A stretch of 64,000 bases of DNA from NCBI RefSeq assembly GCF_026240095.1, contig NZ_JAPIVG010000001.1:248001-312000 (forward strand), read 5' to 3'. This document shows, piece by piece, positions 1 to 64,000 of this stretch. A program made the position numbers and the translations under genes. Position 1 is the stretch's first letter. Every line of letters begins with the position of its first letter. The notes below the pieces were generated by a model that was not told the DNA's origin, did no database searches, and saw only the letters and a program-made list of their open reading frames with translations. Source of the stretch: Pedobacter sandarakinus (GTDB lineage: Bacteria; Bacteroidota; Bacteroidia; Sphingobacteriales; Sphingobacteriaceae).

Positions 1-38
1 TTCTATGTATACAGGCAATTAGTAACTTTGATTACAAA

Positions 39-656
39 ATGTACCTCATCAAATCACCGCTTCTGCTAAAATGGTATTATCCATCGCTGTTATGGAATAA
101 ATCCCGCAACGAAAAAGTTATTTATTTAACCTTTGACGATGGACCTATACCCAATGTTACAGATTTTGCGTTAAAAACTTTAGCCGAATTTAATGCTAAA
201 GCTACTTTCTTTTGCATTGGTGATAATATTATTAAACATCCTGAAGTTTTCGAGCGCCTTAAAAATGCAGGGCACGCAATTGGCAACCACACTTTTAACC
301 ACCTTAGAGGATGGAAAACGGACGATGACACCTACCTTGCCAATACACTAAAATGCCAGTCGCTTACGCAAACTAAACTCTTTCGCCCTCCCTATGGAAG
401 GATTAAAAAGTCACAAATTTCTACCCTAAAATCCAGCGTTGCTAACCTGGAGATTGTAATGTGGGACGTACTAAGTGGCGACTTCGACGTTAATCTATCG
501 CCCCATAAATGCTACCAAAATGTAATTAAACATACGGAAAATGGTTCTATAATAGTTTTTCATGATAGTTTAAAAGCATTTGACAGAATGAAATATACAC
601 TTCCACGAACACTCGAGTATTTTAGCACTAAAGGCTTTAAATTCTTATCGCTGTAG
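39..656 (+). CDS. Polysaccharide deacetylase family protein (NodB domain)
   Basis: A 205-residue metal-dependent carbohydrate esterase of the CE4/NodB type, expected to remove N-acetyl groups from a GlcNAc-containing polymer such as peptidoglycan or an exopolysaccharide; the true substrate cannot be read from the sequence. The NodB motifs are all present: TFDDGP at residues 31-36 (catalytic base and metal Asp), HTFNH at 84-88 (metal His pair), RPPYG at 116-120, and the closing motif with His175. It has no obvious signal peptide; the N-terminus is moderately hydrophobic, so it may be cytoplasmic or membrane-associated. A TAACTTTG box (23-30) lies just before the ATG, but no matching -33 element is visible. 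Its leftward neighbours are outside the window. Confidence 0.88.
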   Translation: MYLIKSPLLLKWYYPSLLWNKSRNEKVIYLTFDDGPIPNVTDFALKTLAEFNAKATFFCIGDNIIKHPEVFERLKNAGHAIGNHTFNHLRGWKTDDDTYLANTLKCQSLTQTKLFRPPYGRIKKSQISTLKSSVANLEIVMWDVLSGDFDVNLSPHKCYQNVIKHTENGSIIVFHDSLKAFDRMKYTLPRTLEYFSTKGFKFLSL

Positions 657-678
657 CCAATGTTATGCCAGTTGACAA

Positions 679-776
679 AAACGCACAGCATAGCGATAGA
701 ATAGCTGCCCGGAGCGCTACAGTATTGCAAACCTGTTCATATTCGAACATTGGTGTGCATAAACGCACAGCATAGC
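679..776 (+). repeat. Pair of 16-base direct repeats
   Basis: The sequence AAACGCACAGCATAGC occurs at 679-694 and again at 761-776, with starts 82 bases apart. The second copy runs directly into the palindromic repeat at 774-831, so the pair may be part of one larger intergenic repeat unit. No gene lies between the copies. Confidence 0.6.
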
Positions 777-831
777 CCCGATTGAACGAATGCCGGTTTT
801 TCCCCGGCAGCAGGGAAAGCGGGAGGAAACT
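774..831 (+). repeat. GC-rich palindromic intergenic repeat, copy 1
   Basis: This segment is more GC-rich than its surroundings and contains a hairpin with arms TGCCGG (791-796) and CCGGCA (804-809), followed by an AGCAGGGAAAGCGGGAGG-like tail. It resembles the segment at 63427-63494 in the order AGCCC[CT]GATTG, hairpin, then an AGCRGGAGG-like tail, so the two look like members of one dispersed family. The family's role is not known to me. Confidence 0.5.
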
Positions 832-1010
832 TTAATTGAAAAATAAGACATTGCGCTCCTAAATAAAGAATCAAAACCAAATCAACCAGCTAGTTATTTA
901 GAACCCTTCCAAATAATACAATGATCTAAGTATGACCAGAACAGGAGCATTTTTTTTGTAAATTCGCAGCTATTAGAATAGAAGTATTACCTTTTAACCA
1001 ATAAAAATCG

Positions 1011-3290
1011 ATGGCTTTTGATATAGACATGATTAAAAAGGTGTATGCAAACTTCGGTCCGCGTGTAGATGCGGCTCGTAAAATTGTTGGCAGACCTTTA
1101 ACATTATCAGAAAAAATATTGTATGCTCACCTTTGGGATGGAGATCCTAAGAAAGCATTCTCTCGCGGAACGGATTATGTAGATTTCGCTCCAGACCGCG
1201 TTGCTATGCAAGATGCAACAGCACAAATGGCGCTTTTACAGTTTATGCAAGCTGGTCGCCCGCAAGTTGCTGTCCCGTCTACGGTTCATTGCGATCACTT
1301 AATTACAGCTAAAGAAGGTGCTGCGATAGATTTGCCTCATGCCAGAACAGAAAGCGCAGAAGTATTCGACTTCCTTTCTTCTGTATCTAATAAATATGGT
1401 ATTGGTTTTTGGAAACCAGGTGCAGGAATTATTCACCAGGTAGTATTAGAAAATTATGCATTTCCCGGTGGAATGATGATTGGAACCGACTCCCATACTG
1501 TTAACGCAGGTGGTTTAGGTATGGTTGCTATTGGTGTTGGCGGTGCCGATGCTTGTGATGTAATGGCTGGTTTACCATGGGAGCTTAAATTTCCTAAATT
1601 AATTGGTGTTAAATTAACTGGTAAATTAAACGGTTGGACAGCTGCTAAAGATGTTATTCTTAAGGTAGCTGGTATTTTAACAGTAAAAGGTGGCACAGGT
1701 GCTATTGTAGAATATTTTGGCGATGGTGCTATTAACTTAAGCTGTACTGGTAAAGGTACTATTTGTAATATGGGTGCCGAAATTGGCGCAACCACCTCTA
1801 CTTTTGGTTACGATGAAAGCATGGAGCGGTATTTACGTTCTACTAACCGTAACGATGTAGCCGATGAAGCCAACAAAATAAAAGACTATTTAACGGGCGA
1901 TGCTGAAGTTTATGCTAACCCTGAAAAATATTTCGATCAAGTTATCGAGATCGATCTAGATACTTTAGAACCTTACCTAAACGGTCCGTTTACGCCAGAT
2001 TTGGCTACTCCGGTTTCGCAAATGAAAACCGAAGCTGAGAAAAATGGCTGGCCTTTAAAAGTAGAATGGGGTTTAATTGGTTCTTGTACCAACTCATCTT
2101 ATGAGGATTTATCGAGGGCTGCATCTATTGCAAACCAAGCTATTGCAAAAGGCTTAACCACCAAAGCAGAATTCGGTATTAACCCTGGTTCTGAGCAGGT
2201 ACGTTATACTGCCGATCGCGATGGATACCTTAAAACTTTCGAAGATTTAAATGCAACAATCTTTACCAATGCTTGTGGCCCATGTATTGGTATGTGGGAT
2301 AGAACCGGCGCAGAAAAAGCAGAAAAAAACACCATTGTACACTCCTTCAACAGAAACTTTGCTAAACGTGCAGATGGAAACCCAAATACTTTCGCTTTTG
2401 TAGCTTCACCAGAAATGGTTGCTGCCATTGCCATTGCCGGAGATTTAGGCTTTAATCCGCTAACAGATACACTCACCAATAATAATGGAGAGCAAATTAA
2501 ATTAGACCCGCCAACGGGCGATGAGTTACCAGCAAAAGGTTTCGATGTAGAAGATGCCGGTTATCAAGCTCCGGCAGCAGACGGCTCTACGGTTGAAGTG
2601 TTAGTTTCGCCAACTTCGCACCGTTTACAGTTATTAGATCCATTTACTCCTTGGGAAGGCACTGATTTAAAAGGTTTAAAACTTTTAATTAAGGCTAAAG
2701 GTAAATGTACTACCGATCATATTTCTATGGCTGGTCCCTGGTTAAAATTCCGTGGTCACTTAGATAACATTTCTAACAACATGTTAATTGGTGCAGTAAA
2801 CTACTTCAACGATAAAACAGATAACGTTAAAAATGAATTGACTGGCGAGTACGGTCCAGTTCCGGCAACCCAACGCGATTATAAAGCTGCAGGTTTTGGC
2901 TCTATCGTAATTGGCGATGAGAACTACGGCGAAGGTTCATCTCGTGAACATGCAGCTATGGAACCTCGCCACTTAGGCGTGCGTGCGGTGTTGGTAAAAT
3001 CTTTTGCCAGGATCCACGAAACCAACCTTAAAAAACAGGGCATGTTGGGTTTAACCTTCGCAGATAAAGATGATTATGATAAAATTTTAGAGGGTGATAC
3101 CATCGATATTTTAGGCTTAACCACGTTTGCGCCAGACAAGCCGTTAACGTTGGTGTTGCACCATGCAGATGGTTCTGAAGAATCTTTCCCGGTTAACCAC
3201 AGTTACAATGCACAACAAATTGAATGGTTTAAGGCTGGTGGTGCACTAAATATCATCAGGGCTGAAGCAGCTGCAAAAGCAGGTCATTAA
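1011..3290 (+). CDS. acn: Aconitate hydratase (aconitase)
   Basis: The 759-residue TCA-cycle enzyme interconverts citrate and isocitrate through cis-aconitate using a [4Fe-4S] cluster in the cytoplasm. Cluster ligands are Cys359 in GSCTNSS and Cys422/Cys425 in ACGPCIG, matching the spacing of mitochondrial-type aconitase rather than the AcnB domain order. The swivel domain follows after about residue 560 with the GSSREHAA substrate-binding motif. Length is normal for this subfamily. It is a single-gene unit: an untranslated gap lies upstream and a strong hairpin terminator follows at 3317-3354. The ATG at 1011 is preceded by an A-rich stretch instead of a Shine-Dalgarno sequence. Confidence 0.97.
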
Positions 3291-3316
3291 AACAAGTAAT
3301 TAAATTTAAATAATAG

Positions 3317-3354
3317 AAATCCCGTTTTGAATAACATCAGAACGGGATTTTTTT
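3317..3354 (+). terminator. Rho-independent terminator after aconitase
   Basis: Perfect 10-bp stem, arms 3317-3326 and 3341-3350 (AAATCCCGTT/AACGGGATTT), 14-base loop and a T run. It begins 26 bases after the aconitase stop codon. Confidence 0.85.
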
Positions 3355-3585
3355 ATGATTTAGAAAGCAAATGCAGTATTACTTATGCCGGGTTCCATCC
3401 CGCTAATGCTGCTGCCGATATAACCTGTGCAAACATTAATGGTAGGAAGTATTTTGTGGGTGGCAATGCCCACAATCGGCATCCGCGAATATCGGGTTTA
3501 GGTGGCACGGCAAAATGCATCAGTTAACGTTTGCCTTGCAAAGCGAATTAGCTAGCGGGCTAGTAGCAAGAACATAGGCAAGTAG
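3355..3585. other. Intergenic region without a convincing gene
   Basis: This stretch lies between the aconitase terminator and the stop codon of a leftward gene. A weak hairpin (TGTGGG/CCCACA) sits near 3457-3476. The only open frame of any length starts inside the terminator loop and has no recognisable protein character, so I leave it uncalled. Confidence 0.4.
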
Positions 3586-4023
3586 TTAGGCAACCTTAAA
3601 TTCGTGACCGCAATCGTAACAATGAAAACATTTTTTAGCTACAATTGGCGGCGATAAGGTTAAAAACGCTATGATAGATGCAAAAATCCCATACTTGTTT
3701 TTTGTAGCCATTCCATAACTTACATTTTTAGAATTGCAGTTAGGGCAAAGTGCTCCACTATCTGCTGCAGCGAAATCTGTATCTCCATCTAAGTCGGTAT
3801 CTATGGCAATATCTTCACTCAATAAAGATTGTATGGCTTCAACATCTCGTTCAAAAACGATTAACTTAACACCACCAATGGCCTGGTTATACAATGGATT
3901 TATGGTTGCTACGTTTTCATCTGCCAGGAAACACGCAAACCCAGAATCTTCTAATCTTGCCCTAATAATGTTGGCCTGCATCGGATCGTAAAAAGTGCTG
4001 TAAACTATCGTCTTGTCGTTCAT
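3586..4023 (-). CDS. DUF2007 domain protein with C-terminal zinc ribbon
   Basis: A 145-residue cytoplasmic protein. The first ~65 residues match the DUF2007 fold (putative prokaryotic signal-transducing protein): an opening IVYSTFYDPMQANIIRARLE segment followed by a Gly-Gly-Val-Lys-Leu strand and a VEAIQSLL helix. Two Cys pairs (CPNCN, then CYDCG near the C-terminus) bracket a hydrophobic stretch and look like a split zinc ribbon. The hydrophobic segment between them (about residues 110-128) could touch the membrane. I chose the ATG at 4023; a TTG two codons upstream is possible. The biochemical role of the family is unknown. It may be read together with the glycosidase upstream at 4096-5433, 72 bases away. 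Confidence 0.78.
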   Translation of the reverse strand: MNDKTIVYSTFYDPMQANIIRARLEDSGFACFLADENVATINPLYNQAIGGVKLIVFERDVEAIQSLLSEDIAIDTDLDGDTDFAAADSGALCPNCNSKNVSYGMATKNKYGIFASIIAFLTLSPPIVAKKCFHCYDCGHEFKVA

Positions 4024-4095
4024 ATTCAAGACTAAGATATTTATTCCAATCTGGATAATAAAATAAATTGATGTAAATGAATGCTACAATTTCCT

Positions 4096-5433
4096 TTAAG
4101 CTCTTAAAAATTCCTGCCACCAGTATCCAGAATACTTTATTGTTCGTTTAAGGGTTGCAAAATCAGTATGTATCAGTCCGAAACGGGCATTGTAACCTTC
4201 TGCCCATTCAAAATTATCCATCAAAGTCCACACCATATAGCCTGTAACATTAATGCCCTCGTTTTTTACCTTTAATAAAGCTGCGAGGTATAATTCAAAA
4301 TACTTAATACGCTCGGCATCTACAACATTTCCAGTTGCTAGATGATCCCGGTAGGCGGCACCATTTTCGGTAATTACAATGTTCTTAACCTGTGGATACG
4401 AAGAAAACTGTTTAATGATGTTGTAAAAGCTGTCGGCATTAACTTCCCAACCCATTGCCGTATGTGGCTTTTTCCTGCTTTTGGCTTTTACTTCCCAAGC
4501 CTGTATCACAGGAATAAATGGATTGTATTTTACTGTAAGGGGAAAATAGCTTTGTAGTCCGATGAAGTCAAAATCAAATTTCATTCGGTTGTTAAATCTC
4601 CAGGTACCATATTCCATTTGAAACTTTTCCAGCATTTCCCAATCTGCGGTAGGGAATCCTAGACCTTGCGCAGGTTCAACAAAAAGCCTGTTCATTAAAC
4701 AATCTACACGTTTGGCCGCCAAAAGGTCGTTATCGCTCTGCGTATATGGCAAAATTTCAGAGCAAGAATAGGTGGTGCCGATATTGGCATTTTTCACTTC
4801 CGAGCGGAGAATATGTCCTCCATCTGCCTGTGCAAGTGCAGTATGTAAAACTGCTGGGAAAAAATTACTTAGGCCTGTTTTGCCAGGTGCATGTACACCT
4901 AACATATAGCCTAAAGACGTGAAGCCGAATGGTTCGTTAAGGATTAACCAGTTCTTCACTTTATCGCCGTATTCTAAGGCGCAAAGTTTAACAAAAGCAT
5001 TAAATGCAGCATTGATACTGAAACTTGTCCAGCCACCATCATTCTCAAGTGCCTGTGGCAAATCCCAGTGGTAAAGGGTGATGTAAGGCGTTATTTGTAA
5101 AGCGAGGCATTCATCAATAACCTGGTGGTAAAAGCTGATCCCTTGTTGGTTCGTGGCTCCTATTCCATTTGGTAAAATCCGCGACCAGGCAATGGAAAAA
5201 CGAAAAACTTTGAAGCCAAGCAACTTAACCAATGCAAGGTCTTCGCGATAGCGGTGATAGAAATCGCAAGCTCGATCTGGCTGATGATTATTTTTTATTT
5301 TACCACTTCGGCTAGCGAATGTATCCCAGATAGAAGGTCCTTTGCCATATTGAGAGGCAGCGCCTTCTATTTGAGGGGCAGCAGTAGCTACTCCCCAGGT
5401 AAAGTTTGGGCCAAAATCGCTTGCTTTTATCAT
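4096..5433 (-). CDS. GH1 family beta-glucosidase-type glycosidase
   Basis: A 445-residue retaining glycoside hydrolase of family 1. The acid/base Glu167 lies in ILNEPFG and the nucleophile Glu356 in ITENGAA; the N-terminal FTWGVATAAPQIEG motif and the YHWDLP motif near residue 121 are also standard for the family. The length is typical of single-domain GH1 enzymes. It has no signal peptide, so it should act in the cytoplasm on imported beta-glucosides or related disaccharides; family-level prediction does not fix the sugar. The start is the ATG at 5433, with a TTG two codons upstream as the alternative. It is transcribed leftward toward the DUF2007 gene and divergently from the secreted PKD protein. 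Confidence 0.95.
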   Translation of the reverse strand: MIKASDFGPNFTWGVATAAPQIEGAASQYGKGPSIWDTFASRSGKIKNNHQPDRACDFYHRYREDLALVKLLGFKVFRFSIAWSRILPNGIGATNQQGISFYHQVIDECLALQITPYITLYHWDLPQALENDGGWTSFSINAAFNAFVKLCALEYGDKVKNWLILNEPFGFTSLGYMLGVHAPGKTGLSNFFPAVLHTALAQADGGHILRSEVKNANIGTTYSCSEILPYTQSDNDLLAAKRVDCLMNRLFVEPAQGLGFPTADWEMLEKFQMEYGTWRFNNRMKFDFDFIGLQSYFPLTVKYNPFIPVIQAWEVKAKSRKKPHTAMGWEVNADSFYNIIKQFSSYPQVKNIVITENGAAYRDHLATGNVVDAERIKYFELYLAALLKVKNEGINVTGYMVWTLMDNFEWAEGYNARFGLIHTDFATLKRTIKYSGYWWQEFLRA

Positions 5434-5528
5434 GATCAATTAATCGATTGAAGATGCACCTTTTAATATTAACAAATCATTAAAATTTAAATTGTATCAA
5501 GAAAATATTTTTTTAATAGCTTTACGGT

Positions 5529-8072
5529 ATGCGCTTTCTGTTTATCACATTCTTAATGCTATCAATTGTTTCGAATTGTTGGGCTAAAAATGTACCTCCC
5601 ACTAATGATGAACTGCCAGATGCCCTTAACATCTCGAATACTACTGCCTTTTGCACAGAAGATGCGGCTTACAGTAACATTGAGGCTACCACATCTACGT
5701 TTTATAATAAGCCCCTGGCATGGAATGCAATAGGTAAGGATGTTTGGTTTAAATTTACTGCTACAAAATACGACGTAAATATTTCTGTAACAGGACAAAT
5801 TAACACAGCAAGCACTAACTCTCTGGTTAATCCATTGGTTGCACTATATACTATTGACCCCAGCAATAATGGAATTAGCGAAATGATTGGAACTTCTTTC
5901 AGCTCTAACAATGTTACTTCGCTCTATAAAGGCGCTTTAAACTTAGGGCAGGTATACTATATTCGGGTTAGTGCCCAAAATGACAATACCGGAACCTTTA
6001 AACTTTGTGTAGATAACTATTTCCCTCCTATAAAACCGGGTCAAGATTGCGGTACAGTTTCTATTCTTTGTTCAAAGGAAACGTTTACGCAGCTAAATGT
6101 AAGCGGCACAGGCACCAATAGAAACGAGTCTGCAGGTACCTGCCTGGGTACCGAATCGAATTCTGCATGGTATATGTTTAGGGCATCAAAAGCAGGGAGC
6201 TTTACCTTTGTGATAACGCCAACGGTAACCACCAACGATATAGACTGGGTATTTTATGACCTCGGCGTAAACGGTGATTGTAGTAACGTAAATGCCTCCA
6301 CAGCAATCAGGTGTGCATCAGGAAGTGGGGTAACCTGCTCCCCATCCTATTACAAAACCGGCCTAAGCCTTACCGAAACTGATTTATCGGAGGCGTCGGG
6401 CTGTCCCGCCGGTCAAAATGGTTTTGTTAAATACGTAGATTTAATTGCAGACCATACTTATGCTATATTGATTGATAATTTTTCGAGCGGAAATAACGGC
6501 TTTACAATAGAGTTTGATGGAACAGCAGATTTAGCTGGCCCAAGTGCCGAGATAGCGGTGCAGAAATTAAATCCCTGCACAGACAATCAGGCTTACATTT
6601 TCGAAAGCATTGCCACAAATTATACGGAACTTAAATGGTCTTTTGGCGAAGGTGCAAGCATTGCTTCGGCCACAACTGAGGGGCCATTTACCGTTACTTA
6701 TAGCACACCGGGTGAAAAAGTGGTAGTTTTGGAAGCCAAGGCCAGTAATGGATGCAGTGTTGTTACCACAAGAAACTTTATTGTAGCCAAAACCCCAGAT
6801 CCACCTGCTATTAACGCATCCGATTTGACCCTATGTCAAGGAGATATATTGCAGCTCTCAACACCATCACTTGCCTTGGCTACGTACCATTGGTCGGGTC
6901 CAAATAACTTTTCATCTACACTGCAAAATCCAAATGTGCCCATAACAGGGCCTGAAAATGTAGGTATTTATCAACTTTTTGTTCAAGTGGGCGACTGTGT
7001 AAGCTCAGTAAGCCAGATCGCAGTACAATCGGTTGACCTGAAGCCTGAAGCAGATTTTTCAGTTATCATTAACAACAAATGCGAACCTAACCAAAGTTTT
7101 TCATTTGTTAACGCCTCAAAAAATTACACCAAAATATCATGGGATTTTGGTAATGATGTAGTGAGTAACGTGGTGTCCACCAATGACAGCCGAGTGGTGA
7201 GATACGCTACGACAGGAGCTCGAACCGTTACTTTGAAAATAGAGACTGATAACGGTTGCATCGCTACCAAAAGTTTAGATTTACTCGTTGAGTTAAGTCC
7301 GGAAGTACCCCAAATTGCAGTTAACCAACCATTGTTTTGCATAAAGGATGTGATTAAACTCTCGGTACCAGAGCAACCGGGCGTTGCCTATGCCTGGACA
7401 GGACCGAACAATTTTACCGCAAGTACAAATGCTGTTGAGATCCCAATCATCGACTTTAACCAGGCAGGAACCTACCAGGTAACATTAACTGCCGGCAGCT
7501 GTAGCGCAGCTCCCGCAACTATAATTATTCCACCTATTGCTAAAATACCAACAGCAAAATTCTATACTGAGCCAAATTTTAACATCAAATTCGCTGTTCC
7601 AGCGCCAATTAATTTTATCAATACATCTACCGATGCGGATGATTATGAATGGGACTTTGGGGACGGACAAACTTCAAATGAAATAAGCCCGACACACACC
7701 TACCGAATTGATGGGTTATTTAAAGTTAAACTTACTGCATTTTCAAAGAACGGGTGTTTCAATTCGATTATTCTTGGTGATTTACTTGTGAAAAAAGAGG
7801 GCTCGATTTACACACCAAATGCCTTTTCGCCCAATGGAGATGGTGTTAATGATGAGTTTGTAGTAGGAGTAACCAATTTAAAGCGCTATCGGATACAAAT
7901 TTATAATCGCTATGGCAGTCAGGTATTTTTTACTGATAATATTTTCGATAACTGGAAAGGAACCTTTAAAAATGGCGAATTGCCGGTAGGCGTTTATTAT
8001 TATGTCATTTTAGGCACTACGCTAAGCAATGAAAACGTTAAGTTTTCCGGTTCGGTGACATTGTTAAGGTAA
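5529..8072 (+). CDS. Secreted PKD-repeat protein with CHU_C (type IX secretion) C-terminal domain
   Basis: An 847-residue exported protein. Residues 1-19 form a signal peptide ending in CWA. The middle contains several immunoglobulin-like/PKD modules; the clearest is near residue 700 with YEWDFGDGQTS and a THTYR strand, and earlier ones carry ISWDFGN and LKWSFGEG. The last ~85 residues match the gliding-motility-associated CHU_C sorting domain (YTPNAFSPNGDGVNDEF, then IYNRYG, FDNWKGTFKNGELPVGVYYY). Proteins of this kind leave the cell by the type IX secretion system and are anchored or released at the surface, where PKD modules often serve adhesion or scaffolding. No catalytic domain is seen. 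Its 3' end overlaps the convergent MutS-like gene by 9 bases. Confidence 0.9.
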   Translation: MRFLFITFLMLSIVSNCWAKNVPPTNDELPDALNISNTTAFCTEDAAYSNIEATTSTFYNKPLAWNAIGKDVWFKFTATKYDVNISVTGQINTASTNSLVNPLVALYTIDPSNNGISEMIGTSFSSNNVTSLYKGALNLGQVYYIRVSAQNDNTGTFKLCVDNYFPPIKPGQDCGTVSILCSKETFTQLNVSGTGTNRNESAGTCLGTESNSAWYMFRASKAGSFTFVITPTVTTNDIDWVFYDLGVNGDCSNVNASTAIRCASGSGVTCSPSYYKTGLSLTETDLSEASGCPAGQNGFVKYVDLIADHTYAILIDNFSSGNNGFTIEFDGTADLAGPSAEIAVQKLNPCTDNQAYIFESIATNYTELKWSFGEGASIASATTEGPFTVTYSTPGEKVVVLEAKASNGCSVVTTRNFIVAKTPDPPAINASDLTLCQGDILQLSTPSLALATYHWSGPNNFSSTLQNPNVPITGPENVGIYQLFVQVGDCVSSVSQIAVQSVDLKPEADFSVIINNKCEPNQSFSFVNASKNYTKISWDFGNDVVSNVVSTNDSRVVRYATTGARTVTLKIETDNGCIATKSLDLLVELSPEVPQIAVNQPLFCIKDVIKLSVPEQPGVAYAWTGPNNFTASTNAVEIPIIDFNQAGTYQVTLTAGSCSAAPATIIIPPIAKIPTAKFYTEPNFNIKFAVPAPINFINTSTDADDYEWDFGDGQTSNEISPTHTYRIDGLFKVKLTAFSKNGCFNSIILGDLLVKKEGSIYTPNAFSPNGDGVNDEFVVGVTNLKRYRIQIYNRYGSQVFFTDNIFDNWKGTFKNGELPVGVYYYVILGTTLSNENVKFSGSVTLLR

Positions 8073-9887
8073 ACCCTCGACTGGAAGTCCGATTTCAGCT
8101 AATAAAATAGCTGCGTTAAAGGTGGCGCATGGCCCTTGTTTTAATTTATAATCGAAACGCATTTCTCCATCACTAACCTGAATATCAAAATGAAAATTCC
8201 GCAGCCGATTTGGGTATTCATCCTTTAAGTCTGCCAATTGAAGATCATGCGTAGCAAACAAGGCGGGTGTTTTTTCGGAAATTAATTTTTCTACAAACAC
8301 CTTAGACCCCAGATATTTATCGCGACTATTTGTGCCACGAAGCATTTCATCAATTAAAACAAGAGTATTTTTATCGTGGGCAACGTTGTTCAAAATCATC
8401 TTTAGCCGATTCAGTTCTGCCTTAAAAGTTGAAGTACTTTCTGTTAACGAATCTTTGATGCGCATGTATGTGTTAATTGCGAATATTGATAATTGCATAG
8501 CGGAAGCGCAAACTGGAGCCGCTGCATATGCCAAAACCATATTGATCCCTACCGTTCGCAAAAAGGTACTTTTACCTGCCATATTAGACCCCGTTATTAC
8601 ATCCACTGTTGGCATTTTATCAAACTCGAAATAATTGGTAACACTTATGCTTTCTGGAATTAATGGATGAGCCAAATTCTCAGTAGCCAAACTGAAATCG
8701 TCGACTATGATTGGAAAAGCCCATGTAGGCTTATTGTAAGCTAGTGTTGCCAATGAAATTATTTCCTCGAAATCTCCAAGATGATTGAGCGAGGAAACTA
8801 CATCCTTAGATGATGATTGATACCATTGATCTAAGTTAATGCAGCATTTAAGGTCCCAAAGTAGAACTGCATTTAAAATCCCACCAACAATTATATTTAA
8901 ACGGGCATCGAAATTCTGAATAATTTTAGATAGGGATTTAATCTCTTTACTCACCGGAACTTTAGAAATGAACAGATTTTTGATATACTGGCTTTCCCAA
9001 TTATGACTTTCTGTCCAGGAAATAGCCAAAGCATAGCCATTTAAAAGGTTTGAGCTACCACCGAAGCTATAGAATACCTTGTTTATTTTTGGACCTAGCA
9101 ATACATTCCAACCGATATGCATAATTAATAGGGTAACAAGGATTTTGCCGAAGATTGCACTGGCAAATATTGTAGCCAATATCAAAGTTAAGGAGATATA
9201 GGGGACAATTGCAACGTAAAATCTGGTTGTCTTGTTTCGAACAAAACTCAGTTGTTCACCAAGCTGGTGTTTAAGTTGAAGTTTAATCTGTTCCATCTTA
9301 TCGATATCATGTCCGCGCAAATTCGCCCTGAAATCGAAAGTAGTGTCTATCTTCCCAAGCATTTCTGTTACGGCGATTTGTCGTTCAACGATTCCTGCCT
9401 GCGTTGTTTTAATTTCCAGGCGCTTGGCTAACAGATTTTTGCCGTTAACGGTATAACACCTGTTTAAAAGCGAATAAAGAGAAGATTTTCCAAAAATATC
9501 CAGATCTGATGAGTAAGGATGAGTCGCTTTTTCAAACGCAGATCCGTCGTAGTAACCATTCGGCAAATCATTTAAAACATTCCATTCATTTTGATATACC
9601 CATAGTAATTGCTTTTGATAATCTATCTGCCGATCTAATTGGCTTTGTTTACGTACTACCGCAACGAAAATTAACACAGGCAAGATCAGCAGAAACTGAA
9701 TCAGCGATCGCCAGCCATTATCTTCAGAATTTAAGAGCAAAACAAAAAACAGTATTTCCGCTAAAAAAAGCCCAATGCGTACAAATGAAAGTTGATCTAC
9801 AAGCTTTTTTGTTTGACAGATGATAGCCGTTACCTCTTCTATTTTAGTGGTGTAAGCAGATATTATTTGTGCTTCTGTTTTTAACAT
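8064..9887 (-). CDS. Membrane-anchored MutS-family ATPase
   Basis: A 607-residue protein whose C-terminal ~200 residues are a MutS domain V ATPase: Walker A GSNMAGKST at 433-441, Walker B LVLIDEMLRGTN with Asp513/Glu514, and the ATHD motif ending at 548. Unlike MutS, it lacks the N-terminal mismatch-recognition domain and instead has two pairs of predicted membrane helices, about 36-53/60-78 and 223-245/246-265. The middle part (about 280-420) resembles the MutS lever/core helices. It is therefore probably a membrane-bound relative in which ATP binding drives a conformational change, not a mismatch-repair enzyme. The ATG at 9887 is clear. It diverges from rlmH across 42 bases and overlaps the convergent CHU_C gene by 9 bases. 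Confidence 0.85.
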   Translation of the reverse strand: MLKTEAQIISAYTTKIEEVTAIICQTKKLVDQLSFVRIGLFLAEILFFVLLLNSEDNGWRSLIQFLLILPVLIFVAVVRKQSQLDRQIDYQKQLLWVYQNEWNVLNDLPNGYYDGSAFEKATHPYSSDLDIFGKSSLYSLLNRCYTVNGKNLLAKRLEIKTTQAGIVERQIAVTEMLGKIDTTFDFRANLRGHDIDKMEQIKLQLKHQLGEQLSFVRNKTTRFYVAIVPYISLTLILATIFASAIFGKILVTLLIMHIGWNVLLGPKINKVFYSFGGSSNLLNGYALAISWTESHNWESQYIKNLFISKVPVSKEIKSLSKIIQNFDARLNIIVGGILNAVLLWDLKCCINLDQWYQSSSKDVVSSLNHLGDFEEIISLATLAYNKPTWAFPIIVDDFSLATENLAHPLIPESISVTNYFEFDKMPTVDVITGSNMAGKSTFLRTVGINMVLAYAAAPVCASAMQLSIFAINTYMRIKDSLTESTSTFKAELNRLKMILNNVAHDKNTLVLIDEMLRGTNSRDKYLGSKVFVEKLISEKTPALFATHDLQLADLKDEYPNRLRNFHFDIQVSDGEMRFDYKLKQGPCATFNAAILLAEIGLPVEGLP

Positions 9888-9929
9888 TATCTTTGGTTGG
9901 CGGAAACGATAAAGATAAGAAATTATTAA

Positions 9930-10403
9930 ATGAAGATTACTTTACTAGCTATAGGCAAAACCGAAGACAAGTACCTTATCGAAGGTATAGAAAAATATAT
10001 TAGCCGGTTAAAACATTATATTAATTTCAGCTTTGTACCAATTCCCGATGTAAAAAACGTGAAGAATTTAAGCGAGGCACAGCAAAAAACAAAAGAAGCA
10101 GATCTGTTACACAAACAAATTAATAATGGTGATGTTGTTATTTTACTTGATGAAAGAGGAAAAAAATACTCATCTGTAGCATTTTCCAACTACTTAAATA
10201 AACAAATGGTTGGAAGCGTGCAGCATTTGATCTTTATAATCGGTGGGCCCTATGGTTTCGATGAAACCATTTATAAGCGGGCCAATGGTTTGATCTCATT
10301 ATCTGATATGACCTTCTCACACCAGATGATCAGGCTGTTTTTTGTAGAACAGCTTTATCGTGGATTTAGTATCTTGAAGGGCGAGCCTTATCATCATGCC
10401 TAA
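9930..10403 (+). CDS. rlmH: 23S rRNA (pseudouridine(1915)-N(3))-methyltransferase RlmH
   Basis: The 157-residue SPOUT-class enzyme methylates pseudouridine 1915 in helix 69 of 23S rRNA, using S-adenosylmethionine, on assembled 70S ribosomes. The full length is normal. The SAM-binding trefoil knot is recognisable from VILLDERGK near residue 72, FIIGGPYGF near 108 and the terminal SFSHQ-like/QLYRGF/GEPYHH segment. It is followed after 51 bases by a small membrane-peptide gene in the same direction, and its promoter must share the 42-base gap with the divergent MutS-like gene. Confidence 0.97.
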   Translation: MKITLLAIGKTEDKYLIEGIEKYISRLKHYINFSFVPIPDVKNVKNLSEAQQKTKEADLLHKQINNGDVVILLDERGKKYSSVAFSNYLNKQMVGSVQHLIFIIGGPYGFDETIYKRANGLISLSDMTFSHQMIRLFFVEQLYRGFSILKGEPYHHA

Positions 10404-10454
10404 CACAAAAATTGTGTGGAATTATCGTTTAAAAATCATCAATAATAAAAAAAT

Positions 10455-10577
10455 ATGTTAGATAAATATAAAAGACAGTACCGCTTTAGGAGTAACCAAA
10501 GCGGTAACAATAGAATGCTTTGGATTAGCATCATTATCTCGTTGGTAATTGTGGCAATTTTATACTATTTCTTCTAA
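10455..10577 (+). CDS. Small single-pass membrane protein (40 residues)
   Basis: A short open frame of 40 codons from ATG at 10455 to TAA at 10577. The first 20 residues are strongly basic and polar (LDKYKRQYRFRSN), the rest is one hydrophobic helix (MLWISIIISLVIVAILYYFF), giving a classic cytoplasm-in single-pass design. The start codon follows an A-rich leader (AATAATAAAAAAAT), as for other genes here. It sits 51 bases after rlmH and may be cotranscribed. No family is recognised; the call rests on composition, start context and position. Confidence 0.5.
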   Translation: MLDKYKRQYRFRSNQSGNNRMLWISIIISLVIVAILYYFF

Positions 10578-10710
10578 AAGAAATTGCCTATTCATGTGGT
10601 TTTCGAACCCGTTAGATAACTTAATCAGTCGTCTTGCAGCGCACAACCTTCTTAAGGGCTTTGCGCTTCCCTGGAGGCGAATTAACTAATGGCGGCTGCA
10701 ATTTTAATTT

Positions 10711-10742
10711 CAAAAAAAAACACCAGGCAAATACCTGGTGTC
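10711..10742 (-). terminator. Terminator after the DUF5606 gene
   Basis: Read leftward, arms ACACCAGG/CCTGGTGT (10720-10727 and 10734-10741) close a short loop and are followed by a run of nine T residues. The hairpin lies 17 bases past the DUF5606 stop codon. Between the small membrane ORF and this hairpin (10578-10710) I see no gene. Confidence 0.85.
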
Positions 10743-10758
10743 TTATTGAGAAAGAAGC

Positions 10759-11301
10759 TTAAACTCCTTTTTTGCTCGTCATACTTGCTTTTTTAGCAGG
10801 AGCTGAGGTTTTCGTAGTTGCTTTAGCGCTTCCTGAAGCTTTAGCACCACTGGTTTTTTGTTTTTTATCAGCGGTTGCTTTTTCCTCTGCCAATTTAACT
10901 TCGGCAGCAGAGCCAGGAGTTTCTGGTGTTTCTTCGGTAAATAATGGTAGATCTTTCAACAAGTTATACCAGGTAAGGATTTTCTTCATGTCAGAACCAT
11001 ATACTTTTTCTTGGTCGTGCCCCGGAGCCACTTCTAAGAAATATGGACGTAGATCGCCCTTTAAGTCAGGTAGGTTTCCTTTTTCAGAAATCTTTGCAAA
11101 AATATCGGCTAATTTAATTTCATCTTCTTCGCCATATACAGTAATGTCTTCCAAAGAAGCCAGTTTGGTATTGGTGATGTTGGCTACTACCTTAGTTTTC
11201 TTCTCGTCTAAGCTTTCTAAAATGTAACCTACTTTATTTTGTCCAATCAGTTTAAATAAACCTGGTCTGCCAGATACGGCAACAATTCCTCTTAAGTTCA
11301 T
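10759..11301 (-). CDS. DUF5606 family protein with Lys/Ala-rich tail
   Basis: A 180-residue cytoplasmic protein. Residues 1-~120 match the DUF5606 family typical of Bacteroidota: MNLRGIVAVSGRPGLFKLI, then a small-barrel pattern with LESL and ALEDI-like strands and a helical DMKKILTWYNLL segment. The last ~55 residues are low-complexity, rich in Lys, Ala, Thr and Ser, resembling the histone H1-like tails that bind nucleic acid; that activity is only inferred. Function of the family is unknown to me. The gene ends in a clear terminator and starts 142 bases downstream of the cyclophilin gene, so the two could share a message. Confidence 0.82.
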   Translation of the reverse strand: MNLRGIVAVSGRPGLFKLIGQNKVGYILESLDEKKTKVVANITNTKLASLEDITVYGEEDEIKLADIFAKISEKGNLPDLKGDLRPYFLEVAPGHDQEKVYGSDMKKILTWYNLLKDLPLFTEETPETPGSAAEVKLAEEKATADKKQKTSGAKASGSAKATTKTSAPAKKASMTSKKGV

Positions 11302-11443
11302 AATTTTTTGAGATGTGAGATATGGTAATCATAATGAGCAAAAGTGCTCAAAGTAAAACTCAAATCTAATGTCAATTAATGGAGAGGAAGAATCAAATAG
11401 AAGAATAATCGCTATCTGATTGCTTGCAACTCGCTGTTATTTA

Positions 11444-11902
11444 TTAGTCTTCAACGATTTCAATTCCTAAAATCTTATCTCCCTGGCGGATATCATCCAC
11501 AAGATCAACATTATCAACAGCTTTACCAAAAACGGTGTGGTTACGATCTAAATGGGCAGTATTAGTTCTGCTATGGCAGATGAAAAATTGAGATCCGCCG
11601 GTATTGCGACCTGCATGCGCCATTGACAATACGCCACGATCGTGATACTGATTTTCGCCATCTAACTCACAATCTATTTTGTAACCCGGGCCACCTGTAC
11701 CAGGCATTCCTGTTGCACCTTCTTTAGAATTCGGACAACCAGTTTGAACCATAAAGTTTGGAATTACGCGGTGAAAAGTTACTCCATCGTAAAATCCTTC
11801 GTTTGCCAATTTTTTAAAGTTTGCAACTGCTTTCGGCGCATCTTGTTCAAAGAACTCAACAGTCATATTACCTTTTTCGGTTTTTATTATCGCTTTACTC
11901 AT
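11444..11902 (-). CDS. Peptidyl-prolyl cis-trans isomerase, cyclophilin type
   Basis: A 152-residue single-domain cyclophilin that catalyses cis/trans isomerisation of X-Pro bonds. Active-site segments are visible: FHRVIPNFMVQTG near residue 43-55 (catalytic Arg), MAHAGRNTGGSQFFI near 95-109, and HLDRNHTVFG near 117-126. There is no signal peptide, so it acts in the cytoplasm as a folding helper. On the leftward strand a TATTTTTG box (complement of 11970-11977) fits the Bacteroidota -7 consensus about 70 bases upstream, although no matching -33 TTG is seen. Confidence 0.95.
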   Translation of the reverse strand: MSKAIIKTEKGNMTVEFFEQDAPKAVANFKKLANEGFYDGVTFHRVIPNFMVQTGCPNSKEGATGMPGTGGPGYKIDCELDGENQYHDRGVLSMAHAGRNTGGSQFFICHSRTNTAHLDRNHTVFGKAVDNVDLVDDIRQGDKILGIEIVED

Positions 11903-12026
11903 ATCAATTTTGGTACTAATTTTAAATTTTAAACCCTAAATAAACAAATGCGTTTTTTTAAGTAGAGGGCAAAAATAACAAATTTGTGTAACTTCTAACA
12001 CCATTAAATTTTTCTAACCAATTTAA

Positions 12027-13319
12027 ATGAGGTATTTTAGTGTTTTAAGCATCTGCATTTTGAAAATAAAATATTATATCCTGATCATCTATTTGTGTTT
12101 CACATTTGGAGCCAAAGCATCATCCTTATTAATTTATATGGATGAAGATCAAAAAAACCACCTCAAAGCATACGGAATAGCCTATTGGACGATAAGTAAG
12201 CAAGTGGAGGTAGATTGGTTGTTAAATTACCGAGGGGGAAGTTTTCTAATTAAATACAATAAAGCCGTAGAAGATGAATTGAAAATAAGAGGTGTTTCTT
12301 ACGATGTAATGGCTGATGGAAAAGTGATAAACCTACTGAACGAAATTAGCGATCCATCGGTTAATATGGAGATGGTGAAATTAGAAAAAACGCCAAAGAT
12401 TGCGGTTTATTCACCAAAAAGTAAGTTACCTTGGGACGATGCGGTGACGCTGGTGCTCACTTACGCAGAAATCCCCTACGAAGTAATTTATGATGATGAT
12501 ATTATCCAGGATAAATTGAGTAAGTACGATTGGCTACACTTGCATCATGAAGATTTTACCGGACAATACGGGCGGTTTTGGTCGAGCTTTAGATATGCCA
12601 CCTGGTACCAGGAAGATGTTAAAAACCAGGAGGCACTGGCTAAAAGACTCGGTTTTAAAAAAGTATCAGAAATGAAATTAGCTGTTGCTAAACAAATTAA
12701 GCAATATTGTGCTGGCGGAGGCTTTTTATTTGCCATGTGCTCTGGTACTGATAGTTTCGATATTGCACTAGCAGCAGAGGGTATAGACATTTGTGCACAG
12801 GTTTTTGATGGCGACCCTGCAGATATGAATGCGCAATCGAAGTTAGATTTCAATAAAACGCTGGCATTTCAGAATTTTAGATTAGATAATAACCCGATGA
12901 ACTACGAGTTCTCGGACATCGATGTAACACAATACAGGACACTAAACCAAAGCAATGATTACTTTTCCTTATTTGATTTTTCTGCCAAATGGGATTTAGT
13001 ACCTACCATGCTGACGCAAAATCATGATAAAGTGATTAAGGGTTTTATGGGCCAAACTACTGCGTTTAAAAAAAGCTTAATTAAAACCAGCGTAACTGTT
13101 TTAGGCGAAAATAAGGGCGCAGGAGAAGTTAGGTATTTACATGGCGAAATAGGCAAAGGTCAGTTTACTTTTTATGGTGGCCATGATCCTGAAGATTATC
13201 AACATGCCGTAGGCGATCCACCAACTGATTTAAATTTACATCCCAATTCTGCAGGTTACCGCTTAATTTTGAATAACGTACTTTTCCCCGCGGCAAAAAA
13301 GAAGCCCCAGAAAACTTAA
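12027..13319 (+). CDS. Exported conserved Bacteroidota protein, often labelled asparagine synthetase B
   Basis: A 430-residue protein with an N-terminal hydrophobic export signal (about residues 12-31) ending near AKA. From memory, close relatives are common in Bacteroidota and are often named asparagine synthetase B, but I see none of that enzyme's features: no N-terminal nucleophile Cys and no SGGxDS-type PP-loop. The central part (IAVYSPKSKLPWDDAVTLVL, a HLHHEDFTGQYG motif, then AGGGFLFAMCSGTD) looks instead like a class I glutamine-amidotransferase-like or BPL_N-like fold, with a Cys in the strand-turn-helix position. An amidase-type or sugar/peptide-binding role is possible. Upstream spacing is 124 bases from the divergent cyclophilin gene. 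The product name should not be trusted. Confidence 0.7.
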   Translation: MRYFSVLSICILKIKYYILIIYLCFTFGAKASSLLIYMDEDQKNHLKAYGIAYWTISKQVEVDWLLNYRGGSFLIKYNKAVEDELKIRGVSYDVMADGKVINLLNEISDPSVNMEMVKLEKTPKIAVYSPKSKLPWDDAVTLVLTYAEIPYEVIYDDDIIQDKLSKYDWLHLHHEDFTGQYGRFWSSFRYATWYQEDVKNQEALAKRLGFKKVSEMKLAVAKQIKQYCAGGGFLFAMCSGTDSFDIALAAEGIDICAQVFDGDPADMNAQSKLDFNKTLAFQNFRLDNNPMNYEFSDIDVTQYRTLNQSNDYFSLFDFSAKWDLVPTMLTQNHDKVIKGFMGQTTAFKKSLIKTSVTVLGENKGAGEVRYLHGEIGKGQFTFYGGHDPEDYQHAVGDPPTDLNLHPNSAGYRLILNNVLFPAAKKKPQKT

Positions 13320-13493
13320 GGGTAGATTCAATTTATTTTGTAAAGCGTACCGTTTTAAACAATATTCCTAATTTGTATACAACCTATACTGCCGTTTAGT
13401 TAGTATCATAAATTTTATAATGAATACCTGTGGGACAAAAAAACGTCCTGTAAACCAATATATTAACCATGGTATTGTAACACACCTGATACT

Positions 13494-13510
13494 TTGGCAC
13501 AGCTTTTGGA
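13494..13510 (+). promoter_or_regulatory. Possible sigma-54-like promoter before the beta-barrel gene
   Basis: TTGGCAC-N5-TTGGA has the -24 TGGCAC box and correct 12-base GG-to-G spacing of a sigma-54 promoter, but the near-invariant -12 GC is GG. A start at about 13520 would give a 64-base leader. A related site lies before dnaK. Confidence 0.3.
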
Positions 13511-13583
13511 ATTGAGGCTTGTAATTAACAAGGGTTAATCCCTAAATTTTTAAACAAGATTCTTTACCTAAAAGAAAAATATT

Positions 13584-14318
13584 ATGAAAAAGTTACTATT
13601 AAGTGCATCGGTTGTTTTATTGGCTACTGGAGCATTCGCACAAACTACAATGTCAGGATCGGATGCTAGATTTGGATTAAAAGCTGGAGTAAACTTAGCA
13701 AGATTTCATGTAAGCGGAGATGGAAATTCTTCATACAATGATAATGTTAAAGACAACGTTGGATTCAATGTTACTGCATTTGCCGATTTCGGTGTAGCAA
13801 ACAATTTCTTCATCCAGCCAGGTGTTTCATTACAAAACAAAGGTGCCAAGTTTGAATCTACCAATGCTGTTACTGTGGGCAATACAACTACCACAACAGT
13901 TGCTGCTAACAAAACCAGTCTGATGACTATCGAAGTTCCGGTAAATGCTGTTTTCAGAATCCCTACGGGAGATGCTGGTGCCGTGCAGATTAGTGCAGGG
14001 CCATACGTAGGGTTCAATATTTCTGGTAAAAACAAATTGGAAAGCACTACTACAGTTTTAAACACTACCACAAATACAAGCAGTGTTTCAACTGGATCTA
14101 ACGAAAATGATTTATCCTTCGGTAGCGCAGCAGATAAAAATTATGCTAGCACTGAATTCGGAGCAAACTTCGGGTTAGCATATCGCACTAATTCAGGTTT
14201 CTTAGTAGGCGCAAACTACGGCTTAGGTTTATCTAACTTGGTTCCAAAAGACCAACGTAGTGGAGATGCCAAATTAACAAACCGTGTATTAGGTTTCTCA
14301 GTTGGTTATTCTTTCTAA
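13584..14318 (+). CDS. Outer-membrane beta-barrel protein
   Basis: A 244-residue exported protein with a signal peptide (MKKLLLSASVVLLATGAFAQ, cleaved after Ala19 or Gln20). The mature part has alternating hydrophobic strands with Gly/Asn-rich turns and ends in the sequence VGYSF, a C-terminal aromatic typical of beta-barrel insertion signals. It opens with RFGLKAGVNLARF, characteristic of the porin-family/PorT-like small barrels of Bacteroidota. Cargo or ligand cannot be predicted. It is a monocistronic unit with a 264-base upstream gap containing a sigma-54-like box and a strong terminator 18 bases downstream. Confidence 0.88.
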   Translation: MKKLLLSASVVLLATGAFAQTTMSGSDARFGLKAGVNLARFHVSGDGNSSYNDNVKDNVGFNVTAFADFGVANNFFIQPGVSLQNKGAKFESTNAVTVGNTTTTTVAANKTSLMTIEVPVNAVFRIPTGDAGAVQISAGPYVGFNISGKNKLESTTTVLNTTTNTSSVSTGSNENDLSFGSAADKNYASTEFGANFGLAYRTNSGFLVGANYGLGLSNLVPKDQRSGDAKLTNRVLGFSVGYSF

Positions 14319-14335
14319 GACAATATTGATTAAAT

Positions 14336-14374
14336 AAAAAAACCTGCCTTGAGTTAATCATGGCAGGTTTTTTT
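14336..14374 (+). terminator. Terminator after the beta-barrel gene
   Basis: AAACCTGCC (14340-14348) pairs with GGCAGGTTT (14362-14370); flanking A and T runs extend the stem to about 13 bp, which also makes it usable for leftward transcripts. Confidence 0.85.
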
Positions 14375-14504
14375 GTGTCCTATATTTTACAAATACTTGC
14401 GGCAGTTTCACAAGGTGCTCCATACCTAAAACCATCTTTGCTTTATTCAATCATAGTTAAACTTCTTTTAATATCTCGTTAAGATGTTCTTCTAAGCATG
14501 AAGT

Positions 14505-16502
14505 TTAGTCGTAGAAGTTCCAGCTTACGCCGAACTTAAGTAAGGCATCTTGCATTGGATATCTGTTCACGACATAGTAACCCGGAACTAAAAGCCCTTG
14601 GTTAACAAAATCATATTTAATAAATAAGTTAGCACGTTTTAGATTAGCTTTCAAAAATACGTCTACAATTGGCGTAGATTCCAACATTTCATTACTACCA
14701 ATATAAAACTGGGCCGTAGCCGGAGAATAAGAGTAATTGGAGTAAGCGGTATTATACCTCACATCGAAACCAATATTGGCTTTTAGCACTTTAAAAAAGG
14801 TGTTGTTAAGGTAGAAACTGTTATAGGTGTAAAACTCTGGTGTCCTTAAAATTTCATTACGATCTGTCTTTTGGTAAGCAACATAATTTTCCAAAACAAA
14901 CTTTCCAAAACGCCACTTTTTGGAAACATCCAATCGAACTAAACTAATATCACCATCAACCTGACGGGGCAGAATAGCATTGGTAGCATTTGAATTGTTT
15001 AGCGCAAAATACAAATGGTTACTTGTTAAAAAATAGTTAGCTCCGGCGGTGAAATCATATTTATCGTTTATAAACTTGAAAGATAGGTTGGCAACCTTTG
15101 TATTTTTAAAGCCAGTATTATCCCAACGGTAATGATTGCCATGGTAATAATTGTAAAGTTGAGACGGAGATTGATTTTGAACATAAGCTCCGAGTTCTAT
15201 TCTACCTACGGTTTTACTTAATAAAATCTTGCTTTTGGCTTCGTAAAGGTAATCGCCTGCGTTCTCCCCCTGTAAAATTTGCTGTAAATCTAGATTAAAA
15301 TCGATGTTATTAGAAAACCGATAACCGGCATTCCCCAAGATGGTAATATTCTGGAAGGCAAATTGACTTCGCTCATATGCACTACCATCACGTTTCAAGC
15401 CTAAAAACTGATGCTTAAAATAATCATGGCGTATCCCAGCATCAATTTTTAATTCGTTTTTAATGACTGTAGAATTTTTTGGCCGCAGAAAAAAGCTGTA
15501 AATGAACTCATTTTTTATGTGCTGCACATGGGTTGAATCGTTTGTATAAATGGCATCTGCGATCCCCGGGGGCAATACGCTACTATCATCATCTTCATCT
15601 TTAAAGAAATCGTAACTATCGTTATTGTATTCGAGGTTGTAGGTTACCTTATTGGTAGGCACAACCGAATTGTTTACGTTTACTGAGGTATCTATACGTC
15701 CAACGTAATAGGTTTGCCTCAGGAATAAGGTGTTTTTTCTGTATAAATTTCTTGCCGTGGAAAGGTTAACTTCCTCCGCATCTCTGGGAATTTTATCGTA
15801 ACCAGGCTCAAATATTGTGGTGTCTTTATTAGAACCATTTTCATATGCCCGCATGGTATTGAAGATTGCGGATGCCCACATATTGTAGCGTTTATTTGGC
15901 GATTGATACCATGAGAATAATGCAACATTCAGATTGTCGCCACGTTGACGGCGGTAAAAACCTCTCGAATCTCCCCTATTAAAATTTACACCTACATTCC
16001 AATTCTTTTTAATATTCTGACTGTGAATAAGCTTGAAAAGTTGTTCTTTTTGTCCTGCACTTACAAGATAAAGGCTGGTATAGGGTGCCCTGGCCTGGTA
16101 GTAAATAATATCTTCGGGCGTTAGTGCATAATAATCCAAAGAATGAAAACCTATATCAAAACCAATTCGTTTGCTTGGCTCGTAAAGTAAAGGTCTGGCA
16201 GCAAGCCCCATGTTTCCATTGTTGATAGTTGGATGCATGGGTTGCAATAAAGGACTATAATTTTGGATATTCGTAGTAGAAGTATCTAACGGCAGGAGCA
16301 CGATACTATCTTTACTTAGCGCCAACTTGGTAAACCGAATAAACTTTGCTGTATATACGATAGAATCTTTACTATCTAACTTCTTTCTGATCGAATCGGC
16401 CTCAGTTTTATCGTTGATACTGGTTTTTAAATCTTGTGCAAAGGCAGACTGATAACCCGAGAGGAACAAGATTACTAAACAGATTCGAAAAACGGTGCGC
16501 AT
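14505..16502 (-). CDS. Putative porin of the Bacteroidota Porin_10-like family
   Basis: A 665-residue outer-membrane protein. Residues 1-22 form a signal peptide ending in SAFAQ. The mature chain is made of amphipathic beta strands with many Tyr/Asn/Asp turns and ends in WNFYD. Segments such as SLDYYALTPEDIIYYQARAPYT and the long run of barrel strands match the putative porin family common in this phylum. The start used is the ATG at 16502, one base after the punA stop codon, so the two genes are surely cotranscribed; the upstream TTG would overlap punA. The order lpxK-punA-porin places it with envelope functions. Solute specificity is unknown. Confidence 0.85.
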   Translation of the reverse strand: MRTVFRICLVILFLSGYQSAFAQDLKTSINDKTEADSIRKKLDSKDSIVYTAKFIRFTKLALSKDSIVLLPLDTSTTNIQNYSPLLQPMHPTINNGNMGLAARPLLYEPSKRIGFDIGFHSLDYYALTPEDIIYYQARAPYTSLYLVSAGQKEQLFKLIHSQNIKKNWNVGVNFNRGDSRGFYRRQRGDNLNVALFSWYQSPNKRYNMWASAIFNTMRAYENGSNKDTTIFEPGYDKIPRDAEEVNLSTARNLYRKNTLFLRQTYYVGRIDTSVNVNNSVVPTNKVTYNLEYNNDSYDFFKDEDDDSSVLPPGIADAIYTNDSTHVQHIKNEFIYSFFLRPKNSTVIKNELKIDAGIRHDYFKHQFLGLKRDGSAYERSQFAFQNITILGNAGYRFSNNIDFNLDLQQILQGENAGDYLYEAKSKILLSKTVGRIELGAYVQNQSPSQLYNYYHGNHYRWDNTGFKNTKVANLSFKFINDKYDFTAGANYFLTSNHLYFALNNSNATNAILPRQVDGDISLVRLDVSKKWRFGKFVLENYVAYQKTDRNEILRTPEFYTYNSFYLNNTFFKVLKANIGFDVRYNTAYSNYSYSPATAQFYIGSNEMLESTPIVDVFLKANLKRANLFIKYDFVNQGLLVPGYYVVNRYPMQDALLKFGVSWNFYD

Positions 16503-16503
16503 G

Positions 16504-17319
16504 TTACAGTTCGGCAATTAGTCGGGTTAAAATCTCTGTCATTTTGGGTTCTGCTTTAGCAGCATCTTCTAAAATTTCATTTAAATTAAATGGTTGCAAC
16601 ACTTCTGGAAAACCTTCATCTGTTAAAACTGAAATGGCAAAAACAGGTAGACCAGCATGGTTGGCTACAATTACTTCGGGTACTGTACTCATCCCCACAG
16701 CATCGGCACCAATTAACCTCAAATATTTATATTCTGCTTTGGTTTCTAAATTCGGCCCAGAAACAGCAACATAAACACCCTTATGACAGTTAACATCCAC
16801 TTCTTGTGCAATCTTGAGCGCTTTAGCAATTATAGAACGGTTGTAAGGCTCACTCATATCAGGAAAACGTGGCCCTAAAGAACTTTCAATTAAACCCCGA
16901 AGTGGATTATCTGGCTGGAGATTGATGTGATCTTCAATAACCATCAAATCGCCTTTTTTAAAATCAGGATTTAATGAACCTGCCGCGTTAGATACGATTA
17001 GGTTTTCAATGCCTAAACCCTTCATTACCCTAACCGGAAAGGTAATTTGCTGCATGCTGTAACCTTCATAATAATGCAAACGACCTTGCATGGCAATTAT
17101 TTTTTTACCATTTAAGGTTCCGAAGATGAGTTTGCCACTGTGAAACTCTAATGTAGAAATTGGAAAATTTGGAATATTGGAATACATCAATTGATGCTCC
17201 ACTACTATTTCATTCACTAAACCGCCCAACCCAGTGCCTAGAATAATTCCTATTTCAGGCTTAAAGTTTTCAGTTTTTCGTTTTATATACTCAACGGTTT
17301 CTTCTATTACTCTTAACAT
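16504..17319 (-). CDS. punA: Purine-nucleoside phosphorylase (trimeric PNP family)
   Basis: A 271-residue cytoplasmic enzyme that splits purine nucleosides with phosphate to base and ribose 1-phosphate. The phosphate-binding GTGLGG near residue 28, the His in GRLHYYEGY (about 85), the NAAGSLN motif (about 114-120), GPNLETKAEY (about 188-197) and MSTVPE (about 210) mark the trimeric PunA-type family, which prefers guanosine and inosine. Its first 29 bases overlap the end of lpxK and its stop abuts the porin start, so it is the middle gene of a three-gene leftward operon. Confidence 0.95.
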   Translation of the reverse strand: MLRVIEETVEYIKRKTENFKPEIGIILGTGLGGLVNEIVVEHQLMYSNIPNFPISTLEFHSGKLIFGTLNGKKIIAMQGRLHYYEGYSMQQITFPVRVMKGLGIENLIVSNAAGSLNPDFKKGDLMVIEDHINLQPDNPLRGLIESSLGPRFPDMSEPYNRSIIAKALKIAQEVDVNCHKGVYVAVSGPNLETKAEYKYLRLIGADAVGMSTVPEVIVANHAGLPVFAISVLTDEGFPEVLQPFNLNEILEDAAKAEPKMTEILTRLIAEL

Positions 17320-18352
17320 AGTTTAAAATAAGTTCATCAAAGGTAAACTTATCTTCCTCAAATAAATCAACCTCGATGGGTAAAAAATATACGGGTAAAT
17401 TTACCAGTAAATCTTTAAATCCCGCAGCTTTTAAACGTTTGCTATCCTTTTCTGTTGTGATGATAATTTTATCTTTTCTTTCACTTTTCTCAAATGCTGT
17501 TTTAAACTTCTTAATGTCGTCTATTTTAAAAGCATAATGATCTGGAAATTTCTCATGTTTGATCGTCTTGGAATACTTTTCGAGTTCTTCAATCAAAGGA
17601 TCAGGGTTTGCAATGCCTGTTAAAAGGAAGATCTCTTTATCTTTTATACTAGCTAGTTCCAAGTCACTTTCAGTATAAAGGTGCTTTAAACCGCCATATT
17701 TTAGGTAAGAGTGAAGAACCTTTTGATTCGTATTTGGCTGCAATTCGTTTACAGAAGCTTGTTGGGCCACATGCAGCAATGGTACCGGCGATTTCGTAAC
17801 TAATAGCACATCAGCCCGCTTTCGCGAAGAAAATACATCTCTTAAATTTCCTGCCGGAAGTAGGAATTGCAAGGTGCCCAATTTTCGAAATTCGAAAAGT
17901 AAAATGTTTAGCCCCGCTCTAACCGAACGGTGTTGAAAGGCATCGTCAAGAATAATCACATCGTGACCAGGTGATAGTTTTTCGATGCCATCTACCCTGC
18001 TTTCGCTTACTGCTACGCTAATATTGTCGAATTTTTGATAATATTGAAGTGGTTCGTCGCCAATAGTTTCTGCTGTTGCATCCGCATCAGCCAGAATATA
18101 TCCCTTCGTTCTTCTGCCGTAACCACGACTCAAAATTGCCACTTTATAATCAGACAACAGCCGAACCAGGTATTCGGTTGTAGGCGTTTTACCTGATCCC
18201 CCAACCGCCAAATTACCAACGCAAATAATGGGCAAATCGAACTTAACTGAACGCATAATGCCCCAATCATAAAGCTTTTTACGCAAAGTTATGGCCATGC
18301 CATAGATCAAAGAAAAAGGTAACAGTAAGAGGCGAAGGTAATTAACTAACAT
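17291..18352 (-). CDS. lpxK: Tetraacyldisaccharide 4'-kinase (lipid A biosynthesis)
   Basis: A 353-residue membrane-associated kinase that phosphorylates the 4' position of the lipid A disaccharide precursor. A hydrophobic N-terminal helix (about residues 4-22) anchors it to the inner membrane. The P-loop GGSGKTPT lies at 51-58, followed by the LSRGYGR motif near 84 and the VIILDDAFQHR motif near 145, all standard for LpxK. The presence of lpxK shows a Gram-negative outer membrane with lipid A. It starts the operon with punA and the porin; the 198-base divergent gap to the polyketide operon must hold both promoters. Confidence 0.96.
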   Translation of the reverse strand: MLVNYLRLLLLPFSLIYGMAITLRKKLYDWGIMRSVKFDLPIICVGNLAVGGSGKTPTTEYLVRLLSDYKVAILSRGYGRRTKGYILADADATAETIGDEPLQYYQKFDNISVAVSESRVDGIEKLSPGHDVIILDDAFQHRSVRAGLNILLFEFRKLGTLQFLLPAGNLRDVFSSRKRADVLLVTKSPVPLLHVAQQASVNELQPNTNQKVLHSYLKYGGLKHLYTESDLELASIKDKEIFLLTGIANPDPLIEELEKYSKTIKHEKFPDHYAFKIDDIKKFKTAFEKSERKDKIIITTEKDSKRLKAAGFKDLLVNLPVYFLPIEVDLFEEDKFTFDELILNYVKSNRRNR

Positions 18353-18550
18353 ATCTTGTTGTTTTCAAAAATACAGATAATTTAAAAAACCAGTGTATGT
18401 TTTACACATTGGCTATAAATGCAACCAACATTGCCAAAAAATGTTTGTAAGTAGTTTATAATTGCTACTTGCGGCATTATAATACAATGTTGTAACCTTT
18501 TTATTATAGCGAACAAAGATTAATTTAAAGTGTTATCTTGTGATATGCCC

Positions 18551-19678
18551 ATGAAAACAGAAATCTTAATAATTGGCGGTGGTTTGGCGGGCTTAACAGC
18601 AGCATTACACCTCCAAAAGTTAGGCATTTCAGTTATCATTATCGAGAAAAAATCTTATCCTCACCACAAAGTTTGCGGCGAATATATTTCAAACGAAGTG
18701 TTGCCTTATTTCGATTGGCTAAACCTGAATCTTGACACCCTGTTTCCAACCACTTTAACTACTCTGCAGGTTACCTCGGCAGATGGTGGAAAAATTGATA
18801 GCCAGCTGCCACTTGGTGGCTTCGGCTTAAGCAGGTACACTATCGACAATTATTTATATCAGGTTGCCGTAGCCCGTGGGGTTCCGGTTCTAACGGATAC
18901 GGTATTGGAGATTAACTTCAGCAATGACCAATTTGTTGTTGAAACGAGCGGATCTAAAACGTTTAATGCTAATCATGTGATAGGTGCATACGGCAAACGT
19001 AGCCATTTAGACACCAAGTTGAACAGGGCTTTTATGCGCAAGAAATCTGAATATTTAGGTGTGAAGGCACACTACCAGTCAGATTACCCAAATCACATTG
19101 TTAGCCTGCATAACTTTAAAGGTGGCTATTGTGGGGCATCGAAAGTAGAAGGAGATATATTGAACCTATGTTACCTGGCCGACTACCAAAGTTTTAAACA
19201 ATACAAAAACATCGAAAGTTACCAAGAGCAGGTAATATATAAAAACCCATCTCTAAAGAAGATTTTCGAAAATGCTACCATGCTATTCGATGCGCCAATT
19301 ACGATTAGTCAAATTTCGTTCGAGCCTAAAACGCCAGTTCACAATCATATTTTGATGGTTGGCGATACCGCAGGGTTAATTAACCCGCTTTGTGGCAATG
19401 GGATGGCGATGGCCATTCATAGCGCTAAAATTGCCTGCATCTGCTTAATGCAGTATTTGAACCATACAATCCCATCTAGACTTGCCCTAGAAAACACATA
19501 TACAAATGCCTGGCAAAAAGAATTTGGAAGCCGGTTGAGAGCAGGCAGAATTCTTGCATCGCTAATGCGAAACCAAAAAATTGAGAAGTTAGCAATGAAT
19601 ACTTTAACTAAAATGCCTTTTTTGCTCAACACCATCATTAAGAAAACACATGGAAAACCAATTACAATACCAAACTAA
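18551..19678 (+). CDS. FAD-dependent oxidoreductase of the geranylgeranyl-reductase/monooxygenase type
   Basis: A roughly 375-residue flavoprotein, first gene of the type III polyketide operon. The Rossmann dinucleotide motif ILIIGGGLAGL is at residues 4-14, a KVCGEYIS motif follows near 40 and the second FAD motif LMVGDTAGLINPLCGNGMA lies near 270, the pattern of the geranylgeranyl reductase/aromatic hydroxylase superfamily. It could hydroxylate an aromatic polyketide lipid, as SrsC does in the Streptomyces srs pathway, or reduce a chain; this is inference. I took the ATG at 18551 right before the first beta strand; ATG 18545 and GTG 18530 are alternatives. Its stop codon directly abuts the next start codon. 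Confidence 0.88.
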   Translation: MKTEILIIGGGLAGLTAALHLQKLGISVIIIEKKSYPHHKVCGEYISNEVLPYFDWLNLNLDTLFPTTLTTLQVTSADGGKIDSQLPLGGFGLSRYTIDNYLYQVAVARGVPVLTDTVLEINFSNDQFVVETSGSKTFNANHVIGAYGKRSHLDTKLNRAFMRKKSEYLGVKAHYQSDYPNHIVSLHNFKGGYCGASKVEGDILNLCYLADYQSFKQYKNIESYQEQVIYKNPSLKKIFENATMLFDAPITISQISFEPKTPVHNHILMVGDTAGLINPLCGNGMAMAIHSAKIACICLMQYLNHTIPSRLALENTYTNAWQKEFGSRLRAGRILASLMRNQKIEKLAMNTLTKMPFLLNTIIKKTHGKPITIPN

Positions 19679-20392
19679 ATGCCTGTAAATACCAGATTTA
19701 GAAGCACTGCCCCAGAGCTGATGGATGATTTTGGGATGGAAGGCGAAATTTTAAAAGATGCGCTTGACAAACTTGCCAGCATTAATAAATTGTTGGGTGG
19801 CAACAACGTTACCATTAAAGGTATTCAATTTCTTTTAAAAGACAAACCAAGAACCCAGCCCATACGTATTTTAGATATTGGTTGCGGTAATGGAGACATG
19901 CTTAGACAATTGGCCCAGTATGCAAAGAAACACGAGTTAAATTTTTTACTGGAAGGTATAGATGCCAATCAGTTTACAATTAATTATGCAGCACAAATTT
20001 CTGCTAACTATCCAAACATCTCTTACCATTGTGATGACATTTTTAATAACTTTTTTGCAGATAAAACTTACGATATAACACTATGTACCTTAACCTTACA
20101 TCACTTTACTGATGAGGACATCGTGAAACTATTGGCCAATGCTGCCGAAAAAACAAGTATTGGCATTGTGGTTAACGATCTCCAACGAAGTGCTTTGGCC
20201 TATCGACTTTTTCAGGCATTATGTTGGGCATTTCGGTTAAATGATATGTCGAGAGAAGATGGATTGGTTTCGATATTAAGGGGATTTAAAAAGATAGATT
20301 TAATACATTATGCAAAACAACTCAACTTTAAAACAAGCTTAATTAAGTGGAAATGGGCATTTCGCTATCAATGGATAATAAGAACAACATGA
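19679..20392 (+). CDS. Class I SAM-dependent methyltransferase
   Basis: A 237-residue cytoplasmic methyltransferase. The SAM-binding motif I ILDIGCGNGDML lies near residue 63-74, the acidic EGID loop near 92 and the LCTLTLHHF motif near 138, as in class I enzymes acting on small molecules. The ATG immediately follows the oxidoreductase stop with no gap, and its TGA overlaps the next ATG (ATGA), so its translation is coupled on both sides. The likely substrate is the phenolic or pyrone product of the adjacent polyketide synthase, by analogy with SrsB/BpsB; there is no direct evidence for this. Confidence 0.9.
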   Translation: MPVNTRFRSTAPELMDDFGMEGEILKDALDKLASINKLLGGNNVTIKGIQFLLKDKPRTQPIRILDIGCGNGDMLRQLAQYAKKHELNFLLEGIDANQFTINYAAQISANYPNISYHCDDIFNNFFADKTYDITLCTLTLHHFTDEDIVKLLANAAEKTSIGIVVNDLQRSALAYRLFQALCWAFRLNDMSREDGLVSILRGFKKIDLIHYAKQLNFKTSLIKWKWAFRYQWIIRTT

Positions 20393-21441
20393 GTGTAAAA
20401 ATAAAAGCGGTAGCTAGGGCCTTACCAGAATTTTATAGTAAGACGGCGGACATTTTCCCTTTTTTGGATGTATGGTTGAGAGATCAGGATGAGCGGTTTA
20501 TCAGAAAAGTAAAGAAAATTTTTGAGGGAGCGGCCGTTGATAAGCGCTATGCCATCATGTCTCCTGAACAGGTTTTTAGCGACCTTTCCTTTGAAGCACG
20601 AAACGATATCTACATTAAAGAAGGAATCAAATTAGGCAGGCAATGCCTAGAAAAGGCCCTTGAAAAAGCTTCCTGGAAACCCGAAGACCTAGACTATATC
20701 ATTACGGTAAGTTGCACAGGGATTATGATCCCATCTCTGGATGCTTACTTAATTAATGCACTGCAGCTTAGGCAAGATATTGTTCGCTTACCCGTTACCG
20801 AAATGGGTTGTGCTGCAGGCGTTTCTGGGTTAATTTATGCCAAAAACTTCCTTAAAGCAAACCCGGGGAAAAGAGCGGCTGTAATTGCGGTAGAATCGCC
20901 AACGGCAACTTTCCAGCTCAACGACTTTTCTATGGCAAATATTATAAGTGCTGCCATTTTTGGCGATGGTGCCTCCTGCGCATTGCTGAGTTCTTGTCCC
21001 GAAGAAAGTGGCCCGGAGGTAGTTGCTGAAGAAATGTACCACTTTTATGATGCAGAACAAATGATGGGATTTAAGTTAACCAATACCGGTTTGCAAATGG
21101 TTTTGGATGTAGCCGTTCCTGACACCATTGAGTCGCATTTCCCGCAAATAATTCATCCCTTCCTAGCCAAACATCACTTAGAAATAAAAGATATAGATTA
21201 CCTTGTTTTTCATCCCGGAGGGAAAAAAATTATACAAGTGGTAGAAGAATTATTTGGTAGCTTTGGCAAAAATTTAAATGAAACAAAGGCAGTTTTGCAA
21301 GACTTCGGAAATATGAGCAGTGCAACAGTTTTATATGTATTGGAAGATGTGATGAACAAACAACCGAAAGCCGGTTCTACTGGCCTCATGCTCAGTTTTG
21401 GGCCAGGGTTCTCGGCACAGCGAATCTTATTAAAATGGTAA
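20389..21441 (+). CDS. Type III polyketide synthase (chalcone/stilbene synthase family)
   Basis: A 350-residue ketosynthase that extends a starter acyl thioester with malonyl units and cyclises the product, usually working on CoA esters and without an ACP. The catalytic triad is intact: Cys141 in TEMGCAAG, His275 in VFHPGGKK and Asn308 in FGNMSSAT. The LSFGPG loop at 335-340 corresponds to the GFGPG motif of the family. I chose the ATG at 20389, which overlaps the methyltransferase stop as ATGA; upstream GTG and ATG codons would add residues absent from normal family members. Bacterial relatives make alkylresorcinols, alkylpyrones or naphthols. The dedicated ketosynthase, dehydratase and ACP genes downstream suggest a fatty-acyl starter. 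Confidence 0.95.
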   Translation: MSVKIKAVARALPEFYSKTADIFPFLDVWLRDQDERFIRKVKKIFEGAAVDKRYAIMSPEQVFSDLSFEARNDIYIKEGIKLGRQCLEKALEKASWKPEDLDYIITVSCTGIMIPSLDAYLINALQLRQDIVRLPVTEMGCAAGVSGLIYAKNFLKANPGKRAAVIAVESPTATFQLNDFSMANIISAAIFGDGASCALLSSCPEESGPEVVAEEMYHFYDAEQMMGFKLTNTGLQMVLDVAVPDTIESHFPQIIHPFLAKHHLEIKDIDYLVFHPGGKKIIQVVEELFGSFGKNLNETKAVLQDFGNMSSATVLYVLEDVMNKQPKAGSTGLMLSFGPGFSAQRILLKW

Positions 21442-21881
21442 CATCAGGCAAGGAAATTATCGAACGCTTACCGTATGGTAAATCTTTTTCTTTTGTTGAC
21501 GAAATAATAGATATAAATGAAAATGGGGTTGTCGGTACATTTACATATGCTAAAGATTTACCCTTTTACGAAGGACACTTTAAAGATAACCCAATTACCC
21601 CGGCTGTAATTTTAACCGAAACTATGGCGCAGATTGGTTTGGTTTGCCTGGGTTTATTTTTGTTAGACGCAAAAGTTGAAAACCGGTCTTTGGCCATGAC
21701 CTCAAATGCCGTAGACTTTTTTAAGCCAGTTTATCCTGGAGAGAAAGTTTTAGTAAAAAGTGAGAAAATTTATTTTAGATTTAAAAAACTTAGTTGCCGC
21801 GTAACGATGTATAACCATCAAAATGAAATAGTGTGCAAAGGAACAATATCTGGTATGTTTTTCGAAAATTCAAATGAATAA
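21435..21881 (+). CDS. FabZ/FabA-like 3-hydroxyacyl-ACP dehydratase (hotdog fold)
   Basis: A 148-residue hotdog-fold protein. The catalytic His48 is in YEGHFKDNP and Glu62 in LTETMAQIG, equivalent to the His/Glu pair of FabZ; the usual PGV step between them reads PAV, so a Gly is replaced by Ala. It is expected to dehydrate a 3-hydroxyacyl-ACP in chain elongation, but a thioesterase-like or non-catalytic role is also possible. The start codon overlaps the last 7 bases of the polyketide synthase gene and its own end overlaps the ketosynthase start by 8 bases. Confidence 0.87.
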   Translation: MVTSGKEIIERLPYGKSFSFVDEIIDINENGVVGTFTYAKDLPFYEGHFKDNPITPAVILTETMAQIGLVCLGLFLLDAKVENRSLAMTSNAVDFFKPVYPGEKVLVKSEKIYFRFKKLSCRVTMYNHQNEIVCKGTISGMFFENSNE

Positions 21882-23154
21882 TATTCGTGTTGTAATTACA
21901 GGTTTAGGTGTTTGTGCCCCAAACGGAACAACAATTCCAGATTTTACGCATGCCATAAAAAATGGCATTTCTGGAATCAGACATCAGCCCAATCTAGCTA
22001 CATTAGCTTTCTCTTGCCAAATTGCGGGCAAACCCATGTTAGATGCTGAGCGAATTGCCGATTACTTTACACCTCTGGAAATTAGAAATCTAGATAGCAG
22101 TGGCATTGTATATGGCGTTATTGCTGCTTCTGATGCCTGGAAAGATGCAGGGCTAGAAAAGAGTTCGAAGGAAACCCCAGATTGGGATAGCGGTACTATT
22201 TTCGGAACGGGTACCTCGGGTATAGATAAGTTTAGGTGGGCAATTAACAAGATAGATAATCTAGAACTTCGCAAACTTGGCAGCACCTCGGTAGTACAAA
22301 CTATGGCCAGTGGCATTAGTGCATTTATCAGTGGCAAATTGGGCCTGGGAAATCAAATAAGTACTAACTCATCTGCCTGTGCAACCGGTGCAGAAAGTTT
22401 GCTATTGGCTTACGAGCGGATAAAGGCCGGCAAGGCTGTTCGCATGCTCGCCGGAAGTACCAGCGATAGCGGCCCCTACATCTGGGCCGGTTTCGATGCC
22501 ATGAAGGTTTGTACCATTAAACATAATGAAGATCCTGAAAAAGGAAGTAGACCTATGAGCGCAACTGCTAGCGGTTTCGTTCCCGGTAGTGGCGCTGGAG
22601 CAATGGTTTTAGAATCTCTTGAGTCGGCCCTGGCAAGGAATGCAAAGATTTACGGAGAGGTATTGGGTGGCAACCTAAATTCTGGCGGCCAACGTGGTTT
22701 AGGAAGCATGACAGCACCAAACCCGCAAGCGGTACAAAAATGTATTACCAATGCATTAGCCGACGCCAATATTAAACCAGAACAAGTGGATGTAATTAAC
22801 GGACACCTAACTGCAACAAGCAAAGACGCGTTGGAAATTGAGAACTGGAAAACTGCATTGGGTTCCTCAGCAGAAAACTTTCCGCTCATTAACTCTTTGA
22901 AAGGAATGATTGGCCACTGCATTGCAGCATCTGGAAGCATAGAATGCGTAGCTGCCGTACTACAATTAGCAGAAAATTTTGTGTTTCCTAACATCAACTG
23001 CGAAGATTTACATCCTGATATTACCGATCTTATCGATAGCAAATGCATCCCTCAAAAATTAATAAATAAAGAATTTGATATACTTGCTAAGGCCAGTTTT
23101 GGCTTTGGTGATGTAAATGCCTGTGTCATCTTAAAAAAATACAAACATGAATAA
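21874..23154 (+). CDS. Beta-ketoacyl-ACP synthase (FabF/KAS II type)
   Basis: A 426-residue condensing enzyme. The active-site residues are intact: Cys169 in NSSACATG, His311 in INGHLTAT, Lys343 and His348 in SLKGMIGHC. The first His motif departs from the usual NAHGTST, with Leu in place of Gly after the His, marking a specialised branch rather than the housekeeping FabF. Because the Cys is present it is a true ketosynthase, not a chain-length-factor, and no such factor is encoded next to it. It should condense malonyl-ACP with acyl-ACP on the operon's own carrier protein. It overlaps the ACP gene by 8 bases. Confidence 0.93.
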   Translation: MNNIRVVITGLGVCAPNGTTIPDFTHAIKNGISGIRHQPNLATLAFSCQIAGKPMLDAERIADYFTPLEIRNLDSSGIVYGVIAASDAWKDAGLEKSSKETPDWDSGTIFGTGTSGIDKFRWAINKIDNLELRKLGSTSVVQTMASGISAFISGKLGLGNQISTNSSACATGAESLLLAYERIKAGKAVRMLAGSTSDSGPYIWAGFDAMKVCTIKHNEDPEKGSRPMSATASGFVPGSGAGAMVLESLESALARNAKIYGEVLGGNLNSGGQRGLGSMTAPNPQAVQKCITNALADANIKPEQVDVINGHLTATSKDALEIENWKTALGSSAENFPLINSLKGMIGHCIAASGSIECVAAVLQLAENFVFPNINCEDLHPDITDLIDSKCIPQKLINKEFDILAKASFGFGDVNACVILKKYKHE

Positions 23155-23401
23155 AGAAGAAATTTTATCAAAACTTAAAACAATTATAACGCCTTACACG
23201 GAAGAACACTCGGCATTAGACAATATTGATGAAAACACAGATTTCATTAAAGATCTTAAGATTAACTCGGCCAATTTAGTAGATATTGTTTTAGACATTG
23301 AAGAGAAGTTTAATATTGCAATTGATGATGATTCTATGGCTAAAATGTTGACTGTTAAAGCTACGCTGGATATTATCGAAACCAAACTTAATGTTGGGTA
23401 A
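23147..23401 (+). CDS. Acyl carrier protein
   Basis: An acidic 84-residue four-helix carrier protein. The Ser that should receive 4'-phosphopantetheine is Ser41, in KINSANLVD; the usual DSL motif is NSA here, so the Asp before the Ser is Asn. The following helix II (VDIVLDIEEKFNI) is strongly acidic and fits docking to ketosynthase and transferase partners. It overlaps the ketosynthase before it by 8 bases and the transferase after it by 11, so it is a dedicated carrier for this operon rather than the primary fatty-acid ACP. Confidence 0.93.
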   Translation: MNKEEILSKLKTIITPYTEEHSALDNIDENTDFIKDLKINSANLVDIVLDIEEKFNIAIDDDSMAKMLTVKATLDIIETKLNVG

Positions 23402-23960
23402 TGATATTGTAGATTTAAGCCTGGCGAAGACACAAAGCAATTGGAGGCGCAGAGGCTACCTTAATAAACTCTTTACCGCTACAGAACAAGCATTGATTGC
23501 CAGTGCCAAAGATGCTGATTTAATGGTTTGGCTTTTATGGAGCATGAAAGAATCTGCTTATAAGATTCAGAACCGCAACACTGGCGAACGCCTCTTCAAC
23601 CCAATTGATTTCGAATCTAGTTTGGCACTTGTTACTGATGAAGAAGCACGGGGCCAGATACGGTATAAAGGAACGATTTATTGCACCAAATCTACATTTA
23701 AGCACGATTGCTTGCATACCGTATCTATAGCAGATGCTTTAAATTTCGAAAATTTAATATTGCATTTTCTTGTAAACCACGAAAATTACTTAAATCGTTT
23801 CAACAACGATCATCCATTTTTGCGACTATTCAAAGATAATGACGGATTGCCAAAAGTTGAGCACTCGACGCTCAATTTCTGTATAGATGCGTCTGTTAGT
23901 CACCATGGAAAATACCTAGCCATTGCCTATCCCGACTTTGGCAATCCTTTAATGCAGTAA
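23391..23960 (+). CDS. 4'-phosphopantetheinyl transferase superfamily protein
   Basis: A 189-residue enzyme that loads CoA-derived 4'-phosphopantetheine onto carrier-protein Ser residues. The two signature motifs are present: GNDIVDL at 3-9 with the metal-binding Asp5, and WSMKESAYK at 50-58 (WxxKE type). The length is between single-domain AcpS and the double-domain Sfp class. Being last in the operon and overlapping the ACP gene, it very likely activates the ACP at 23147-23401, whose unusual NSA motif may need a matched transferase. No terminator is seen in the 81 bases before pruA, where a separate promoter is present. Confidence 0.9.
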   Translation: MLGNDIVDLSLAKTQSNWRRRGYLNKLFTATEQALIASAKDADLMVWLLWSMKESAYKIQNRNTGERLFNPIDFESSLALVTDEEARGQIRYKGTIYCTKSTFKHDCLHTVSIADALNFENLILHFLVNHENYLNRFNNDHPFLRLFKDNDGLPKVEHSTLNFCIDASVSHHGKYLAIAYPDFGNPLMQ

Positions 23961-23991
23961 TATGCGCCATTTTCTTTACAGAAGAATAGAA

Positions 23992-24019
23992 TTGCATCTC
24001 TCAAAAAGCCTTATCTTTG
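23992..24019 (+). promoter_or_regulatory. Bacteroidota-type promoter for pruA
   Basis: TTG at 23992-23994, 17 bases, then TATCTTTG at 24012-24019, an exact match to the TTG-N17-TAnnTTTG consensus of this phylum. A start near 24025 would leave a leader of about 17 bases before the pruA ATG. Confidence 0.65.
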
Positions 24020-24041
24020 CGCAACTCATAAAAAATACACT

Positions 24042-25676
24042 ATGCTTAAAGGATTTTTTAACGTACCCACCCCGGTAAACGAACCTATATTAAATTATGG
24101 CCCAGGTAGTAAAGAAAGAGCACTTTTGAAAGAAGCGCTTGCCGAAGCCAGATCACACCAGCAAGACATTCCGATGTACATTGGCGGAGCGCAAATTTTC
24201 ACTGATAAAAAAGGCAAGGTTGTTCCTCCACACGATCATCAACATATTTTAGCGCAGTATAGCATTGGCGATAAAAGCCATATTGCAAAAGCCATAGATG
24301 CTGCGTTAGCAGCAAAAGCAGACTGGGAAAACCTTGCTTGGGAGCATCGTGCTGCTATCTTTTTGAAAGCAGCTGATTTAATTGCAGGCAAATACCGCTA
24401 TAAATTGAATGCTGCTACCATGCTGGGCCAAAGCAAAAACGCTTATCAGGCAGAAATAGATGCTGCTTGCGAACTTATCGACTTCTTACGTTTTAACGTA
24501 AGCTACATGGCAGATATTTATAAGCAACAACCTCCTGTTTCTCCCCGTGGAAGCTGGAATCGTGTAGAGCAACGCCCTTTAGAAGGATTTGTGTTTGCCC
24601 TTACCCCTTTTAATTTTACTGCAATTGCTGCAAACCTTCCTGCTTCGGCAGCCATGATGGGAAATGTTGTAGTTTGGAAACCAGCTGATACGCAAGTGTA
24701 TGCTGCTAACTTGTTAATGGAAATTTTCCGCGAAGCTGGATTACCAGATGGCGTGGTGAATTTAGTTTATGCCGATGGACCCGAAACTGGTGATGTTATT
24801 TTTAATCATCCGGATTTCGCTGGGATTCACTTTACAGGCTCTACGAAAGTGTTTCAGGAAATTTGGAAAACCATTGGTACAAACATTCATAAATACAGAT
24901 CTTACCCACGCATTGTTGGCGAAACTGGCGGTAAAGATTTCATTTTGGTTCACCCCTCTGCAGAAACAAAAATTGCCAGCACAGCCATTGTACGTGGTGC
25001 ATTCGAATATCAAGGTCAGAAATGCTCTGCCGCAAGCCGCGTTTATATCGCAGAAAGCTTATGGCCGGAAATTAAAAATCAAATGCTTGCTGACCTTGCA
25101 ACTTTTAAAATGGGCGGAACTGAAGACTTCACCAACTTCATTAACGCTGTAATTGATGAGCGCTCATTCGATAAGTTGGCTAAGTATATCAACCAAGCCA
25201 AGCAAGATCAGGGAGTTGAAATTATTGCCGGTGGCAATTGCGATAAAACTAAGGGTTATTTTGTAGAGCCTACGATCTTAGTGGTTAACGATCCCAATTA
25301 TACCACCATGTGCGAAGAGTTATTCGGACCTGTTTTGACTGTTTATGTTTATGCAGATCAGGATTTCGATGCCATTTTAGAGGTAATTGATACCACATCA
25401 CCCTATGCCCTAACAGGCGCTGTCATTGCGCAAGATCGTTATGCCATCGATAAAGCCAGTCATGCATTACGCAATTCTGCAGGTAACTTTTACATTAACG
25501 ATAAATGCACCGGAGCAGTGGTTGGTCAACAACCATTTGGCGGTGCCAGAGGTTCGGGTACTAATGACAAAGCGGGTTCGATGATTAATTTATTGCGTTG
25601 GGTTTCTCCGCGTACCATCAAAGAAGTTTTCGAATCGCCAACAGATTACCGCTATCCGTTTTTAGCAGAAGATTAA
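24042..25676 (+). CDS. pruA: 1-pyrroline-5-carboxylate (L-glutamate gamma-semialdehyde) dehydrogenase
   Basis: A 544-residue aldehyde dehydrogenase that oxidises glutamate gamma-semialdehyde to glutamate with NAD+, the second step of proline catabolism. Catalytic Cys328 is in GQKCSAAS and the general-base Glu294 in VGETGGKD; the FTGSTKVFQ cofactor loop is near 267. The N-terminal LKGFFNVPTPVNEPILNY and the overall length match the stand-alone (human ALDH4A1-like) form, without a fused proline dehydrogenase, and no such gene is next to it. It has its own promoter (23992-24019) and terminator (25725-25751). Confidence 0.96.
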   Translation: MLKGFFNVPTPVNEPILNYGPGSKERALLKEALAEARSHQQDIPMYIGGAQIFTDKKGKVVPPHDHQHILAQYSIGDKSHIAKAIDAALAAKADWENLAWEHRAAIFLKAADLIAGKYRYKLNAATMLGQSKNAYQAEIDAACELIDFLRFNVSYMADIYKQQPPVSPRGSWNRVEQRPLEGFVFALTPFNFTAIAANLPASAAMMGNVVVWKPADTQVYAANLLMEIFREAGLPDGVVNLVYADGPETGDVIFNHPDFAGIHFTGSTKVFQEIWKTIGTNIHKYRSYPRIVGETGGKDFILVHPSAETKIASTAIVRGAFEYQGQKCSAASRVYIAESLWPEIKNQMLADLATFKMGGTEDFTNFINAVIDERSFDKLAKYINQAKQDQGVEIIAGGNCDKTKGYFVEPTILVVNDPNYTTMCEELFGPVLTVYVYADQDFDAILEVIDTTSPYALTGAVIAQDRYAIDKASHALRNSAGNFYINDKCTGAVVGQQPFGGARGSGTNDKAGSMINLLRWVSPRTIKEVFESPTDYRYPFLAED

Positions 25677-25694
25677 TTCAATAACAGAAAGTTT

Positions 25695-25751
25695 TCAGCA
25701 TATGCTGAGCGCTTAACAGTATTTAAACCCTCGAGCATTTCGGGGGTTTTT
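25695..25751 (+). terminator. Terminator after pruA, preceded by a perfect palindrome
   Basis: AAACCC (25725-25730) pairs with GGGTTT (25744-25749), extended by an imperfect TCGA/TTCG step and followed by TT. A 14-base perfect palindrome, TCAGCATATGCTGA, lies just before it at 25695-25708. Confidence 0.65.
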
Positions 25752-25920
25752 GCGTTTTGTGGATTAGGAGATTAGCCTACGCTTAACACCTAATAAAAGT
25801 TCACATCACCAAAACTTGCTAATAACGCTACAACCATCAACCTAATTAATACAGGAAATCTCTTCGAAAGATTAAAACCATGTTGAGCGACAAATGTTCT
25901 ATTCTATAAAGTGATGTATT

Positions 25921-26178
25921 ATGGAAAATCAAGAAGATAAAAACGAGAATTTAAAAGACAATAAAGTTGAACATTCGGCAGAAAATTCGAATATGCCAGA
26001 TCAACAAGTTCCGCGACACCGCAGCGATGAAAACAGCGACGAGAATAAGGTAAAAACCGAAGCAGGCTATCTGGGCCGAAACTTTGGCAAGGGCGATTTT
26101 GGATCGGAAGAGGCTCGTGAAGATGCCGAGAAGGGCAACGAAGGACACGCAGGCAATATGCCTAATACAGCAGATTAA
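25921..26178 (+). CDS. Small hydrophilic, probably disordered protein
   Basis: An 85-residue protein made almost only of charged and polar residues, with many Glu, Asp, Asn and Lys and few hydrophobic residues. The C-terminal half contains Gly-rich segments (YLGRNFGKGDFGSEEA). It has no signal peptide, membrane helix or Cys. The composition recalls small hydrophilic stress-associated proteins, but I recognise no family, so the function is open. A 245-base gap precedes it and a perfect hairpin follows 5 bases after the stop codon. Confidence 0.6.
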   Translation: MENQEDKNENLKDNKVEHSAENSNMPDQQVPRHRSDENSDENKVKTEAGYLGRNFGKGDFGSEEAREDAEKGNEGHAGNMPNTAD

Positions 26179-26182
26179 TATT

Positions 26183-26208
26183 AACGCCCCGATGGTGATC
26201 GGGGCGTT
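26183..26208 (+). terminator. Perfect hairpin after the small hydrophilic gene
   Basis: Arms AACGCCCCGAT (26183-26193) and ATCGGGGCGTT (26198-26208) form an 11-bp stem with a 4-base loop. The run of T residues after it is weak, so it may act by blocking or by stabilising the 3' end rather than as a textbook terminator. Confidence 0.6.
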
Positions 26209-26342
26209 GCTCCTCTTGCATACGGTAAGCATCGCGAATGTTCCTAAACCAGTTATCGATGATACCAGCTTGCTTATCGCCGAACCTTATAACAAAAACC
26301 TTAAGTTAAGCTTTTGTTTCTATGGGTTTTGCGCACATAGCT

Positions 26343-27947
26343 TTATCTATTTATGTCTTCAATTATTTTATCAGTTAATTTTGGCACGGTATAGTGTTTC
26401 TGTACATGCTCTAATGTTACTACTATACCTTTTGTATAGGCATTGTGTTTATAATTGAAAATTGTCTCCAGCACATCCGGATCAATGTATCTGGCATTAG
26501 ACCCATCAATAATTACATTGGTTTCTTTCGGAATATTCGTTAAAACCACTTGTATGGCAGCCTTATTTAGAAAAGAAACTTCCTCCGCCAGCTTAATTCT
26601 AATGTGTTTTTTATCACCTTCATTGGTAATCCTGTAGAAATACGGGTTACGCATGTTGGTACGGAGCAGGTAAAAAATAGATACCAGCATGCCAACCGCT
26701 ACACCCTTAAGCAAATCGCTAAATAGCACCGCAACAATGGTAACTACGAAGGGCACAAACTGATCCCACCCTTTATGGTACATGTGTTTGAACAAACCAA
26801 TTCTTGTTAGCCTGTACCCGGTTACCAATAGAATGGCAGCTAAGCAAGAAAGCGGAATCATGTTTATAACCTGCGGAATAAACAGCAAGGATAACAATAA
26901 CCAACAACCATGAAAAATTGCCGACATTTTTGTTCTTGCACCCGAATTTACATTAGCAGAACTCCGCACAATTACCGAAGTCATGGGCAAACCGCCCACC
27001 ATACCACTGGTTATATTACCCAAACCCTGGGCAATCAATTCCCTATTAGTTGGCGAAACCCGTTTTATGGGATCAATTTTATCAATTGCCTCGATGCTTA
27101 AAAGTGTTTCTAAACTGGCCACAACTGCTATGGTAACAGCAACGATATACACATTCTTGTTGGCAAGTTGAGAGAAATCTGGCATGGTGAATAAACCAAA
27201 AAATTCAGCAACACCACTTACTACCGGAATCTTCACCATTTGATCTGCCCTTAATGGAAACGACGTTTGAGAAAATATGAACGTGGCTACAATACCTAAA
27301 ATTACCACCAGCAAAGGTGCTGGTACAATGGCCAGTTTCGAAAACTTTGGCCACACAATTAATATAGCAATGGAAAGTAAACTAATTACCACTGCAGCTA
27401 AACTAAAGTGCCCTAGAGCTGCAGAAATCGCCGAAAAAGTATTTTCATGGTCTTGCTGAAAAAAACCCTCGTCGCCTGTAAAATCGGTATCTACACCTAA
27501 TGCATGTGGCAACTGTTTTAAAATCAAGATCAAACCAATGGCGGCCAACATACCTTCAATAACGCTCGATGGAAAATAGTTGCCAATAGTACCGGCCTTT
27601 ATCAAGCCTAAAACCAGCTGAAAAACCCCTGCCAATACAACGGCGAGTAAGAAAGTTGGGTAGCTTCCTAAAGAAGTGATGGCACCCAAAACAATAACGG
27701 TTAAGCCTGCTGCGGGTCCGCTAACACTTAGCTGTGAACCACTAAATGTGGCAACAACTATTCCTCCAATAATGCCCGTTATTAAACCGGCAAATAACGG
27801 GGCGCCAGATGCAAGGGCAATGCCCAGGCAAAGCGGCAAAGCCACCAGAAAAACAACTATACTCGAGGGTATATCTTTTTTAAGATTCTTTTTAAGAAAA
27901 TATTTTTTAACATCCGAGCCTACAGCGGTCGGGTTTAACTTTTGCAT
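26343..27947 (-). CDS. SulP family anion transporter with STAS domain
   Basis: A 534-residue inner-membrane transporter. The N-terminal ~420 residues carry 10 or more hydrophobic helices in the SulP (SLC26) pattern, with PSSIVVFLVALPLCLGIALASGAP near residue 27 and SVSGPAAGL near 75; residues from about 440 to the end form a cytoplasmic STAS domain (VVLTNIPKETNVIIDGSNARYIDPDVLE). Substrates in the family include sulfate and bicarbonate; the sequence does not decide. No carbonic anhydrase or sulfur-assimilation gene is next to it. The ATG at 27947 is clear. Confidence 0.92.
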   Translation of the reverse strand: MQKLNPTAVGSDVKKYFLKKNLKKDIPSSIVVFLVALPLCLGIALASGAPLFAGLITGIIGGIVVATFSGSQLSVSGPAAGLTVIVLGAITSLGSYPTFLLAVVLAGVFQLVLGLIKAGTIGNYFPSSVIEGMLAAIGLILILKQLPHALGVDTDFTGDEGFFQQDHENTFSAISAALGHFSLAAVVISLLSIAILIVWPKFSKLAIVPAPLLVVILGIVATFIFSQTSFPLRADQMVKIPVVSGVAEFFGLFTMPDFSQLANKNVYIVAVTIAVVASLETLLSIEAIDKIDPIKRVSPTNRELIAQGLGNITSGMVGGLPMTSVIVRSSANVNSGARTKMSAIFHGCWLLLSLLFIPQVINMIPLSCLAAILLVTGYRLTRIGLFKHMYHKGWDQFVPFVVTIVAVLFSDLLKGVAVGMLVSIFYLLRTNMRNPYFYRITNEGDKKHIRIKLAEEVSFLNKAAIQVVLTNIPKETNVIIDGSNARYIDPDVLETIFNYKHNAYTKGIVVTLEHVQKHYTVPKLTDKIIEDINR

Positions 27948-28094
27948 AACGATGTAATTATCTAGTAAGTTTTAACGAATAAATCGTAGGGCAACATAAA
28001 TTCCTTAAATGGCGGCAAAAAAGCTATTGAAAAATCAATAACCTTTTTAAGCAGCGATAACTTGCTTAAGGAAAGGGCACCCTATTAAAAAATG

Positions 28095-28439
28095 CTAAAT
28101 AAAATTCGGAGGTGGTGTTGGAACCGTAGGGTGGTATGGATCTACATATCGCCTAAAATGCTCAATAAAGCTGCTTTTAAGCACAAAATGATTCGAAGAA
28201 AATTCGTAAGCAAAAATAGGATGGTTCAGCTCTAATAGCTTAATATCTGTAAACTTCGTAGTGTCTTTAGCTGTATCTTTCCCGCCGTCATGCTCTAATT
28301 CAATTTGCATAATAACGGCGTTCATAATCTCCTTATCAATACTGGTGCAAAAAACCGGCGCACCAGAAATACCCATTTTCGCAACGAAAATAAGCATGAA
28401 AGATGCTACGATAACATATTTGTACCTTCTTAAAAACAT
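28095..28439 (-). CDS. Hypothetical protein with N-terminal signal or membrane anchor
   Basis: A 114-residue protein of unknown family. Residues 6-27 form a hydrophobic segment after a basic start (MFLRRYKYVIVASFMLIFVA), probably an uncleaved signal anchor or a signal peptide. The rest is polar with a central Asp/Lys-rich stretch, a conserved-looking aromatic region (HPIFAYEFSSNHFVLKSSF) and a Pro-rich end. It is flanked by gaps of 147 and 391 bases, so it is probably transcribed alone. Confidence 0.55.
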   Translation of the reverse strand: MFLRRYKYVIVASFMLIFVAKMGISGAPVFCTSIDKEIMNAVIMQIELEHDGGKDTAKDTTKFTDIKLLELNHPIFAYEFSSNHFVLKSSFIEHFRRYVDPYHPTVPTPPPNFI

Positions 28440-28830
28440 TCTTAGTTCTAATGCTATTCTAATGTGACTTTACAAAAATAAACGGATAATTGGTTTTTCA
28501 ACATCTAAATGCATAAATATTTTCGCTTTTCTAATTTCCAGACCGCTATATCTAAATCACGCAGCTATATTTTTTGAAAATGTACGGTCAGAAAATCTTC
28601 GGGAACTGTCGCCCTACCATTCACTTTATCTTTTTGGTTGCATCAACAATGCAGCTACTTGAGCCGAAAAGATGGTTAAATAGTTACGGAAACCAAAAAG
28701 GATATCGTTCCTGTTAGGTTTATTTAACCTGGGCATGTGGCTCTTGGGCCGTTACAAAATCTAAAGACTTGCTAACTTACGCTTGCTTTACCGCAAGTAA
28801 TTTATAATTTTAAATCCTCATACCCTTACA
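28440..28830. other. Long intergenic leader with inverted repeats before the carboxyltransferase gene
   Basis: No gene is visible in these 391 bases. A 10-bp inverted repeat, CTTTTTGGTT (28630-28639) and AACCAAAAAG (28691-28700), encloses 51 bases that contain a second small hairpin with TGCAT/ATGCA arms. A further AGGTT/AACCT hairpin follows near 28715-28729. These may structure the 5' leader of the downstream carboxyltransferase message, but no known riboswitch class is recognised. Confidence 0.4.
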
Positions 28831-30372
28831 ATGGATAAGAAAATAGCAGTACTACAAGACAAAATAAACCAGGCACAACTTGGAGGCGGCCAGGCACGCA
28901 TAGATAGCCAACATAAAAAAGGAAAATTAACCGCCAGAGAGCGTATTCATTTCTTGATGGACGAGGGCAGTTTTGAAGAGATTGGCATGTTGGTTACGCA
29001 CCGGAGTACTGACTTTGGCATGGAACGCGAAAAGTACCTTGGCGACGGTGTAGTTACCGGGTACGGCACCATCAATGGCCGATTAACCTATGTATTCTCG
29101 CAAGATTTTACCGTCTTTGGTGGTTCTTTATCCGAAACCCACGCCGAAAAAATTTGCAAATTAATGGATATGGCCATGAAAAATGGCGCCCCATTAATAG
29201 GCTTAAATGATAGTGGTGGTGCCCGTATTCAGGAGGGTGTAGTTTCACTGGGTGGCTATGCCGATATCTTTTACAAAAATGTACAGGCATCGGGTGTAAT
29301 TCCCCAGCTATCTGCCATTATGGGCCCATGTGCTGGTGGTGCTGTATATTCTCCTGCCATTACCGACTTTATTTTGATGGTAGAAAATACGTCTTATATG
29401 TTTGTAACCGGCCCTAACGTTGTTAAAACCGTTACACACGAAGAAGTAACATCAGAAGAATTAGGTGGTGCAAGCACACATGCTACCAAATCTGGGGTTA
29501 CCCATTTTGCCTGCGCCAATGAAATTGAAGCCATCAACCAGCTAAAGAAACTGTTAACTTACATGCCGCAGAATTGCGAGGAAATGGCTAAACCACTACC
29601 TTACGAGCCTGGTGATGAAAGCAGACCTGCGTTAAATACTTTTATGCCAGAAAACGCAAGCCAACCTTACGACATTAGATCGGTAATTGCAGAAGTTACA
29701 GATGCCGACAGCTTCCTTGAAATTCATAAAGATTACGCAGAAAATATCGTAGTTGGTTTTGCACGCCTTGCCGGCAGAAGCATTGGTATTGTAGCCAACC
29801 AGCCGGCCTACCTGGCGGGAGTTCTAGATAGCAATTCATCTACCAAAGCGGCTCGTTTTGTACGTTTTTGCGATTGCTTTAATATTCCTTTGTTGGTTTT
29901 TGAAGATGTACCAGGTTTCTTGCCAGGCACCGATCAGGAGTGGAACGGTATCATTACCAATGGTGCAAAACTGCTTTACGCCTTTAGCGAAGCCACTGTT
30001 CCACGCATTACAGTAATTACCCGTAAGGCCTACGGTGGCGCTTACGATGTAATGAATAGCAAACACATTGGTGCCGACTTGAATTATGCATGGCCAAGTG
30101 CAGAGATCGCAGTAATGGGTGCTAAAGGTGCGGCAGAAATTATTTTCAAAAAGGAAATCACAGCAGCCGAGCAGCCAGAAGAAAAATGGTTGGAGAAAGA
30201 AAAGCTATATTCAGATATTTTCGCCAACCCATACCGGGCCGCAGAACGGGGCTTTGTAGATGAGGTGATTACACCATCGCAAACTCGTTTGAAGCTAATT
30301 AAAGCCTTTAAGATGTTAGAAAATAAAGTAGTAAACAGTCCCAGAAAAAAACACGGAAATATACCTTTATAA
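28831..30372 (+). CDS. Acyl-CoA carboxylase carboxyltransferase subunit (propionyl-CoA carboxylase beta type)
   Basis: A 513-residue carboxyltransferase of the PccB/MmdA family, transferring CO2 between carboxybiotin and an acyl-CoA, typically propionyl-CoA/methylmalonyl-CoA. The [11 protein letters not shown] start, the GGARIQEGV oxyanion region near residue 130, [12 protein letters not shown] near 165 and [15 protein letters not shown] near 410 are diagnostic. Biotin carboxylase and biotin-carrier subunits are not in the window, so the enzyme must use partners encoded elsewhere; it could belong to a carboxylase or to a decarboxylase pump. The preceding 391-base region may carry regulatory structure. 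Confidence 0.9.
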
Positions 30373-30450
30373 CAACTATTATAACATAGTGGCTACCTAA
30401 TGAAGCTGACTTTTCGGCTGTTTTAAACCTTCATTACCCTCAAAAACTCC

Positions 30451-31635
30451 ATGCTTAAACGAATAGATATATTGCTAATGGCTTTTTGTACTGGCCTTAT
30501 TGTAGCTAATATTTATTACTGTCAACCCTTAGTTATTCTCATCGCTAAAGATTTCAATTTAACAGAAACCTATGCTGGCAGAATTACTTACATCACTCAA
30601 ATTGGATATGCCTTAGGCCTATTGCTATTGGTTCCCCTGGGCGATATGTTTGAACGCAAAAGTCAGATTTTGACTATTACGGGCATGTCTATCTTGGCTT
30701 TATTGGTTGCGGCACTCGCCAAATCCTTTCTATTGTTAGAAATTGCATCACTTCTTATTGGCGTGTGTTCTATTGTTCCACAACTTATATTGCCATTGGC
30801 GGCCAACCTTAGCACCGATCAAAATAGAGGTGCAAACATCGGTATGATTATGAGCGGACTGTTAGTTGGCATTTTGGCCTCACGGGCCGTGAGTGGGAGT
30901 ATCGGCTTTTGGCTGGGCTGGCGAGCTGTATACTACATTGCTGCAACAATTTGTTTGCTTTTAATTGGGCTCATGGCTCGACGTTTTCCCAAGAGCTACC
31001 CAAGTTTTAAAGGAAACTACAAACAGCTTATGGGCTCAATGTTTTTATACATTAAAACGCAACCTGCATTAAGAGAAACTTCCATTATTAATTTTTTAGC
31101 TTTTGCCATCATCAGTGCTTTCTGGACAACCATGGTATTGTTTTTAGCAAATCCGCCATTCAATTTTCAAACCTTACAAATTGGTTTGTTTGGCATTGCA
31201 GGCGCCGCCGGCGCATTAGCTGCGCCTTTGGTAGGCAAGTTAAGCGATGGAGATAATCCCCGGAAAAACCTAATGATTGGTTTCCTCCTGCAAATCGTTA
31301 GCATAGCTTTATTTTATTTCACAAAATCACACTTGTACTTATTTGTTGTAGGCATTATCCTTATTGATATCGGACAACAAGCGATCCATGTAACCAACCA
31401 AACCCGGATATATACCCTGGTACCCGAGGCCCGAAATCGGCTAAATACCATTTTCATGTCGGTGAGCTTTGTAGGCGCCAGCTGTGGCTCGGCTTTAGGA
31501 TTGTGGCTTTGGGGGATGGGCGGATGGGCCTTGTTTTGCTATGGTATGCTAACAATCATCGCCCTAAATATTGCAATCTATTTTTTCTATGGGCGAAAAA
31601 GTACTCACGTAACTTCTAATAGTAACACAATATAA
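30451..31635 (+). CDS. MFS transporter
   Basis: A 394-residue inner-membrane protein with about 12 hydrophobic segments. The loop between helices 2 and 3 carries LVPLGDMFERKSQI, matching the GDxxGR(R/K) motif A of the major facilitator superfamily, and a second half begins near residue 200. The YYCQPL motif in helix 1 is common in the small-molecule/drug exporter branch (YfcJ/Bcr-like or sugar-efflux types). Substrate is not predictable. It lies 78 bases after the carboxyltransferase and one base before the GNAT gene, so it is likely cotranscribed with that acetyltransferase. Confidence 0.9.
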   Translation: MLKRIDILLMAFCTGLIVANIYYCQPLVILIAKDFNLTETYAGRITYITQIGYALGLLLLVPLGDMFERKSQILTITGMSILALLVAALAKSFLLLEIASLLIGVCSIVPQLILPLAANLSTDQNRGANIGMIMSGLLVGILASRAVSGSIGFWLGWRAVYYIAATICLLLIGLMARRFPKSYPSFKGNYKQLMGSMFLYIKTQPALRETSIINFLAFAIISAFWTTMVLFLANPPFNFQTLQIGLFGIAGAAGALAAPLVGKLSDGDNPRKNLMIGFLLQIVSIALFYFTKSHLYLFVVGIILIDIGQQAIHVTNQTRIYTLVPEARNRLNTIFMSVSFVGASCGSALGLWLWGMGGWALFCYGMLTIIALNIAIYFFYGRKSTHVTSNSNTI

Positions 31636-31636
31636 T

Positions 31637-32056
31637 ATGGCTTTAGTTCAGATCGAACAGATGTTTCCATCATTAACCTGGCGCATTAGGCACGAGGTAA
31701 TGTATCCGGAATTATCACTAGATGCCGTGAAACTGCCAGAGGATTTCGATGGTGTACACTTCGGGTTGTACGTTGACCATAAATTAACCGGCGTAGTTTC
31801 ACTATTTAATGAAGGCAGTATTTATCAGTTCAGAAAACTTGCCATCCTTAAAGATGATCAGAAAAAAGGTTACGGTAAGCTATTGATGGATTATTTACTA
31901 GATTTTTGTAAAATTCAAAACGCGAGTAAGCTATGGTGCAACGCTAGGGTAAATGCTAAAGAATTTTATTCTAAATTTGGATTCATTGAAACCGATAAAA
32001 CCTTTTCTAAAGATGGGTACGATTTTGTGGTAATGGAGTTAGCATTTAGCAAATAA
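31637..32056 (+). CDS. GNAT family N-acetyltransferase
   Basis: A 139-residue single GNAT domain that transfers an acetyl group from acetyl-CoA. Strand 4 and motif A read FRKLAILKDDQKKGYGKLL (about residues 67-85), with the QKKGYGK pyrophosphate-binding turn, and motif B shows NAREFYSKFGF-like NAKEFYSKFGFIE near 113-125. The substrate is unknown. Only one base separates it from the MFS gene, which suggests a shared role such as modification plus export, but that is inference. Confidence 0.88.
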   Translation: MALVQIEQMFPSLTWRIRHEVMYPELSLDAVKLPEDFDGVHFGLYVDHKLTGVVSLFNEGSIYQFRKLAILKDDQKKGYGKLLMDYLLDFCKIQNASKLWCNARVNAKEFYSKFGFIETDKTFSKDGYDFVVMELAFSK

Positions 32057-32193
32057 ACTCAGAAACTGAAACCGGTTGGCAATAAAATTTGGTTTTGCTA
32101 AACCCTTTCTCAAATCAATAAGAAAAATTAATTTAGTTAGCAGATGTAGCCGGTTAATTTGGCCGCATCGAAAACCTAACAAAGCACATCAAT

Positions 32194-33309
32194 ATGGCTA
32201 AGAAAAAAGAAGAAGAAAAAAAGACACATGTTCCTGTAGTAACAAAAAAATCGTTACAGTTTTTAGAAGCATATATCAACAACCCCGCTCCTACTGGCTA
32301 CGAGTGGGAGGGTCAAAAAATTTGGTTAAATTATTTGAAACCTTATATCGACGAGCATTTTGTAGATAATTATGGTACAGCTGTAGGCGTAATAAATCCG
32401 AAAGCACCATTTAAAGTTGTTATTGAAGCACATGCTGATGAAATATCCTGGTATGTTAATTATATCACAAATGATGGTTTGATCTATGTTATTCGCAACG
32501 GCGGATCAGATCACCAAATTGCGCCATCAAAGCGGGTAAATATTCATACCGAAAAAGGGATGGTAAAAGCGGTATTTGGTTGGCCTGCTATCCATACCCG
32601 CCACGGCGAAAAGGAGCAGGCGCCAGAACTTAAAAACATCTTTTTAGATTGTGGCTGTACTTCAAAAGAAGAAGTAGAGAAATTAGGAATTCATGTGGGT
32701 TGCGTAATTACCTACGAAGACGAATTTATGGTGTTAAATGACCGCTACTACGTTGGCAGAGCTTTAGATAACCGTGTTGGTGGATTTATGATTGCCGAAG
32801 TTGCCAGGTTACTAAAAGAAAATAAGAAGAAACTCCCTTTTGGCTTATACATCGTGAACTCTGTACAGGAAGAAATTGGCTTGCGTGGTGCAGAAATGAT
32901 TGCACAGCGCATTAAACCGAATGTAGCCATTGTTACTGATGTAACGCATGATACAACGACGCCAATGATTAATAAAAATACCCAGGGCGATCTTTCAGCA
33001 GGAAAAGGTCCTGTGGTTTCTTATGCTCCGGCAGTACAAACAAACCTAAATAAATTGCTCATCGCAACTGCGGAAAAAAATGGAATCCCTTTTCAGCGCC
33101 AGGCATCATCTCGCTCTACGGGAACTGACACCGATGCATTTGCCTATTCGAACGGCGGTGTGCCATCTGCCTTAATTTCGCTTCCGCTGCGCTACATGCA
33201 TACCACGGTAGAAATGGTTCATAAAGAAGATGTAGATAATGTAATTAGTTTAATCTACAATAGCTTACTAAACATTAAAAACGGACAAGACTTTAGGGCT
33301 TTCTCATAG
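32194..33309 (+). CDS. M42 family metallopeptidase (glutamyl aminopeptidase/endoglucanase-like)
   Basis: A 371-residue cytoplasmic di-zinc aminopeptidase of family M42, the tetrahedral-shell peptidases that trim short peptides. Metal ligands and catalytic residues are recognisable in EAHADEI (near residue 78), ALDNRVGG (near 193), QEEIGLRGA (near 228), TDVTHD (near 250) and RYMHTTVEM (near 335). The first ~20 residues are very Lys/Glu-rich and precede the conserved fold. The gene ends 11 bases before a strong bidirectional hairpin. Some members are annotated as cellulase M, but peptidase activity is the established function. Confidence 0.93.
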   Translation: MAKKKEEEKKTHVPVVTKKSLQFLEAYINNPAPTGYEWEGQKIWLNYLKPYIDEHFVDNYGTAVGVINPKAPFKVVIEAHADEISWYVNYITNDGLIYVIRNGGSDHQIAPSKRVNIHTEKGMVKAVFGWPAIHTRHGEKEQAPELKNIFLDCGCTSKEEVEKLGIHVGCVITYEDEFMVLNDRYYVGRALDNRVGGFMIAEVARLLKENKKKLPFGLYIVNSVQEEIGLRGAEMIAQRIKPNVAIVTDVTHDTTTPMINKNTQGDLSAGKGPVVSYAPAVQTNLNKLLIATAEKNGIPFQRQASSRSTGTDTDAFAYSNGGVPSALISLPLRYMHTTVEMVHKEDVDNVISLIYNSLLNIKNGQDFRAFS

Positions 33310-33320
33310 AATAATCGCTT

Positions 33321-33362
33321 ACAATTAAGGCTTAGGGCATGTGCCCCAAGCCTTAATTGTTT
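33321..33362. terminator. Strong bidirectional terminator hairpin
   Basis: ACAATTAAGGCTT (33321-33333) pairs with AAGCCTTAATTGT (33348-33360), 13 perfect bp, and the loop itself contains a GGGC/GCCC stem. It lies between the convergent M42 and exonuclease genes and probably serves both. Confidence 0.85.
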
Positions 33363-33394
33363 AGATACTATATTAAACGCACCTTAGTACGCGT

Positions 33395-34183
33395 CTATTC
33401 GCCAGATGCTTCGTCGCTAAGGGTAATCCATACTGGTGCATGGTCGCTAGATTTTTCCCAACCACGAACATGCTTGTCTACTCCAGCCTTTTCCAGGCGA
33501 CTTTCCAACTGCGGACTGAGTAAAAAGTGATCAATCCTTAATCCGGCATCCCTTCCGTAAGCATTTCTAAAATAATCCCAAAAGGTATAAATGGTTTCTG
33601 TTGGATACAGCTTTCGAATGGCATCTGTCCATCCTAAATTTACCAGGTCTTTAAATGCCTCCCGAACTTCAGGCCTGAAAAGTGCATCTGTAACCCAACG
33701 TTCTGGTTTATAAACATCTTTTTCAGTCGGCATTACATTGAAATCACCAGTTAACACTACAGGCAAATTAAATGTTAATAGCTTCTCTGCATGACTAGTC
33801 AAACGCTTAAACCAATCCATTTTATAATCAAATTTTGGTCCGGGCGATGGGTTTCCATTAGGCAGGTACAAACATGCAACAACCACATTATTGATTAAAG
33901 CCTCTATGTATCGGCTATGCAGGTCCTCATCATCTCCTGGCAAACCTCTTCTTAGCTCTTTAATTTCATAACCACGAGCCAGAATAGCCACACCATTCCA
34001 ACTTTTCTGGCCTTGCCAAATCGCATTGTATCCTGCATCCCTAATTGCTTGTAAGGGAAATTTCTCTTGCGGGGCTTTCAGTTCTTGTAAACAGACCACA
34101 TCTGGCTTGGTTTCCGCCAGCCAGCGTAATAAAACAGGCAGTCTGCCGTTTACACCATTTACGTTATAGGTTGCAATTTTCAT
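33395..34183 (-). CDS. xth: Exodeoxyribonuclease III (AP endonuclease)
   Basis: A 262-residue enzyme that cuts at abasic sites and has 3'-5' exonuclease activity in base-excision repair. Motifs of the ExoIII/APE1 family are in order: ATYNVNG at 3-9, CLQELK at about 31-36 (metal Glu), YLPNGNP near 105-111, LTGDFNVMP near 143-151, and the terminal SSDHAPVW near 245-252 with the catalytic His. Length is normal. It is a leftward single gene between the bidirectional hairpin and the divergent sigma-like gene. Confidence 0.96.
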   Translation of the reverse strand: MKIATYNVNGVNGRLPVLLRWLAETKPDVVCLQELKAPQEKFPLQAIRDAGYNAIWQGQKSWNGVAILARGYEIKELRRGLPGDDEDLHSRYIEALINNVVVACLYLPNGNPSPGPKFDYKMDWFKRLTSHAEKLLTFNLPVVLTGDFNVMPTEKDVYKPERWVTDALFRPEVREAFKDLVNLGWTDAIRKLYPTETIYTFWDYFRNAYGRDAGLRIDHFLLSPQLESRLEKAGVDKHVRGWEKSSDHAPVWITLSDEASGE

Positions 34184-34303
34184 TTTACAATATTCTTAAG
34201 ACAGTAACTCATGTGGAAAATACATAAACAAATGATATATTTATAATGTAAATCCAATTATTGGCCTTACCTTGCAGTTTTACAGATGCATCCCCGATAA
34301 TTA

Positions 34304-34771
34304 ATGTCAAACGCTATTTTAAACGTCCCGAAAACAGCGCCTAAAGATATTCGTATTTTATATGATAAATATGCGAGTATGCTTCTAGGGTTTATAAGCG
34401 GAGTAATTCAGGATCCGAAAAAAACTGAAGAACAATTGGTAAAAATATTAACATCGTTTGTATTGATAACACAATCAAATTCTGAAAACATTACAAGCAC
34501 CTGGTTGCAATTGAGGCAGCATGCGCTAAGTCATCTTGAGCAACTTGACTTAGCTTCAGGGTATATCGGGGAAGAAAATATCAGTTCATCTGTGGGCAAG
34601 GGAGACGATCAGAATTATTTATCTGCTGAGGAGAAGTTAATTTTCCATTCGGTTTATCACCAGAGAAAATCGATATCCTATTTAGCAAACATACTAGGTA
34701 AGGAAGAGCACCAAATACGTATTCAATTAAAATCATCAATAGATAAAATGAGGAGGGCAAATGGAAATTAA
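34304..34771 (+). CDS. Degenerate sigma-70-like (ECF-type) factor
   Basis: A 155-residue protein. The N-terminal part, with LYDKYASMLLGFISGVIQDPKK, resembles the region 2 helix of ECF sigma factors but lacks the well-conserved EDLxQE continuation. The C-terminal ~50 residues (LSAEEKLIFHSVYHQRKSISYLANIL, then IRIQLKSSIDKMRR) match region 4 with its helix-turn-helix. It is shorter than normal ECF factors (about 170-190 residues). It overlaps the next gene, an anti-sigma-like membrane protein, by 11 bases, as real sigma/anti-sigma pairs do. The DNA-binding ability of region 2 is doubtful. Confidence 0.68.
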   Translation: MSNAILNVPKTAPKDIRILYDKYASMLLGFISGVIQDPKKTEEQLVKILTSFVLITQSNSENITSTWLQLRQHALSHLEQLDLASGYIGEENISSSVGKGDDQNYLSAEEKLIFHSVYHQRKSISYLANILGKEEHQIRIQLKSSIDKMRRANGN

Positions 34772-35255
34772 CAAGTTAATAGAAAGTGGCCTGATGGAAA
34801 CCTATGTGATGGGGATTGCCACCGAAGACGAAGTTGAACAAGTTCTGATGTTGAAAAAGCAGCATCCGGAATTTGCACATCAATTAGCCAAACTGGAATA
34901 CGATATGGAAGTGATGGCCCACAGCATGGCTATTGAGCCACCTCCTGGGATATTAGCTAAAATCGAAAATGAAATAAATGAAATTCGTTTACGCGAACAA
35001 CATATAGAAGAATTTATCCAAAAAGACTACACCACCCATAACGACTATAAAAAGCAGGAACGCTTTATCGAGGTAGAATCAGAATCAAACCAAATGCGCA
35101 TTCATAAATCTTGGCGTTTGGTTTTTGCCGCGGTATTCATCCTTGGAAAAATATTTCTGGGCTTTGCCCTTTATTTTTATCTAGAAAACAGACAGGCGCA
35201 AGAACAAATAAAAGATCTAAAAATCGAGCTTAAACACAATAAATTCCCTCGCTAA
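34761..35255 (+). CDS. Short anti-sigma-factor-like membrane protein
   Basis: A 164-residue protein. The N-terminal part (ESGLMETYVMGIATEDEVEQVLMLKKQHPEF) matches the start of RskA-type anti-sigma factors; a helix with EPPPGILAKIENEI follows, then one membrane segment near residues 120-142 and a short coiled coil (ENRQAQEQIKDLKIELKHNK). The periplasmic C-terminal domain seen in normal family members is missing, so it may sense through the membrane or coiled coil only. The AGGAGG sequence 5 bases before the ATG is a good Shine-Dalgarno match but also encodes Arg-Arg at the end of the sigma-like gene. Confidence 0.65.
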   Translation: MEINKLIESGLMETYVMGIATEDEVEQVLMLKKQHPEFAHQLAKLEYDMEVMAHSMAIEPPPGILAKIENEINEIRLREQHIEEFIQKDYTTHNDYKKQERFIEVESESNQMRIHKSWRLVFAAVFILGKIFLGFALYFYLENRQAQEQIKDLKIELKHNKFPR

Positions 35256-35313
35256 CAAATTAGATATTTTTTAAACCATAATTGCGGTAATGGGTTATTA
35301 ATAAAAAATTATA

Positions 35314-35886
35314 ATGGGCGAAGAAACGAACAAACTTAAATTATATATGCTTTTATTGGGCTCAAAAGCCCCCAAGAGAAATGTAGAGCAGCACGATTAT
35401 TTTTTCGGCATAGGTACATCACTTAAGGATCTGGTGCCAGAAATTAAGTCCTTTTGGCCAGAAGCCGGGGCAAGTATCCACATAGATGGTTGGCGTGAAG
35501 TAAATTGCGTGGAAGGTTTCAAGATAGAAGTAATTTCTAGAACGGCAGAGGTGCAAGCCAATAACCACAAGCTTTTTTTTACCAACTTAGGCGGTTACCA
35601 GGCCGGAAAGCTGGCAGAACAGCATTATATTGTTTTAAGTGTAAAAGATGATCGGGCTACAGCCATACAAGATGCTAAGAAGACTGTTTTCTTTAAAACA
35701 AATTCTATAAAAGGTGCTAATTCGCACATCGATGAGAAATATGGGATAGATATTGATGACATCTATCGGGTAGAAGAGATTTTGAGCCCGGTTTATAAAG
35801 ATCAATACCGGATTCATATCTCCCCAACAGAGGAAATGGTAGAAGACGAAATTAGACTCGGCTACTTTAAATTGGATAAATTATAG
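35314..35886 (+). CDS. DUF1543 domain-containing protein
   Basis: A 190-residue cytoplasmic protein. The family pattern is clear in the KLYMLLLGSKAPKRNVEQHD opening and the FFGIGTSLKDLVPEIKSFWPEAG segment that follows, then HIDGWREVNCVEG; the second half (about residues 110-190) repeats a similar fold. The function of DUF1543 is unknown. The gene is 58 bases after the anti-sigma-like gene and may share its transcript. No catalytic motif is evident. Confidence 0.85.
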   Translation: MGEETNKLKLYMLLLGSKAPKRNVEQHDYFFGIGTSLKDLVPEIKSFWPEAGASIHIDGWREVNCVEGFKIEVISRTAEVQANNHKLFFTNLGGYQAGKLAEQHYIVLSVKDDRATAIQDAKKTVFFKTNSIKGANSHIDEKYGIDIDDIYRVEEILSPVYKDQYRIHISPTEEMVEDEIRLGYFKLDKL

Positions 35887-35969
35887 TACATCTGCCCTAC
35901 CGAGGTTTAAAGCCAGGCAAACTATTCGTTGCGATTCATGTTGTTATAGGTATATCAAAAACCGATAAT

Positions 35970-36557
35970 ATGAAAAAGTTAATTTATGCAATGGTATTTG
36001 CAACATCTGCAATGGCCATCCAGGCCTGTAATAGTGGCGGTAAAGACGCCAAAGAAACTGCAGACAGTTTGAACATGAGCAAGGATACTACCATGAATGC
36101 AGCCGCAACAGGTGGTATAGCCGTTGACGATGCAGATTCTAAATTTGCTACTACCGCGGCAGTAAATGGCATGGCCGAAGTTGAAATGAGCAAACTTGCG
36201 CTTCAGAAAAGCACAAATGCCCAGGTAAAAGAATTTGCTACAATGATGGTTACAGACCATGGCAATGCAAATGCAGAGCTCACTGAAATTGCAAAAATGA
36301 AAAACATCACTTTGCCAACCACAGTTGATGAAGATCATCAAAAAAAGTATGATGACTTAAGCAAAAAAACCGGCGCTGATTTTGACAAAGATTATGTTAG
36401 TGCGATGATGGATGGCCATAAAGCTACCCTTAAGCTAATGGAAGATGAAGCTAAAGATGCTAAGGATGCAGATTTAAAAGCGTTTGCAAGCAAGACCGCT
36501 CCAGTGGTACAGGGCCACCTGACCATGATTAACAAGATTAATGACAGTATGAAATAA
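35970..36557 (+). CDS. DUF4142 (ferritin-like) lipoprotein
   Basis: A 195-residue exported protein. Residues 1-19 form a lipoprotein signal and the lipobox AIQAC puts the lipid-modified Cys at 20; a disordered linker follows. From about residue 58 to the end it has a four-helix DUF4142 domain with FATTAAVNGMAEVEMSKLAL, then VKEFATMMVTDHGNANAEL and FDKDYVSAMMDGHKATLKLME. The helices carry His and Glu residues in ferritin-like spacing, but metal binding is unproven. It is expected in the periplasm or attached to a membrane. A strong terminator follows. Confidence 0.9.
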   Translation: MKKLIYAMVFATSAMAIQACNSGGKDAKETADSLNMSKDTTMNAAATGGIAVDDADSKFATTAAVNGMAEVEMSKLALQKSTNAQVKEFATMMVTDHGNANAELTEIAKMKNITLPTTVDEDHQKKYDDLSKKTGADFDKDYVSAMMDGHKATLKLMEDEAKDAKDADLKAFASKTAPVVQGHLTMINKINDSMK

Positions 36558-36561
36558 AACT

Positions 36562-36596
36562 AAAAAATCCCGAAATTAATTTTCGGGATTTTTTTT
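36562..36596. terminator. Bidirectional terminator overlapping the end of the FAD-protein gene
   Basis: AAAAAATCCCGAAA (36562-36575) pairs with TTTCGGGATTTTTT (36581-36594) around a short AT-rich loop. A and T runs on both sides allow termination of both convergent genes. The right arm is also the last codons of the leftward gene, whose TAA lies in the loop. Confidence 0.85.
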
Positions 36597-38312
36597 GCCT
36601 TTAAGGCTGTATAACACCTCAAGCGATGCAGCTTCGCAAAAATCAATGCCAGAGTAATCTGGATTATAACCGCCAATATAAGGCACTGCCATCATATAAA
36701 TCCGCTCGTTAGCTTTCCCTTTGTTACTGATTACCTGAAAGGAATCGTTAATTGTTATGCCAGGCACCCGTAAAAAGTATGTTCCCCGGCCATTTCTCTC
36801 CACTAATTCGTTCCCATTTTCCATTTGTTGTCTACCTGCTTTGTTCGATTTAAATTTCAGTTTAGCAGGGCTAACTGTACCTTCTTTTACCAGAGTTTGA
36901 AATGGAAAATCATCGAAAGATAAGTGTGGTTGACCAACGCAGTTTACAAAAGCTTTATACTTTTCTGAGACCTTTTCTCCAGCATCTGTAGTGTAATGAT
37001 ATTTTATTCCACCTGTTGGTAGGTTCTCTACGTAACTATCTTCGCCTACTGCGTTAATCTCCAGGATTCCGGCATCATGAAGTGCCATTAAATCTTTACA
37101 AGAACTCTGAGGAACGAAAGCGATAACAATTGAGATCAGTGGCATTAATACTTTTTGCAAGCGTTGCATGTCTTCAGCACTCAAGTATTTAGCCGGATAA
37201 TTCATAGTAAAACTCAGTACCGCCAACGCCTCTTTCCAATAAATAGATTCTCGCTTTGCGATCGATTTTTCAGCCTCTTCATACTCTTTTTTAAACAAGC
37301 CAAATGGAGGTAAATTCTCACGATAAGACATCATTGCATCTACAAACTCCTCGAGCGTATAGTCTTTTATCTTGTGGTAAAATGCCGTATCTTTTTCCTT
37401 AAATTGATCTTTAAAATTTTTCTCAAACACATAATCTAAAGAAATAAATCCTTCGTTCTTATTGGTATTTCTCAACATCTGTGCCCGGGTTAAGGTAGTA
37501 TCTTTACCGAGGTGAGAGTCTTCCAAATGGAATCTAATAGCAGGTAATAATCCATTTCTGGAGTGCATTACAATCTTAAATTTGCTGCTATTTTCGTTTA
37601 AAACAAATTTGTATTTTCCATCGTTCTGGTGAATAAATTCTCCGTTATTTCTAGCCAGCGTTCTAATGGCATCTATAGCCGTTAATGACGATCCCATTAG
37701 GGCTACCGGATAGTTAAATCGTTTTGCTATTTTTTTCGGCGGATATGGTGAATCGAAATAATTAGGAATTTTGCCCTCATGCTTTTTAGGCCAGGAATGG
37801 CCAACGCAAACAATTACCTTATCAAAAAAAATTACTTCTTGTTCGCCTACCTTAACACCAACTTTTTTCTTCCGCTTATCATCTATAAGATCGGTAACAG
37901 TTGTGTTTAAATGGATTTTGGTGGTTATTCCTTTTCCTGTAGCGGCATCATTTAACAATTTAAATTGCGCAGAGAGATATTCGCCAAAAAACAGACGAGG
38001 TAAAACTTTATACTCGTTAAAAGAATCGATACTGATATTGAACCGTTCCAGTATTTCTTTTGGCGCAATTTTAATCCATTCTTCAATGGAACTGAAAATG
38101 ATTGGTATTTCATTATCAGACACATTTGTAATGTGCTCTTCGCTGGCACCATCTGTACTGTAAGGCATTCCAGAACCCAGAAAATCTTTCTTTTCAAAAA
38201 TCTCGATTTCGAGAGGATGCAGATCAGACTCTACAAATCTTTTATACATAAAGAGGCCAGCAGGGCCCCCTCCAAGAATCGCTATCCGTTGTAACTTATG
38301 CTGTTCGCTCAT
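36576..38312 (-). CDS. FAD/NAD(P)-binding protein (HI0933/NAD_binding_9-like)
   Basis: A 578-residue cytoplasmic flavoprotein-like enzyme. The N-terminal Rossmann motif AILGGGPAGLFMYKR (about 11-25) and the FLGSGMPYSTDG motif near 45-56 match the NAD_binding_9 family; a second nucleotide-binding motif VALMGSSLTAIDAIRTLA lies near 205-222. The substrate is unknown; family members are often near N-hydroxylase or siderophore-like functions, but nothing here supports that. The 3' end lies inside a bidirectional terminator. It is 102 bases downstream of the lone receiver-domain gene on the same strand and may be transcribed with it. Confidence 0.85.
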   Translation of the reverse strand: MSEQHKLQRIAILGGGPAGLFMYKRFVESDLHPLEIEIFEKKDFLGSGMPYSTDGASEEHITNVSDNEIPIIFSSIEEWIKIAPKEILERFNISIDSFNEYKVLPRLFFGEYLSAQFKLLNDAATGKGITTKIHLNTTVTDLIDDKRKKKVGVKVGEQEVIFFDKVIVCVGHSWPKKHEGKIPNYFDSPYPPKKIAKRFNYPVALMGSSLTAIDAIRTLARNNGEFIHQNDGKYKFVLNENSSKFKIVMHSRNGLLPAIRFHLEDSHLGKDTTLTRAQMLRNTNKNEGFISLDYVFEKNFKDQFKEKDTAFYHKIKDYTLEEFVDAMMSYRENLPPFGLFKKEYEEAEKSIAKRESIYWKEALAVLSFTMNYPAKYLSAEDMQRLQKVLMPLISIVIAFVPQSSCKDLMALHDAGILEINAVGEDSYVENLPTGGIKYHYTTDAGEKVSEKYKAFVNCVGQPHLSFDDFPFQTLVKEGTVSPAKLKFKSNKAGRQQMENGNELVERNGRGTYFLRVPGITINDSFQVISNKGKANERIYMMAVPYIGGYNPDYSGIDFCEAASLEVLYSLKGKKNPEN

Positions 38313-38414
38313 TTAACTGAATTAAATAGTAGGAAAGATGCACCCAAAGCGTACACTATCCCAAATCATTTAAACACAATCAAAAAAAGTCGAAATTGTT
38401 TTGCAAACTTTGAT

Positions 38415-38816
38415 CTAAAGTAAATTGAACCTTTTCTGCTCTCTAACTAAGATTTCAGCTACTACATCACGTAATTTTTCAAATGATACTGGCTTTGTCA
38501 AAAAACGATCTCCATGCACACTAAAAGCATCGATCGCATACTCGCTGTGCGAACTTACGAATACTAGAAACCTTACTTTGTCTCTTAGCACCCGTGCTAC
38601 GTCTAAGCCGGAAATATTCATCCTGATATCAAGAAATAGAAAATCGATATCATCATGCTCAGAAATTTCAAGTAATCCCGAAAGCGGATCTGAAAAGGTT
38701 TTGTATACGGTTAGGTTTCCGATGTTTTCGATATGTTTACAAAGTATGTTTATACTTAAGGGGTCATCGTCTATTACCACACATTTGCAAGGTAAATTTT
38801 TGTTTAAAGCATCCAT
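38415..38816 (-). CDS. Stand-alone response-regulator receiver domain
   Basis: A 133-residue CheY-like receiver. The acidic pocket (VVIDDDP near residue 14-20), the phospho-acceptor Asp in FLFLDIRM (about residue 60), the Ser of VFVSSHSEYAIDAF (about 85) and the TKPV Lys (about 107) are all present. It has no LytTR or HTH output domain and ends soon after the receiver, so it must act through a partner. I start it at the ATG 38816; an upstream TTG frame adds nothing conserved. The histidine kinase at 39461-41956 is nearby but separated by a gene on the opposite strand. Confidence 0.88.
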   Translation of the reverse strand: MDALNKNLPCKCVVIDDDPLSINILCKHIENIGNLTVYKTFSDPLSGLLEISEHDDIDFLFLDIRMNISGLDVARVLRDKVRFLVFVSSHSEYAIDAFSVHGDRFLTKPVSFEKLRDVVAEILVREQKRFNLL

Positions 38817-38931
38817 TCCGTATTGATTAGTCAAACCATAAGCCAAGATAGCATTAAGAGCGTACCTTCAAACCTGCATTAAGATAAAGAAAAACTTGCA
38901 AACCATCGCAAATGGCATCTGTTAATTATTT

Positions 38932-39354
38932 ATGATCTATAACCTGGAAAGATTTATCATTGCGCAAGAGAAAAATTACGATGCGGCATTATCAGAACTA
39001 ACAGCCGGAAAGAAGCAGAGCCATTGGATGTGGTATATATTTCCCCAACTTGAGGGATTGGGGCGTAGCGAAACTGCACAATATTATGGCATCAAAGATA
39101 TTTCCGAAGCACAGGGATACCTCAGTCACCCAATACTAGGATCAAGATTAATTAGCGTGTCGAAAGCAGTTTTAGAACACAATGATAAAACCGCCAAGGA
39201 TATTTTTGGCTTTCCAGATTATTTAAAGCTTCATTCATCAATGACACTTTTTGCTTCCCTGGCTACTTCCGATGTCGTGTTTAATCAGGTACTAAAAAAA
39301 TATTTTGATGGCAAAAAAGATTTGAATACAACAAGATTGTTAACAAAACAATAG
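38932..39354 (+). CDS. DUF1810 family protein
   Basis: A 140-residue cytoplasmic protein. Diagnostic DUF1810 features are KKQSHWMWYIFPQLEGLG (about 27-44), YYGIKDISEAQGYLSHPILG (about 51-70) and the terminal FDGKKDLNTTRLL. No catalytic function is established to me. The start ATG at 38932 is divergent from the receiver gene across 115 bases. A terminator hairpin lies 78 bases downstream. Confidence 0.88.
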   Translation: MIYNLERFIIAQEKNYDAALSELTAGKKQSHWMWYIFPQLEGLGRSETAQYYGIKDISEAQGYLSHPILGSRLISVSKAVLEHNDKTAKDIFGFPDYLKLHSSMTLFASLATSDVVFNQVLKKYFDGKKDLNTTRLLTKQ

Positions 39355-39431
39355 CCAGATCAAACCAAGATGATATACTTTTGTTTAACAAATAATTCAT
39401 TCATGTTTGAGCGCATGTTTGGGTTTAGATA

Positions 39432-39462
39432 TAGGGGTAGGCTTTTGTCTACCCCTTTTTTT
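39432..39462 (+). terminator. Terminator between DUF1810 and the histidine kinase
   Basis: AGGGGTAG (39433-39440) pairs with CTACCCCT (39449-39456) around GCTTTTGT, followed by a T run. Orientation fits the rightward DUF1810 gene, and it touches the stop codon of the convergent kinase gene. Confidence 0.75.
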
Positions 39463-41956
39463 ACTCAATAGGAAGTGAGAAGTAGAAAGTGGAGCCCTGC
39501 CCCCCTTCGCTTTCTACCCAAATTTTACCATTATGACGCTCAATTATTTCGGCACTTAAATATAAGCCAATACCAAAGCCCGAAATGGTGTGGTTACTTT
39601 GAACCCTGTAGTACCTTTCGAAAAGCTTTTTGGCATCATCCATAGAAATACCAATTCCTTCATCTTTAACACTTACTATTACTTCTCTATCAACAACCTG
39701 GCAGTTTATGGCTATGCTAGTGCCATTTGGCGAATATTTATGCGCATTGCTCAGCAAGTTTGATATCACATTTCCTATTTTATCACGGTCGGCATTAACA
39801 GTAACATCACATGCCAAGCCTAGAACTATTTTGTGTGTAGAAGGCGAAATGAAAGTTTCATCTACCGTTTCCCTAAGCAAATTGTCTAAACGAAAGCTTG
39901 TTCTATCAATGAGGAGCTTTCCAGATTCCAATCGGGAGACGTTTAAGAAACCATTTATCATGGTTGTCATTTTCTTAATTTGGATGTGTGTTTTATCTAA
40001 TGCAGATTCTGAATAATGATCTTCACCAAGCCTGGCTTTTCGTTGTAAAACCTGAACAAATCCATTTATGGCTGTTAGCGGAGTTTTTAATTCATGGCTT
40101 ACCATGCCAATAAAATCATTCTTTCTCAGTTCATCAAGTTTACGCTCGGTAATGTCCATAAACATACCCGAAAATTCTTCAATGTATCCTGATTGATTTA
40201 AGAAGACCTTTCCGGTGGTTCTTACCCATTTTTCTTCACCGGTTAGAATATTATTTATTACAAATTCTAAGTCACTTGCCGTTCGGTACGTAATTGCATT
40301 GTGATAGGCGTTGTACAAAATTTGGTGGTATACTGGCTGAACCGCCTTCATAACCTCCTTTACAGAAACTTTTCCAGGTGTAGCTATCCCCAAAAAGTCT
40401 TTAACGAAGTTAGATAGCGAAAGATCTAAGGAATGTGGCTCAATACTCCAGGTACCCATTTTCCCTGTTTCTATTGCCTGAAACAGTTTTTCCTCGCTAT
40501 CAGATAATTTTTTAATGTATTGTACTAAATCGTTGTGTGTTTGAGCAAGCTCTTCGTTAGTGGCCGCCAGTTCCTCATTGGTAGCTGCAAGTTCTTCGTT
40601 TGCTGCAGCCATCTCTTCATTAACGTTTTGTAACTCTTCCTGGTAGAGTTTTCTTTCCGTAATATCTGGTCCGATGGTTGCAATGGCACTCACCTCGCTT
40701 GATAACTCATCCAATATTGAAAAGCAATTCCAGTTAATCCAAAAAGGCTTCTCTGTTTTTTCATTCCAAAACCTTATTTCATATCTGAATATACCGTATT
40801 CTGCCAAATTCGATAGTGCAACTTTTGCAAAGTCTCGATCTGGAGGGTAAACGCAATCTATCAGAAACCGATTTTCAACAGAATTCCAGCCGAGTTTTTT
40901 TAGCGCTACCGGATTAGCATAAACCATCTGCTGATCTAGGTTGGCCAGTGATATGAATTCTGAGCTCGCATCTACCAAAGCACTTAAACTTTGTTTTTCC
41001 AGCTCAATAATTTTGCGTTCTGTAATATCTACACCTGCCGAAATATAACCGGCAAAGCTGCCATCGGCATTTAAGCGAGGAGGTCCGTTTACCAAGATCC
41101 ACCTGTACTCTCCACCTTTAGATAGCAACCTAAATTCTGCGCTAAAATGTGCCTTTTTTTCAAGTGCCGAAAAATAAACGTCAACATAATTTTGTTTATC
41201 GTCTGGATGGATCAAATCAATCCAGCCAGATTTCAGAAAATCCTGAATCGATCTTCCTGTAAGCGCAACCCAGGGTTTGTTAAAATAAAGTGCATTTCCA
41301 AATTCATCGCTAACAGAGATCAGAATATCTGTGGCTTCGGCCATGGTTTGAAAACGCTTCTCGCTCTCAGAAAGCTCATTTACTCTGGCACGCACTCGAT
41401 CTTCTAATTCGTAGTTAAGTGCACTAAGGCGCTCTTGAGTGTGCTGTAATTCGTCATTGGTGGCAGATAGTTCTTCATTGGTTGCTGCTAATTCTTCATT
41501 TAATGCTTGCTCTCGATTTAAGGCAGCTTCTTTTTCAGCAGCCCGTTGGATAGCCTTGGTTTTTAGCACCCTTTCGGTTACATCAAGTGCGGTATGAAGA
41601 ATACAGATTACTTTACCATCATTATTTTTAACTGCCCGGTACTCAAAATCGAAATAGAATGTTTTGATTTGACCATCTATTTCCAAGTCTGCGGGGGTGT
41701 CTTCGCCAGCAATTATGAGTCCTTCATTCCAAACACGCTTAAACATTTCTATAAAAGGCTGGCCTTTAAGTTCGGGCAATGCATCTTGGAGCGATTTGCC
41801 AATAACGCTTCGGTCTTTACCCCAAATTCTGAGCATTGCATCGTTCGCTTCTTGTATAATTGCGTCTTCTGTAACGTGTATGGCAGTGGCAGTATAAGTG
41901 AGGTTGTATACCTCGAGCAGCTCTTCGTTAGTTAATAGATATGGCGGACGACTCAT
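39461..41956 (-). CDS. Multi-PAS sensor histidine kinase
   Basis: An 831-residue cytoplasmic sensor kinase without a clear membrane helix. It appears to contain four PAS domains in order (about residues 10-130, 200-320, 325-440 and 490-610), each ending with a PAC-like DITER motif. Two coiled-coil linkers are built from near-identical (A/S)TNEEL repeats (about 150-175 and 445-480). Phospho-acceptor His621 is in VSHELKTP; the HATPase has NVISNLLSNAHKYS, DEGIGIS and SGFGIGLYLS boxes. There is no receiver domain, so the phosphoryl group must pass to a separate regulator; the lone receiver at 38415-38816 is the nearest candidate. Confidence 0.93.
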   Translation of the reverse strand: MSRPPYLLTNEELLEVYNLTYTATAIHVTEDAIIQEANDAMLRIWGKDRSVIGKSLQDALPELKGQPFIEMFKRVWNEGLIIAGEDTPADLEIDGQIKTFYFDFEYRAVKNNDGKVICILHTALDVTERVLKTKAIQRAAEKEAALNREQALNEELAATNEELSATNDELQHTQERLSALNYELEDRVRARVNELSESEKRFQTMAEATDILISVSDEFGNALYFNKPWVALTGRSIQDFLKSGWIDLIHPDDKQNYVDVYFSALEKKAHFSAEFRLLSKGGEYRWILVNGPPRLNADGSFAGYISAGVDITERKIIELEKQSLSALVDASSEFISLANLDQQMVYANPVALKKLGWNSVENRFLIDCVYPPDRDFAKVALSNLAEYGIFRYEIRFWNEKTEKPFWINWNCFSILDELSSEVSAIATIGPDITERKLYQEELQNVNEEMAAANEELAATNEELAATNEELAQTHNDLVQYIKKLSDSEEKLFQAIETGKMGTWSIEPHSLDLSLSNFVKDFLGIATPGKVSVKEVMKAVQPVYHQILYNAYHNAITYRTASDLEFVINNILTGEEKWVRTTGKVFLNQSGYIEEFSGMFMDITERKLDELRKNDFIGMVSHELKTPLTAINGFVQVLQRKARLGEDHYSESALDKTHIQIKKMTTMINGFLNVSRLESGKLLIDRTSFRLDNLLRETVDETFISPSTHKIVLGLACDVTVNADRDKIGNVISNLLSNAHKYSPNGTSIAINCQVVDREVIVSVKDEGIGISMDDAKKLFERYYRVQSNHTISGFGIGLYLSAEIIERHNGKIWVESEGGQGSTFYFSLPIE

Positions 41957-42208
41957 TCGACAAAATAGGATGACAGGTGAAAATATGCTTTAAAAAAATA
42001 AATCAAATTTAACTTATGCTTACTTTCTCATTTCGAGAACTAAGTACGTTTGTTGAAATGCAAAGATTGCATTATGTTTTACAAAACCAACAACATTAAT
42101 AAATGTTTGCTCAGTGCTTTTTTATTAACATTATTAACAGAATGTGTAAAATTATTTCGCGTAAGCAAACCAACATTTATTTAAATTGTTAGCATTAAAA
42201 CATCCAGC

Positions 42209-42260
42209 AAAAAAAGTCCTGTGAGCGGGTAATCCGCGGAGGGCAGGCACACCATACAGG
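42209..42260 (-). ncRNA. Candidate structured RNA or second terminator
   Basis: On the leftward strand a CCTGT/ACAGG stem (42256-42260 with 42218-42222) encloses a GCGG/CCGC hairpin (42225-42228/42234-42237) and is followed by seven U residues. GTGAG/CTCAC can pair as an alternative. This is a compact GC-rich island in AT-rich DNA; no known RNA family is recognised. Confidence 0.3.
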
Positions 42261-42270
42261 CCTCACCTGA

Positions 42271-42304
42271 AAAAAGATAGCCACCTATTTTTGTAGGTGG
42301 CTAT
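42271..42304 (-). terminator. Perfect 11-bp terminator hairpin, leftward
   Basis: ATAGCCACCTA (42277-42287) pairs with TAGGTGGCTAT (42294-42304). Read leftward, a CTTTTTTC run follows at once, so it best fits the end of a transcript from the HTH gene, whose stop is 253 bases upstream. Confidence 0.75.
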
Positions 42305-42557
42305 TCATTTTGCTTCACGCTAAGCGTATTATTTGAAAGCGGATTAATGTAGATAAAACCAAGTGGATAATATCTGCGTTTCGTTTGTTAGAACTATACC
42401 AAAATTTCTCTGTAAATATCTACTCCAGTTAGATAGGGATGTTTGCATTAATGTTTAGGATGTATGCGCCGGTAAAGACAGGCGCATGAAACTTTTTAGC
42501 AATGATCAACTGGTAAGAATATTTTTACAACGATCTAGATTTCATCAGTAAAAGATG

Positions 42558-42980
42558 CTATTGAAACATAAAACTTTCTGTTCGTCTGTTTCTTAAAGGC
42601 AACGTTTTGTGCTGATGCTCTGTGTGGGCTTGCTGCTCTTCAACGCTCAATAAATCATTATACTTCTCAAGCAGATGAATGTACTTATTCATCCAGAAAT
42701 AAACTGATGTTGAATCGTTGGATTGTTTGCCGGCAGCGGCGACGAGGTTTTCGGTTTCGGAATTCCCTTTCGGAAAAACATCGGGAAATGATACAGAAAG
42801 ATCTTGGCCAAGTAAATTTCCAATCTGCCAAATTACTTCATGACTTAGCCTGTCTTGGCCAAACCAGTTGTAAATTGTTCTTCTGCTCACATTCAGTTTC
42901 CTTGAAAGTTCGCTAATTCCCATGCGATCTCGGCGCACTATGCGCTCTAAAATCTCACCGTGTTTTGTTTGTGTTGTCAT
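42558..42980 (-). CDS. Helix-turn-helix DNA-binding protein
   Basis: A 140-residue protein. Residues 21-40 form a helix-turn-helix (MGISELSRKLNVSRRTIYNW) with the recognition helix SRRTIYNWF, and the following segment to about residue 62 completes a small DNA-binding domain. The rest is charged and helix-prone (VYFWMNKYIHLLEKYNDLLSVEE), probably for dimerisation. Family assignment beyond the HTH is uncertain; XRE-like or transposase-type HTH are possible. Its upstream region (42981-43270) contains interleaved inverted repeats that could be an autoregulatory operator. Confidence 0.75.
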   Translation of the reverse strand: MTTQTKHGEILERIVRRDRMGISELSRKLNVSRRTIYNWFGQDRLSHEVIWQIGNLLGQDLSVSFPDVFPKGNSETENLVAAAGKQSNDSTSVYFWMNKYIHLLEKYNDLLSVEEQQAHTEHQHKTLPLRNRRTESFMFQ

Positions 42981-43041
42981 CGAGATAATTAATTTTTAAA
43001 ATGTAAAAATTAAATTAAATCAATATCGGGGACGATTGACA

Positions 43042-43068
43042 ATACGAATCTATAAAAAATCGTATAGA
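43042..43068. promoter_or_regulatory. Interleaved inverted repeats, possible operator
   Basis: ATACGA (43042-43047) with TCGTAT (43060-43065), and TCTATA (43049-43054) with TATAGA (43063-43068), overlap in one 27-base block 62 bases upstream of the HTH gene. A palindrome ATGCGCAT lies nearby at 43081-43088. A dimeric regulator, perhaps the HTH protein itself, could bind here. Confidence 0.35.
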
Positions 43069-43270
43069 CTTGTATAAAGTATGCGCATTATTTGACTTGG
43101 ATCAATATTTTGCGTGCTTTTTTGTAAAAATACTAGTTAATATGCGGAAAACACCTTTTCTAAAAACGTATATTTACGCATACAAACCTCAGAATATCTG
43201 ATTGCTGAAAAGATTAATTTAACTATTGACCATAACTTTACTTTAATCAATCTACTCAACCTTAAAACAA

Positions 43271-43693
43271 ATGGCACAGAATAAAACAACTGAAAATAAC
43301 CTAAGTGTAAGCAACTTTCTAAATAAGGTTTCTGACGAGCAGAAGCGAGCAGACGCATTTGCACTTTGCTTGATAATGGAAGAAGCCCTTAGCTTTCCTC
43401 CCAAGATGTGGGGAGATGCAATAGTTGGCTTTGGGAGTTACCACTATGTATACGAGAGTGGCCGCGAAGGCGATGCTCCATTAGCAGGCTTTTCGCCCAG
43501 AAAGGATGCAATAGCGATATATCTTTCATCGCAGTTTAAAGATCGGGAAGAGCTGCTGCAGGTTTTTGGAAAACATAAAAGTGGAAAGGCATGTATCTAT
43601 ATTAAAAAATTAAGCGATGTTGATGGAGATATTCTGAAGAAAATGGTTTTCAATTCTGCCGAGGCGATTCAGCAAAGATATCCCCAATTGTAG
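43271..43693 (+). CDS. DUF1801 domain-containing protein
   Basis: A 140-residue cytoplasmic protein of the YdhG/DUF1801 family. Recognisable segments are TTENNLSVSNFLNKVSDEQKRADA, then MWGDAIVGFGSYHYVYESG and PLAGFSPRKDAIAIYL. The fold has a basic surface cleft in known structures, but no enzymatic function is established to me. It diverges from the HTH gene across 290 bases. No terminator is obvious before the peptidase gene 115 bases downstream. Confidence 0.88.
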   Translation: MAQNKTTENNLSVSNFLNKVSDEQKRADAFALCLIMEEALSFPPKMWGDAIVGFGSYHYVYESGREGDAPLAGFSPRKDAIAIYLSSQFKDREELLQVFGKHKSGKACIYIKKLSDVDGDILKKMVFNSAEAIQQRYPQL

Positions 43694-43808
43694 AAAGGAT
43701 TTCCTTTATATCGCTTTACAAACTCAAATATGTAAGAAAGAAGTTACCCTGTGTGCTTTTAATTTTTGCAATATTTGAATCATTCATCATCAAATAAACT
43801 AACTTAAC

Positions 43809-46226
43809 ATGATAAAGAAATTTTACCTCTATTTATTAATGGCAGGGAGTTGTGCATCTTTACCAGTTGCCGCTCAAGATGCCATTAGCTATCAATCTCC
43901 ACCTAAAGAAATTGCCGATTTATTACTGGCCAAACCTACTCCTGCAGTAAGTATTGATGGTAAAGCAGAGTGGATCTTATTTAGCGAGCGTAATTCTTAT
44001 CCATCAGTAGAAGAGTTAGCCATGCCTGAGTATCGTATTGCAGGTTTAAGGTTAAATCCAAATAATTATTCGCCAAGCAGGCAGAATTACATCAATAACT
44101 TCAGCTTAAAGAACATTAAAACCAATGTTACCAGCCAGGTGCTTGGTTTACCATCGCCATTATATGCAGGCAATATGGTTTGGAATCCTGCTGAAACCAA
44201 AATTGCTTTCACAAATACGACTCAAAAAGGTGTTGACTTATACATCATAGATATTGCAACTAAAAAAGCGATGAAAGTAAACAAGGAATACCTGAATGTG
44301 GTATTAGGAAGTGGCTTAATGTGGCTTAATAACAATTCTTTAATTTATAGAACAGTAACAAAGCCAGCGAGTGCAGCACCAGCCAAGCCTTTAATGCCGA
44401 AAGGACCTACCATACAACAAAATCTAGGTAAAGCCGCACCAAGCGCAACTTACCAGGATTTGATTAAATCACCTTTTGATGAGCAGCTGTTTGAATTTTT
44501 TGCAACTGCTCAATTGGTAAAAAATACTGGCGGAATAGAAACACCTATCGGTAAACCGGCCATTTATGCAAGGGTAAATCTATCACCAGATAAAAATTAC
44601 CTTATGGTAGAAACCATCCGCAAACCTTTTTCTTACCTGGTATCCGCCTTCGGTTTTCCTTCAACTGTCTCTATTACAGACCTGACCGGAAAAACTATAA
44701 AAGTTATTGCAACCTTACCATCATCAGAAGGTACTCCTTCTGGATACGATAACACGCAGAATGTACCACGGGGTTTCGACTGGAGAGATGATGAGCCGGC
44801 AACAATTGTTTGGGCAAAACCATTAGATAGCGGTCTTATTAAAAAGAACGTACCATATCACGATGCAGTGTATGCGCTAAGCGCACCATTTAGCGGTACC
44901 GAAAAAGAACTCTTGAAAACGCAAACACGTTATCGTGGTATACAATGGGGTGATGCCAACTTAGCCTTAGTTATGGAAGGTTTAAGAAGCAAGCAAACCA
45001 GTAAGGTAAGTAGATACAATCCAACTACGGGCGCTATAGAAGAACTTTACAGCCGCAATCAAACCGATGCCTATGGAAATCCTGGATCGCCGGTAACGGT
45101 AAAAAACAAATTCGGTCGGCAGGTGATAAAAACCGTTGATAATGGCACCAAATTATTAATGAATAACCAGGTAGGGTCTTCTGACAAGGGCGATTTGCCA
45201 TTTTTAGCCAAATTTGATCTCGGCACAAAAAAGAATGAAATTATTTGGCGCTGCAATGAAGGTACTTTTGAGTATGTTAATGATGTAATTGATGCCGATA
45301 AGTTAGTCCTCTTAACGCGTAAAGAGAGCCAAAAAATGGTACCGAATTACTTCATCAAAAATTTGATGTTAAGAATTGCCGACCAGCCAATAACTAACTT
45401 CAGCAATCCATATCCATCTTTAGAGGGTATTAGCAAAGAGAAAATTTCTTACAAACGTGCCGATGGCGTAGATTTAACAGGCGACTTATATTTGCCGAAG
45501 GGATATGACAAGGCAAAAGATGGACCCTTGCCTACCCTAATTTGGGCCTATCCAAGGGAGTTTAATTCCGCTGCGGATGCCGCACAAATTCGTGGATCGA
45601 AAGATAAGTTTACTACTATCAGTTGGGGTTCGCCAATTTATTGGGTTACCCGTGGCTATGCAATTTTGGATAATGCAGAAATGCCGATTGTTGCTAAAGA
45701 TGGGAAAAAACCAAACGATACATTTATTGAACAGCTGAAATTAAATGCTGAGGCAGCCATCAATAAATTGTCTGATTTAGGTGTTGGCGATAAAAAACGC
45801 ATGGCAGTTGGCGGGCACAGCTACGGAGCCTTCATGACAGCTAATCTGTTGGCTCACACCGATTTATTTGCCGCCGGAATTGCCCGCAGTGGAGCCTACA
45901 ATAGAACATTAACACCATTTGGTTTCCAAAACGAAGAAAGAACCTATTGGCAAGCACCACAGCTCTACTACGAGATGAGTCCATTTAGCTATGCTGATAA
46001 AATTAAGACTCCATTATTGCTAATTCATGGCGATTCTGATGATAATCCAGGTACTTTCCCGATCAATAGTGAACGTTTATTTAACGCTATTAAGGGCGCA
46101 GGGGGAACCACTCGATTTGTTTTCCTGCCATACGAAGCGCATGGCTACCGGGGTAAAGAGAATATACTTCATACCTTATGGGAAGAAGACCAATGGTTGG
46201 AAAAATATGTGAAGCAGAAAAAATAA
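43809..46226 (+). CDS. Secreted S9 family (prolyl oligopeptidase-type) serine peptidase
   Basis: An 805-residue exported peptidase. The signal peptide ends near residue 22 (LPVAAQD). Residues ~30-530 form a beta-propeller, and the C-terminal ~250 residues an alpha/beta hydrolase with the triad Ser671 (GGHSYGAF), Asp about 745 (HGDSDDNPGT) and His778 (EAHGYRG). The FGFQNEERTYWQAP segment and overall layout resemble the glutamyl endopeptidase-type S9 branch, cleaving after Glu; this specificity is inferred. It should act in the periplasm or outside the cell. A strong terminator lies 10 bases after the stop codon. Confidence 0.92.
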   Translation: MIKKFYLYLLMAGSCASLPVAAQDAISYQSPPKEIADLLLAKPTPAVSIDGKAEWILFSERNSYPSVEELAMPEYRIAGLRLNPNNYSPSRQNYINNFSLKNIKTNVTSQVLGLPSPLYAGNMVWNPAETKIAFTNTTQKGVDLYIIDIATKKAMKVNKEYLNVVLGSGLMWLNNNSLIYRTVTKPASAAPAKPLMPKGPTIQQNLGKAAPSATYQDLIKSPFDEQLFEFFATAQLVKNTGGIETPIGKPAIYARVNLSPDKNYLMVETIRKPFSYLVSAFGFPSTVSITDLTGKTIKVIATLPSSEGTPSGYDNTQNVPRGFDWRDDEPATIVWAKPLDSGLIKKNVPYHDAVYALSAPFSGTEKELLKTQTRYRGIQWGDANLALVMEGLRSKQTSKVSRYNPTTGAIEELYSRNQTDAYGNPGSPVTVKNKFGRQVIKTVDNGTKLLMNNQVGSSDKGDLPFLAKFDLGTKKNEIIWRCNEGTFEYVNDVIDADKLVLLTRKESQKMVPNYFIKNLMLRIADQPITNFSNPYPSLEGISKEKISYKRADGVDLTGDLYLPKGYDKAKDGPLPTLIWAYPREFNSAADAAQIRGSKDKFTTISWGSPIYWVTRGYAILDNAEMPIVAKDGKKPNDTFIEQLKLNAEAAINKLSDLGVGDKKRMAVGGHSYGAFMTANLLAHTDLFAAGIARSGAYNRTLTPFGFQNEERTYWQAPQLYYEMSPFSYADKIKTPLLLIHGDSDDNPGTFPINSERLFNAIKGAGGTTRFVFLPYEAHGYRGKENILHTLWEEDQWLEKYVKQKK

Positions 46227-46235
46227 TACCAATGC

Positions 46236-46262
46236 AAATGCCCCGAGATTCGGGGCATTTTT
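46236..46262 (+). terminator. Terminator after the S9 peptidase gene
   Basis: AAATGCCCCGA (46236-46246) pairs with TCGGGGCATTT (46250-46260), 11 bp with a 3-base loop and a T-rich tail. Confidence 0.85.
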
Positions 46263-46384
46263 CGTAGAGCTGGTGTTCCTCGTAAAGTTGGTATAAAAAC
46301 GGTTGGAATTATTAGCCTTTAGGTTTCAAGCTCAATTTTACTATTAAATGCCGAACATTCGTTTTAAATAATTGTTATCAGCTT

Positions 46385-47269
46385 ATGGACTACATAGACT
46401 ACTATAAAATCCTGGATTTAAAGAAAGATGCTTCGATAGATGACATCAAGAAGGCTTACCGCAAGCTGGCCAGAAAACACCATCCAGACTTAAATCCAAA
46501 CAATGAAGAATCGAATAAAAAATTTCAACAGATTAACGAAGCCAACGAGGTACTGAGCGACCCGGAAAAGCGGAAGAAATACGATAAGTACGGTAAAGAC
46601 TGGCAACATGCCGATCAGCTAGATGCGCAAGAACAACAAAGGCGGCAATATCAATCGCAGGGGAATGGCTACGGTGGAAGTTTTTCCGGTGGCGATGATT
46701 TTTCGGATTTTTTCTCATCAATGTTTGGCGGAGGCGGAGGACGGAGCAGTCGAAAGTCGCCTTTTAAAGGGCAGGATTACAGTGCCGAATTGCAACTTAA
46801 CTTAACAGATGCATACAATACCCATAAGCAAACGCTAACCGTAAATGGTAAGCAAGTGCGGATAAATATACCTGCGGGTGTAGAAAATGGACAGAAAATA
46901 AAGCTTGCTGGCTATGGTGCACCAGGAATGAATAACGGTCAGCCTGGCGATTTATACATACAATTTAACATTGCCGAACACCCTAAATTTAAGAGGAAAG
47001 GAAACGACATCTTTATCCAGGAAGAGATAGACCTTTATACCGCTGTACTTGGAGGCGAGAAAATTATCGAAACCCTGAGCGGTAAGGTTAAAATAAAAAT
47101 ACCCGAGGGTACGCAGCCAGATGCCAGTTTGCGATTAAAGGGTAAGGGTTTTCCGGTATATAAAAAAGCCGATCAATTTGGCGATCTATATATCAACTGG
47201 CGGGTTAAATTACCAACCAATCTCAATGCCGAGCAAAAAGAATTATTTCTACAACTTTCTCAAAGCTAA
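46385..47269 (+). CDS. cbpA: DnaJ-family co-chaperone CbpA
   Basis: A 294-residue Hsp40 that stimulates the ATPase of DnaK. The J domain occupies residues ~4-70 with HPD at 33-35; a Gly/Phe-rich linker (about 80-120) follows and two C-terminal substrate-binding domains run to the end. The Cys-rich zinc finger of DnaJ is absent, which marks the CbpA/type II branch. The DnaK it serves could be the one at 52219-54126. It is followed 5 bases later by its modulator gene cbpM, so they form an operon. Confidence 0.93.
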
Positions 47270-47274
47270 GCCAT

Positions 47275-47571
47275 ATGAAAAAGAATTTAATACCCGCAGA
47301 TGAGATTTGTATTCATCATCATATCGAGTTGAATTTTATTCGTTCTCTTGAAGATTTTGGTCTGATTAGTACAGTCGTTAAAGAGAAAAGCATCTTTTTA
47401 ACGCTCGATGAAATTTTGAAGCTGGAAAAATTTGTTCGATTAACACAAGATTTAGATATTAACCTGGAGGGTTTGCATGCGGTTTCGCATTTGTTAAGGC
47501 AAATGGAAATAATGCAACTTGAAATTGCCAATCTAAAAAAGGAAATAAGCCATTATAAACATTTTAATTAG
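47275..47571 (+). CDS. cbpM: Chaperone modulator CbpM (MerR-like)
   Basis: A 98-residue cytoplasmic protein that binds the J domain of CbpA and inhibits it in the known system. It has the MerR-like helix arrangement (IPADEICIHHHIELNFIRSLEDFGL, then ILKLEKFVRLTQDLDINLEG) ending in a coiled-coil helix with QMEIMQLEIANLKKEI. The spacing of 5 bases after cbpA and the familiar cbpA-cbpM order support the assignment more strongly than the sequence alone. Confidence 0.88.
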   Translation: MKKNLIPADEICIHHHIELNFIRSLEDFGLISTVVKEKSIFLTLDEILKLEKFVRLTQDLDINLEGLHAVSHLLRQMEIMQLEIANLKKEISHYKHFN

Positions 47572-47674
47572 CAATTAAACGCGGGATTGTGCAAAAAATT
47601 GCACTAAGAATTCATGTAACGTACACACCTACTTTAAGATTAGTTTATTAAATTGTGCGTTCAAACCAACAAAT

Positions 47675-49246
47675 ATGAGCGATTCTTCTACTTCATTCAT
47701 CCAAAAAATAAAATCATCCTATGCGCCAACAGGCTCGTACATTTATTTAGGTGCTGGCATTTTAGACGGACAAGTTTACAGCGATGCCGAGGTAAATTTA
47801 TCTCTCAAAATGGTAAATAGGCATGGTTTAATTGCTGGAGCAACCGGTACAGGAAAAACAAGAACGCTACAGCTGCTTGCCGAACAACTTTCAGATGCGG
47901 GCGTGCCGGTTTTTATGCTTGATGTTAAAGGCGATTTGTCGGGGTTAAATCAGCCTGGTGCAGTAAACCCAAAAATTGAGGAGCGGGCACAACAATTAAA
48001 TAAACCATTTTCGCCTTCTGGCTTTCCACTAGAGATTTATTCATTATCAGGAAAGTTGGGTGCCCAAATGCGGGCCACGGTTCTCGAATTCGGGCCAACG
48101 CTTTTATCGAAAGTTTTAGATTTAAACGACACCCAGGCAGGTGTAATGGCTGTTATATTTAAATATGCTGATGATAACAAAATGCCAATTATCGATTTAA
48201 ATGATTTGAAGAAATTGGTATCTTATTTATCTGAAGGCGCTGGAGCAGCTGAAATTAAAGCCAGTTACGGCAGCATTTCTACAGCCACATCCGGAACCAT
48301 TTTGCGCAAAATTGTTGCAATAGAACAACAAGGATTAGGCGGAATGTTTGGCGAAAAATCCTTCGATATCGAGGATTTATTTAGTCGTGTAGATGGAAAA
48401 GGCGTAATTAGTCTACTAAACATTGCCGATGTGCAAAATCAGCCAGTACTATACTCTACGTTTTTGCTAAGCTTGCTAGCAGAATTGTTTAATACAATGC
48501 CGGAGGTAGGCGATTTGGATAAACCAAAGCTGGTATTCTTTTTCGATGAAGCTCATTTATTATTTAAAAACTCATCTAAAGCTTTTCTAGAGCAGATTGA
48601 AACCATTATCAGGCTAATTAGATCAAAGGGGATTGGTGTATTTTTCTGTACGCAATCGCCTACAGATGTTCCAGAAAGTGTGTTGGGGCAACTTGGAAAT
48701 AGAATGCAGCATGCGCTAAGGGCATTTACACCTAACGATGTTGATGCTTTAAGAAAAACGGTAAATACCTACCCTAAATCTGACTTTTACAAAATAGATA
48801 CGGTACTTACCTCCTTAGGAACCGGCCAGGCATTGGTTACGGTGTTAAACGAAAAAGGTATTCCTACTGAAGTTTCTGCAACCATGCTTACCCCGCCAAG
48901 GGCAATAATGGGTCCGCTTAATGCGGCAGACTTCGACAAAACGATTCATGCCAGCACCATGTATGGAAAATATAAAGACGCCATTGATCCGGAAAGTGCT
49001 TACGAGATCTTAACCATGAGAATTAACGAGCAAACTGCGGCAATTGAGCAAGAAAAACAACAGCTGGAGACACAAAAACAGCAAGCACAGGAAAATAAGC
49101 CTAAGCCTGGAGAGAAAACCCTTATCGAACAAGTTATGGGTGCAACCATCACCCGCCAGATTGGAAAAGAAATTGTACGGGGAATTTTTGGCATGCTTAC
49201 TGGTAAGAAAACCAGATCGAAGACAGGTGGCCTCTTCGGCTTTTAA
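47675..49246 (+). CDS. HerA-like ATPase, DUF853 family
   Basis: A 523-residue P-loop ATPase of the HerA/FtsK superfamily. Walker A is GATGTGKT at 55-62, a DVKGDLSGL motif follows near 88, and Walker B is LVFFFDEAHLL near 285-295, with an arginine-finger/sensor region in FFCTQSPTDVPESVLGQLGNR. A long Gln/Glu coiled-coil near 455-475 and a conserved C-terminal LIEQVMGATITRQIGKEIVRG complete the DUF853 layout. Such proteins form hexamers and may move along DNA or remodel complexes; the cellular role is unknown. No NurA nuclease gene is adjacent. Confidence 0.9.
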   Translation: MSDSSTSFIQKIKSSYAPTGSYIYLGAGILDGQVYSDAEVNLSLKMVNRHGLIAGATGTGKTRTLQLLAEQLSDAGVPVFMLDVKGDLSGLNQPGAVNPKIEERAQQLNKPFSPSGFPLEIYSLSGKLGAQMRATVLEFGPTLLSKVLDLNDTQAGVMAVIFKYADDNKMPIIDLNDLKKLVSYLSEGAGAAEIKASYGSISTATSGTILRKIVAIEQQGLGGMFGEKSFDIEDLFSRVDGKGVISLLNIADVQNQPVLYSTFLLSLLAELFNTMPEVGDLDKPKLVFFFDEAHLLFKNSSKAFLEQIETIIRLIRSKGIGVFFCTQSPTDVPESVLGQLGNRMQHALRAFTPNDVDALRKTVNTYPKSDFYKIDTVLTSLGTGQALVTVLNEKGIPTEVSATMLTPPRAIMGPLNAADFDKTIHASTMYGKYKDAIDPESAYEILTMRINEQTAAIEQEKQQLETQKQQAQENKPKPGEKTLIEQVMGATITRQIGKEIVRGIFGMLTGKKTRSKTGGLFGF

Positions 49247-49300
49247 CCATTAAAAATTTAATCAATACTCTATTAACAAGCAAATTATTAATTTCGCAAT

Positions 49301-50200
49301 ATGAAACCTACCCTATTAATATTAGCAGCTGGAATGGCTAGCCGCTATGGAAGCATGAAACAGATTGATGGATTCGGTCCAAACGGAGAAACCATTATAG
49401 ATTACTCAATTTTCGACGCCATAAACGCTGGCTTCGGCAAAGTTGTATTCATCATCAAAGAAGAATTTTTAGATAACTTTAAAGGTATTTTCGACCCAAA
49501 ATTAGCCGGCAAGATTGAGGTTGACTATGTTTTTCAAAATTTCGATCTTAAACAGTTTGGTATCGAAGAGGAGATTTACAGAGAAAAACCGTGGGGAACG
49601 GCACATGCTATCTTATCAGCAAGAAATCTAATTAAGGAACCATTTTGTGTAATTAATGCAGATGATTACTATGGTTTCGATGCATTTAAAAAGATGGCTG
49701 ATTTCCTTAACACTGAAGTTAGTGATAGTAATTTCTCTATCATAGGCTACGAAATCGGTAAAACGCTTTCAGAATTTGGTGCAGTTTCTAGAGGTGTATG
49801 CAAGGTAGACGCGGCCGGTAATTTAGAAGAAATTGTGGAGCGCACAAAAGTATATCCAAAAGATGGTAAAATCTTCTATGAAGAAGATGGCGAGGAATTC
49901 CCACTGGATTTTCAAACACCAGTTTCAATGAACTTTTGGGGCTTTACCCCTGCTGTTTTTAAAATTACCGAAGAATTATTTAAAGAGTTTGCCATGGCCA
50001 ATAAAGATAAGCCAAAGGCAGAATTTTTTATTCCACTAATTGGCGAAAGCTTGGTAAGAGAAAATAAGGCAACATTTCAGGTGGTACCAACATCCAATAA
50101 ATGGTTTGGTGTAACTTATAAAGAAGATAAACCATATGTACAAGACTCTATTGATGAGTTGATAAAGAACGGTACTTATCCAACCAAACTATGGGATTAA
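49301..50200 (+). CDS. Sugar-1-phosphate nucleotidyltransferase
   Basis: A 299-residue cytoplasmic enzyme of the NTP_transferase fold. The nucleotide-binding start LILAAGMASRYGSMKQIDGFG (about residues 5-25) and the ADDYYG metal-binding motif (about 125) are typical. It is expected to transfer a nucleoside monophosphate from NTP to a sugar 1-phosphate. The overlap of 10 bases with the sugar kinase-like gene downstream indicates a two-step kinase plus nucleotidyltransferase salvage pathway. The donor base and sugar are not fixed by sequence; UDP-N-acetylhexosamine formation is the likely guess. Confidence 0.85.
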   Translation: MKPTLLILAAGMASRYGSMKQIDGFGPNGETIIDYSIFDAINAGFGKVVFIIKEEFLDNFKGIFDPKLAGKIEVDYVFQNFDLKQFGIEEEIYREKPWGTAHAILSARNLIKEPFCVINADDYYGFDAFKKMADFLNTEVSDSNFSIIGYEIGKTLSEFGAVSRGVCKVDAAGNLEEIVERTKVYPKDGKIFYEEDGEEFPLDFQTPVSMNFWGFTPAVFKITEELFKEFAMANKDKPKAEFFIPLIGESLVRENKATFQVVPTSNKWFGVTYKEDKPYVQDSIDELIKNGTYPTKLWD

Positions 50201-51264
50201 ATTTCGATTACGAAGTTTTAAAAGCATATGGATATCATCCAGATATTCACATTTCACAGATAGGTTCGGGTTTAATTAACCGGACCTTTTTGCTTTCTCA
50301 GCCAGCTAAGCCTAGCGCACACATCTTACAACAGATTAATACCGATGTTTTTAAGAACCCTGAAGCGATAGCGAAGAACATAAAGGCAATCGGTAATTTT
50401 CTCTCCCTTAAATACCCTGATTATCTATTTATAAAACCCATTAACACCGTAGACGGAAGCGACATGGCGATTGTTAATGGTGCCTATTGGCGTGTGTTGC
50501 CTTTTATTCCTGATACGACTTCTTTAGATGTGCTTACTGAGCCAAAGCAAGCTTACGAGGCTGCAAAGCAGTTTGGTAAGTTAAGCAGGTTGCTAGATGG
50601 ATTTCCCGTAGAAGAATTAACGCCAACTATACCACATTTTCACGATTTGAATCTCCGTTTCGATCAATTTACGCAGGCATTTTACAAAACAACTGACGCA
50701 TTGAAGGATCTTGCCGCAGCGGAAATTGGTCTCGCCTTCGCTAATCGCCCCATTTTGGATTATTATAATACCAGGGCGCAGAGCGCTGCATTTCCTGATA
50801 GGGTAATGCATCATGATACGAAAATCAGCAATGTGCTCTTACATCATGATGGTTTTGAAGGGGTTTGCGTAATTGATCTAGACACGATTATGCCTGGCAA
50901 ATTCATTTCTGATCTGGGCGATATGATGCGGACTTATCTCTGTGCCTGTAATGAAAACGAGACAGATTTAAAGAAGATCAAAATCCGGCTTCCTTATTTT
51001 GAGGCTACAATGAAAGGTTATTTATCTGAAATGAAAAATATATTGACCGAAACCGAAAAGGAGCTTATTTTATTTTCGGGTAAGTATATGATTTATATGC
51101 AAGCACTGAGATTTTTGACTGACTACCTGAATGGCGACATTTACTACCCAATAAAATATGAATCTCAAAATTTGGATAGGGCGAAAAATCAATTTAAATT
51201 ACTTCACGAATTATTCTACAGTGAGCAATCGCTACAGGAAATTATTGACCGAAACCTAACTTAA
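50191..51264 (+). CDS. Aminoglycoside-phosphotransferase-fold sugar kinase (NahK/AmgK-like)
   Basis: A 357-residue kinase. The catalytic-loop motif MHHDTKISNVLLH (about residues 204-216) and the metal-binding VIDLDTIMPG (about 227-236) define the APH fold. Relatives are N-acetylhexosamine 1-kinase (NahK) and the MurNAc/GlcNAc anomeric kinase AmgK; both work with a following uridylyltransferase, as here. A sugar kinase phosphorylating the anomeric OH of an N-acetylhexosamine is therefore inferred. The start overlaps the nucleotidyltransferase gene by 10 bases and the TMEM175 gene starts 5 bases after its stop. Confidence 0.82.
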   Translation: MGLNFDYEVLKAYGYHPDIHISQIGSGLINRTFLLSQPAKPSAHILQQINTDVFKNPEAIAKNIKAIGNFLSLKYPDYLFIKPINTVDGSDMAIVNGAYWRVLPFIPDTTSLDVLTEPKQAYEAAKQFGKLSRLLDGFPVEELTPTIPHFHDLNLRFDQFTQAFYKTTDALKDLAAAEIGLAFANRPILDYYNTRAQSAAFPDRVMHHDTKISNVLLHHDGFEGVCVIDLDTIMPGKFISDLGDMMRTYLCACNENETDLKKIKIRLPYFEATMKGYLSEMKNILTETEKELILFSGKYMIYMQALRFLTDYLNGDIYYPIKYESQNLDRAKNQFKLLHELFYSEQSLQEIIDRNLT

Positions 51265-51269
51265 ATTGT

Positions 51270-51965
51270 ATGTCAGAACACCAAGATCTAAAAAAAGAAT
51301 TTCAAATAGAACGGATGATTCTGTTTACCGACGCAGTGTTCGCTATCGCCATTACGTTGTTAATTATTGAAATTAAAGCTCCTGAAATTCACCATGGCAT
51401 GACGAATACCGAGATGCTTGCACAACTTTTAGCACTTACACCGAAGTTTATAGGCTTCATCATCAGTTTTTTTGTGATTGCCATTTACTGGCGGTCGCAC
51501 CACAGAATGTTCTCGTTTATTAAAGATTATGATGATAGACTAATCTGGCTGAACTTCATTTTTTTGTTCTCAATTATCTTGATGCCTTTCAGCTCTGCTT
51601 ATTATAGCGACAATACGCCTTTTGCGCTACCCTTTTGGTTTTATTCATTAAATATTGCCTTTACTGGATTAATAAACTATGCCGTCTTAAGCTATATAAT
51701 TAAGCATCGGGGAAGAATTTCCAATGGCTTTAATGATGTGAAAGTGCGCCAATTGGCGAGGTGGAGGACATTAATTGTTCCGGCAATATTTCTATTTGGT
51801 GCAATAATGGATTATATTTTACCTAAAAACCATGGTATAAACATGTTAAGTCGTTTTACGCCAATGTTAATTTGGCCAGCCATTACTATTTTAAATAAAT
51901 TTTTTGGTAGGGTGCATGATTTGGAATACCATCCCCAAACAACTCGAACGAGAAATAAGAAATAG
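51270..51965 (+). CDS. TMEM175 family potassium-channel-like protein
   Basis: A 231-residue membrane protein with about six helices. The first helix carries ERMILFTDAVFAIAITLL, the RxxxF(S/T)D signature that lines the pore of TMEM175 channels (Thr replaces the usual Ser). Bacterial TMEM175 proteins assemble as tetramers and conduct K+ with modest selectivity. It is encoded 5 bases after the sugar kinase, but no functional link is obvious. Length is normal for the family. Confidence 0.88.
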   Translation: MSEHQDLKKEFQIERMILFTDAVFAIAITLLIIEIKAPEIHHGMTNTEMLAQLLALTPKFIGFIISFFVIAIYWRSHHRMFSFIKDYDDRLIWLNFIFLFSIILMPFSSAYYSDNTPFALPFWFYSLNIAFTGLINYAVLSYIIKHRGRISNGFNDVKVRQLARWRTLIVPAIFLFGAIMDYILPKNHGINMLSRFTPMLIWPAITILNKFFGRVHDLEYHPQTTRTRNKK

Positions 51966-52002
51966 CGCATATTAAACTTTGATCAAGTAAAAATCACAAC
52001 AA

Positions 52003-52132
52003 GATTGCTTCGTGCCTCGCAATGACGGAAGCACGTAAAAACGAAGTTTAACCTTAAAGAAGAAAATACGTAAGAAGTTGCTAAAAATTTGGATTAAGCA
52101 ACAATCGATTAAAATTGCTTCATGCCTGGCAA
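52003..52132. repeat. Two REP-like palindromic elements
   Basis: Copy 1 (52003-52035) has ATTGC...GCAAT arms interleaved with CGTGC...GCACG; copy 2 (52112-52132) is a degenerate version with ATTGCTTCATGCCTGGCAAT. They lie between the TMEM175 gene and the dnaK terminator. The motif ATTGCTTCGTGCCTCGCAATGA resembles REP-like repeats that I recall as common in Bacteroidota genomes; no RAYT transposase gene is in the window. Confidence 0.7.
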
Positions 52133-52149
52133 TAAAAAACTCATAAATC

Positions 52150-52186
52150 AAAAAAGCGTTCCTGAATTTAATCAGAAACGCTTTCT
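52150..52186 (-). terminator. Terminator after dnaK
   Basis: Read leftward, AAAGCGTT pairs with AACGCTTT with an inner CTGA/TCAG step and one mismatch, followed by a run of T. It is 33 bases past the dnaK stop codon. Confidence 0.8.
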
Positions 52187-52218
52187 ATATTCATAATCTT
52201 TGGTCTTCCGACTAAAAA

Positions 52219-54126
52219 CTATTTTTCTTCTTTTACCTCTTCAAAATCAACATCGGTAACGTTATCGCCACCACCTTGAGGTTGACCATCAGCTTGCGGT
52301 TGTTCACCACCTGGTTGTGGCTGGCCGCCATCTTTGTACATTTCCTCAGATGCTGCGTTCCATGCATTTTGCAATTCAGCTTGTGCTGCATCGATATCTG
52401 CAAAGTTACGTGAACCGTGTGCGGCTTTCAATTTCTCTAAGCCAGCTTCGATTGGTGCTTTCTTGTCAGCAGACAATTTATCGCCAAACTCTTTCAATTG
52501 TTTCTCTGTAGAGAAAATTAAGGCATCAGCACCGTTAATTTTATCAGCTTCTTCCTTTGCTTTAGCATCGTCTGCTGCATTAGCTTCTGCTTCTTCTTTC
52601 ATTTTCTTAATCTCAGCATCGGTTAAACCTGAAGATGCTTCGATGCGAATTTTCTGCTCTTTACCAGTAGCTTTGTCTTTTGCGCTTACGTGTAAAATAC
52701 CGTTAGCATCAATATCGAAAGATACTTCTACCTGAGGCACACCACGAGGCGCTGGTGGAATACCATCTAAAATGAAACGACCGATTGTGCGGTTTTGTCC
52801 AGCCATTGGGCGCTCACCTTGTAAAATATGAATTTCTACCGAAGGTTGGTTATCAGCCGCAGTTGAGAATGTTTCTGATTTCTTAGTTGGGATAGTTGTG
52901 TTAGACTCAATTAATTTAGTCATTACACCACCCATAGTTTCAATACCTAATGATAAAGGGGTAACGTCTAATAACAATACATCTTTCACATCACCAGTTA
53001 ATACACCACCTTGGATAGCAGCACCAATTGCAACAACCTCATCAGGGTTAACACCCTTACTTGGCTCTTTACCGAAGAAAGCTTTAACAGCATCCTGAAT
53101 TGCAGGGATACGAGTTGAACCACCTACTAAGATGATTTCGTCGATATCGCTTGTGCTTAAACCAGCATTTTTTAATGCAGATCTACAAGGTTCGATAGTA
53201 CGTTTGATTAAGCTATCTGCTAATTGCTCGAATTTAGCACGAGACAAGGTACGCACCAAGTGTTTTGGTCCGCTAGCATCAGCAGTAATGTATGGCAAGT
53301 TAATTTCTGTAGAAGTTGTGCTTGATAACTCAATTTTCGCTTTCTCAGCAGCTTCTTTTAAACGTTGTAACGCCATTGGATCTTTAGCTAAATCCATACT
53401 GTTTTCAGTTTTGAATTCGCTAGTTAACCAATCGATAATAATGTGATCAAAGTCATCACCACCTAAGTGTGTATCACCATCAGTAGATTTTACTTCGAAA
53501 ACGCCATCACCTAATTCTAAAACAGAAACGTCATGTGTACCACCACCGCAATCAAAAACAACAATTTTCATGTCTTTGTGCGCTTTATCTAATCCATAAG
53601 CTAAAGCAGCTGCAGTTGGCTCGTTAATAATACGTTTAACAGATAAACCAGCAATTTCACCAGCTTCTTTAGTCGCCTGACGTTGTGCATCGTTAAAATA
53701 TGCAGGAACAGTAATAACTGCTTCTGTAACTTCCTGTCCCAAGAAATCTTCGGCAGTTTTCTTCATTTTTTGTAGAATCATTGCAGAAATCTCTTGTGGA
53801 GTATACTTTCTGTCGTCTATTTCTACACGTGGCGTGTTGTTATCGCCTTTAATAACTTTATAAGGTACACGACCAGCTTCTTTAGCGCTTTCATCGTAAC
53901 TGCTACCCATAAAGCGTTTAATCGAATATATCGTTTTTGTTGGGTTGGTTATAGCCTGACGTTTAGCAGGCTCGCCAACCTTACGCTCACCGTTTTCTGC
54001 AAAAGCAACAATAGACGGCGTAGTACGTTTACCCTCACTGTTCGCAATAACTACAGGCTCGTTGCCCTCCATTACGCTTACGCAAGAGTTTGTTGTTCCT
54101 AAGTCTATTCCAATAATTTTTCCCAT
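52219..54126 (-). CDS. dnaK: Molecular chaperone DnaK (Hsp70)
   Basis: A 635-residue Hsp70 chaperone. The phosphate-1 motif [11 protein letters not shown] is at residues 5-15, phosphate-2 [15 protein letters not shown] near 195, and the adenosine motif [12 protein letters not shown] near 338; the [10 protein letters not shown] linker region separates the nucleotide-binding and substrate-binding domains. The C-terminal tail is Gly/Gln-rich and ends in an acidic FEEVKEEK, the EEVK-type tail of bacterial DnaK. It is transcribed leftward alone; grpE and dnaJ are not next to it, though cbpA is 5 kb away. The upstream region holds a sigma-54-like box with an inverted repeat. Confidence 0.98.
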
Positions 54127-54435
54127 TGTATTTTAATTTCTCTTTTTAACAATTATAATTTCTACCTATTAAACAATGCTTGTGCCAATTGGTTTTTGGC
54201 AGTTAAACCGCATAAAAGACTGATAAAATGTAAAAAATACGACCAGATATTACTGACAGCATGACAGCATCGCGATTTGGAGATTGCCCAACAACCAAGT
54301 AATAGCGTACCTGAAATGCAAAGGCTATTTAGGTTGGCGTATTTAGCCCGCTAGGTGGGTTTAGGAGATTAGGTCTTATCTTAAAACAAGTTTGGAATTC
54401 GAAATTTTGCTAAGCCTATTGATAATAGCGGTGTA
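54127..54435. other. Gap upstream of dnaK
   Basis: The 309 bases contain no gene. Close to dnaK are the sigma-54-like site and inverted repeat described separately. Further out is a tandem GACAGCAT-GACAGCAT duplication (about 54254-54274) next to an ATCGCGAT palindrome. The stretch facing pth's stop codon shows nothing more than AT-rich sequence; I see no terminator for pth. Confidence 0.4.
54173..54201 (-). promoter_or_regulatory. Sigma-54-like box with inverted repeat before dnaK
   Basis: Leftward, TTGGCAC-N5-TTGT (54188-54173) has a -24 box and correct spacing, with GT instead of the -12 GC. Overlapping it, TGCCAA (54183-54188) and TTGGCA (54196-54201) form a 6-bp dyad. A start near 54162 would give a ~36-base leader. 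Confidence 0.3.
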
Positions 54436-54996
54436 TCATTTATTAAAAGCAGTCATAGTATGTGCAGCCCCAACAGTTACAAAGCTTTTAATAAGGTTGA
54501 CACTTTTATCGATCAGAGCGGGTAATTCCAATTGTTCCTCTTTATCAAATAAACCTAAAACAAAATCTACTTGTCGGCCTTTGGGGTAATCATTTCCTAT
54601 ACCGAAGCGCAAGCGGGCGTAATTTTGTCCCCCACATACTTCTTCTATACTTTTCAACCCATTATGCCCTGCGCTAGAGCCCTGTAATTTGAGCCTAAGC
54701 TTGCCCAGTGGAAGCGCTAAATCATCAACAATAACCAAAACATTTTCTGGCGCAATTTTAAGTTCCTTCATCCAGTAATTAACGGCTTTCCCACTTAAAT
54801 TCATAAAGGTAGTTGGCTTAATTACATGAAGTTTCTTGCCTTTGTAACTTACTTCTGCATAATAGGCTAACCGGATGTTATCGAAACTTCCATTTAAATC
54901 TCTAACTAATTCATCGGCAATATCGAAACCAATATTGTGGCGGGTGTGCGCATAATCAGGACCAATATTGCCTAAGCCTACTATAAGATATTTCAT
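54436..54996 (-). CDS. pth: Aminoacyl-tRNA hydrolase (peptidyl-tRNA hydrolase)
   Basis: A 186-residue enzyme that releases peptides from peptidyl-tRNA that has dropped off ribosomes. Asn10 (VGLGNIGPDY) and catalytic His20 (HTRHNIGFD) are in place, followed by KPTTFMNLSG near 60-70 and VDDLALPLGKLRL near 90-102 (Asp92/93). It is the last of the leftward rplY-pth neighbourhood but separated from rplY by 300 bases containing repeats and an rplY terminator, so it is probably a separate unit. Confidence 0.96.
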   Translation of the reverse strand: MKYLIVGLGNIGPDYAHTRHNIGFDIADELVRDLNGSFDNIRLAYYAEVSYKGKKLHVIKPTTFMNLSGKAVNYWMKELKIAPENVLVIVDDLALPLGKLRLKLQGSSAGHNGLKSIEEVCGGQNYARLRFGIGNDYPKGRQVDFVLGLFDKEEQLELPALIDKSVNLIKSFVTVGAAHTMTAFNK

Positions 54997-55085
54997 GGAT
55001 GCAAATTTAAAAAAAAAGGGGGAAGAAAATGAGGTGGTAGATAGTGTAAGTTGAAGTGAAGAGGCGAAAATTTAGGGTTTAAAGT

Positions 55086-55172
55086 GGAAAGTTAAAAGTG
55101 CATCATAAGAGAGACTTCGGAAAGTTAAATTGTGAATTAATAGGGAAGGCGGAAAGCTCAGAATGGAAAGTT
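55086..55172. repeat. Short interspersed GGAAAGTT repeats
   Basis: GGAAAGTT or a one-base variant occurs at 55086, 55119, 55151 (GGAAAGCT) and 55165 within the 300-base gap between pth and the rplY terminator. The rest of the gap (54997-55232) is purine-rich and non-coding. Confidence 0.5.
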
Positions 55173-55232
55173 GAAACCTTGAAGGAGAATTACTAAATCA
55201 AAAAGCTGGACCATGGTACTTTATATTTTTTC

Positions 55233-55267
55233 AAAAAAAAAAGCGGCGCAAATATTTGCACCGCTTT
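55233..55267 (-). terminator. Terminator after rplY
   Basis: Leftward, AAAGCGG/CCGCTTT arms with an inner GCAAAT/ATTTGC stem and one mismatch precede a run of ten T residues, 29 bases past the rplY stop codon. Confidence 0.88.
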
Positions 55268-55296
55268 CAATTAATCGAACGATTTTAAAATCGCGA

Positions 55297-55881
55297 TTAT
55301 TTTTTACCTTTTGCAGCTTCAGTTTCTGCTTGTTTTAATGCTCTAGACATTGCTACAGAAACGATAGTATCTTCAGGAGTATTTGTAATTGCGTAACCTT
55401 CAACTTTTAAGTCGCGTACACGGAACAAACTACCAACTTCTAATTTCTCTAAGCTTACTTCAACGTTTTGTGGCATGTTAGCTGGCAACGCTTTAACACG
55501 AAGTTTACGTAATTTCTGGATTAATTTACCCCCCATTTTAACACCTGGAGATGTTCCTGTTAATTTAACCGGAATTTCCATTACGATTTCTTTTTCATCA
55601 AATAGTTGAAGGAAATCGATGTGCATTAATACGTCGGTAAGTGGGTGAAATTGTGTGTCTTTAACGATAGCTTTAGTTTTTGCACCGTTAACGTCAATTT
55701 CCACAAAATTTACTTCCGGGGTATAAATAACATCTCTTAAATCAGCAATAACTACAGCTAAGTGTTGTTGCTCTTTTCCACCATACAATACCGCCGGAAC
55801 TTTACCTTCGTAACGAAGTTCCTTGGCATCGCGTTTCCCTACGTTCTCTCTTGGAGAACCGCTAATTGCGATTGTTTTCAT
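55297..55881 (-). CDS. rplY: 50S ribosomal protein L25/general stress protein Ctc
   Basis: A 194-residue protein of the long (TL5/CTC-type) L25 form that binds 5S rRNA. The N-terminal L25 domain (about 1-95) includes AVLYGGKEQQHLAV, and the C-terminal Ctc domain follows with EKEIVMEIPVKLTGTSPGVKMGG; a Lys/Ala-rich end closes it. It lies 70 bases downstream of prs on the same strand and ends in a strong terminator, so prs-rplY is probably one unit. Confidence 0.96.
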   Translation of the reverse strand: MKTIAISGSPRENVGKRDAKELRYEGKVPAVLYGGKEQQHLAVVIADLRDVIYTPEVNFVEIDVNGAKTKAIVKDTQFHPLTDVLMHIDFLQLFDEKEIVMEIPVKLTGTSPGVKMGGKLIQKLRKLRVKALPANMPQNVEVSLEKLEVGSLFRVRDLKVEGYAITNTPEDTIVSVAMSRALKQAETEAAKGKK

Positions 55882-55951
55882 TTTATTTATATTTATTTAT
55901 TAGTAATCGGCATTGAGTATCGGTATTATACCTTTACTTTCTGCCATAGTA

Positions 55952-56893
55952 TTAAACTCTAAATAAGTCGCTTATAGAACCATGCTCATTTACATTGGCA
56001 ATCGCTCTTGCAAATAAGCTTGCGGTACTTAGCACTTTAATTTTCGAACTTTCCATTTTTAATGGAATAGTATCTGTAACAATTAATTCTGTTAATACAG
56101 AATTTTCTACTGTTTCAATTGCCTTGCCAGATAATACGGCGTGCGTACAAACGGCCCTTACACTTGCGGCACCGTTTTCCATGATTAGCGCTGCTGCTTT
56201 AGATAAGGTTCCTGCAGTATCGCAAATGTCATCAATCAATACTACATCCTGGCCCGTAACATCTCCAATGATCGACATTGATTCGATTTCATTAGCACGC
56301 TTACGGCGTTTATCGCAAATGATCACCTCAGCATTAAAAAACTTGGCAAAGGTACGTGCCCGATAAGAACCGCCCATATCTGGCGATGCAATAGTTAAAT
56401 TCGGCAGATTTAAGCTTTTGATATAAGGCACAAATATAACAGATCCATCTAAATGGTCTACCGGGATATCAAAGAAACCCTGTATTTGTGCAGCATGCAA
56501 ATCCATCGTCATGATGCGGTGAATACCTGCAGATTTAAGCAAATTCGCAACCAACTTGGCGCCAATAGCTACACGCGGTTTGTCTTTCCTGTCTTGACGA
56601 GCCAACCCATAATAAGGTACAACTGCTGTAATATAATGTGCCGAAGCCCGTTTTGCAGCATCAACCATGAGCAAAAGCTCCATTAAGTTGTCGCTCGGTT
56701 GATAAGTAGACTGGATTAAAAAAACATCACACCCACGGATTGATTCGTCGAAAGAAGGCTGGAATTCTCCATCGCTAAATTTATGAATACTAACTTCACC
56801 AAGCGGCTTGCCGTAACTTTCAGCAATTTTTAGTGATAATCCTCTAGAACCTGTTCCGGAAAAAAGCTTTACCGGGTTAAACTGCAATGGCAT
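55952..56893 (-). CDS. prs: Ribose-phosphate pyrophosphokinase
   Basis: A 313-residue enzyme that makes PRPP from ribose 5-phosphate and ATP. The ATP/metal loop (VVPYYGLARQDRKD, about 93-106), the catalytic His in MTMDLHAAQIQGFF (about 130-143) and the PRPP-binding VLIDDICDTAGT (about 217-228) are all present. Length is normal. The tRNA-Gln gene lies 75 bases upstream, with a hairpin in between. The nine bases CGGATCATG that include the prs start codon also occur in that hairpin, which suggests structure-based control of prs expression. Confidence 0.97.
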   Translation of the reverse strand: MPLQFNPVKLFSGTGSRGLSLKIAESYGKPLGEVSIHKFSDGEFQPSFDESIRGCDVFLIQSTYQPSDNLMELLLMVDAAKRASAHYITAVVPYYGLARQDRKDKPRVAIGAKLVANLLKSAGIHRIMTMDLHAAQIQGFFDIPVDHLDGSVIFVPYIKSLNLPNLTIASPDMGGSYRARTFAKFFNAEVIICDKRRKRANEIESMSIIGDVTGQDVVLIDDICDTAGTLSKAAALIMENGAASVRAVCTHAVLSGKAIETVENSVLTELIVTDTIPLKMESSKIKVLSTASLFARAIANVNEHGSISDLFRV

Positions 56894-56914
56894 GATCCGT
56901 GTGTAGTTTACGGT

Positions 56915-56956
56915 TTAAAAAAAATCGGATCATGTTATCTTTAAAACATGATCCGA
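56915..56956 (-). terminator. Terminator/attenuator hairpin between tRNA-Gln and prs
   Basis: TCGGATCATGTT (56925-56936) and AACATGATCCGA (56945-56956) form a perfect 12-bp stem with an 8-base loop, followed leftward by eight T residues. It should end the tRNA transcript and stands 22-63 bases before the prs ATG. Confidence 0.85.
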
Positions 56957-56968
56957 CATTAATTTTAG

Positions 56969-57039
56969 TTGTCCGACCTGGATTCGAACCAAGACAAACG
57001 GTACCAAAAACCGTTGTACTACCCTTATACTATCGGACA
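56969..57039 (-). tRNA. tRNA-Gln (anticodon TTG)
   Basis: A 71-base leftward tRNA. The acceptor stem is TGTCCGA/TCGGACA with discriminator A; CCA is not encoded. The anticodon stem ACGGT/ACCGT holds the loop TTTTGGT, giving anticodon TTG, which reads CAA/CAG (Gln). The T arm is CTTGG-TTCGAAT-CCAGG. A promoter with the exact consensus -7 lies just upstream. Confidence 0.95.
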
Positions 57040-57057
57040 AGCTTTTCTCGAGGATAA

Positions 57058-57089
57058 ATCCCCGAAAGGGAATGCAAATGTAGGAAGCT
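57058..57089 (-). promoter_or_regulatory. Promoter for tRNA-Gln
   Basis: Leftward TATCTTTG (57065-57058) is an exact -7 element, with TTG (57089-57087) 21 bases further upstream, inside the allowed 17-23 range. The predicted start near 57050 is about ten bases before the tRNA 5' end. Confidence 0.6.
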
Positions 57090-57263
57090 TATTTTAATTA
57101 TGCAAGAGTGATTTTAAAAATTTTTAAATTTCCTTTTGCACTTCCTTTTCTGCATTGCAAAGATAAAAAAATCATCACGTCGCATGCAACATTTTATTCT
57201 TTTATCCGACCTTTTGAGACCAGAACGACCTAAACCATTTATTATCAAAGACTAAATTTTTTT

Positions 57264-57614
57264 ATGAATTACGCTAGAATTATCACCACAAGCGGCATAT
57301 TATGCTTTTTAGTTAAGTTAATTGCTTTTACGCCAACCTTAAATCAATCGCTCAGTTTTTTGGATGGCAGGAAATGTATTGGGTCGGCCTTTGAAATGCC
57401 GGTGATAAACCAACCAAATGAACCCTTGGTATCTATGAGTCAAAAACTGTTGTACCTGCTTTCTTTTTGTAGGAATACACCGGAAGTTAAAAGATCTACT
57501 TATTATTTCAATCACAAACCATCGAACAATATCTCTGAACAGAATTTCCAGAGATCGATGACTTGCCTGCGCAACTGGAGATGCTTACCGCTACCCTTCA
57601 GCAGAAGAAATTAA
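57264..57614 (+). pseudogene. Decayed partial copy of the DUF2723 gene
   Basis: The first 67 codons of this 116-codon frame align without gaps to the first 67 residues of the intact DUF2723 gene 640 bases downstream; I count 26 identities (for example MNY, CFL, the SF.D step, SAF.M, QP..PL..M.Q). The acidic pair in the first loop (WDCGEF in the intact copy, Asp34/Glu37) has decayed to LDGRKC, losing Glu37. After residue 67 the similarity stops and the frame ends, so the rest of the ~1,000-residue protein is missing. It is best seen as the remnant of a duplicated gene. A short intact gene is less likely. Confidence 0.7.
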
Positions 57615-57900
57615 GCCGAAGTATAGAAACCAGATATAACACTCGCTGTAATCGATTTGCACTATATATAAACAGATCGGCGATCATTTGAGCTATAGAA
57701 TGCCGTAAATAATCTTAACATTAATAATTAAAACATAAAGAGGTAAGGAATATGATTACAAAAAGAAAAATAACGAATAGGTTGCAAACAGTAGCGTTTT
57801 GTTAAATCAATCTAAAAATTTACTCATTTTATCGCCTAGAATAGTTATTTTCGGCAGCATTTTAATGTGAATACCATTTTTAAATATCATTATAAAACCA

Positions 57901-60900
57901 ATGAATTATTCAAAAGTCAATAACATAGCGGGCTGGATCTGCTTTCTAATTGCAACAATAACTTATGTATTAACGTTAGAGCCATCTGCAAGTTTTTGGG
58001 ATTGCGGCGAATTTATCGCATCTGCATTCCGAATGCAAGTTGTTCACCAACCGGGCGCACCCCTATTTTTGATGATACAGCGCTTCTTCTCTGTTTTTGC
58101 GTTAGGTGATATTACAAAAATTGCTTACTGGATGAACGTTGGTTCTGCAGTTTCCAGTGGGGCAACCATCCTCTTTTTATTTTGGACAATTACGGCTTTA
58201 GCAAAGAAGACTTTAGTTAAAGTTGGAGAAGAGCTTTCTACGGCTACCCTAATTACCATTATGGGCGCTGGAGCAGTAGGAGCATTAGCTTATACATTTT
58301 CGGATAGTTTTTGGTTTTCTGCAGTAGAATCTGAGGTGTATGCACAATCTTCCTTATTTACTGCAATTGTGTTCTGGGCAATTCTGAAATGGGAAGCACA
58401 TGCCGATGAGCCAAGGGCAGACAGGTGGTTATTATTTATCGCATACATCATGGGGTTATCTATTGGTATTCACCTATTAAACTTATTAACCATACCAGCG
58501 CTGGCCTTTATTTATTATTTTAGAAGAACAGAAAAAGCTACAACATCTGGCATCTTCAAAACCTTAATTGTTGGCATTTTAATCCTGGCAGTTATCCAAT
58601 ATGGCATTATCCAATACCTGGTTTCATTTGGTGCTTATTTCGACCTTTTCTTTGTAAATACACTGGGGCTTGGATTTGGAACAGGCGTTTTGTTCTTCGC
58701 TATCCTACTTATAGGAGCATTGGTTTGGGGAATTAAATACTCTATCAAACACCAAAAGAAACTGTTGAATTTAGGTTTAATCTCAACTGTACTCATCATT
58801 TTTGGTTATGCTTCTTTCTCTATGATCATTATCCGTGCAAAGGCAGATCCGAACCTAAATAACAGTGCCCCGAAAGATGCTTTCTCGTTTTTAAGCTACC
58901 TTAACCGTGAGCAATATGGCGATAGACCATTGGGCTATGGCCCCAACTATAACTCTGAGCGGGTTGGAATTAAAGACGACGGCAAAACCATCTGGAGGAA
59001 AGGTACAGATAAATACGAACCTGCAGGTACGAAAACCGAATACGAATACAATAACAACACATTATTACCTCGTATGTATAGCGACGATGCGAGACATGCA
59101 GCATTTTACAAAGAGTGGATGCATTTAGATGATGCTAAAAACCCCAATGTAGTTGACAATGTTGGTTTCCTATTTAGTTATCAGATTGGCTACATGTATA
59201 TGCGTTATTTTGGATGGAACTTTATTGGCCGCCAAAATGATGAGCAAGGACAAGGAAGTGGATATGAAGGCGAATGGCTAAGCGGAATTAAAGCTTTCGA
59301 CTCATGGAAAATAGGCGACCAAACACACCTTCCCCCATCTACTGTTGATAATAAAGCATACAATCGTTTCTTTTTCCTACCTTTTATAATTGGGTTGCTT
59401 GGTGCTATCTGGCATTTTCAGCGTAACCAAAAAGATGCAGGAGTAGTTGCGTTATTGTTTTTCTTTACGGGTATTGCCATTGTTTTATATCTAAATCAAA
59501 AACCATTAGAACCTCGTGAGCGAGACTATGCATACGTGGGGTCGTTCTACGCTTTTGCCATTTGGATTGGCTTAGGCGTAGTGGCCATTAGAGAATGGGT
59601 GCTCAAAAAACTAACACCCACAGCGGGTGCAATTGGCGCTACGGTAATTGGCTTGTTGGTAGCACCAGTAATTATGGCCGAGCAAGGTTGGGATGATCAT
59701 GATCGTTCTACTAAATTGGTTGCACATGATATTGCATATGATTATTTACAATCTTGCGCCCCAAATGCCATTTTATTTACTTATGGCGATAACGATACCT
59801 ACCCGCTTTGGTACATTCAGGAGGTAGAAAATGTACGCCCTGATATTAGGATTGTAAATTTAAGCTTATTCGACACAGATTGGTATATCAACGGGCTTAG
59901 ACAAAAACAGAACGAATCTGAACCGCTTCCAATTACAATGGAGCCTGAGCAATACGTTCAGGGCGAAAGAGATGTAATGCCATATGATGATTATAAAATA
60001 AGCGGCAACGTAGAATTAAAAAGCATTGTAGATCTTTTGCTGTCAAATAATGAAAGCGATAAAGTAGCTATGCAAGACGGCACAAAGTCGAACTTTTTAC
60101 CTACAAAAAACTTTAAAATTACTATTGATCCACAGCAAGTACTTGCAACAGGAACGGTATCAGCCGCTAATGCCGCTAAAATTGCTCCGGAAATGGCTTG
60201 GACCTTCAATAAAGGATATGTAACCAAGGGTACTTTAGCCATGCTAGATATTTTGGCACATAACAACTGGAAACGTCCAATTTATTTTGCATCTACAGTA
60301 CCTTCTGAGCAATACAACGGCTTAGACAAATATTTGTATAGCGAAGGTTTAGCCTTACATTTGATGCCCTTAAAGCCAGATACCACTGCTGCAGACGAAA
60401 AAGCAGAGCAATTAAATACTCCAGAATTGTACACTAACGTAATGACGAAGTTTAAGTGGGGCAACATGAAAAATGCTACCTATTTAGACCCACAATCGTC
60501 TGATGATACATTTATCTTCACAAATATTTTCAGTAACCTATCTGGAAGTTTAATTAAAGAAGGTAAAAATGCCGAAGCCAAAAAAGTGATAGATAAGTAT
60601 TACGAAGTAATGCCTCAAAGATTTTTTGGCATTCGTACGGTAGTGGTTAAGTTTTATCTTGCAGAAAACCTCTATAAACTCGGTGAGACGGCAAAGGCAA
60701 ATGAAATTTTGACGCAATGTGGCGACTATATCAATAAGGAATTAATCTTTTTGAGTGATATCTCGGCATCAAAAGGAGCGCTAACAGGTTCGCAAAATAT
60801 TCAAACTGGACTGTACTATCTAGATAGGATGATCAGAGCTAGTAAGATAGCCGGGCAAACCAAAGTAGCTTCCCAACTAGAGAAAACGTTTGCTAGCCTG

Positions 60901-60948
60901 GAAACAAGATTCTCTGGTTACTACACACAACAAGCACCAGGACAATAA
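57901..60948 (+). CDS. DUF2723 multi-pass membrane protein (TMEM260-like/GT-C type)
   Basis: A 1,015-residue inner-membrane protein. The N-terminal ~590 residues hold about ten to twelve membrane helices; the first loop carries FWDCGEFI with Asp34/Glu37, the acidic pattern expected in GT-C glycosyltransferases that use a lipid-linked sugar. The C-terminal ~370 residues are soluble and periplasmic, ending in helical repeats. The eukaryotic relative TMEM260 is an O-mannosyltransferase, so a protein O-glycosylation role is plausible, but bacterial function is not established to me. A decayed partial copy lies upstream and a strong terminator downstream. Confidence 0.88.
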   Translation: MNYSKVNNIAGWICFLIATITYVLTLEPSASFWDCGEFIASAFRMQVVHQPGAPLFLMIQRFFSVFALGDITKIAYWMNVGSAVSSGATILFLFWTITALAKKTLVKVGEELSTATLITIMGAGAVGALAYTFSDSFWFSAVESEVYAQSSLFTAIVFWAILKWEAHADEPRADRWLLFIAYIMGLSIGIHLLNLLTIPALAFIYYFRRTEKATTSGIFKTLIVGILILAVIQYGIIQYLVSFGAYFDLFFVNTLGLGFGTGVLFFAILLIGALVWGIKYSIKHQKKLLNLGLISTVLIIFGYASFSMIIIRAKADPNLNNSAPKDAFSFLSYLNREQYGDRPLGYGPNYNSERVGIKDDGKTIWRKGTDKYEPAGTKTEYEYNNNTLLPRMYSDDARHAAFYKEWMHLDDAKNPNVVDNVGFLFSYQIGYMYMRYFGWNFIGRQNDEQGQGSGYEGEWLSGIKAFDSWKIGDQTHLPPSTVDNKAYNRFFFLPFIIGLLGAIWHFQRNQKDAGVVALLFFFTGIAIVLYLNQKPLEPRERDYAYVGSFYAFAIWIGLGVVAIREWVLKKLTPTAGAIGATVIGLLVAPVIMAEQGWDDHDRSTKLVAHDIAYDYLQSCAPNAILFTYGDNDTYPLWYIQEVENVRPDIRIVNLSLFDTDWYINGLRQKQNESEPLPITMEPEQYVQGERDVMPYDDYKISGNVELKSIVDLLLSNNESDKVAMQDGTKSNFLPTKNFKITIDPQQVLATGTVSAANAAKIAPEMAWTFNKGYVTKGTLAMLDILAHNNWKRPIYFASTVPSEQYNGLDKYLYSEGLALHLMPLKPDTTAADEKAEQLNTPELYTNVMTKFKWGNMKNATYLDPQSSDDTFIFTNIFSNLSGSLIKEGKNAEAKKVIDKYYEVMPQRFFGIRTVVVKFYLAENLYKLGETAKANEILTQCGDYINKELIFLSDISASKGALTGSQNIQTGLYYLDRMIRASKIAGQTKVASQLEKTFASLETRFSGYYTQQAPGQ

Positions 60949-60968
60949 TACTTTGTTAAATAATTGAT

Positions 60969-61002
60969 AAGCAGTTACATTAATTTGTAACTGCTTTTTT
61001 TT
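60969..61002 (+). terminator. Terminator after the DUF2723 gene
   Basis: AAGCAGTTACA (60969-60979) pairs perfectly with TGTAACTGCTT (60986-60996), followed by eight T residues. Confidence 0.9.
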
Positions 61003-61091
61003 AGCTATTAATTTTCAATGTATTTTTAGATAAAGCTAGTCCTAAGCAAATTGGCCAACAGCAGTAACAAAGAAAGCGTAGCGCTACAGGC

Positions 61092-61122
61092 AAAAAAAAA
61101 ACCGCTCAACTTGCATTGAACG
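61092..61122 (-). terminator. Terminator after accA
   Basis: Leftward, CCGTTCAA pairs with TTGAGCGG (one G-T pair) around TGCAAG, then a run of nine T residues; it is 25 bases past the accA stop codon. Confidence 0.78.
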
Positions 61123-61146
61123 GGATTAAATATAGTTAGTTAATGA

Positions 61147-62109
61147 TTATTCGTTTACTACACCCATAGCACAGAACTTTTCAATACGTTGCTCAACCAT
61201 GCTATCGGTTTTCAATTTACCCAATGTATTTAAATCTTTGATGATGTATTCTTTCAAGGTTTTTCCCATCAATTCCGGATCTTGATGTGCACCACCAAGC
61301 GGTTCTGGAATAATTCCATCGATCAATTTATTTCCAAACATATCGTCTGACGTTAATTTCAAACAAGCGGCGGCTTTCTCTTTAAAATCCCAGCTTCTCC
61401 ATAAGATAGAAGAACAAGACTCTGGTGAAATAACCGAATACCAGGTATGTTCTAGCATATAAACTTTGTCGCCTATACCGATACCCAATGCACCTCCAGA
61501 TGCGCCTTCACCAATAACGATGCAGATAATAGGCACCCTCAGTATAGACATTTCGAGCAAGTTCCTTGCAATTGCCTCTCCTTGTCCGCGTTCTTCTGCT
61601 TCCAAACCAGGGTAAGCACCCATGGTATCGATAAAAGTAACAACAGGTTTGTTAAATTTTTCTGCCAAACGCATTAAACGCAAAGCTTTACGGTAGCCTT
61701 CTGGGTTGGCCATCCCAAAATTGCGGTGCTGGCGCTCTTTAGTATTTTTGCCTTTCTGGTGGCCAATTACCATTACCGTTTGACCGTTTAGCGTAGCAAA
61801 ACCGCCAATAATTGCCTTATCATCCTTAACAGTTCTATCGCCATGTAATTCGATAAAGTCATCGCAAACCATGTTTATATAATCAAGCGTTTGCGGACGA
61901 TCTGGATGGCGGCTCATTTGAACTTTATTCCAGCCAGTAAGGTTTTTATATAAGTTATTGGTGGTTTCATCTAATTTACCATCAAGCTCATCTAACGTAG
62001 CAGACATATCTACCTTTGTTTTTTCAGCTACTTGCTTAACCTTTTCTATCTGCTGAACCAAATCGGCAATAGGTTTCTCAAAATCGAATGATGTTTTTAT
62101 TTGCTGCAT
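61147..62109 (-). CDS. accA: Acetyl-CoA carboxylase carboxyltransferase subunit alpha
   Basis: A 320-residue subunit that, with AccD, transfers the carboxyl group from carboxybiotin to acetyl-CoA in the first step of fatty-acid synthesis. The N-terminal coiled coil (about 1-55), [13 protein letters not shown] near 80-93, [11 protein letters not shown] near 117 and [15 protein letters not shown] near 200-214 are typical. AccD is not in the window. It supplies malonyl-CoA for fatty acids and, presumably, for the polyketide operon at 18.5-24 kb. The SPFH gene starts 53 bases upstream on the same strand. Confidence 0.97.
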
Positions 62110-62162
62110 AATTGAACCACAAAAATAAGTAATTATTTTTAGTTTGCAGGCAACACTTTTAT

Positions 62163-63026
62163 TTACTTTATAGGCAGCATAAAGCTAGAGTTGCCTCCGG
62201 CCTGGGTTGTAGGCAATTTACCATCCCACCGTTGTATCCATTGTTGCTGCACCAAAAGTGGCGTAAGCGATTGCTGCCGCAGCCTATTGGCTTCAGATTC
62301 TGCCTTTGCCCGAACCAACAATGCCTGTGCCTCGCCGGTAGCAGTTGCAACTTTTACTTTCGCCTCTGCATCGGCTTGTTTCGCTTGGTTTTCTGCTTTC
62401 AACCTGGCCTGGATAGAGGCATTTTTCTCATCAATCATTTGCCTTAGGCTTTCGGGGGGCGTAATTGCCGAAGTAAGCTGATCGTAAACAAAACCGTCTT
62501 TACTTAAATTTTTGGTCAAAATCATTTGTATTCTATCTTCGAAACGTTCGCGGTTGCTCATCACAGAATCAGAACTGAAAGAGTTGGCCACAATCCGGTA
62601 TGCATCATAAATGGTATTACGCATAAACTGTTGCTCTATTTCTGCCAGGGGCTTGCGGTATTGCCTGTAAATTTGGGGCACCATTGTAGCGTTTACATGG
62701 TAATTTAATTTCGGGTCTACTTTAAATTCCGCAGCATCTTTGGTGGTTACCACAAAAGGTTCATAGTCTACAGATTGGGTAAAAGTAGGAAATTCGACAA
62801 TTTTAGTTGTCCAGGTGTTATACCAAACCCTACCCGTAACAATGGTAATGTTATCTACACCCCTATCGGTACCATACAGGTTAATTTTTATGCCCACATT
62901 ACCGGCATCAATATTTTCGTAAGTAAATGGCTGTATGGCATAAATAATAATTAATACAACCAGGCCGGCAAATAACTTCAGCAGCTTTTTATACCATAAT
63001 TTTTTAGAGGCGTCTTGAAATTCCAT
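62163..63026 (-). CDS. SPFH/Band 7 (prohibitin-like) membrane protein
   Basis: A 287-residue protein. One membrane helix (about residues 15-33) is followed by an SPFH domain ([22 protein letters not shown] through [19 protein letters not shown]) and a long Ala/Glu/Lys-rich coiled coil (about 205-260) that drives ring or scaffold assembly. It resembles prohibitin/HflK-type proteins that organise membrane microdomains or regulate proteases. It is followed by accA and preceded by a small membrane-protein gene 5 bases upstream, so it likely forms an operon with that gene. Confidence 0.9.
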
Positions 63027-63031
63027 GAGTG

Positions 63032-63205
63032 TTAATTTTTATTGAATAAACTTTTAAGTGGAAGGTAAACCACAACCAAACCTAAAACAACCTCGGCCAC
63101 ACCAATCCAAACCTTAAGGTTGGCCGGCTGGTTGATGTTGTCTACGCCAAAGCTAATCAGCACGATTGCCGCAATAACGGCAATTAGAAGGAGAGCGATT
63201 TTCAT
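63032..63205 (-). CDS. Small two-helix membrane protein
   Basis: A 57-residue protein with two hydrophobic helices, about residues 2-20 (KIALLLIAVIAAIVLISFG) and 33-50 (LKVWIGVAEVVLGLVVVY), joined by a short polar loop. I chose the ATG at 63205; an upstream TTG frame would add an unconvincing extension. It sits 5 bases before the SPFH gene, and the pair suggests an accessory subunit, but no family is recognised. Confidence 0.65.
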   Translation of the reverse strand: MKIALLLIAVIAAIVLISFGVDNINQPANLKVWIGVAEVVLGLVVVYLPLKSLFNKN

Positions 63206-63530
63206 TTTTGCAGTGTTGGTACTGAAAGATAGAGATTTATAGCTAAAATGCAAAAACAATTTCAATAGGTTTTTGAAAAGCAATTGCAGAAGCAGTATGG
63301 TCCCGAAAGCCCCGCCCCCGTTTCTGCCCCCGAAGAAAAATCGGGGGGCATCTCACTAAGGTCGGGTTTAGAGTACGCAGGGCATTTTTGCTATTGGCGT
63401 TGTCTGTGCCACCGCCTTAAGTGTTATAGCCCTGATTGGAGCGGTATCCCCCAATTTCTTAATTGGGGATTTAGCGTAAAGCAGGAGGAACGATAAGTGT
63501 TGCACTGCCATTGCGCTTCAAAAAAATTTG
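63206..63530. other. Gap between the small membrane gene and the S10 peptidase
   Basis: The 325 bases contain no supported gene. The left part is GC-rich with C- and G-runs near 63300-63350; the right part contains a palindromic repeat (63427-63494) listed separately. The only open frame begins at a TTG inside this repeat-rich DNA and is not credible. Confidence 0.45.
63427..63494 (+). repeat. GC-rich palindromic intergenic repeat, copy 2
   Basis: Contains a hairpin ATCCCCCAATT/AATTGGGGAT (63446-63470, one bulge) between an AGCCCTGATTGGAGCGG start and an AGCAGGAGGAACG tail. The same order of elements is seen at 774-831. Confidence 0.5.
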
Positions 63531-64000
63531 TTAAAACTTGGCCGATTCCCCTGCTTTCGGCAGCGCTTTCTGAATAAAATCGCGAATGTGGTTATTGGCA
63601 TTTTTTAAATCTTCTTTACGGAGGTACATCATGTGCCCGCTTCGGTAACCTTCCCAGGTCATTCTATCTTGCAATTTGCCAGCAGCATCTAGTTGCCACA
63701 TATTGTATTTCGCATTAAAGTAGTCGCATGCGCCATCGTAATACCCAGATTGCACCAATAAATGCAGGAAAGGGTTTTGCGCCATAGCCTGGCGAAGGTT
63801 GTCGCCCGTTTGATCGCCAGTTTTATCCCAGGGATACACCGAGCCGAACATATTGTATTTTAAATCTGTTTTGTAATTAAGCTCGTTGCGGATGTAAATA
63901 TTAATTGCAGGTGTAAAAGAGTGCAGCCAGGAAGTTAATTCTGCATTGTAATCTGGCCCTTCGCCGGCACTCATCTTATCGATGCCGCGGTAGCGAGAAT
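63531..64000 (-). CDS. S10 family serine carboxypeptidase, C-terminal part (cut by window edge)
   Basis: The visible 156 residues are the C-terminus of an S10 peptidase; the frame runs open past 64000 (residues SRYRGIDK precede the first internal ATG), so the real start is outside. The catalytic Asp lies in GYYDGACDYFNAKYNM and the catalytic His in YRSGHMMYLR, the usual last two members of the Ser-Asp-His triad; the Ser is off the window. Such enzymes trim peptides from the C-terminus in the periplasm or outside the cell. There is no terminator signal immediately after the stop; the gap to the left carries a repeat. Confidence 0.9.
   Translation of the reverse strand, partial: SRYRGIDKMSAGEGPDYNAELTSWLHSFTPAINIYIRNELNYKTDLKYNMFGSVYPWDKTGDQTGDNLRQAMAQNPFLHLLVQSGYYDGACDYFNAKYNMWQLDAAGKLQDRMTWEGYRSGHMMYLRKEDLKNANNHIRDFIQKALPKAGESAKF

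Follow-up and report, generated by a model that had tools for sequence, protein, structure and literature searches.

We find that a 116-residue open reading frame (ORF) in front of a TMEM260-like gene of Pedobacter sandarakinus is what an internal deletion left of a second gene of the same family, a reading to which we assign a probability of about 0.95. The frame (57264-57614) lies in a window of 64,000 nucleotides taken from a 4.09 Mb genome (G000). We refer to the intact gene downstream as B and to the decayed one, whose intact counterparts stand immediately before B in many relatives, as A. A preliminary description, made from the letters alone, rightly spotted the pseudogene; its origin and its extent are corrected here. 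The locus is organized as follows.

56968-57039, minus strand: tRNA-Gln (TTG), the left neighbor of the locus (ARAGORN; Rfam).
57185-57210, plus strand: promoter-like element TGCAAC-N16-CGAC of copy A, shared with 50 of 52 intact A genes.
57264-57479, plus strand: 5' remnant of copy A, approximately its first 72 codons, 53-54% identical to the A of genome G025, with 15 of 33 A-invariant residues changed.
57480-57568, plus strand: deletion junction and weakly alignable, frameshifted 3' sequence of A (DNA alignment; exact junction not resolvable).
57569-57661, plus strand: 3' remnant of copy A, approximately residues 973-1003 of 1008 (tblastn, shuffles and DNA alignment).
57799-57900, plus strand: conserved upstream region of gene B (82-90% identity in closer relatives, 76-82% in others).
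57901-60948, plus strand: gene B, 1015 residues, intact, TMEM260-like (PF11028, DUF2723; Pfam 243 bits, cut-off 24.2).

The likeness between the 116-residue frame and gene B that was first reported, 26 identities over 67 residues in a gap-free alignment, is real (pairwise blastp E = 6e-14). Across 10,000 residue shuffles in the same gap-free register the number of identities never exceeded 13 and the BLOSUM62 score, 128 for the observed pair, never exceeded 11. A whole-genome search with the remnant recovered the genome's own B gene at E = 2.8e-10 and 39% identity. A third own-genome match, L003 (G000:C1:764697-764858), has E = 0.002 with three stops in 55 codons and is probably due to chance.

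Relatives reveal what once stood at this place. Using the A protein of G025 as query against 145 Pedobacter genomes, we obtained one or more matches at E <= 1e-100 in 144 of them and identified an A-type gene, 71-100% identical to the query, in 53; the next full-length match below this group is only 65% identical. Of these 53 genomes, 51 have B immediately after A on a single contig (with B listed in two pieces in G058 and cut by the contig end in G099); in G010 and G021 the A-type and B-type matches fall on different contigs. The A of G021 is partial; it is counted among the 53 and left out of the 52 intact A genes used below. The preliminary description had proposed a decayed tandem paralogue, with two copies formerly present at the locus, and had suggested looking there for an intact second copy in related strains; A immediately upstream of B in 51 of the 145 genomes is that copy. 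Gene B of G058 (G058:C1:4183612-4186627) is listed as two overlapping pieces, so that B may be broken there and A is intact, and a more distant paralogue in another genome (G002:C23:150271-153239) is likewise listed as two pieces.

A and B are paralogues of about 60% identity. In a FastTree phylogeny with 127 proteins and its root on two distant paralogues, all 52 A sequences fall into a single clade (support 0.997) and 25 B sequences into another (0.993); 151 frames had collapsed to 126 distinct proteins, 47 single-type sequences were placed on the tree, and three sequences (L170, L171 and L176) were separated manually because they are distant paralogues. The nearest neighbor of the A clade is L151 (from G135), and the B clade groups with other single genes. 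As judged from this tree, A and B are old paralogues that belong to separate lines. A could have arrived horizontally. Functional specialization of the two, which had been suggested earlier, is plausible because both copies are kept in many species. None of the 53 A-type genomes lists, at E <= 1e-100, a paralogue of 44-49% identity that many other genomes of the genus carry elsewhere; this exclusivity may reflect one gene replacing the other, or only common descent.

The remnant descends from A. Its best match is the A of G025 (53% identity over 72 residues, or 54% over 68 by tblastn), and in 17 of 18 tandem loci the 5' stub obtained a better tblastn E value with A than with B, L047 being the exception, with B slightly ahead. 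Identity to distant A genes goes down to 37% in gapped alignments, overlapping the range for B (about 35-44%). At the DNA level, the A genes of the four nearest genomes are 58-61% identical to the remnant over the stub, and the DNA before it matches A's upstream sequence at 72-86% in the leading matches, many of them at 79-82% over 213 nt. With the segment 57076-57900 as query and three candidates scored per genome, 82 of the 145 genomes gave any match; among the matches listed, these covered A's upstream region and start, or B's upstream region, along with short scattered matches, and a second remnant of the same structure was absent from them. The separation of A and B in the tree, together with the tblastn preference for A, therefore means that the remnant is not a copy of the neighboring gene. 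The phrase under which it was first described, a duplicate upstream of the DUF2723 gene, was right as to paralogy and wrong as to source, as the remnant is an orthologue of A. A partial duplication of B would account for the 26 of 67 shared residues, but it leaves unexplained the better match to A in 17 of 18 loci, the flanking of the remnant by A's own upstream DNA and A's own 3' end, and the presence of A at exactly this place in relatives; we give it practically no chance of being correct.

The 3' end shows how A was broken. Everything after residue 67 had been thought lost, yet approximately 31 residues of A's 3' end are still recognizable by tblastn at 57569-57661, in a frame different from that of the 116-residue ORF. 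A proteins of the 18 tandem loci detected this segment within 57064-57900 at E values of about 5e-6 to 0.02. When the last 120 residues of each of the 52 A proteins were compared with 57465-57798, all 52 matched in that same frame with 22.7-32.7 bits, whereas 300 dinucleotide shuffles never gave more than 25.8 bits; because the scores span this shuffle maximum, the weaker single queries do not rise above the shuffles by themselves. A DNA alignment of the tandem loci, made without L045 and L046 with their long A-B gap, shows no stop codon at the site aligned to A's stop. The stretch 57486-57550 is only 38-46% identical to four near relatives.

What remains of A amounts to about the first 72 and the last 35-65 codons, with some 2.6-2.7 kb missing. 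Since the 3' end is still present, the loss is an internal deletion, and since that end lies in another frame, the ORF's unique C-terminal half consists of the junction followed by A's 3' end read out of frame. In our reading, the ancestral locus carried, beside the tRNA-Gln gene, a tandem of TMEM260-like (GT117-type) membrane glycosyltransferase genes with A ahead of B. The lineage of G000 then lost about 2.6-2.7 kb from the interior of A, from near codon 73 to around codons 945-970. One large deletion is the presumed first event, and several deletions would look alike. The leftover of A then drifted, with catalytic-loop residues replaced, the frame shifted and the stop lost, so that today's ORF runs from A's 5' stub through the junction and on, out of frame, over A's 3' end. 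It would yield no working enzyme, leaving B to continue alone.

Residues that are otherwise held constant have changed freely in the stub. Over 67 codons, the remnant differs at 15 of the 33 positions invariant in the 52 intact A, while each intact A, when left out in turn, differs at 0-1 such positions (mean 0.12, n = 52). At positions invariant across both A and B, 14 of 30 are changed in the remnant, whereas the genome's own B has changed none of 55 B-invariant residues within its first 67. The first loop, FWDCGEF, contributes Trp33, Cys35, Gly36, Glu37 and Phe38 to the 14 changes, with Asp34 kept. First-loop acids of TMEM260-like proteins are predicted to be important for catalysis (PMC11292533). 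Of the acidic pair Asp34 and Glu37 the remnant lacks the second, whose loss was noted earlier; the residue there is Lys. Nonsynonymous divergence (pN) from A has a mean of 0.314 for the remnant and is nowhere below 0.277, whereas the 1326 A-A pairs have a mean of 0.079 and reach 0.168 at most. Because synonymous divergence (pS) from A, at a mean of 0.75, is near saturation, a formal dN/dS is uninformative for the remnant.

Relatives that keep an intact orthologue in this position, together with relaxed constraint, are the marks of a pseudogene; the frame open over 116 codons and the retained Asp34 count against one. The remnant looks dead as a gene, and our verdict is an ordinary pseudogene, possibly with promoter capture. 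Could the 116-residue frame instead encode a genuine small protein, such as a truncated regulator or a partner of B? Its 116 open codons and its well-preserved 5' control region would suit such a role, but 15 of 33 invariant residues are gone, its C-terminal part is A's 3' end read out of frame, and the structure recurs neither among the matches listed for the 145 genus genomes nor in a scan of genome contigs with the ORF as query, which reached close relatives only and did not find the short frame. The preliminary description had named conservation of the short frame in related genomes as the observation that would speak for a real protein; its reading of a decayed tandem paralogue stands, with the corrections given above. 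We consider a functional short protein very improbable and infer that the frame gives no protein product.

A is missing elsewhere in the B clade as well. G008 (L164) and G082 (L053) lie inside it, and each returned a single match in the A search, which is its own B. Four A-bearing genomes join G000 in one group (support 1.0), and G008 branches outside that group (0.84); G082 is grouped with two A-bearing genomes (support 1.0). Placed as they are among A-bearers, these three lineages would most simply have lost A independently, and three is a lower bound, the tree having taken in just 47 single-type sequences. No A remnant was detected within 3-4 kb upstream of B in L053 or L164 (tblastn with five A proteins, E <= 0.05). 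As to whether B evolves faster once A is gone, the lineages differ. The distance of B from the common ancestor is 0.070 against 0.041-0.051 for G000 and 0.034 against 0.010-0.015 for G082; unlike these two, G008 has the shorter distance (0.068 against 0.082-0.111).

One part of A has outlasted its coding sequence. Searching 300 nt of upstream DNA, we found TGCAAC-N16-CGAC upstream of 50 of the 52 intact A, beginning 58-81 nt ahead of the gene and always with a spacing of 16 although 14-18 and a CGTC second box were permitted; in the two A genes without it (L041 and L114) the second box reads TGAC. The element is absent from the 300 nt before 22 of 22 tandem B and before 47 of 47 single-type genes. 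It is intact ahead of the remnant, and L053 and L164, which have lost A cleanly, carry it upstream of B. Of ten named records, all six with A upstream of B have the element, and all four without A lack the element as well. By analogy, its two boxes may be an ECF-type sigma-factor site. A literature search found nothing linking TGCAAC-type or AAC/CGTC promoters to ECF sigma factors in Bacteroidetes.

The region around the element also appears to have changed more slowly than the stub. Among sites conserved in 11 clade relatives, the remnant has changed 10 of 94 upstream (57131-57263) and 27 of 103 at codon positions one and two (Fisher p = 0.006). The same comparison gives 2/22 against 24/91 with all 23 intact loci (p = 0.098), 4/46 against 30/106 for columns at least 90% conserved (p = 0.010) and 22/119 against 35/116 with the 4 nearest loci (p = 0.047). 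With moderate support, these sequence comparisons suggest that A's promoter is still in use, probably for B.

A capture of A's promoter, compatible with the pseudogene reading, would mean that selection has kept the element and that it now drives B through the remnant. The presence of the element in all three genomes of the B clade seen here to lack A argues for this, as do its absence before every tandem B, the slower change upstream and the lack of a terminator-like site on the plus strand between 57040 and 57950. Against it, the p values are uncorrected and vary with the reference set, three genomes are few, the deletions may merely have ended short of the element, B has a conserved upstream region of its own, and the sigma-site identity of the boxes is an analogy. 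We place capture somewhat short of even odds. The broader proposal is that a dedicated element controls A and B as a pair, and that B's need of it has preserved it through three or more losses of A. This is tentative, with the odds against it; if true, it would be a case of one tandem enzyme repeatedly lost and its promoter retained for the surviving partner.

A wide regulon for the element was not found: the host genome holds 2 sites against 0 in the control, the second of them in the middle of L185, inside a predicted frame. A looser pattern gave 19 sites across seven genomes, with 1 to 4 in any one genome, against 5 for a reversed-pattern control; 7 of the 19 lie before A or its remnant, and the 12 others may represent a small excess over the 5. 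Sigma-70-type promoters were no more frequent than expected (3 against 3.7). Within B's own upstream region (57799-57900), a core of approximately 23 nt recurs just before the single-type genes of several other genomes. As for a conserved RNA family before B, Rfam returned the tRNA and one sub-threshold match overlapping it.

These results settle the history of a conserved Pedobacter pair of membrane glycosyltransferase-like genes: about one in three of the genus genomes searched keeps A beside B, and three or more lineages within the pair-bearing clade are without A. Comparing strains that have A with strains that do not is a natural way to ask what role A plays and whether B can fill it. The surviving element before A provides a testable hypothesis of control, and its preservation could be the part of interest to specialists.

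Human TMEM260 belongs to CAZy family GT117. Gene B passes the PF11028 model cut-off, is the sole PF11028 match found in its genome, and has a match (E = 1.5e-9) to human TMEM260, chain 9rql_A, that spans residues 11-209. The enzymatic activity of A and B is predicted, and gene B is a putative O-mannosyltransferase; literature on DUF2723, bacterial TMEM260 and GT117 yielded nothing on what A and B modify in Pedobacter. The 116-residue ORF has no Pfam match at E <= 1, PF11028 included, where about half of the stub, at most, could overlap the model, whose match in B starts at residue 34.

Compared with known systems, then, gene B is a member of the TMEM260-like (DUF2723) family, and the remnant derives from a paralogue of B, differing from the family in being without nearly all of the catalytic module. 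Bacterial pseudogenes formed by internal deletion are a general, known kind. With them the remnant shares intact orthologues, decayed ends, a lost frame and collinear flanks, and nothing categorical sets it apart; both of its ends, and the element upstream, are still recognizable.
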